Origin: a virus
Length of the DNA: 23,414 nt
IMG/VR virus record: IMGVR_UViG_3300047352_000553
Location: 1-23,414 of that record
Strand: one strand, 5' to 3'
Part shown: piece after piece, positions 1 to 23,414 of the stretch
How positions within the stretch are numbered: the stretch's first letter is position 1
How the letters are laid out: each line of letters opens with the position of its first letter
Position numbers and translations under genes: made by a program
Notes under the pieces: model-generated
Told to the model about the DNA's origin: nothing
Databases searched by the model: none
What the model saw: only the letters and a program-made list of their open reading frames with translations

Positions 1-1
1 C

Positions 2-358
2 TTCCGACCGCTTGGCGAGTCCGATGCGACCACAACCTACTACGGGACGCTGTTGCATGAGCTTACCCACTGGACGGGTCACCGCTCGCGCAAGGATCGT
101 TTCGAGAAGTTCACCCGCTTCGGCGATGAGGCCTACGCCTTTGAGGAATTGATCGCTGAGATGGGTGCGGTATTCGCTTGTGCCGCTCTAGGTATCGAAC
201 GGACTCCGCGTCCCGATCATGCCGAGTACATCGCCGCATGGTTGCGGGTACTCAAGAAGGACAGCAAGGCCATCGTATCGGCGGCTAAGCAAGCTCAGGA
301 GGCGTTCGAGTTTCTGGACGCCTTCGCTAACCCCATCGAACTGGATCAAGCGGCGTGA
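2..358 (+). CDS. Polyvalent-type zinc metallopeptidase, C-terminal part (5' end outside window)
   Basis: The frame is open from the left edge, so only the last 118 codons are present. The visible part has a YYGTLLHELTHWTGH segment with a zincin HExxH motif (HELTH), followed by EAYAFEELIAEMGA, whose glutamates are typical of the third-ligand region. The order matches the C-terminal metallopeptidase domain of ArdC/MPTase-PolyVal proteins, which occur on phages and plasmids next to an N-terminal ssDNA-binding domain. Known members protect incoming DNA or act on entry; that role is inferred here. The C-terminal helix (about the last 45 residues) also fits the family. A second, much larger polyvalent protein lies on the other strand at the right end of the window. 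The domain call is firm, the biological role is not. Confidence 0.85.
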   Translation, partial: FRPLGESDATTTYYGTLLHELTHWTGHRSRKDRFEKFTRFGDEAYAFEELIAEMGAVFACAALGIERTPRPDHAEYIAAWLRVLKKDSKAIVSAAKQAQEAFEFLDAFANPIELDQAA

Positions 359-408
359 GTCGCTTTGTTCAGATTTTTTCCGCGACCCAAAATTTTCAGG
401 AGATTCAC

Positions 409-846
409 ATGACAAACGCAAACGAAATCAGAGAGTCACTTGCTGTTGCCCGCGAGCAAGTCAAGGAAGCAAAAGCAAAGCTTGAGACCGCTCGGGGCGT
501 TCTCCAGATGCAACGCGGCAAGGTCATACAGTTAGAACGGGATCTGAGCGCCGCTATCGATCAGGAAGCGAAACGCGCTACCAACCGCGACCGCGCCGCC
601 GCCAAGCGAGCCGCCAAGAAGTATTCGATCGCCATAACCGATGAGGGGGCTTGGGATATGGACGGCTACGATTTTCGGCACTGGGTGGGCTGTCCTGACT
701 GGCTCGACGAAGACCCGCTCGAAGACGGTCACTACGCCTACGACTGGGCCGACACCCGATGGCTGGTGGAGTTTTACGCCAAGCATCACCCGACCCACCC
801 GAAGCACAGCGAGCGCGAGTTTCTCGCCATCTCGCCTTGGAACTAA
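409..846 (+). CDS. Small coiled-coil protein of unknown function
   Basis: I chose the ATG at 409 because AGGAG at 398-402 lies 6 bases upstream; a longer frame from 355 would start inside the previous stop. The 145-residue product has a heptad-rich, Lys/Glu/Ala-rich helix over residues 5-70, very probably a coiled coil. After that comes a tryptophan- and acid-rich tail (residues 80-145) ending in SPWN. I recognise no family. It is the first complete gene of the accessory block. Its TAA stop (844-846) is followed within one base by the first hammerhead ribozyme, so its mRNA 3' end would be made by RNA self-cleavage. The function is unknown. Confidence 0.8.
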   Translation: MTNANEIRESLAVAREQVKEAKAKLETARGVLQMQRGKVIQLERDLSAAIDQEAKRATNRDRAAAKRAAKKYSIAITDEGAWDMDGYDFRHWVGCPDWLDEDPLEDGHYAYDWADTRWLVEFYAKHHPTHPKHSEREFLAISPWN

Positions 847-847
847 C

Positions 848-903
848 CCCATCTGATGAGCCTGTCTGGACGGCAGGCGAAACGCCCTTCGGGGCGTCAT
901 GGG
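848..903 (+). ncRNA. Hammerhead ribozyme, type I (copy A)
   Basis: All conserved core elements are present in order. Stem I is CCCAU (848-852) with AUGGG (899-903). The CUGAUGA box is at 853-859. Stem II is GCCUG (860-864) with CAGGC (874-878). GAAA is at 879-882. Stem III is ACGCCC (882-887) with GGGCGU (892-897), capped by a UUCG tetraloop. C898 takes the place of the cleavage nucleotide C17, so cutting is expected between 898 and 899. The open end is in stem I, which makes it type I. A possible outer extension pairs UGG near 838-840 with CCA at 907-909 across an internal loop, as expected for loop I-loop II contacts. It starts one base after the stop codon of the preceding gene. Confidence 0.93.
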
Positions 904-914
904 AATCCACCCAT

Positions 915-930
915 CCCCACACCACTGGGG
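915..930 (+). promoter_or_regulatory. Leader hairpin with CACCAC hexaloop (copy A)
   Basis: Downstream of the predicted ribozyme cut, CCCCA (915-919) pairs with UGGGG (926-930) around the loop CACCAC. It lies in the 52-base leader between the cut and the ATG at 951. The same loop on a different stem occurs in the second ribozyme leader and in the leader upstream of 15181. The hairpin ends 10 bases before the GGAGA ribosome-binding site at 941. Confidence 0.6.
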
Positions 931-950
931 TAACCAATTTGGAGAACGAC

Positions 951-1349
951 ATGGGAATGTTTAGCTGGAAGACAAACGACACGCGCAAATCTATCTGGAA
1001 CAGGTACTCGGATCGCGGAACCTTTCGCGTCTACATGGTTGACCACTTGGGCAACCAGTGGATCGAGGATAACTACGAAGGCTACGGCGAGTTCGGCGGC
1101 AAAGACTTTTACGAACTGCTCGCCGAAATGAATGGTCTGCGACCCGAGGATTCAATTGCCGAGGATAGCGGCTGTCAGGGTGTCCGCGCCATGTTGGAGA
1201 GAGCCGAGGGCTACACCGACAAGATGCGGCTACTGGGCATTGATCTGTGGCACGGCGACAGGCCGTTCATCTCTCCGCAGTTGACCGAGAAGCCTCGGAA
1301 AAGGTCTGCGGGAACACCGCCGCAGGACTGCCCGCATCAGGGCTTCTGA
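951..1349 (+). CDS. Conserved small phage-type protein, unknown function, flanked by two hammerhead ribozymes
   Basis: ATG at 951 has GGAG at 941-944 with 6-base spacing; a second in-frame ATG is at 957. The 132-residue product has an aromatic, Gly-rich N-terminal half (residues 10-60, with patterns like NYEGYGEFGGKDFYELLAEM) that resembles small uncharacterised proteins common in proteobacterial phages, and a more polar, Pro-rich tail. I cannot name a domain. The gene is enclosed by two type I hammerheads: the upstream one cuts 52 bases before the start codon, and the downstream one begins 2 bases after the stop. Double cleavage would release a 506-base RNA (899-1404) carrying this gene alone, with 5'-OH and 2',3'-cyclic phosphate ends. 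Confidence 0.82.
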   Translation: MGMFSWKTNDTRKSIWNRYSDRGTFRVYMVDHLGNQWIEDNYEGYGEFGGKDFYELLAEMNGLRPEDSIAEDSGCQGVRAMLERAEGYTDKMRLLGIDLWHGDRPFISPQLTEKPRKRSAGTPPQDCPHQGF

Positions 1350-1351
1350 CG

Positions 1352-1409
1352 CCCGTCTGATGATGGCTGGAGGGATACCAGCCGAAACGCCCCGATGGGG
1401 CGTCACGGG
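1352..1409 (+). ncRNA. Hammerhead ribozyme, type I (copy B, one extra core base)
   Basis: Same plan as copy A with compensatory changes. Stem I is CCCGU (1352-1356) with ACGGG (1405-1409). CUGAUGA is at 1357-1363. Stem II is GGCUGG (1365-1370) with CCAGCC (1378-1383), loop AGGGAUA. GAAA is at 1384-1387. Stem III is ACGCCCC (1387-1393) with GGGGCGU (1397-1403). C1404 is the cleavage base. U1364 is an extra unpaired base between A9 of the core and stem II; an extra base at this junction is known from a natural viroid hammerhead, so activity is still expected but may differ. The element starts 2 bases after the preceding stop codon and lies 52 bases from the next start, the same leader length as copy A. 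Confidence 0.9.
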
Positions 1410-1421
1410 AATCCATCTCGT

Positions 1422-1435
1422 CCCCCACCACGGGG
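1422..1435 (+). promoter_or_regulatory. Leader hairpin with CACCAC hexaloop (copy B)
   Basis: CCCC (1422-1425) pairs with GGGG (1432-1435) around CACCAC. It has the same loop and the same distance to the next ATG (25 bases) as the copy at 915-930, while the surrounding sequence has diverged. The conserved flanks GGGAATCCA upstream and ACCAA downstream show that the whole ribozyme-leader unit was duplicated. Confidence 0.6.
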
Positions 1436-1456
1436 TTACCAAAAGGAAATGAAGTT

Positions 1457-1828
1457 ATGAGAAACGAGAAACTTTCTAAGTTAATAGCGCAGGCAAAAGA
1501 GGAGCGCTCAGTTGCCATACATAACGCCAAGCTAACTTGCGCTGTTGTTCGGAGCAGTGGCTTGGAGATCGCCATGCTTGATGAGAATGAGGAGCTAATA
1601 GAGCGCGAATATGGCGTGAAGATGACCCAGCGCGACATCGCAGAATTTGTTCGCAAGTGGGCGCACTGCACACCCAAGTTTGCATTGAGCGGTAGCGTTG
1701 ATGGTGCCGACAGCGTTTACGGTTTGAACAATTGGGACTACGAACCGCAAGTAGAGTGCTGGGATGGCGACGTTTTCACTGCCTCTGAAATTGGTGTGGA
1801 GCAAGTCATTGCGGAGGTGAAGTCATGA
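1457..1828 (+). CDS. Hypothetical protein, first gene after ribozyme B
   Basis: The ATG at 1457 follows an AAGGAAATGAAG purine stretch that can serve as a ribosome-binding site. The 123-residue product has a Lys/Glu-rich helical start, a central part with LDENEELIEREYGVKM, and a Trp/Asp-rich end. I recognise no family. The ribozyme cut at 1404/1405 would give its mRNA a defined 52-base 5' leader. Its stop overlaps the next start (ATGA, 1825-1828), so the two are translationally coupled. It begins the long run of coupled small genes that reaches 4377. Confidence 0.78.
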   Translation: MRNEKLSKLIAQAKEERSVAIHNAKLTCAVVRSSGLEIAMLDENEELIEREYGVKMTQRDIAEFVRKWAHCTPKFALSGSVDGADSVYGLNNWDYEPQVECWDGDVFTASEIGVEQVIAEVKS

Positions 1829-2220
1829 GTAACAAGCAAAAAATTATCGACGCCATCAGAGGCAACGATGCAAGCATGATCGATAACTCCAACCACTACG
1901 GGCGCAGGATGTTCCGGCTCTGGCTGGATGGCAGTTACATGGGTCAAGAGCACTACAGACGCCACTGCCGAATCATCGCAAAAAACTTGGACGACTACTT
2001 CGGCCTCAGAACCTATGTGGCGAGCGAGTTTGCTGAGTGGGTACTGACAGAGTTTGACGTGGATATCTTAACCGCCATCAACACCATCAAAGAGGCGTAT
2101 CCCGAGGAGTACGAGCACCCGAAGGTCATCGACGGCAACACCATCTGGTCTGAGCAACAACTGCTAGTCGAGTGCCTCATGGAAGACGCTCGCGAACTCG
2201 TAGCGGAGGAGATCGCATGA
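1825..2220 (+). CDS. Hypothetical small phage protein
   Basis: The 131-residue product starts in an ATGA overlap with the upstream gene; GCGGAGGTGAAG just before the start supplies a Shine-Dalgarno sequence. It is mostly helical, with many aromatic residues and acidic stretches (EAYPEEYEHP, LMEDARELVAEE). No catalytic motif or membrane segment is visible. A weak possibility is a small regulatory or inhibitor protein, as most genes in such coupled early blocks are, but nothing in the sequence identifies a target. It overlaps the next gene by ATGA as well. Confidence 0.78.
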   Translation: MSNKQKIIDAIRGNDASMIDNSNHYGRRMFRLWLDGSYMGQEHYRRHCRIIAKNLDDYFGLRTYVASEFAEWVLTEFDVDILTAINTIKEAYPEEYEHPKVIDGNTIWSEQQLLVECLMEDARELVAEEIA

Positions 2221-2591
2221 GATACCTAAGCCGAAGCGAGTTCTTTGATTCTCGCAACCAAGGGCCAGCGCCAGAGCACTTCTATCTGCTCACCGATGAC
2301 GGCGAGCTAGAACTGCCGACCTGTTGGGTGGTGTGCGATGTGTGCAAAGGGGCTGGCAGTCACGTCAACCCCGCCATCGACTGCAACGGCCTGAGCGCTG
2401 ACGAAGTGCCGGAAGGCTACTGGGAGGGAAGGCACGACATTCCCTGCAACAACTGCGGCGGGCGCACGACTGTCCGAGCGGTTGATCGCTCGAAGATGTC
2501 ACCGCAACAGTGCCGCGACTATGACGGTCAACTGAGAGATGAATATCTCAGCCGACTTGAAACCTACTACGAACTGAGGGCCGGAGCATGA
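2217..2591 (+). CDS. Small zinc-finger protein with DnaJ-like Cys motifs
   Basis: I start this gene at the ATG of the ATGA overlap (2217), preceded by GCGGAGGAG. The 124-residue protein has two CxxC pairs: CDVCKGAGS about residue 42, and PCNNCGG about residue 80. This resembles the CxxCxGxG zinc-binding repeats of DnaJ, so it probably binds one zinc ion. The rest is acidic and Tyr/Arg-rich, without a J domain. Such stand-alone zinc ribbons are frequent in phage accessory regions and usually bind nucleic acid or a host protein. That is inference. Confidence 0.75.
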   Translation: MRYLSRSEFFDSRNQGPAPEHFYLLTDDGELELPTCWVVCDVCKGAGSHVNPAIDCNGLSADEVPEGYWEGRHDIPCNNCGGRTTVRAVDRSKMSPQQCRDYDGQLRDEYLSRLETYYELRAGA

Positions 2592-2725
2592 GCGCATGGT
2601 GGGAATGTGAGAGATGCGGTTACGAATGGTCTGCGGCTTGCGGCGATAACGAAGTCCCAGAGATTTGTGAATGTGGTGGAAAGGTATCTGAAAACGCTAT
2701 TGAGAACGAGGAGGCCGCGTCATGA
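2588..2725 (+). CDS. 45-residue zinc-ribbon microprotein
   Basis: This short frame starts in an ATGA overlap at 2588 with GGAG just upstream, and ends in another overlap at 2722-2725. It carries two Cys knuckles, CERCGYEW and CECGG, about 18 residues apart, with an aromatic residue after the first. That is the pattern of a rubredoxin-like zinc ribbon with almost nothing else. The exact head-to-tail coupling on both sides strongly supports it as a real gene despite its size. A longer frame in another register over this stretch, starting at 2607, is spurious: it runs into the true start of the next-but-one gene. Confidence 0.7.
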   Translation: MSAWWECERCGYEWSAACGDNEVPEICECGGKVSENAIENEEAAS

Positions 2726-2823
2726 ACGCAGAAGATCAATTACTCACTTTTGGATTAATTCTGTTCGGCCTTCTGGTCTGCACTCTTCTACCAATGATCC
2801 TCGTCAACATGGAGAACGACTAA
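2722..2823 (+). CDS. 33-residue single-pass membrane microprotein
   Basis: This frame starts at ATG 2722 inside the ATGA overlap with the zinc-ribbon gene, with GAGGAGG upstream, and ends at TAA 2821-2823, sharing one base with the next ATG. Residues 8-28 form one hydrophobic helix (FGLILFGLLVCTLLPMILV) with a charged tail, so it should sit in the inner membrane. A second microprotein of the same design is encoded at 3659-3754. Phage microproteins of this kind can act as holin-like, exclusion or signalling peptides, but no role can be read from the sequence. Confidence 0.65.
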   Translation: MNAEDQLLTFGLILFGLLVCTLLPMILVNMEND

Positions 2824-3077
2824 TGGAAACCATCACCAAGACCGCTTTGTTAGCACCCGAAAATGTTGAGCAATCAGTGCAGGATCGCATCTTGATGCTC
2901 TTGCAAGCAGGACACCAGCCGGACGATGTGTTCAAGGACATCTACACCCAATGCTGGTTGTCCATAAAAACCAAAGCCCACAAGCAGGATCTTGCGGACT
3001 TCATCGCGAAGATGGATCGCCGCTCGGTGTTTGCCACTGGCTGGATTCCCGAAGGACTAGAGGAGCTTCAGCGATGA
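2823..3077 (+). CDS. Hypothetical small helical protein
   Basis: I start this 84-residue protein at ATG 2823, where the TAATG junction with the membrane microprotein indicates coupled translation. A longer version of the same frame would cover two upstream genes and is unlikely. The product is predominantly helical, with a segment (residues 19-60) containing DRILMLLQAGHQPDDVFKD and a basic KTKAHKQD stretch. I recognise no family. It ends in an ATGA overlap with the next gene at 3074. Confidence 0.72.
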   Translation: METITKTALLAPENVEQSVQDRILMLLQAGHQPDDVFKDIYTQCWLSIKTKAHKQDLADFIAKMDRRSVFATGWIPEGLEELQR

Positions 3078-3229
3078 GCGAGGACAGATTCATCGAAGTC
3101 GAAGGGGCAACCCTTGAGATCAGGGACGACGGAAAGGTGGGGGTTTATTCCCCCGCCGGCTTTCAGATCGTTGAGGTCAGTGAGTTGCCAGATCCACTAG
3201 CGAAGCTGGTTAAGGAGTTTGCGTCGTGA
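3074..3229 (+). CDS. 51-residue hypothetical protein
   Basis: Start at the ATGA overlap (3074), with AGGAGC nearby upstream. The product is short and acidic, with a likely beta-rich core (FIEVEGATLEIRDDGKVGVY) and a helical end (DPLAKLVKEFAS). There are no recognisable motifs. Coupling on both sides supports expression. A compact antirepressor- or inhibitor-like role is possible but cannot be shown. Confidence 0.68.
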   Translation: MSEDRFIEVEGATLEIRDDGKVGVYSPAGFQIVEVSELPDPLAKLVKEFAS

Positions 3230-3444
3230 TGGGTGAGGTAATCGACTTTGACGGCGTCAGGCCTAGCGATCAGTTCGAGGTCATCTTCGATGGCGCGGGC
3301 CAATACGAGCAGGCGGCGGAAGCCGCCATCGCGACTCTGCAAACTGATTCAGATCAGAACAAGCACAGACAGGCAATCGCGATTCTCACGTTCCTCGGTG
3401 CCAAGCTTGATGAGCTTGAAGCCAACGGAGTTGACATTGCATGA
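3229..3444 (+). CDS. Small acidic helical protein, unknown function
   Basis: The junction reads GTGATG: the ATG at 3229 shares one base with the upstream stop, and a GTG at 3226 would add one residue. AAGGAG at 3212-3217 supports either start. The 71-residue product has two predicted helices (Ala/Glu-rich residues 27-45 and residues 48-66, AIAILTFLGAKLDELEANG) and no Cys or membrane segment. It ends in an ATGA overlap with the next gene. I recognise no family. Confidence 0.72.
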   Translation: MGEVIDFDGVRPSDQFEVIFDGAGQYEQAAEAAIATLQTDSDQNKHRQAIAILTFLGAKLDELEANGVDIA

Positions 3445-3662
3445 GCCGATTTATGGTTGAGGAGGAGATGCCCGAGAACGCCATCTTCGGGTACTTGGTT
3501 GCCGACCTGTCCATGCGGATGGGTCACCTCGGCTTCCATGCTGACTCTGAATTTTTCGATATGTCTCCGGACGCTCAGAAAGAAATCATTGAGGACTGGG
3601 TAATGCTCCTCAAGGAAACGACCGAGTGGCTGGAGAGCAAAGTAAAAGGACAAATCCAATGA
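3441..3662 (+). CDS. Small helical protein, unknown function
   Basis: The 73-residue product starts in an ATGA overlap at 3441. It is acidic at the N terminus (MVEEEMPEN) and ends with a charged helix (EIIEDWVMLLKETTEWLES). It has a Met-rich middle but no clear transmembrane segment. The pattern of one short helical protein per coupled frame matches its neighbours. I recognise no domain. Confidence 0.72.
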   Translation: MSRFMVEEEMPENAIFGYLVADLSMRMGHLGFHADSEFFDMSPDAQKEIIEDWVMLLKETTEWLESKVKGQIQ

Positions 3663-3754
3663 ATGAACTCGGAGAACATTGGCTGGCATTGCTGGCAGTG
3701 ATCGCACTACACCTAAGCTTCGTTGCATACGAAGCAATCTTGATAGGAGGCTGA
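3659..3754 (+). CDS. 31-residue membrane microprotein
   Basis: This short frame begins in an ATGA overlap (3659-3662) and ends at TGA 3752-3754. Residues 8-30 are hydrophobic (WLALLAVIALHLSFVAYEAILI) and would cross the membrane once, with a short acidic N terminus. GGAGG at 3746-3750, inside its last codons, serves as the ribosome-binding site of the following gene. With the protein at 2722-2823 it forms a pair of one-helix peptides in the same block. Confidence 0.62.
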   Translation: MNELGEHWLALLAVIALHLSFVAYEAILIGG

Positions 3755-3758
3755 CCCC

Positions 3759-3983
3759 ATGGAAGAGGAAGAGTTTAAGTTTTTCGATCAGGTGAAGAAG
3801 CATGACTTCTGGTACTCAATGTCTGACGACCATCGCGCATGGGAGAAGGGCCAAAATGAGAGAGCCAGCATCGGTCTCATGCTTCAGGCCTACCCAGAGC
3901 TTATGTGGATCTGGGACAAGTTCTGTCGGGCCATGGAGTCTGGCAGGTGTCCTCTCAGTCTGGAGGAACTGCGGCGTGATTGA
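3759..3983 (+). CDS. Small acidic protein, unknown function
   Basis: ATG at 3759 has a perfect GGAGG at 3746-3750 with 8-base spacing. The 74-residue product starts MEEEEFKFFD and is rich in Trp, Met and acidic residues; it is probably all-helical. No motif identifies it. Its last codons overlap the GTG start of the next gene (3976), and GGAGG at 3962-3966 lies inside it as the next ribosome-binding site. Confidence 0.75.
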   Translation: MEEEEFKFFDQVKKHDFWYSMSDDHRAWEKGQNERASIGLMLQAYPELMWIWDKFCRAMESGRCPLSLEELRRD

Positions 3984-4377
3984 AGAAGTATCCGCAGAGG
4001 AGATCAAAGAGTTTGCTGATCTCAAAGCCTCTGGCTTGCCAATGAAAACCGTGTCTCACAAGAGCGGGATACCGCCGATGCGACTCAAGAGATATCTGCG
4101 TCTTTATGATAAGTTTGGCGCAGATTTTTTCCCCAGAAGCAGAGAAGCTATGGGCAAGTCGAAGGAAAACAATGAGCGGCTTCGGGCGCTGGTAGATCAG
4201 CACAGTCTTACGAGATTTGAGATTGCTGAGCTTATCAATGCACCGATGCAAACCGTGAAGAACTGGCTTCGTGGGCCAGAGTCGAGAGGCTTCAGGACGA
4301 TGCCGAGTTACGCTCTGGAACTGCTCACAATAAAGGTGGAGAAGGAACTCTCAGATATGCGACGGGCCAAGGATTAG
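3976..4377 (+). CDS. Probable helix-turn-helix DNA-binding protein
   Basis: I use the GTG at 3976 because GGAGG (3962-3966) precedes it by 9 bases and the geometry overlaps the upstream stop; a frame from 3802 would cover the previous gene. The 133-residue protein appears to carry two helix-turn-helix units: LPMKTVSHKSGIPPMRLKRYL about residues 20-40, and LTRFEIAELINAPMQTVKNWL about residues 73-93. A Lys/Arg/Glu-rich helical tail follows. Proteins with this design are usually transcription regulators or small terminase-like DNA binders. It is the last rightward gene of the block and overlaps the last leftward gene by about 50 bases, so the two operons converge here with no visible terminator. 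Confidence 0.72.
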   Translation: MIEEVSAEEIKEFADLKASGLPMKTVSHKSGIPPMRLKRYLRLYDKFGADFFPRSREAMGKSKENNERLRALVDQHSLTRFEIAELINAPMQTVKNWLRGPESRGFRTMPSYALELLTIKVEKELSDMRRAKD

Positions 4378-4570
4378 GCTCGTCCACTTCACCGACCAGA
4401 CTCTCGTCAACTAACTCAAAGAAACCGTACCACGTCCCATCGTCGGACGTTCCGGTGACCAAATACCAGCCCTCGGTTTCGGGGGCTTTTTCCTCAAAAT
4501 AATTCCAACCCTCTCTGTGAAGGAACACGACGTTGTCCCTCCGCTCCAGAACTCTTGCGGCTTCGGTCAT
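4325..4570 (-). CDS. Small hypothetical protein, last gene of the leftward operon
   Basis: I use the ATG at 4570 because a G-rich stretch (GGGGG) lies 6-7 bases upstream; an in-frame ATG at 4576 is the alternative. The 81-residue product has a Trp/Gly-rich middle (GWYLVTGTSDDGTWYGFFEL) and ends AYLRVPSPPLL. The layout of a short beta-rich protein with a terminal PxPP recalls DUF551-type phage proteins, but this is a weak resemblance. Its 5' part overlaps the 3' end of the upstream gene by about 77 bases in another frame, and its 3' end overlaps the convergent rightward gene. Confidence 0.6.
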   Translation of the reverse strand: MTEAARVLERRDNVVFLHREGWNYFEEKAPETEGWYLVTGTSDDGTWYGFFELVDESLVGEVDEPNPWPVAYLRVPSPPLL

Positions 4571-4868
4571 TGGCATCCCCCAGATTAGATGACTGACGAC
4601 GCTTCCAGATTCTTTGTACCCCGAGTTTTACCTCGTCTCGAATACCGTCCAGACCCGCATCGTCTTGAGGGTAAGTATCAATGATGGCCCTTCGCTCCGC
4701 CAGACTTGACAGGTTCGCGATATTTGAACTGACAGCAATCACGCACAATCGCATCGCAAGCTCATGAAATTGCGGCTCTAATTTTTCGGCCAAAAACGCT
4801 TTGATCTCTGGGTAGGTCAGAAGATCAGCCGCTGTCATGGAAATGGCCCGCAGATCGCTAGGCCTCAA
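4494..4868 (-). CDS. Hypothetical helical protein
   Basis: I prefer the TTG start at 4868: TGAGGG lies 7 bases upstream, and the start overlaps the previous stop by 11 bases. An ATG at 4838 lacks a ribosome-binding site. The 124-residue product is helical (residues 10-90), with a basic, Ser/Arg/Gln-rich tail from residue 89. No catalytic signature is visible. The last ~77 bases overlap the next gene, which is long for this operon, so the true 3' end or the next start could differ. Low-level function unknown. Confidence 0.6.
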   Translation of the reverse strand: MRPSDLRAISMTAADLLTYPEIKAFLAEKLEPQFHELAMRLCVIAVSSNIANLSSLAERRAIIDTYPQDDAGLDGIRDEVKLGVQRIWKRRQSSNLGDANDRSRKSSGAEGQRRVPSQRGLELF

Positions 4869-5256
4869 GCTCTTCCCTCACGATCATGACAAAGTCTTCC
4901 CAGTCCATCGTCATCCTGACGTTGGTGTTCTTCGGGTAATCAGAGTTGATTGCGTACAGAGGCAGGATGCACTGGGTCTTCTGCCTGTCGAACTTGTAGA
5001 CCAGAGCCGGAATAAGATCGTGGGCAGTCGCCGCCGCGACCACCTGATCCCACCAATCGCGATGAGGACAGCATCCCCTGCTGTACCTCTTGCACTCAAT
5101 GGCAAACGGACTAATGACTATGTCAGGCAAAGTGCTCTCCCTGTACTGGTCAAGAACCCGCTTGATCGGCTCGTCTACTATCTCCCCTAACTCGTCTCTC
5201 AGCAGATTGACGACTTCCCTCTCAAAGTTGTGGCCCTTACGCCGCGAGTTCACCAT
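4858..5256 (-). CDS. Hjc-like PD-(D/E)XK endonuclease (putative Holliday junction resolvase)
   Basis: ATG at 5256 has GGAGG 7 bases upstream. The 132-residue protein opens SRRKGHNFEREVVNLLRDEL, the basic-plus-Glu helix typical of archaeal Hjc and phage Hjr resolvases, with Glu12 in the catalytic position. It continues with LPDIVISPFAIECKRY, giving Asp45 and Glu54-x-Lys56 as the metal-binding PD-ExK core. Family members cut four-way DNA junctions to resolve recombination or replication intermediates before packaging. A Cys/His pair (CCPH) after the core is unusual. It sits in a replication operon, which fits a resolvase; another PD-(D/E)XK-type nuclease lies upstream at 5746-6282. Confidence 0.8.
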   Translation of the reverse strand: MVNSRRKGHNFEREVVNLLRDELGEIVDEPIKRVLDQYRESTLPDIVISPFAIECKRYSRGCCPHRDWWDQVVAAATAHDLIPALVYKFDRQKTQCILPLYAINSDYPKNTNVRMTMDWEDFVMIVREELEA

Positions 5257-5515
5257 TGACTAGCCTCCATGGTCTGCTCATCCAGTAACGTCTCCAGTGA
5301 ACGCACTCGTACAGCGTTGTGAGCCTGCCGTACTTGCCCATCTCAATAGCAACTCGCAACTTGTCATCGCAGATGCCGAGGTAGATCATCTGGCGTACTT
5401 CAGCCATCGGGATCTGCATCTTGTGAGTTAGCTCTTCGGCAGTGAATGTCGTTATCCCTAGATTCATCAAACGGTCTAGGTTGACTGGTGCTTTGGCGTC
5501 TTTTTTAGTCGCCAT
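5237..5515 (-). CDS. Small winged-helix-like DNA-binding protein
   Basis: I start at ATG 5515 because GAGGG lies about 9 bases upstream and the start overlaps the preceding stop by 11 bases; the frame extends further upstream (to 5554) without a good site. The 92-residue product has a Lys-rich start, then TFTAEELTHKMQIPMAEVRQMIY, a helix-turn-helix of the winged-helix type (about residues 25-47). An aromatic C-terminal part (WRRYWMSRPWRL) follows. It could be a transcription factor of the early operon or a replication accessory protein. It overlaps the downstream nuclease by 20 bases. Confidence 0.65.
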   Translation of the reverse strand: MATKKDAKAPVNLDRLMNLGITTFTAEELTHKMQIPMAEVRQMIYLGICDDKLRVAIEMGKYGRLTTLYECVHWRRYWMSRPWRLVNGELAA

Positions 5516-5777
5516 TTTCCGCGCCCTCATTTTTTTCCAGTGCGACCAAAGCAATCAGGCAGTAGTGAGCCATCTTCAGAAGGTCGTGCTTTGGCTTTGC
5601 CCCGTCCTTTTTCCCCAGCCTTGCGGCGTACTTGATGACGCAAGCCATCGAATGATCCACCCCGTAACCGGAGTCGATAATCAGATCGATTGCCTGCGTT
5701 CCGTTCTTTGCGTAGTGCTCCGCGTAAGTGCCCAGCACATACGACTCAAGCTCCTTCAGCGCTTTCTTCTCCCTCAT
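5505..5777 (-). CDS. DUF3310-like protein
   Basis: AGGAGGT precedes the ATG at 5777 by 5-6 bases, one of the best ribosome-binding sites here. The 90-residue product contains IDLIIDSGYGVDHSMACVIK and YAARLGKKDGAKPKHDLLKMA, resembling the DUF3310 pattern (a short helix, then AIKY-RAGKK-DLKKA-Y) that is widespread in phage early regions and often lies near nucleotide metabolism or replication genes. No enzymatic activity is established for the family. It overlaps the nuclease-like gene upstream by 32 bases. Confidence 0.7.
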   Translation of the reverse strand: MREKKALKELESYVLGTYAEHYAKNGTQAIDLIIDSGYGVDHSMACVIKYAARLGKKDGAKPKHDLLKMAHYCLIALVALEKNEGAENGD

Positions 5778-6282
5778 CGTTACCTCCTAGCTTCCTCAAC
5801 ATTTTTTCCAAAGCGATCATGTCTTTGAGTGACGTGTGCTTGATCTTTCCGGAGTCCCGTTTCTCGGCGAATCCTCCTGACGTCTTCTCCCCCTGCTTAA
5901 CCATCTCGCATCGATTCCAAAACGCCTTTTTAGTTATCCATCCACCGAAGACCACGCCGTCATCGTGCTCGCTTGCGAAAACGTAGATGTCGCAACCGAA
6001 ATGCCTTTGAGTACAGTTGACGTGACCTTCAAACAATTCGTGGTTGTAAGGCACGTTCCTGCGCTTGGTTTTCACATCGACTGTCACATCCCTTTTCCCG
6101 AGATGAATGATGTAGTCGTAGTGCATGGTCTCTGAGCCACAGGACGTGTAAGCAAATCGATGGAACAGCAACCAGTTCCCGAACTCCTTCTCGCCGCTGA
6201 ATCCTGTCTCTTGCCCTGCGCCGTCCTTCAGGATCGTCGTGGCGTTGTAAGCTTTGCCGGTTGAGTAACCTTCTTCGCTCAA
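5746..6282 (-). CDS. PD-(D/E)XK-like nuclease
   Basis: The 178-residue product starts in an ATGA-type overlap with the upstream HNH gene. The core reads FSGEKEFGNWLLFHRF (Glu31 and Glu33 on a helix), HYDYIIHLG (Asp56) and TVDVKTKRR (Asp69-x-Lys71), in the order expected of a PD-(D/E)XK nuclease fold, here with Asp in place of Glu in the ExK. Restriction-like and recombination nucleases of phages use this fold. The charged tail (residues 145-178) looks disordered. It lies between a Ref-like HNH nuclease and DUF3310 in the replication operon. The fold assignment is by motif only. Confidence 0.65.
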   Translation of the reverse strand: MSEEGYSTGKAYNATTILKDGAGQETGFSGEKEFGNWLLFHRFAYTSCGSETMHYDYIIHLGKRDVTVDVKTKRRNVPYNHELFEGHVNCTQRHFGCDIYVFASEHDDGVVFGGWITKKAFWNRCEMVKQGEKTSGGFAEKRDSGKIKHTSLKDMIALEKMLRKLGGNDEGEESAEGA

Positions 6283-6596
6283 GCTTTCTCCTCCCTGAGT
6301 TGGTTGACCAATTCCTCAACGATGAACATCAGTTCTAGCTCCGGCCCGTAGCGCTCCTCGAATCTGCTCTTGTATGGATGCCTGCTGGTGAAAAGCTCGG
6401 TGTCACTGCCCTGCCTATGGTGGAAGAAGCAGAGCGGGATGACGTGGAAGTGCGCCCCAGCCTTTGTCTTTCCGTCGAGATGGTGAATCTCGGCTGGAGT
6501 GTGGCCCTTCCCTTCTCTGCGGCAGACGATGCACCCAAGAGATGCGACGTCATCCAGCCAGCGCTTTTCTTCTGCGTTAGGCGTCCTGCCCTTCAT
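6279..6596 (-). CDS. Ref-like HNH-fold nuclease
   Basis: The 105-residue protein has the zinc and catalytic pattern of the phage Ref family: CIVC (Cys22, Cys25), PAEIHH (His38, His39), and PLCFFHH (Cys56, His59, His60). Known Ref proteins, such as that of phage P1, are RecA-dependent nucleases that cut in D-loops or near RecA filaments and stimulate recombination. Other small HNH proteins share parts of this pattern. It sits in the leftward operon between the RHH protein and the PD-(D/E)XK-like gene, with ATGA-type overlaps on both sides. Confidence 0.78.
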   Translation of the reverse strand: MKGRTPNAEEKRWLDDVASLGCIVCRREGKGHTPAEIHHLDGKTKAGAHFHVIPLCFFHHRQGSDTELFTSRHPYKSRFEERYGPELELMFIVEELVNQLREEKA

Positions 6597-6784
6597 CCCC
6601 CCTTCGGCCTCCCCATCTTTGCCTGCTTTGCCTCTGGCTTCCGGCCACGCTTTTCCAGCAGGTCATTCACTGCCTCAATCAGCAGTCCGGTTACCGTTGT
6701 TTTTTCCCGCCGCGCCAAAACTTTCAGCGACTTCATCGCCTTTGCGTTGACTCGAAACGGCATCACTACTCTCTGTTCACTCAT
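6593..6784 (-). CDS. Ribbon-helix-helix type small DNA-binding protein
   Basis: I choose the ATG at 6784, which overlaps the upstream stop; a longer frame from 6835 would cover the preceding gene. The 63-residue product begins SEQRVVMPFRVNAKAMKSLK and continues LARREKTTVTGLLIEAVNDLL. This is a beta strand followed by two helices, as in ribbon-helix-helix repressors of the MetJ/Arc/ParG type. The basic tail (RGRKPEAKQAKMGRPKGG) has an AT-hook-like GRP. It may regulate the leftward operon itself. Confidence 0.72.
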   Translation of the reverse strand: MSEQRVVMPFRVNAKAMKSLKVLARREKTTVTGLLIEAVNDLLEKRGRKPEAKQAKMGRPKGG

Positions 6785-7116
6785 CCTCGGTAAGCCCTCT
6801 GCTCCATACGATTGTTTGCTCTCTCCGAACGCCATTGCTCGAACTCAATTTCACAGGCTCTGAACTCGGCCTTAGCCGCCGCGAGCATCCCCTTAGCCAC
6901 CCCTTTATTCAGTCGAGCGTTGTAAACATCACCCCGCTCATCTGCGAATCTCATCTGGGCGGCGGCAGTCTTGTTGCCCTTCACCTCTGCTTCCACCATG
7001 GCTTTGGCATAAGTCATTTTTTCCATTGCCTCTGCCCGCGAGATCTCTTCCTCGGCCTCTCGCATCTGCTCGCCAGCCGCCCTGATCTTTATGGCAAATC
7101 TCTCCTGCTCTTCCAT
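6781..7116 (-). CDS. Coiled-coil protein, unknown function
   Basis: The start is the ATG at 7116, in an overlap with the helicase stop. The 111-residue product is almost entirely a Glu/Lys/Ala/Met-rich helix (ERFAIKIRAAGEQMREAEEE and onwards), so it should form a long coiled coil. Its place immediately after the helicase suggests a helicase partner or a DNA-structure protein, but there is no sequence proof. I recognise no family. Confidence 0.72.
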   Translation of the reverse strand: MEEQERFAIKIRAAGEQMREAEEEISRAEAMEKMTYAKAMVEAEVKGNKTAAAQMRFADERGDVYNARLNKGVAKGMLAAAKAEFRACEIEFEQWRSERANNRMEQRAYRG

Positions 7117-8069
7117 CACTCCTCCAACTCCGGTCGGTAAACGAATGGCTTGCCGTGCTTGGTGTGGAAGGCTCTGGCATCGGTGCGCCACAAGCCGATG
7201 TTTGATTCAAAGCCGACCAATCTCTGTTTCTTAATCATCAGCGTGACGTCAGGCTGTTCGAGTAACTCCATGTCGTCGTCCCGTGGGGCGGCTCCATTCG
7301 CGAGCCAGAACTGCCTGTCCTTTTTCTTTTTGTTCGCCCAGCAAGCCACCACGTTCATAGCGTTATCAGCAAGGCCTCCACTTCCCTTCAAGTCGTCGAC
7401 CACAGGGCGAGGGTTATCGCCGTCTGAGTGACCGCCTTTGCGGGAGTGGTGAACCAGTACGAGATGGGCATCGTGGGTGCGGACTAGATTGGTAAGCTCA
7501 ACAACGAAGTCACGCTCAAGGTTCAGATCATTCATCGGCATCGTGATTCGCTGGAGGCAGTCCAGCACGATCAGCTTGCAACCCTGCTTCAGCATGTAAT
7601 CCACCTTGGCGACTGCCGCATGTGGCTTATCGACCATCTCGTTGATGACGTATAGATATTCATTCAGGAGAGCCATGCACTTTTCGGTGACAGACGGAAT
7701 CGGAGAACCGTTGCAAAGCTGGTCGCACATCAGGCTCAAAAGATACGGCGTGTCCATCTCGTAGCTGATGTAACCCGCCTTGATCTTGTGCATGACGTAG
7801 TCGGCAACCAAGTAATTTGCCACCGTGGACTTATAGGAGCCGCGACTACCAAACAGGATCGTGACCTCACGCGGTCGCAGGGCAAATCGATCTCCGTCCC
7901 GATCCCAGAATGGATAGAACGCATCTCTGTTTACGCCGTGTTCTCGCCACTCCAGAACATTGTCCGTGAACTCCCCCGCCGTGTAGACGTTCTGGAATCC
8001 CTCCAGCGAAGAGTTAATGTCCAAGTCTTCGAGTTGCATGAACTCGCTGTCGGTGGGTTTCCTAGACAT
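7116..8069 (-). CDS. SF4/RecA-fold replicative helicase (DnaB/RepA-like)
   Basis: The 317-residue protein has a Walker A loop GSRGSYKST (residues 74-82), a Walker B strand KLIVLD (165-170) and a sensor-like VHHSRKGG (206-213), the layout of hexameric RecA-fold helicases of the DnaB/RepA/AAA_25 group. It lacks a primase domain and the N-terminal DnaB domain, so it is a compact helicase that probably unwinds phage DNA at the fork. I use the ATG at 8069; another at 8078 is possible because an AAGGA site serves both imperfectly. It follows the initiator and zinc-finger primase genes, giving a complete start-of-replication set. Confidence 0.82.
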   Translation of the reverse strand: MSRKPTDSEFMQLEDLDINSSLEGFQNVYTAGEFTDNVLEWREHGVNRDAFYPFWDRDGDRFALRPREVTILFGSRGSYKSTVANYLVADYVMHKIKAGYISYEMDTPYLLSLMCDQLCNGSPIPSVTEKCMALLNEYLYVINEMVDKPHAAVAKVDYMLKQGCKLIVLDCLQRITMPMNDLNLERDFVVELTNLVRTHDAHLVLVHHSRKGGHSDGDNPRPVVDDLKGSGGLADNAMNVVACWANKKKKDRQFWLANGAAPRDDDMELLEQPDVTLMIKKQRLVGFESNIGLWRTDARAFHTKHGKPFVYRPELEE

Positions 8070-8712
8070 AAAGCTCATCGTCCTTTCGCTCGGGCGCAGA
8101 AACTTCATCCATCCAGCGCTCTTGGTTGATGTAGGTTTCTGGGTTCAGGATGTAGCGGGGATCAGGATTCCAAACGCGGGTGCGCAGATCCTTCTCAATC
8201 AAACCCAACGTAGCCATGTTGAGTTTTCCAAGCTTCTTGACGCACTTGGGCTTAGCCACCTTCTTTGGGAAAAGCTTCCAGATTCGCTCTATTACTTCTT
8301 CTTTTTCTATGTCCCGTGACTGTCCCGTGACTGTCCCGTGACTGTCACTTTTTGTTCTTATATTCTTGTTTCTTTCTTCTTGTTCTTTAGCGAGCTTCTC
8401 CTTTGCTCTTTGCCTACGCTTCCTAGCCGCACCTGTAGCGTCCGCACTTTGCTTGTCATCCCAGTTGATGATGTCCCAGTCATCAGCGATTAACTCAACG
8501 TCCATCAAGCGCTCCTTGACGGACGCCATCTCGACAGGGGTCAGCCCCAAATGCACCGACAGCATCTGGTCGCGGAGCTTCTCGTTGTCTTGATCCAGCG
8601 TCCCGTCAGCCTTCGCGCACATAAGCGAGACGTAGTGCCAGCGGTCTTCAAAAGAAAGTATTCGGAGTCGGGGATGCTGGGCGAGTTCGGTATACAACTT
8701 GAACCACTTCAT
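8062..8712 (-). CDS. Lambda-O/DnaD-like phage replication initiator
   Basis: ATG at 8712 (GGAG 9 bases upstream) gives 216 residues. The N-terminal part (MKWFKLYTELAQHPRLRILS) resembles the winged-helix start of phage replication initiators. The middle (residues 95-140) is a Lys/Arg/Glu/Gln-rich linker. The C terminus (FPKKVAKPKCVKKL, then DPRYILNPETYINQERWMDE) matches the C-terminal region of many phage O/DnaD-type proteins that recruit the helicase. The linker DNA holds three exact 11-base repeats, as in lambda O, where the origin lies inside the gene. Its stop overlaps the helicase start. Confidence 0.75.
   Translation of the reverse strand: MKWFKLYTELAQHPRLRILSFEDRWHYVSLMCAKADGTLDQDNEKLRDQMLSVHLGLTPVEMASVKERLMDVELIADDWDIINWDDKQSADATGAARKRRQRAKEKLAKEQEERNKNIRTKSDSHGTVTGQSRDIEKEEVIERIWKLFPKKVAKPKCVKKLGKLNMATLGLIEKDLRTRVWNPDPRYILNPETYINQERWMDEVSAPERKDDELYV
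8311..8343 (-). repeat. Three 11-base direct repeats inside the initiator gene (candidate origin iterons)
   Basis: On the - strand, AGTCACGGGAC is repeated three times without interruption, beside strongly pyrimidine-rich DNA on both sides. The unit spans about one helical turn, so initiator copies would bind one face. Because 11 is not a multiple of 3, the same DNA unit is read in all three frames and contributes different residues (SHGTVTGQSRD). Confidence 0.65.
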
Positions 8713-9158
8713 ACTTCGCGGCTCCAAGTGTTCTTTTTGTAGAACTCAAGGGCATTGCATTGCAGGCGGCGAGACTCTCGCTTAACTGCGCCCTGAAACT
8801 TTTCCCAGTCCTTTTTGGTGAACCTGTCGCGAGGCTGGTCTAAGCCGATCCTCACAGTGAACTCGTCGTCCTCGGGAACCCAGTTCTTGGCCGTCCTGTA
8901 GCCCCTGACGTGCTCATGAGGGTTATCGGGGAACATATCGCACTCTGTTAGCCCGACAGATTCCATGATATGCTTCGCCGCGCACCCGCGAGTGAGGCAG
9001 TTCATGACGATGCGGTCGCCATTCCTGCCTAATCCGATACTCAGCTTCACGCTGTCACCGTTATGGGCGGGACACCTTGCTATGTATTTGTCATCGCCCA
9101 CCCGCCTTACATATTCTAGGCGGGTCAGAAAATTCTGAAGTCTTGATTGGATATCCAA
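8709..9158 (-). CDS. Primase zinc-finger (CHC2-like) protein without a catalytic domain
   Basis: TTG at 9158 with GGGGA about 8 bases upstream gives 149 residues; the next Met is far inside. The fold signature is YIARCPAHNGDSVKL, then IVMNCLTRGCAAKHIMESVG, a CHxC-type zinc ribbon as in the N-terminal domain of bacterial and phage primases. No TOPRIM or other catalytic primase domain follows, either here or in an adjacent gene. The rest is charged and Trp-rich. It is the promoter-proximal gene of the leftward operon. It may be a split primase subunit or a host-primase adaptor. Confidence 0.78.
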   Translation of the reverse strand: MDIQSRLQNFLTRLEYVRRVGDDKYIARCPAHNGDSVKLSIGLGRNGDRIVMNCLTRGCAAKHIMESVGLTECDMFPDNPHEHVRGYRTAKNWVPEDDEFTVRIGLDQPRDRFTKKDWEKFQGAVKRESRRLQCNALEFYKKNTWSREV

Positions 9159-9323
9159 TCTAAGTTCCCCATTTCTTCAGTTGATTTCGTTTAACAAAGT
9201 ATCCTGTTATTGGGCATTAATCAAGGGTATGTCACCTTTTTCACTTGCAAACCGTGTTTAGTAGATATACCTTATGAAGAAATGTACGGACGTATTAAGG
9301 ACTGGAGCAGTCCGGAGGCAACA
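9159..9323 (+). promoter_or_regulatory. Divergent regulatory region between the replication operon and the repressor gene
   Basis: No gene is supported in this AT-rich stretch between the leftward primase gene and the rightward repressor. For the - strand, TTGATT (9219-9224) and TACTTT (9196-9201) are spaced by 17 bases and could drive the replication operon. For the + strand, TTGCAA near 9245 with a TATACC-like box is weaker. A rightward frame from 9210 has a TTG start but a poor site, so the repressor is started at 9324 instead. Confidence 0.4.
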
Positions 9324-9767
9324 ATGAATGCTGATGAAATTAGCGGCGAAGCGGTATCGCTAAGCGAAAAAAACAATAGATCTGAAAGGTTTATGGCGAT
9401 TCTCAAGCGCCATCAAATACCTAAGCACGGCGCTCAGACCGTGATGGCAAAAGTGATTGGCGTCTCTGAGGCCACCATAGCGGCATGGATGCGAGGATCC
9501 TTACCCAGAGATCCTGCAACGCTTATCAACTTCTGCGATCACTACGATGTAGATTTGTATTGGTGGGTAACAGGCAATGCGAGACCTAGAGCGGAAATAG
9601 CTTTAGATCTTTGGATGGATGCCCTTGATAAAGTGAACACCTTCTTCGGCGCTAGAGAAATTGAAGTGCCAGAGCGACAGAAGATGGCAATTACCGTTCA
9701 GGTTTATAACCATCCGACAAATGCAGATGAATATTTAGACACTATGTCGAAGGTCATTAGCTACTAA
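9324..9767 (+). CDS. CI-type phage repressor (HTH, no peptidase domain)
   Basis: I use ATG 9324 because GGAGG is 5 bases upstream. The 147-residue protein has a helix-turn-helix, GAQTVMAKVIGVSEATIAAW (residues 36-55), followed by LINFCDHYDVDLYWWVTGNA, typical of the phage CI repressor N-terminal domain. The C-terminal half is helical and lacks a Ser/Lys LexA-type peptidase, so induction would not use RecA-stimulated self-cleavage. Its position beside divergent transcription, and next to the AGCTAC sites that follow, fits a lysogeny regulator. The residues before 9324 are probably untranslated. Confidence 0.8.
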   Translation: MNADEISGEAVSLSEKNNRSERFMAILKRHQIPKHGAQTVMAKVIGVSEATIAAWMRGSLPRDPATLINFCDHYDVDLYWWVTGNARPRAEIALDLWMDALDKVNTFFGAREIEVPERQKMAITVQVYNHPTNADEYLDTMSKVISY

Positions 9768-9829
9768 ATCAATATGTAGCTTAATTAGACACATTTCTAA
9801 ACTATAGATTGACATCCACATTTAGCTAC
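9759..9829 (+). repeat. Three AGCTAC repeats, candidate repressor operators
   Basis: AGCTAC occurs at 9759-9764 and 9824-9829, and in inverted orientation (GTAGCT) at 9776-9781. The first two form an inverted pair with an 11-base gap over the repressor stop codon. The third lies between the -35 and -10 boxes of the promoter at 9809-9837, where bound repressor would block RNA polymerase. Flanking bases are AT-rich in each copy. Confidence 0.55.
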
Positions 9830-9837
9830 GGTTTACT
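9809..9837 (+). promoter_or_regulatory. Sigma-70 promoter for the recombination genes
   Basis: A consensus TTGACA (9809-9814), 17 bases and TTTACT (9832-9837; four of six matches to TATAAT) lead into the annealase gene at 9862. The AGCTAC box overlaps the spacer, implying repression by the upstream CI-like protein. This is the clearest promoter for rightward transcription in the window. Confidence 0.7.
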
Positions 9838-9861
9838 CTCTCATGAAGAGGGATTAAACGT

Positions 9862-10524
9862 ATGCTTTATCAGGAATTTATCTGGCAACAGCTTTGCGAT
9901 ATTGACGTAACTCCTTACGTTCATGCAGACACCGCCAAAGACAGCAAGAACAACCCGTTAGTCTATCTGCCTTGGCAGTACGCACATCAACTAATGATGG
10001 CGGTATTCCCCTCCTACTCATGGCGCTTTCAGAAAACCCCTGAAGGCTCTGAGTGCTTTTACTTTAAAGATGGCACAGCAGAGGTGCGTGTCATTCTGAA
10101 AGTAGGAGAAGTGGAGATCGAAGCGTCTAAATCTGTAACGGATTTCAACGGCGACCCTCTAGTAAACCCAAACGCCAACAGCATCCACAACGCAAAGATG
10201 AGATGCCGCGTCCGCGCCTTGGCGGAGTTGGGTCTTGGCTGGGAGCTATTCGTAAACCCCTCGAAGTTTATTGCGAAGCCAGACGAAGCCAAGCAAGAGG
10301 GCGGAAAGAAAGCCGCCAAGCCAAAGGCCAAGACAACCAAGTCTGCGTCAGACGACGCGGCCAAGAACAAGTTTTTTCAGGCTCTCATGGATTGTGAGTC
10401 TGAAGAAAAAGCTAAAGCCAAATTGCCGAAGGCAAGGCATAGCTGGGTAGAAAACCGGAAATGGGACGAGGAAGAGTTCGACCGGCGATGGAGTGAACTG
10501 GAGCAAGAGAGGAAATGGAAATGA
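9862..10524 (+). CDS. Sak-type (DUF1071) single-strand annealing protein
   Basis: The 220-residue product carries VYLPWQYAHQLMMAVFPSYS (residues 34-53), a Phe/Gly-rich beta region, then NPNANSIHNAKMRCRVRALAE and GLGWELF near residue 125. This order is that of Rad52-superfamily annealases of the Sak/DUF1071 group. They coat ssDNA and pair complementary strands during phage recombination, together with an exonuclease. The Lys/Ala-rich tail after residue 135 looks flexible, then a helical, Trp-rich end. The start follows a purine-rich site (AGAGGG). The partner exonuclease and SSB lie two and three genes downstream, supporting the role. Confidence 0.75.
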   Translation: MLYQEFIWQQLCDIDVTPYVHADTAKDSKNNPLVYLPWQYAHQLMMAVFPSYSWRFQKTPEGSECFYFKDGTAEVRVILKVGEVEIEASKSVTDFNGDPLVNPNANSIHNAKMRCRVRALAELGLGWELFVNPSKFIAKPDEAKQEGGKKAAKPKAKTTKSASDDAAKNKFFQALMDCESEEKAKAKLPKARHSWVENRKWDEEEFDRRWSELEQERKWK

Positions 10525-10811
10525 AAAATAAAAAGCGCCCCAAAAGGCGGATGGGAGGCCTGAAGCGAACCGTAATGATTATGGTGGGTCGCAAAGGTAG
10601 ACGCCCTATCGATTTGCAGTTTTTTTTAGAGCATCGGGATTTAATTTTGTCGGCGTGGTCGCGCACAGATCTCGAAGGACGAATCAAAAACTGGACTGCG
10701 GCCAACGTCCTGCCATCAATTTTCATTAAAGAAGAAGTGAACTGCGGCGATGAACTGAGATGGAAAGCAGAAGCAAGCGCTTTATCGGAGGGCATACTAT
10801 GGCGGCGGTAG
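10521..10811 (+). CDS. Small basic protein between annealase and exonuclease
   Basis: ATG at 10521, in an ATGA overlap with the annealase stop and AGGA 7 bases upstream, gives 96 residues. An ATG at 10515 is closer to the ribosome-binding site than ideal. The N terminus is very basic (KNKKRPKRRMGGLKRT), then a helical region and a Trp-containing middle (IKNWTAANVLPSIF). No family is recognised. Wedged inside a recombination cassette, it may bind DNA or help the annealase, which is only inference. It overlaps the exonuclease gene by 13 bases. Confidence 0.68.
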   Translation: MKNKKRPKRRMGGLKRTVMIMVGRKGRRPIDLQFFLEHRDLILSAWSRTDLEGRIKNWTAANVLPSIFIKEEVNCGDELRWKAEASALSEGILWRR

Positions 10812-11818
10812 AACAAGGATCAGCCGAATGGCTTGAGCAACGCAAAGGGAAGATAACTGGGACTGCTGTGGGAGTCCTAGAGCAAGTAAACCCGTATCAA
10901 AAACCACATGAATGGGTACGGGCAATGGTCAGAGATCTCGCTGGGGTTGATTCCGAGTTCAGGATGAACCCCGCCGTCGAGCATGGCCAAGCAATGGAGT
11001 CAGTCGCCAAGGCTTGGTACGAGCGAGCCTTTGATTGCGTTGTCGATGAGACCGACTTCATCGTTCATCCCAACTACAGCTTCCTCGGAGCATCTCCTGA
11101 CGGACTTGTTGGGCTGGATGGCGCTTTGGAGATCAAGTGCCCTTATCCTAAATGGAACAAGGCTCCCTACTCGGTCTACGACGCGAAGAAGAAGATGTAT
11201 CTGCGGCAGTGTCAGCTTCAGATGGAAGTGCTGGACGTCGATTGGATCGACTTTCTTTGCTACTTGTCTCCGAACGCTGAGTCACATCCTGAGTACAACA
11301 TTGAACGTGTTCACCGTGAGTCGGGCTGGCTACATGAGGAGCTTTCTGCATCTCTTTTGCCCGTTCCTGCCAAGGGGAAGGTTCCTCGCATTGACTTGTA
11401 TGCCGAGTGGCATGAGCACATTCACGCTGAGTACAGCGATCTAGAGCGGCGCAAGGTTCACACCGACGCCGCGCAGGATATGTACGAGGTTGTCACCGAC
11501 TCGAAGATGGGTCAGCTATCAGATGCCTTGCTAAAAAAGGCTGAGATAGAGGATTCGATCTCAAGCCAACTTAAACAGATCGCCACCTACGAAGATTTGG
11601 TGGGAGCGCTCAAGAAAGAGATAGCCGAAACATACGACCGCAACGTCACAGACGGTGTGTCTCGGGTTCAGGTTATCAAGCGCAGGGGATCGTTCAATTA
11701 TCGGGAAGCGTTCGAGGTGCTGGGTGGCGATGCCGCACTGCTGGCGAAAGGCCTCGACGTTGAAGAGTTCAGATCGGCGTCTAACACGCGCCAAATCAAA
11801 GTGAAGCTGGGAGATTAG
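10799..11818 (+). CDS. YqaJ/lambda-exonuclease family recombination nuclease
   Basis: ATG 10799 follows GGAGGG by about 6 bases and gives 339 residues. The N terminus reads QGSAEWLEQRKGKITGT, then EHGQAME (Glu61, His62), FLGASPDGL (Asp101), LEIKCPY (Glu111-x-Lys113) and QCQLQMEVLDVDW (Gln137-Gln141). These are the landmarks of the lambda exonuclease/YqaJ PD-(D/E)XK family. It digests one strand from a DNA end and hands ssDNA to the annealase. The C-terminal 110 residues form a charged helical extension that may be specific to this group. The annealase-exonuclease-SSB order makes a red-type system. Confidence 0.88.
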   Translation: MAAVEQGSAEWLEQRKGKITGTAVGVLEQVNPYQKPHEWVRAMVRDLAGVDSEFRMNPAVEHGQAMESVAKAWYERAFDCVVDETDFIVHPNYSFLGASPDGLVGLDGALEIKCPYPKWNKAPYSVYDAKKKMYLRQCQLQMEVLDVDWIDFLCYLSPNAESHPEYNIERVHRESGWLHEELSASLLPVPAKGKVPRIDLYAEWHEHIHAEYSDLERRKVHTDAAQDMYEVVTDSKMGQLSDALLKKAEIEDSISSQLKQIATYEDLVGALKKEIAETYDRNVTDGVSRVQVIKRRGSFNYREAFEVLGGDAALLAKGLDVEEFRSASNTRQIKVKLGD

Positions 11819-11820
11819 CC

Positions 11821-12267
11821 ATGAAGACAATGTATGTTGAGGGGGAGGTGGCGTTCTGCAACCTCAAAGAGTTTGACACCTATAAGGGAAAGAGCACAGA
11901 CAAGTACACCATCACGGTGAAGCTTGATGCGGCTAATTCAGATGCGCTCACGGACGCTGGAGTTCAGGTCAAAGATTACAAAGGAACTCCGCAAAGGAAG
12001 TTCGCGACTACCTATGAGGTGAATATTTTTAACCCTGACTTGAGTCCATGGGAGAAGGGTGAAATTCCCTATGGCTCCAAGGTCAAGATTATGGCGAAAG
12101 TCTCTGACGAGCCTTATGGAGAGTACGGACACTCTACCTTCGTCCAACAAGTTCAGGTTTTGGAAGAGGCTGGCGGCGGCGTTGCCGATGGCTTCTCTGC
12201 AATTGAGCCTCCAAAACTTGAAGACATGCCTGAAGAAGTGGCGAACGAGGAAGACATTCCGTTCTGA
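11821..12267 (+). CDS. Phage single-stranded DNA-binding protein (gp2.5/DUF2815-like)
   Basis: The 148-residue protein starts 2 bases after the exonuclease stop. Its first 110 residues are strand-rich with Lys/Tyr/Phe spacing typical of an OB fold (KTMYVEGEVAFCNLKEFD, TYEVNIFNP, STFVQQVQVLEE). It ends with an acidic tail finishing in EEDIPF, the classic SSB C-terminal peptide used to recruit partners. This matches the DUF2815 or T7 gp2.5-like SSBs found next to YqaJ exonucleases. The GGA just after the stop belongs to the leader of the next gene. Confidence 0.85.
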   Translation: MKTMYVEGEVAFCNLKEFDTYKGKSTDKYTITVKLDAANSDALTDAGVQVKDYKGTPQRKFATTYEVNIFNPDLSPWEKGEIPYGSKVKIMAKVSDEPYGEYGHSTFVQQVQVLEEAGGGVADGFSAIEPPKLEDMPEEVANEEDIPF

Positions 12268-12274
12268 GGACATG

Positions 12275-12362
12275 GGGCTGGGAACACTCCTTAGCGTGTC
12301 GTCGGCGCACTCGACCCATGGTGTCAGACAGGGATGTCTGGTGAACCGCTTGATCCCAGCCC
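12275..12362 (+). ncRNA. Structured leader RNA with a near-consensus CsrA-binding hairpin
   Basis: A perfect 9-base-pair stem closes the element: GGGCUGGGA (12275-12283) with UCCCAGCCC (12354-12362). Inside are three hairpins: ACAC (12284-12287) with GUGU (12296-12299); GUCG (12301-12304) with CGAC (12312-12315); and CAGACA (12325-12330) with UGUCUG (12335-12340) around a GGGA tetraloop. The last matches the CsrA SELEX consensus RUACARGGAUGU at 11 of 12 positions with GGA in the loop. It lies in the 119-base gap between the SSB and CsrA-like genes. It may also be part of the same mRNA leader rather than a free RNA. Confidence 0.6.
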
Positions 12363-12386
12363 TTAGGTGCGTGTGAGGCGTTAATC

Positions 12387-12803
12387 ATGGGAGCCGACTC
12401 TAAATTAAAATCTCTGACGTTGGGCAGGAGTGCCGGTCAAAGCGTTTTTTTGGGGAAGAACATTGACCAGAAGGATCCACGAAACAGTTGCGACATCAGC
12501 GTCACGCTTATCGCGCTGTATCAGTTACGGCGCACGACGATAGCGATTCTGAATGTCAAAGAGGGAGGAAACATTCTTGAATTTGCTCTGGCAGAACATC
12601 ACTCAGAGCCAGTTCAAGTTCAAGGGGTACGCATTTTTTACGACGGGACAAAACAGTACGCCGTTGATGAGACGGAGTGCCCGAGATGTGGGGCACAGCA
12701 GGAAGCTGGAACGAAGACGAGGGTTAATGGACTACTCAGATTTGAAGCGCCTCCGGCAGTCAGGATCGTCCGAGGAAACCGCATCGGAAAAAACGCCAGA
12801 TAA
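12387..12803 (+). CDS. CsrA-like protein with insertion and zinc-knuckle tail
   Basis: The 138-residue product begins LTLGRSAGQSVFLG (residues 10-23), which fits CsrA beta strand 1 (L-x-L-x-R-x-x-G, then hydrophobic-G). A ~12-residue insertion follows, then DISVTLIALYQLRRTTIAI (residues 36-54), fitting strands 2-4 of CsrA. The usual P-x-x-V-x-V-x-R motif is not clear. The second half has CPRCG (about residue 98), not part of CsrA. GAGG lies 8 bases upstream. CsrA binds GGA hairpins in mRNA leaders to block or stabilise translation. The leader next to it carries a strong GGA hairpin, supporting the call. The 3' end overlaps the next gene by 77 bases. The call is moderate. Confidence 0.5.
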   Translation: MGADSKLKSLTLGRSAGQSVFLGKNIDQKDPRNSCDISVTLIALYQLRRTTIAILNVKEGGNILEFALAEHHSEPVQVQGVRIFYDGTKQYAVDETECPRCGAQQEAGTKTRVNGLLRFEAPPAVRIVRGNRIGKNAR

Positions 12804-13122
12804 GAGAAAAGGTGCGGCTCTCAGGGTCAAGCTGAAGCACATCGATGATCTTAATCGGCAGTATCCAGAGAGGCTGTGGGTCACCCTGCTTCGGATGCAC
12901 TTCCGCCCCGTCGTTCCCGTCAGGCTAAACCCCGAGACCACAGAGACTCTGCGCACCAGAAATGGCGAAGGCGATGAGGTGTGGCAAGTGGGAGCAGAAT
13001 TTATGACCAAAGACGAAGCTATATACAAAGCCGAACAAATTAGGTGTTCAAAGACCCCGCCTGTCTGGGGTACGATAGACGGGCGGTTCGGCGACAGCTT
13101 CCTCGACGTGTATGAGGAGTGA
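12727..13122 (+). CDS. Hypothetical protein upstream of integrase
   Basis: I start at ATG 12727 because GAGGG lies 4-5 bases upstream; an upstream Met at 12553 would overlap the CsrA-like gene much more. The 131-residue product has a Ser/Lys/Glu-rich, basic first 45 residues and then a compact domain with Trp and Pro (ERLWVTLLRMHFRPVVPVRL, EVWQVGAEFMTKDEAIYKAE). No family is recognised. It lies 3 bases before the integrase and has a ribosome-binding site for it (AGGAG) inside its last codons. An excisionase role would fit the location but is unsupported. Confidence 0.65.
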   Translation: MDYSDLKRLRQSGSSEETASEKTPDKRKGAALRVKLKHIDDLNRQYPERLWVTLLRMHFRPVVPVRLNPETTETLRTRNGEGDEVWQVGAEFMTKDEAIYKAEQIRCSKTPPVWGTIDGRFGDSFLDVYEE

Positions 13123-13125
13123 CTT

Positions 13126-14196
13126 ATGAGTGACCGCGAAACCGTAGCGTTCAGAGAAGTTGCTGAACGGTACATCAAGCAACCGAGCAAACGGCTAGGA
13201 AGGCCGAAAAGTCCTGCGGCTAGGAAGGCTATCGAAGATGCCATTGATCGCTTCGGTGATCGGCCCATCGATAGTTTTGGAGTGTGTGACGTGACTGACT
13301 TTGTCGAAGATCTACAGGAGATCGGCTTCAAGAACGCGACCATCAATTCTAGGTTGCGCTACTTCGTTGCTGTCCTCAACTACGCTAAAAACAAGCGTGG
13401 CCTGATCGAAGCACAGAATGTCCCGTCTTTTGAAAACCTCAACACCAGCGAGGATGCGCGAGAACCCAAAGTTTTGGGGGAGAAAGAAGTGCATCGCCTG
13501 CTGTTCTGCCTACCGAAGCTTCAGGGATCGATGGCGAAATTCGCACTGGCCACTGGCCTGCGTGTCTCGAACGTCCAGAACCTCCTGTGGAGCGAAGTAG
13601 AGGACGGCATGATGGATATCAAGGCATCCAAGATGAAGGGCGGCAAGCGCTTGTTTGTGCCCCTCTCTGACGAGGCCTTGAAGATCCTGAGTAAGCAGAG
13701 GCAGATTCAGGAGGAGCGTCACCAGCGGCCTGAGTACGTCTTTACGAGACGCAACGGCAAGCCCTTGGGTAACCGCACCAGCGTAACGAACAGGACGTGG
13801 AGACGCGCCTGTGCGAAAGCAGAGGTGGGTAACGTCAGGTTTCACGACCTGCGACACACTTGGGCAACGCGCCATGTGCTGTCTGGTACGCCATTGCCTT
13901 TGCTTCAGAAGCTGGGCGGCTGGAACAGCATGGCAATGCTGGAGAAGTACACACACCTTAGCTCAATGGACATGAAGAACTTCGTGAACAACGGCACTTC
14001 AGTGCCGAGAAATTCCTATATTCAGAATGAGCCTTCGGAGGGCGGCATAGAACATTCGGTTATAGATGAAGCGCACAACTCCAGTGTTGCGCTAAAACGG
14101 CCTAGTAAAATGGTGGTGGAGCCAGACGGGATCGAACCGTCGACCTCAACACTGCCAGTGTTGCGCTCTAAAAAGACCGTAACACACGCGGCTTAG
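13126..14196 (+). CDS. int: Tyrosine-family phage integrase, 3' end reading through attP
   Basis: ATG 13126 has AGGAG 6 bases upstream. The 356-residue protein has an N-terminal SAM-like domain (residues 1-110) and a C-terminal catalytic domain. Visible catalytic residues are Arg146 (ATGLRVSN), a Lys near 171 (KMKGGKR), His240 and Arg243 (HDLRHTW), Trp266 in the fifth position (LGGWNS), and Tyr275 (LEKYTHLS). The last ~27 codons, from about residue 330, are antisense to a tRNA-Ala fragment (the classic VEPDGIEPSTS false-tail pattern). They are therefore dictated by attP, and would change when the phage integrates. A terminator follows 14 bases after the stop. Confidence 0.95.
   Translation: MSDRETVAFREVAERYIKQPSKRLGRPKSPAARKAIEDAIDRFGDRPIDSFGVCDVTDFVEDLQEIGFKNATINSRLRYFVAVLNYAKNKRGLIEAQNVPSFENLNTSEDAREPKVLGEKEVHRLLFCLPKLQGSMAKFALATGLRVSNVQNLLWSEVEDGMMDIKASKMKGGKRLFVPLSDEALKILSKQRQIQEERHQRPEYVFTRRNGKPLGNRTSVTNRTWRRACAKAEVGNVRFHDLRHTWATRHVLSGTPLPLLQKLGGWNSMAMLEKYTHLSSMDMKNFVNNGTSVPRNSYIQNEPSEGGIEHSVIDEAHNSSVALKRPSKMVVEPDGIEPSTSTLPVLRSKKTVTHAA
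14114..14169 (-). other. attP core: 3' fragment of tRNA-Ala(GGC)
   Basis: Read on the - strand, the fragment starts in the 3' half of the D stem (AGAGCG). It has a CAACA/TGTTG anticodon stem with loop CTGGCAG (anticodon GGC), the variable loop, a perfect T arm (GACGG, TTCGATC, CCGTC), the acceptor strand TGGCTCC, A73 and CCA. U70 gives the G3:U70 alanine signature. The 5' acceptor strand and most of the D arm are missing, so this is not a functional tRNA but the overlap an integrase uses to restore the host gene. It lies inside the integrase 3' end. Confidence 0.85.
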
Positions 14197-14209
14197 AACT
14201 TAACTGCAT

Positions 14210-14232
14210 AAGGCTGAAGTTAGCCTTTTTTT
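14210..14232 (+). terminator. Rho-independent terminator after integrase
   Basis: AAGGCT (14210-14215) and AGCCTT (14222-14227) form a 6-base-pair stem around a 6-base loop, followed by a run of Ts to 14232. It lies 14 bases after the integrase stop and would stop rightward transcription before the opposing genes. Confidence 0.8.
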
Positions 14233-14284
14233 AATCAAACGTAATGTGGAATCTGTCGCCGGACTTCCAACTTACCTAAGAGGG

Positions 14285-14551
14285 CTACTCTTCGGGGTAG
14301 TCCTCTTCCTCAAGCTCTTCTGAGGAGACGTAGAGAGCGTCTAGGCAGGCTTTAATCTCCATCGACTGGAGAGCACCCAGAGCCGCAATGATGTCCGTCA
14401 TGTCCCAGTCACCGCCGTACACGACGGCTTCCTCTATGTCATCAAGATCCGTGAAGGCATAGAACCTCGTGACCTCTCCTGACAACAGCATCTCGCGCAA
14501 CCGATCCAGTTCCTCAATTGCTTCAGCATTTTTTATCGGAACCACATTCAC
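14285..14551 (-). CDS. Small acidic protein, unknown function
   Basis: I start at the GTG at 14551, which forms a GTGA overlap with the DUF1289 stop; a longer upstream frame from 14662 is inside that gene. The 88-residue product is strongly acidic, ending SSEELEEEDYPEE, with a helix (IKNAEAIEELDRLREMLLSG) and an aromatic-Asp-rich core (RFYAFTDLDDIEEAVVYGGD). Acidic phage proteins of this size often mimic DNA or inhibit host nucleases, but this is only a possibility. Confidence 0.7.
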   Translation of the reverse strand: MNVVPIKNAEAIEELDRLREMLLSGEVTRFYAFTDLDDIEEAVVYGGDWDMTDIIAALGALQSMEIKACLDALYVSSEELEEEDYPEE

Positions 14552-14784
14552 CCTAGCTTTCTCGGAGTCTTTTCGGTGTGTCCTGTGTGACGTATCGCGA
14601 AGTCGCGCTTGGCTAGATCGATTACGACCAGCTTCTTTTCGACGTCTGACATCTGGTTCCACTCAGAGATCTCATCCTGAGTACGACCGCATCCTTTGCA
14701 GACCACATCACCAAAGATCGTTGCTGAACACCACCCGTTGCAGGGGCTGTCCGACAGCGATGTTACTTCCCCATTGAGATCCAT
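14548..14784 (-). CDS. DUF1289 family protein
   Basis: The 78-residue product starts after AAGGAGGT with good spacing. It contains SPCNGWCSATIFGDVVCKGC and GRTQDEISEWNQMSDVEKK, the hallmark DUF1289 pattern of two CxxxC/CxxC pairs followed by GR-T-x-EI-x-W-x-x-M. Members are small proteins likely to bind a metal or Fe-S centre, common in proteobacteria; the biochemical role is not established. It is the first gene of the short leftward operon behind a consensus -10 box. Confidence 0.85.
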   Translation of the reverse strand: MDLNGEVTSLSDSPCNGWCSATIFGDVVCKGCGRTQDEISEWNQMSDVEKKLVVIDLAKRDFAIRHTGHTEKTPRKLG

Positions 14785-14819
14785 TCTGACCTCCTTCTGA
14801 GAACACCATCACAGGCTCT

Positions 14820-14846
14820 ATTATACAGGCAAATCCACATTGTCGA
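14820..14846 (-). promoter_or_regulatory. Promoter for the DUF1289 operon
   Basis: On the - strand a perfect TATAAT occupies 14825-14820. TCGACA (14846-14841; five of six matches to TTGACA) lies 15 bases upstream, shorter than the usual 17. The first ATG (14784) is about 36 bases downstream of the -10 box. Confidence 0.6.
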
Positions 14847-15085
14847 TGGGGTTTCTGGGTTACCTGATTTTTTGCGGCGAAAATATTTTTTGGTAATTTT
14901 CACCGTTCAAAATCAATCACTTACGGAGCATCAGGGACAGAAATGGCCATTTTTTTGACCATTTTATGCGGGCTGTAGGCCCACCAAATCGCTGTTTTTA
15001 GGGTGCAAGGCCCAGTGTTTATGCGGCTTTCAGGCGCACAATCGGAGGAAATCACGATTTCGGGAAAGTACGTTTGATATGCTGT

Positions 15086-15112
15086 ACACATCACATGCGT
15101 TGTGACGTGTGT
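15086..15112 (+). promoter_or_regulatory. Leader hairpin 1 upstream of the SprT-like operon
   Basis: UCACA (15091-15095) pairs with UGUGA (15101-15105) around UGCGU. A lower helix of ACACA (15086-15090) with UGUGU (15108-15112) is joined across a two-base bulge. The ten-base-pair hairpin lies 7 bases before the next one. Confidence 0.5.
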
Positions 15113-15119
15113 GAAAGGG

Positions 15120-15148
15120 GCCGGCGGGAGCACCACCTCCACGCCGGC
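15120..15148 (+). promoter_or_regulatory. Leader hairpin 2 with CACCAC hexaloop
   Basis: GCCGGCG (15120-15126) pairs with CGCCGGC (15142-15148), and GGAG (15127-15130) with CUCC (15137-15140), around the loop CACCAC, with one bulged A (15141). There is no U-run, so it is not a standard terminator. It lies 32 bases before the ATG at 15181. The loop is identical to that of the two ribozyme-leader hairpins near 920 and 1428. Confidence 0.6.
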
Positions 15149-15180
15149 AGATGGCATAGCTACCAATAGGAGATAGAACC

Positions 15181-15411
15181 ATGCCAACACGCAATGATAC
15201 ACCTAACCGTATCCGCAAGATACCCACGCACCGCAAGGTGAAGTACCTCATGAACGAAGAGGAGTGGGCGCGGAAGATCCACGATCACTACTTCAAGCAG
15301 ACTGATGGGGCAGGCACGACCGTCTACCTCACAGACCTGTGGGCGTTCAACACGGTGATCGACAAGCTCGACATCACACTTGGGGAGTTTCTAGAGAGGG
15401 ACTGGAAATGA
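15181..15411 (+). CDS. Small hypothetical protein
   Basis: ATG 15181 has TAGGAG upstream with 8-base spacing. The 76-residue product is basic at the N terminus (residues 1-22) and acidic later, with aromatic segments (EEEWARKIHDHYFKQTDG, DLWAFNTVIDKLDITLGEFL). No family is recognised. It overlaps the SprT-like gene by ATGA at 15408, so the two are coupled. The long structured leader before it suggests post-transcriptional control of this operon. Confidence 0.75.
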   Translation: MPTRNDTPNRIRKIPTHRKVKYLMNEEEWARKIHDHYFKQTDGAGTTVYLTDLWAFNTVIDKLDITLGEFLERDWK

Positions 15412-15926
15412 GAAGGAACGGCACACGTTACCACCTATCGCATAGCGACAACGTCACCAAGGCGGAGGCAACCATGATTCGCAAGATGACTGACCTATGC
15501 CTGCGCGAACTCGCCAAAGCGGAGCATGAGATCCCCGCGACATACGATGAGATGAAGCGGGCGTGTCATGTGCATGTGAAGTATCGAGGGCAACACTGTA
15601 ACGGCGGGAGCAGGGGAATCACCATTGACCTGTGGTCTTTGAGGAATGGGGCATCATGGATGTCTGAGTACAGCGCCTTCTCGGGCGATCCATTGATCGG
15701 ATCGATGGACTGCGGCGACGTTGAGAATCGCCTGCTATGCGTCGTTGCCCATGAGGTGGCGCACCACGTTCAGTATCGATGGGGGCCTCGCACACGCTGG
15801 CTCAAATCGAAATACCGCAAGCCACATGGGGAGGGATTCCGAGACATCTACCGCATCCTTAGAAGCCGTGTGGTCAATCCGAAAGTAGCTGTATCATCAA
15901 AACCAGAGATGGAGATCGCCGTATGA
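15408..15926 (+). CDS. SprT-like zinc metalloprotease
   Basis: Starting in an ATGA overlap, the 172-residue protein carries AHEVAHHVQYRWG with a gluzincin-type HExxH (His115, Glu116, His119). A third candidate ligand is His140 in KPHGEGFRDIY, similar to the H-x-x-x-F of SprT/Spartan proteases. The first ~60 residues form a basic helical region. SprT-like proteins act on DNA-bound or crosslinked proteins. The assignment rests on the motif and spacing. It is followed by a small zinc-ribbon protein in an overlapping frame, as often seen in SprT proteins, where the ribbon is fused. Confidence 0.75.
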   Translation: MRRNGTRYHLSHSDNVTKAEATMIRKMTDLCLRELAKAEHEIPATYDEMKRACHVHVKYRGQHCNGGSRGITIDLWSLRNGASWMSEYSAFSGDPLIGSMDCGDVENRLLCVVAHEVAHHVQYRWGPRTRWLKSKYRKPHGEGFRDIYRILRSRVVNPKVAVSSKPEMEIAV

Positions 15927-16147
15927 GATGCGAAAATAAAGTTAGCCAGACATACTACCGAGACGGAGAGTTCCTGCCCCGCACGATTGAGATGCGGTGC
16001 GGCTCAACCTCCATGCACGGCACAACTCTTGTGTGCGGTGACTGTGAAAAGAAGCATCATGACGGCTGGCCTGATCGCTGTCGCCATGGTGTGCTCTACA
16101 CCGAGTATGATATCGATTGCTGGCGCTGTGAAATGGGAGAAGACTAA
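15923..16147 (+). CDS. Small Cys-rich zinc-ribbon protein
   Basis: The 74-residue product starts in an ATGA overlap with the SprT-like gene. It has Cys residues at the start (MRCENK), in MRCGSTS, in LVCGDCEKK and in the end segment RCRHGVLYTEYDIDCWRCEM, enough for two zinc sites. SprT family proteins often end in a zinc ribbon, so this could be a separated ribbon acting with it. Its stop (TAA 16145-16147) shares one base with the next ATG. Confidence 0.72.
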   Translation: MRCENKVSQTYYRDGEFLPRTIEMRCGSTSMHGTTLVCGDCEKKHHDGWPDRCRHGVLYTEYDIDCWRCEMGED

Positions 16148-16485
16148 TGAGACTGTACGTTAAAGCCCTGATGGACTCTTGCGTCGATGCTGACCCTGAG
16201 ATTGAGGTGTCGCTTCAGTGCGTCGAAGAGGGAGAGGAGTGCGACCTGCATGGCTGGAGCCGTAATCCAGAGTCGCTAACCGAGGGATTCATGTCTCAAG
16301 GCGATGCGATGGTGATGCTTAGACGCAGAACCGATTCAGGCGTTGAGCGTTGCGGCTGGCTGATGGCAATCGACCAGTCTGCTGGAGAGGAACTGGTCTC
16401 CGACTACACAACCAATGAAGCCGGAAACCATATCTGCGACAAGATCTATCAGGCTTGGTCTGACAGAATCGGGAGCAGGGTTTAG
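16147..16485 (+). CDS. Hypothetical acidic protein
   Basis: The 112-residue product starts at the TAATG junction with the upstream gene. It has an acidic, Cys-containing first half (VSLQCVEEGEECDLHGWSR) and a Trp-containing second half (ERCGWLMAIDQSAGEELV). No family is recognised. It is the last gene of this rightward set. A G/C-rich hairpin plus T-run 12 bases after its stop may terminate transcription, inside the opposite-strand gene. Confidence 0.72.
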   Translation: MRLYVKALMDSCVDADPEIEVSLQCVEEGEECDLHGWSRNPESLTEGFMSQGDAMVMLRRRTDSGVERCGWLMAIDQSAGEELVSDYTTNEAGNHICDKIYQAWSDRIGSRV

Positions 16486-16592
16486 TAACCCTTCTTGGCC
16501 CTCTTCTTGGGGGCCGTTTTCTTTTTGTTCATGCACTTACCCGCTTTCTTGCACTTCGCCTTGGTTTTACAGCTTCCGCACGGTTTAAACAT
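16482..16592 (-). CDS. 36-residue Lys/Cys-rich protein
   Basis: ATG 16592 has AGGAG 6 bases upstream and abuts the preceding stop. The 36-residue product is very basic, with a tight Cys cluster (PCGSCKTKAKCKKAGKCMNK) that could hold a zinc ion, then a Lys-rich end (KKKTAPKKRAKKGY). It forms a set with the two Lys-rich genes upstream. Its 3' end overlaps the convergent gene by 4 bases. Confidence 0.68.
   Translation of the reverse strand: MFKPCGSCKTKAKCKKAGKCMNKKKTAPKKRAKKGY
16497..16526 (+). terminator. Possible rightward terminator
   Basis: GGCCC (16497-16501) pairs with GGGCC (16511-16515) around a 9-base loop, followed by TTTTCTTTTT. It lies just after the last rightward gene but inside the opposite-strand 36-residue gene, so it may be partly coincidental. 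Confidence 0.45.
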
Positions 16593-16858
16593 TACTTGCT
16601 CCTCTTCTTCACAGTCTTTCTGCGTTTTCCCGACGCGGTAACGTCGTGCTTCACTTTGGCTGGCCCAGTCTTCTTTGACTTGGATCTAGCCTTCTCCGCC
16701 GCAGTCATTTTGGCCGCGACTTTTTTCGGTCGGCAGGACGGGTATGGCCGTTTCTTCTTGTCCTTGCCTGATCTCCCGCACTTCTTGCCTGTCTTGAGAT
16801 CAACCCAGTCCTCTTTGAACCACTTGGTCAAACCGCCTGTCGGCTTTTTGCTAGGCAT
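16592..16858 (-). CDS. Small Lys-rich protein (DUF6321-like)
   Basis: The 88-residue product begins PSKKPTGGLTKWFKEDWVDL and continues KTGKKCGRSGKDKKKRPYPSCRPKKVAAKM. This resembles a conserved Lys-rich protein group of marine phages and giant viruses (I recall it as DUF6321). The function is not known; the charge suggests nucleic-acid binding or packaging. It starts in an 8-base overlap with the DUF5872-like gene and is followed directly by the 36-residue gene. A frame on the other strand here is a shadow. Confidence 0.75.
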   Translation of the reverse strand: MPSKKPTGGLTKWFKEDWVDLKTGKKCGRSGKDKKKRPYPSCRPKKVAAKMTAAEKARSKSKKTGPAKVKHDVTASGKRRKTVKKRSK

Positions 16859-17021
16859 AGGTTCCGCCTCTGCGCTTGTACTCTTTGGTCAGCCATCCAG
16901 AGGCGTAGGCTGATGGCCACACCTTGAACTTGCGCTTGGCCTCTGACTTGACCCGTGAGTACAGCGCCTTGTTCTTTGGGGTAGCGCCCTTCTTCGCCTT
17001 AGACTTTGCTTTCTTTGTCAT
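16851..17021 (-). CDS. 56-residue DUF5872-like protein
   Basis: ATG 17021 overlaps the stop of the polyvalent gene (ATGA) and has GGGAGG 7 bases upstream. The product has a Lys-rich start (TKKAKSKAKKGATPK) and then NKALYSRVKSEAKRKFKVWP and SAYASGWLTKEYKRRGGTY, the recognisable DUF5872 pattern (ALY-RVK-EAKRKF-V-PSAYA). The family occurs in phages and eukaryotic viruses and has no assigned activity. The gene is short but complete and fills an otherwise empty 160-base gap. Confidence 0.8.
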   Translation of the reverse strand: MTKKAKSKAKKGATPKNKALYSRVKSEAKRKFKVWPSAYASGWLTKEYKRRGGTYA

Positions 17022-20000
17022 CGCGTAGCCTCCCTGTAACGCTTGTTAAAGCTGTCGTAGACCTTCTGCATCTCAGCTTCGATTATTTGAATCTGGTCGT
17101 AAGCTTTGATCGGATCCTTCTGGGTTTTCTCAACCTGCTTCTTGCGCTGTCGGAGCTTGCGCAGTTTCTTTTGCGCCTCCTTGTACAACGGCTCCAGTCG
17201 AGCAACAGAACCGAAATCCTGCATGAACCGCAGTCGATCTTGACCAGATGTCTCACCCGCCTCTTTGAAGATCTGTGTTGCAGAGCCGATGTTGTCGTAA
17301 TACTCAATCTTGTCTGCGTAGTCAGATGGCTCGCCAAAGAAGTAGCGCACAATCGGAATGTCAGACGCCGTGATCTCTTCGTCCTCTGGGCTGTTGTACT
17401 TGGCCGCGAGATCAGAGGAGCGATTGACGAATCGACCTAGTCCGCCCAGCAGGTATTCCTGCATGTACTGCATCCCGTCAGGCGATACGTCGATAGTTCC
17501 AGATCTATACATCGAGCCGCCTGTCGCCTCGTTCATCCATTCAGCGATATCTCGGTAGACCTGAGAGGTAGATCGCTTGGCGCGTGTAGCGTCCGGAGCC
17601 GCAGGACGGATCAACGGGTTGTCCTCCAGATACAGGGGAGCGCCGAAGTGGTTGGTGTTGGTTGCGTACTGCACAACTGGCTCTGCAATTGATGGCGCAA
17701 TGTTTCCAAGCATCAGAGAGCCGAACTCATCAAGGTCATCCACCTTGCCGACAGATCCGACAAAACCAAGCGGCGGCGGAAGCATGTGATGCGCAAACGA
17801 GGCAGTCAGTTCTGCCGCCACATCACCAGAGTCCTTGTTCTCGTTCATGAACTCTGCGCCCAGACGCCCCAGCGTGTGGAAGAATCCGTAACCGTATGGC
17901 ATCGGGATCTGAGCAAACGTCTTGCCGTCGTCCAGCACCATGTTCCAAGACATCAAGTGGTCGTAGTCAGACAGATCGTTGTAAACCGACTCGCCATCTT
18001 CGTCCTCGTCAGATGCGCCGAGGTTGTGCTGGGTAACCATGTAGGCCAGCAGAGCAATGCTTGCCGCCCCGATCTGAGCTTTGTTTAAACCGCCGTCAGC
18101 AGTTTTTCCAGTCATGGCTTGAGCGATGTTGGCTGTACCCTGCACTGCCGCATTGAAGAACAGGTAGAACAGGTTCAAGCCATCAGATATCTCACCCTTA
18201 CGGTTGAAGTTGACCGTCAAGTTCTTGGCAAGGTTCGCCGCCTTCTGCACTGACACGCCGGCCTCTCTCGCGGAGACGTAGGTAGCAAAGCGCACAGCGT
18301 TCTCTGATGCCGTGTTCAGGAACTCAATCTCTCGAAGACCCTGCTTGCCCTTCGCCTTGAGCGGGCCATCAGTTACCAGAGCGAACAGGCGATCCCGTTG
18401 CTCTTCGATGTCCTTTGTCAGGGTTAGGCCAGTCGGTGCGCCAGCTTCTGTGTACTCTGTGTAGTAGGCGTCGTACTCGTTGTCTGCCTTGTTTCCGCGC
18501 AGATTTTTGTAGTACGCGCTGTATGCCGGAAGGTAGCGGCGGAGGATCTCTCCCGTCAGCTTCTCGCCCTCAACCATGCCGCCCTCTTTGCTTTCCTGCG
18601 CGAGGTTGTACATCAGGCCAGTCTGGATATCTCGGAGCGGGTTAATCAGGAACCAGCTTGGGTTCCAGTTGATAAGCATGTTGCGGCGGAAGTTCTGGAA
18701 CTTGCGCATGAAGTTAGCGGTTGATCCCAAGAAGTTGACCAGACCGTCATAGTTCTCAGCGCCAGCGTTGTGTAGAGTCCGGTTCAAGGCATCATTCTTG
18801 ATCTCAATGAACACCTCGTTGCCGTTTTCTTTGACGGTCAGGAACCGCTTGTCGCCACTTCTGCGCCTAGCCCTGCGCATATCATTAGCGCCCATCCTGC
18901 GGCGTGTCACTTGGCCTCTGGCATCCTGCTCGTCCATGAAGGGGTAGTCATCTTCGGGCCTGTATACCTTGACCTGATCGCTACCCTGCTCCACCAAGGC
19001 ATCAGAAAGACTCAAGAATTGTCTGCTAGGCTCACTCCTACGCGCCCTAACGACCTTCTCTTCTGAGTCGGCAATTGCGAAAAGCATTGGATTTTCAGAC
19101 TGAGACTGACGTCCCAGAGCCTTGAGCGCCTCTTTGCCGGCGATATTGAATCCACTGGGCAGGCCTCTCTTGGGAGCTACTACTTCGCCGTCCTCTCTGG
19201 TGGACGCAAAGCCCTTGAGCGGGACGTAGAACTGGTATCGATCCTGCCAAGCGTCGATAGTGTTCTCATCGACCAACTCAAACTCGACCATGCGCTCTCT
19301 GTTGGCGGCAAGCATGTCGTAAACAATCTGAGATGCCTTCAGGTAGGACGGGTTCTCAAGCTGTTCAATGACTCGCTCAGCGTCTGCGGTAAGCATCCCC
19401 GAGCCGCCATCAGGCAGGCGCTCATTGATTGAAGCGATGTACTCATTTCGCTCTTTCGCGTGTTTCGCAATCAGGTACAGACCGAAGTCATCGATGTCGA
19501 TGTCGTTGTCCTGCAAGATTTTTGCAAGCGGCGCGATGAACTGCTTTTCGATCTCATCAAGATCTGTCGCCACACGACCTGAGTGCAGTGTCTCGCCGAC
19601 GTAAGCCTGCATGTGGTCGGGCAGTTCTTTCAGGCCAAGGAAGTCCGCCGCCGCCTGCTCGAACTTCTTGAGAGGCAGATACTTGTCTTGGATTCTGCGC
19701 AGGAAAAGCTCGCCGCGAGTTTCATCGTCTAGAGTGAACTCGTTGCTAGACAAGTCTCCGTTGAGCAACTCGCCCTTGTTAGAAGCGTCTTCGTGAGAGT
19801 TGCTTTGGCCAGTGACGCGACGGAACATGGGCATACCGTCGGTCTTGACCTGTGCCCGAAGCTCTTCGCTGATTGGATACACCCAGAAGCCAGTTGGCTC
19901 GTCGACCATATTTTTAAGGTTTTGGTCGTTCATTGTCTGGGCGGGAACGCCCATCAGCTTGTCAAAAACTTTCTTCAGCTTCTTGTCATAGATTGCGTCG

Positions 20001-23000
20001 TAGTCGTAGTTCGCACTCCAACGGCTTTGAACACGGGCACCCTTTGAGAAAGCAACAGAATCTGCGCCTGCCATTACCGCGTCACGAATGAGTCCCTTGG
20101 CGGCAAGGTCAAGGTACTGATCGTTTCGGAAAGGAGAGTCTGGCGGTGCGCTAGAAAGCTTGTAGCCTCTATCTCTAATCCTCTCCTGATCCCCCCGAGC
20201 GGCAAACACATTTGATTGATAGTCAAAAGCATCTCTAATCGTGTCTTTGATTTTTTGCCTCGACGCAGGCAGATCGTCATAGGCAGGAGAAAATGGCAAC
20301 ACGCCAATGAAATCAAAATAGTCTTCTGAGAAAGCTTTCAGCGCGGCAATGTTATGGCTATACGTTAGCGCTTCCTGTAATTCGTCGTAGTTTTCGCTAT
20401 TTATGCTCTTAAACCATCTCTCAAGATCTTTCTTGAGAGCGCTCATCATTGTCGCTCTAATATCTGCCGCCGCTTCTGATGTTGGCTCACCTCTCTGACC
20501 AGCCAGCGTTGCAAATTTTTCCAGCCCCTCTCGCGTGAGGATCGGCTCAAGCTTATTGAACACACGGCCAAGGCGGTAAGCCGCCCTATCTAGGGTATCG
20601 CCTGACTCATTGGCTCGACGGTTGTCTGGGTATATGTCCTCACTCGGAGTAAACCGCCTTCTGACGTGCTGATCGTTCTCTAGATCAATCAAAGCATCTT
20701 GAAGCTTTCTTGAATTATCTAACTCTTCTTGATTGACCGCCCGTATTTCTTTTGCATTTTCGTCAAGAAGATCTTGGTCAAAAGGCCCGCCTGCCCTGCG
20801 GATATCGCTGTGCCAATCGGACTGAAGCTCTTCGATGGCGAGAACATTTCCAAAGCCAAACGATTTGCGCTCGGTTATCAACGCATGAAAAAGCACGTTT
20901 TCGTGATCGAAGTGGCCTCCCCTAAAGTCTCTCTTGTCCTGACCGAAGACAAGATTATTGTTTTCAAGAACGACCACCTTTTCTTGGTACTCGACAATGT
21001 CATCAGGATCTATTTTTAAGTAGCCGAAGAAGCGGGTATCGCCCGCATCTCGCATTAGGCCGTTTTCTAATGCGTAGGTTTGAAACTGGATACGCGCCTC
21101 ATCTATGTCATAGAGAACATCGTGTACTTCATTGCCGCCTGTATCCGCCCCGTAAAGGCCGGTTTCTCCGTTGCCCCTAATGTATCCAAGCGTCGTATAT
21201 CCCCCGAAACTACGCGAGTCAGAAACGTAAACTTCGTACACATACTCAGGCTCGCTATCTAGGTAAACATCTCTTGCCTCTTGCCAAGTAATCTCTTCTA
21301 AATCGGCTTCAAATACTGATTTGAGGCGCTCATAGAGGTCTAGCTCTATCTCCGTGTATCTTTCAGACAGATCTGTCGGAGTTATTCCAGCATCATTAGG
21401 AAGCCCACCAAGATCTTCCTCAATAAGCTCACGGAAGGATGAAGGTCTTTGACGCGCCAATTCATTGAGGACTCTCTTGGGGCCATACTCATCCCACTCG
21501 TTCCTCTCCATTGAGTACGTCCACTCGTCATAGTAGTGCTCGTAATAATCTGGAGAATCTTGAATCTCGCCATCCGAAACGGTTATGTCTTGCTGGTTGT
21601 CCTCTCCGAGGCCTGTCTCGACGTACTCCTCTAGTTCAGGGCTTCTGTCCTGAACGAAATCGATCACCTCTTCACGGGTAAATCGGTCTGCCGGCTTTCC
21701 AGACATCTCGGCAAGCTGGCTGATGTCTAGACCTCTGAGGGTTTGATTGATGGCATAGATATTGAATACCTCGTCCGAGGCTTCGTTCATCTCACTTATT
21801 GCCGCAGGAGAAAGGTTTGTCCTGTTATCGTCTGGGGATCGGTTCTCAAAGTAGTCAGTAATGACTTTTCTTAGATTTGCGTTTTTCTTAGCTACGTCAA
21901 TCTCTCCGTTCTCGTCCAGAGAGTTAGGCTCAACCTTTGCGTGAACTCTATTAACGAATATCGTGAGCGCAGTGTCGTCTCGCTCAAAAGATAAGGGGTC
22001 AGTGAGGAACTGCTCCAGCTTGGTATAACGGTTCTCCTCTTTCTTCAGGCCTCTAGCCTTCAAGAATGAGATGATCTGGTCGCCCTTCACGCTACCGTCT
22101 GGATTCTTTTTAGAGGGCTTGAAGATCTTGTCGCCTTCATCCAGTAGAGTCTGCTCAGCGTTGCTGTACAGGCCCATCCTGTCTGTCATCGCCCTGCCAC
22201 CGACGCGGCTAAACAGCGGCTGTCCGTCCTGACGGGCCTGATCGTTGCGGAAGTAGTCTTCGCGAGCGTTCTTGGCGATCAGAGAAATGTCACTGGCCCG
22301 CATGGTAGACAGCTTTGCAAATCCGTTACGTCGCAACCAATCGCGGATAGCGCCAATCACTTCACGAATACGAGACTTGAGCGTGTTGCCACCCTGCTCG
22401 CCTGTGTAAGCCAGCATCTCGCTGACCATGATGTAGTTTCGGGTTTCTCTGCTGTACCTTGCTTCGCGAGCGCCCTGCTCGTATGTCTTGAGTTGCTCCT
22501 GAATACCAAGATCAGAAGCAATCTTGTCGAAGCCTTTCTGTCCGCCCATCGCCTCGAACATTCCGTTCAGCGACCGCGAAACGCCCTCATCAGCAAACAT
22601 CTGATTTATGCCGCCGTGAGTGCCTTCGTGAAGTAGCGCTCGCTCCAGTCGAGATGCGCTTCTCATGCGGCCCTTAACGATGTAGATTTGACCGTTATGA
22701 CTCACCCCATCAATGTCAGAACCATTCGATCCTTGCTGTCTGGCGGCTTCCTGAAGCTCCGCCGGAAGCTGGTCAAAACTATCGACGACGTTGATGAAAC
22801 GTCGGGCTTCTTGGTTCCCACCGATGACCCTATCAATAACCGTATTGAGTTCTTCGTCAGTAACGACAGGCCTTCGAGTCGCTCCTCTAGGCTCTGAGTC
22901 TCTGCGCGTCATCGGGGTGTCATCACCCGCCTGATAATCGGTGAGCGTCTCTAGACTTTCGTCAGGAGCCTGCACTTGAGGCTGTTCTGCCGGCGGCGCA

Positions 23001-23414
23001 TCTTCCAGCATCCCCTGAACATCAGCCGCGCCCATGCGGTCATCTGCCTGCAAAGCGGCCTGAACGTCAGAGCCTTCCATTCTGTCGTCTAGAGCGTTGC
23101 GGATGTCTGCCGCGCCCATCCTGTTGTCATCAACTGGCTGGGTCTGAGCCTGTGGATTCGTGATCGTGCGAATAGCATCGCTGATAGCGCTGGCAATAGA
23201 CGTAGCTACCCTGTCAGCAACGTCAGCTTCCGCCATGTCAGTCATGACAGCCGGCGCTGGGGCTGGCTCTGCCTCTTGTCTGGGGGCAACTGGCTGTGGA
23301 TCTATCGTTTCTGGCTGGCCTTCCTGCGCTCTGTCTGCAAGGTTGCCTTCGATTTCCTGCTGAGTGGGAGCCTGTGAAAGCGTTTGCTGAGTTTCTTGCA
23401 GGGCTGTAGCGCCC
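17018..23414 (-). CDS. Large polyvalent protein (5' end outside window)
   Basis: The frame is open from the right edge to the TGA at 17018, at least 2,131 residues; an ATG at 23245 is inside it and need not be the start. The N-terminal part is Gln/Pro/Ala-rich and disordered, with three degenerate DRMGAADV repeats. A zincin-like HEGTHGG (about residue 206 counted from that ATG) follows. The middle has polyvalent-associated segments such as LAIEELQSDWHSDIRRAGG. The C terminus has NWNPSWFLINPLRDIQTGLM and membrane-prone helices, like the LPD38-type end of such proteins. Polyvalent proteins are packaged in phage heads and injected to protect incoming DNA. That role is inferred. Confidence 0.85.
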   Translation of the reverse strand, partial: GATALQETQQTLSQAPTQQEIEGNLADRAQEGQPETIDPQPVAPRQEAEPAPAPAVMTDMAEADVADRVATSIASAISDAIRTITNPQAQTQPVDDNRMGAADIRNALDDRMEGSDVQAALQADDRMGAADVQGMLEDAPPAEQPQVQAPDESLETLTDYQAGDDTPMTRRDSEPRGATRRPVVTDEELNTVIDRVIGGNQEARRFINVVDSFDQLPAELQEAARQQGSNGSDIDGVSHNGQIYIVKGRMRSASRLERALLHEGTHGGINQMFADEGVSRSLNGMFEAMGGQKGFDKIASDLGIQEQLKTYEQGAREARYSRETRNYIMVSEMLAYTGEQGGNTLKSRIREVIGAIRDWLRRNGFAKLSTMRASDISLIAKNAREDYFRNDQARQDGQPLFSRVGGRAMTDRMGLYSNAEQTLLDEGDKIFKPSKKNPDGSVKGDQIISFLKARGLKKEENRYTKLEQFLTDPLSFERDDTALTIFVNRVHAKVEPNSLDENGEIDVAKKNANLRKVITDYFENRSPDDNRTNLSPAAISEMNEASDEVFNIYAINQTLRGLDISQLAEMSGKPADRFTREEVIDFVQDRSPELEEYVETGLGEDNQQDITVSDGEIQDSPDYYEHYYDEWTYSMERNEWDEYGPKRVLNELARQRPSSFRELIEEDLGGLPNDAGITPTDLSERYTEIELDLYERLKSVFEADLEEITWQEARDVYLDSEPEYVYEVYVSDSRSFGGYTTLGYIRGNGETGLYGADTGGNEVHDVLYDIDEARIQFQTYALENGLMRDAGDTRFFGYLKIDPDDIVEYQEKVVVLENNNLVFGQDKRDFRGGHFDHENVLFHALITERKSFGFGNVLAIEELQSDWHSDIRRAGGPFDQDLLDENAKEIRAVNQEELDNSRKLQDALIDLENDQHVRRRFTPSEDIYPDNRRANESGDTLDRAAYRLGRVFNKLEPILTREGLEKFATLAGQRGEPTSEAAADIRATMMSALKKDLERWFKSINSENYDELQEALTYSHNIAALKAFSEDYFDFIGVLPFSPAYDDLPASRQKIKDTIRDAFDYQSNVFAARGDQERIRDRGYKLSSAPPDSPFRNDQYLDLAAKGLIRDAVMAGADSVAFSKGARVQSRWSANYDYDAIYDKKLKKVFDKLMGVPAQTMNDQNLKNMVDEPTGFWVYPISEELRAQVKTDGMPMFRRVTGQSNSHEDASNKGELLNGDLSSNEFTLDDETRGELFLRRIQDKYLPLKKFEQAAADFLGLKELPDHMQAYVGETLHSGRVATDLDEIEKQFIAPLAKILQDNDIDIDDFGLYLIAKHAKERNEYIASINERLPDGGSGMLTADAERVIEQLENPSYLKASQIVYDMLAANRERMVEFELVDENTIDAWQDRYQFYVPLKGFASTREDGEVVAPKRGLPSGFNIAGKEALKALGRQSQSENPMLFAIADSEEKVVRARRSEPSRQFLSLSDALVEQGSDQVKVYRPEDDYPFMDEQDARGQVTRRRMGANDMRRARRRSGDKRFLTVKENGNEVFIEIKNDALNRTLHNAGAENYDGLVNFLGSTANFMRKFQNFRRNMLINWNPSWFLINPLRDIQTGLMYNLAQESKEGGMVEGEKLTGEILRRYLPAYSAYYKNLRGNKADNEYDAYYTEYTEAGAPTGLTLTKDIEEQRDRLFALVTDGPLKAKGKQGLREIEFLNTASENAVRFATYVSAREAGVSVQKAANLAKNLTVNFNRKGEISDGLNLFYLFFNAAVQGTANIAQAMTGKTADGGLNKAQIGAASIALLAYMVTQHNLGASDEDEDGESVYNDLSDYDHLMSWNMVLDDGKTFAQIPMPYGYGFFHTLGRLGAEFMNENKDSGDVAAELTASFAHHMLPPPLGFVGSVGKVDDLDEFGSLMLGNIAPSIAEPVVQYATNTNHFGAPLYLEDNPLIRPAAPDATRAKRSTSQVYRDIAEWMNEATGGSMYRSGTIDVSPDGMQYMQEYLLGGLGRFVNRSSDLAAKYNSPEDEEITASDIPIVRYFFGEPSDYADKIEYYDNIGSATQIFKEAGETSGQDRLRFMQDFGSVARLEPLYKEAQKKLRKLRQRKKQVEKTQKDPIKAYDQIQIIEAEMQKVYDSFNKRYREATR
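22997..23134 (-). repeat. Degenerate repeats in the polyvalent N-terminal linker
   Basis: Three tandem peptide units, DNRMGAADIRNAL, DDRMEGSDVQAAL and DDRMGAADVQGML, each of 13 residues and separated by 0-3 residues, share a D-R-M-x-x-x-D-[IV]-x-x-x-[LM] pattern. They lie in the low-complexity linker ahead of the metallopeptidase-like domain. They could be short binding motifs for a capsid or partner protein. Confidence 0.6.

Follow-up and report, generated by a model that had tools for sequence, protein, structure and literature searches.

In 2011, Perreault et al. reported clusters of hammerhead ribozymes lying between the genes of prophages, for Clostridium scindens, Azorhizobium and an ardA array of Agrobacterium, and proposed that such clusters split long phage transcripts (PMC3088659). 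Three tandem prophage arrays cut during in vitro transcription and one of them in E. coli, 4 of 18 consensus hammerheads were inactive in vitro, and a pseudoknot between stem I and stem II of the prophage hammerheads was published in the same work (PMC3088659). In a paper from 2023, the biological reason for the association of hammerheads with phage genes is given as unknown (PMC10085705). The synthetic insulator RiboJ consists of the sTRSV hammerhead and a 23-nt hairpin (PMC6206723, PMC7536230); it doubles the transcript level, for which the stability of the terminal hairpin has been offered as one possible reason (PMC6206723).

Here we describe a stretch of viral DNA of 23,414 nucleotides (the window, G000 in our set), in which two type I hammerheads follow the stop codons of small genes. 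Two pairing partners are available, one at a time, to the 3' strand of stem I (S'): its stem I partner (S) and S2, a second copy of the stem I 5' strand located 6-7 nt downstream of S'. What is new here is that S' is shared between stem I and the conserved downstream S2, an arrangement that we did not find described in the main texts of the open-access literature. The element as such is of a known kind, because clustered prophage hammerheads were already published; the likeness extends to the type I core, the multiple copies among small genes, the antirestriction neighbour and the pseudoknot between stems I and II (PMC3088659). The antirestriction gene is, however, ArdC-like in the window and ardA in the Agrobacterium array, and neither an S2 strand nor a refolded 5' end appears in those passages of the 2011 paper that describe the prophage clusters (PMC3088659).

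The locus resembles RiboJ in being a self-cutting leader, with cutting here predicted, that would leave a 5' hairpin ahead of the ribosome-binding site, whereas RiboJ is engineered, its hairpin was added, and no strand is described as common to hairpin and ribozyme. Emory et al. reportedly found in 1992 a 5'-terminal stem-loop of the ompA type on bacterial mRNA (cited in PMC7509114), likewise at the very 5' end of the message; the ompA-type end arises by transcription start, while the end in the window would arise by predicted ribozyme cleavage and carry a 5'-OH. In the AltH1 helices of Mahen et al. 2010 (PMC2817708), a nearby strand also competes for a strand of an essential ribozyme helix, but these belong to a laboratory construct of the hairpin ribozyme in yeast, whereas the strand in the window is natural and conserved.

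Results

Two type I hammerheads in a phage accessory gene array

The initial annotation had read one element, copy 1, as a complete type I hammerhead placed directly after a stop codon in a phage accessory operon. Its account of copy 1 was correct, while copy 2, the downstream strand with its covariation, the contact of loop II and the prior literature had been missed. The complete core of copy 1 is read directly from the sequence, including C17 at its expected place and a start that is separated from the TAA stop by the single base C847 (Table 1). The element has CUGANGA and GAA with A15.1-U16.1 and H17, and all three stems are present with II and III closed and I open, which is the type I layout. 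The exact hammerhead fold is the minimum free energy structure of copy 1 folded alone (-26.4 kcal/mol, z -2.5), and the covariance model R1, built from 45 hammerheads of other contigs to the exclusion of the window and its close subfamily, scores it at 55.1 bits (E 2.2e-17, a rough value).

Table 1. Features of the hammerhead array in the window (both copies and the genes around them).
Feature	Position	Strand	Basis or remark
C-terminal part of ArdC-like antirestriction gene, head of the array	2-358	+	PHROG 7245, PF18818
Upstream ORF, 145 aa, without known family; ATG 409, AGGAG 398-402	409-846	+	stop TAA 844-846
Type I hammerhead copy 1; RNA CCCAU CUGAUGA GCCUGUC-UGGAC-GGCAGGC GAA ACGCCC-UUCG-GGGCGU C AUGGG	848-903	+	core pattern, fold, covariance model R1
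Copy 1 stem I, S CCCAT / S' ATGGG	848-852/899-903	+	read from sequence
Copy 1 core CTGATGA	853-859	+	read from sequence
Copy 1 stem II GCCTGTC/GGCAGGC, loop TGGAC	860-878	+	read from sequence
Copy 1 UGGA in loop II; its complement UCCA at 906-909 within L'	867-870	+	GGA/UCC invariant 36/36
Copy 1 GAA	879-881	+	read from sequence
Copy 1 stem III ACGCCC TTCG GGGCGT	882-897	+	read from sequence
Copy 1 C17; predicted cut 898/899	898	+	read from sequence
Copy 1 alternative hairpin: S' AUGGG 899-903, L' AAUCCA 904-909, S2 CCCAU 910-914	899-914	+	covariation in relatives
Copy 1 second leader hairpin, CCCC-ACACCACU-GGGG	915-930	+	conserved in closest relatives; within predicted fold of 3' product
Downstream ORF, 132 aa, without known family; GGAG 941-944	951-1349	+	stop TGA 1347-1349 precedes copy 2
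Type I hammerhead copy 2	1352-1409	+	core pattern, detector, covariance model R1
Copy 2 stem I	1352-1356/1405-1409	+	core pattern
Copy 2 core CUGAUGA; extra U 1364	1357-1363	+	core pattern
Copy 2 stem II	1365-1383	+	core pattern
Copy 2 GAA	1384-1386	+	core pattern
Copy 2 stem III	1387-1403	+	core pattern
Copy 2 C17; predicted cut 1404/1405	1404	+	core pattern
Copy 2 alternative hairpin: S' ACGGG, L' AAUCCAU, S2 CUCGU, one G-U pair	1405-1421	+	sequence
Copy 2 second leader hairpin, CCCC-CACCAC-GGGG	1422-1435	+	sequence; copy 1/copy 2 repeat
ORF led by copy 2, 123 aa	1457-1828	+	absent at the corresponding place in phage L129

Copy 2, which begins three bases past a TGA and has one extra U between A9 and stem II, reaches 42.3 bits with R1 (E 9e-13, likewise rough). 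The third-best R1 match in the window has only 14.6 bits, and a loose core pattern gives two matches in the window compared with 0.09 expected by chance. Judged by their sequences, both copies are very likely to self-cleave. Many phage type I elements have an additional nucleotide at this point, which is U in 63 of the 471 collected (see below) and G in three more.

The accessory operon setting is supported: the array is headed by a gene for an ArdC-like antirestriction metallopeptidase (PHROG 7245 at 3.5e-37, PF18818 at 4e-35), an integrase (PF00589) is encoded on the same contig, and the sequence is a virus record. Both ribozymes sit between small ORFs without known family, so that several copies flank genes of one temperate-phage operon, as in a prophage cluster. 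In the window's subfamily, 13 of 31 loci have an ArdC relative close to the hammerhead, vs 19 of 274 other loci. A helicase search returned distant phages only, with about 25-30% identity among the matches listed, and a pattern scan of genome contigs gave 58 matches, among which the detector found 0 hammerheads. At the end of the integrase gene, positions 14081-14193 resemble the 3' half of a tRNA, with weak matches to cyano_tmRNA and plastid ycf2; ARAGORN called no tRNA, and the segment is probably an attachment site. The right quarter of the contig is taken up by a minus-strand ORF of at least 2131 aa (17018-23413) that runs off the end of the window.

Phage L129 is near-identical to the window (97-99% across most aligned stretches) and carries three hammerheads. 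The unmatched segments at 397-842 of the window and 1207-1702 of L129 end at most 5 nt from hammerheads, and the 123-aa gene is inserted directly after the copy 2 leader, with the unmatched segment spanning 1472-1817 of the window. Between these two otherwise near-identical phages, accessory genes are swapped or inserted at hammerhead borders.

Type I elements in viral contigs and their detection

Pattern scans of viral contigs, followed by the detector on all fetched DNA (4.0 Mb), yielded 302 loci with 471 unique type I elements in total, which is no frequency estimate because the loci were fetched by pattern; the detector found 0 elements in reversed-sequence controls. Up to 14 copies occur per record. 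Of the 471 elements, 91% are no more than 20 nt away from a stop codon that ends a frame of 40 codons or more, compared with 22% of random places; this stop abuts stem I in 267 and falls inside the 5' strand in 63, and the next start codon follows at a median of 26 nt beyond the cut. In 80 of the 471 elements, the stop of the upstream gene is the UGA within the catalytic core itself (CUGA). Compensatory changes among relatives affect both sides in 11 of 14 stem pairs, and the figure of 100% paired is partly given by construction because the set was chosen by pairing.

A match to the Rfam hammerhead models had been suggested as a check of copy 1, and its absence as a refutation. The match is indeed absent: the Rfam 15 hammerhead families gave 0 matches over the whole window at E<=5, and the region of copy 1 alone matched only RAGATH-1-hammerhead (RF03152), at 17.5 bits vs a cut-off of 56.3. 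This best sub-threshold family also combines the core with an extra hairpin, which is upstream, unlike the downstream one in the window. As a refutation, however, the test gives the wrong answer. Over ten loci searched at the gathering score, the only Rfam matches were type II hammerheads from two Streptomyces phages. The eight related loci that carry type I elements gave 0 matches, although the records of five of them have 1 to 14 R1 matches each. The absent match is a limitation of the Rfam models, because the intact type I elements of eight relatives are missed too, and Rfam was dropped as an arbiter for this reason. Rfam 15 thus misses phage type I hammerheads, an abundant class.

The BLAST matches in Streptomyces phages were ruled out as relatives of the element, since they are type II hammerheads. 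Streptomyces phage Alvy (L168, NC_054669.1 42560-51528; also L169) has ten of them above the Rfam cut-off and one below, all on one strand in a 9-kb array of small genes, where the annotated gene 84 overlies one. In locus L041, a twister-P1-like ribozyme (3805-3890, minus strand; 45 bits, E 4e-7, below the cut-off) shares its strand with six hammerheads.

A stem I strand with two conserved partners

In both copies, S' can fold back through L' onto S2 into an alternative hairpin, and compared with copy 1, the hairpin of copy 2 has changed along with its stem I. All five stem I pairs are canonical across the 38 members of the window's subfamily, while in the hairpin pairs 2-5 are canonical in 38/38 and pair 1 in just 17/38; the two most variable hairpin positions have four to five pair types each. 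The loss of pair 1 against the complete retention of pairs 2-5 therefore makes S2 more than a copied strand. Its origin as a target-site duplication or strand copy was ruled out by this loss and by L163 and L145, where a G-U pair of stem I corresponds to a Watson-Crick pair of the hairpin.

The hairpin covariation score in alignment A1 (36 rows) is 0.573, compared with 0.159 for shuffled and at most 0.10 for slid partners, and only the outer pairs are informative in it because the subfamily search pattern fixed two inner pairs. When the outer pairs were left free (25 rows), Watson-Crick pairs filled 47 of the 50 cells that the two informative positions provide (25/25 and 22/25), and 54 of 75 cells at all three free positions vs 28 in permutations; few independent changes lie behind this covariation, because the rows hold only five S' states. 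Beyond the subfamily, counted after removal of the search motif and dereplication (n=373), a hairpin of at least four Watson-Crick pairs with at least two G/C occurs in 59 elements vs 17 (swapped) or 20 (shuffled) expected, and stems with at least three G/C occur in 41 of 373 vs 6 to 9 expected. The alternative-hairpin arrangement is about threefold enriched there and is carried by a minority of the phage type I elements. In several sequence-unrelated families S' covaries with both partners at once, and the hairpin loops are diverse (AATCCA, GTCCT, ATAT, ATAA, AGCCAACCAA, CAAGA). A pattern requiring CCCC after AATCCA gave no matches, and a 5'-terminal hairpin as a general property of type I products was rejected, as pairing of product nt 2-5 outside the subfamily is 0.41 vs 0.39 shuffled.

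L' has a further complement in loop II. GGA/UCC is invariant in 36/36 subfamily rows and the flanking pairs are partly so, and outside the subfamily complements of loop II flank the element in 94 of 373 cases vs 47 expected. The matching loop II and L' sequences include UGGAU/AUCCA, AGGAC/GUCCU, GAGAC/GUCUC and UUGGCUU/AAGCCAA, with a pairing energy of -2.7 to -3.8 kcal/mol when the duplex is taken by itself. A tertiary pseudoknot between loop II and L' may well form.

Before cutting, the hammerhead and the alternative fold are near-isoenergetic, with a median difference of 0.2 kcal/mol in nearest-neighbour energies, which ignore tertiary contacts and thus leave out the loop II-L' pairing that favours the ribozyme. 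In the 3' product, the hairpin has a median energy of -5.1 kcal/mol and a median P of 0.88. P(stem I) of copy 1 is 0.93 with S' just made and drops to 0.13 at 17 nt past the cut, when S2 is out, and P(hairpin) is then 0.83. The trend of copy 2 is alike but less clean, with P(hairpin) about 0.6, and a RiboJ-like 5' hairpin before the ribosome-binding site is seen in the predicted fold of the copy 1 product only. Both copies run on into a conserved leader of 47 nt that is 77% identical between them. In the leaders of L148, L164, L125, L078 and L135, the Shine-Dalgarno sequence often appears to occupy the loop of a small hairpin immediately ahead of the start codon.

Discussion

The explanation of the whole that we favour, with some reservation, is co-transcriptional cleavage followed by refolding of S'. 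From the observed sequence, anatomy and operon position, the covariation of both pairings and their near-equal energies, we infer cleavage and every step in vivo as follows. One polycistronic phage transcript would be cut while it is being made, at both predicted sites, which fall just past the stop of one gene and 52 nt ahead of the next start codon. That the ribozymes would separate two mRNAs of one transcript, as the initial annotation also proposed, follows naturally from this arrangement and fits the layout of the 471 elements, and such processing probably takes place in vivo. The catalytic core would remain at the 3' end of the upstream mRNA with two stable hairpins and a 2',3'-cyclic phosphate, and the downstream mRNA would begin with a 5'-OH.

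During transcription, stem I would be the first to form, aided by the loop II-L' pairing. After cleavage, and with S2 transcribed, S' would quit stem I and fold with S2, placing a hairpin at nt 1-2 of the new mRNA. We lean towards such a strand exchange after cleavage, which would release the product, prevent religation and make cutting irreversible. In type II and type III hammerheads, topology dictates that the product begins with the closed stem I, and S2 would therefore give a type I element an equal 5' end. Each gene would thereby get a defined leader that is probably resistant to decay and independent of its context. In this respect the element would be a natural equivalent of RiboJ, the synthetic insulator, and we tentatively suggest that stabilisation or insulation may be the selected benefit. 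RNase E and G favour 5'-monophosphate ends, and in T4 infection the action of a kinase on 5'-OH ends promotes further cutting (PMC3014915).

The main rival explanation places the S'-S2 hairpin before cutting, as an off state of the ribozyme. If S2 were made before the cut, or if a ribosome on the adjacent stop covered S and the core, the RNA would stay joined, and cutting would report the translation of the upstream gene or the speed of RNA polymerase. Most elements have the stop codon directly against stem I or the core, or overlapping one of them, up to those in which the core UGA is itself the stop, the alternative fold wins in the uncut RNA once S2 is out, and competing helices beside a ribozyme control the assembly of the hairpin ribozyme in yeast (PMC2817708). 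We nevertheless regard such a gate as unlikely, since the loop II-L' pairing omitted from the fold favours the ribozyme by its isolated duplex energy, and compact phage genomes alone might place elements beside stop codons. We give a similarly low probability to the reading in which the hammerheads just separate mRNAs and S2 belongs to an ordinary leader hairpin without effect on the ribozyme. Most phage hammerheads do lack the hairpin and yet hold an equal position, but the simultaneous covariation of S' with both partners in sequence-unrelated families argues against S2 being neutral.

Even less probable is that the elements are maintained chiefly as short stretches of homology, or as hitchhikers, at places where accessory genes are exchanged. 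The shift of gene content at hammerhead borders between the window and L129 is consistent with this, but the intact core and the covariation would be left unexplained, and exchange at these borders may hold in addition to cleavage and refolding. An inactive chance motif, with which the missing Rfam match would agree, is extremely improbable in view of the E values of 2e-17 and 9e-13 from an independent model and of 471 relatives with intact cores vs 0 in reversed controls.

Cleavage with subsequent refolding of S' bears on the question of why phages keep hammerheads, to which the conserved second strand offers a concrete testable answer in the form of product release, a 5'-end hairpin or gating. 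In vivo tests are within reach because a cultivable Streptomyces phage has ten or more type II hammerheads. It is possible, although we consider it rather doubtful, that the locus represents a natural strand-exchange ribozyme that would either reset itself irreversibly after the cut or be switched off by timing or by a ribosome at the adjacent stop. If true, such a ribozyme would be a translation-coupled self-cutting switch in use by many phages.
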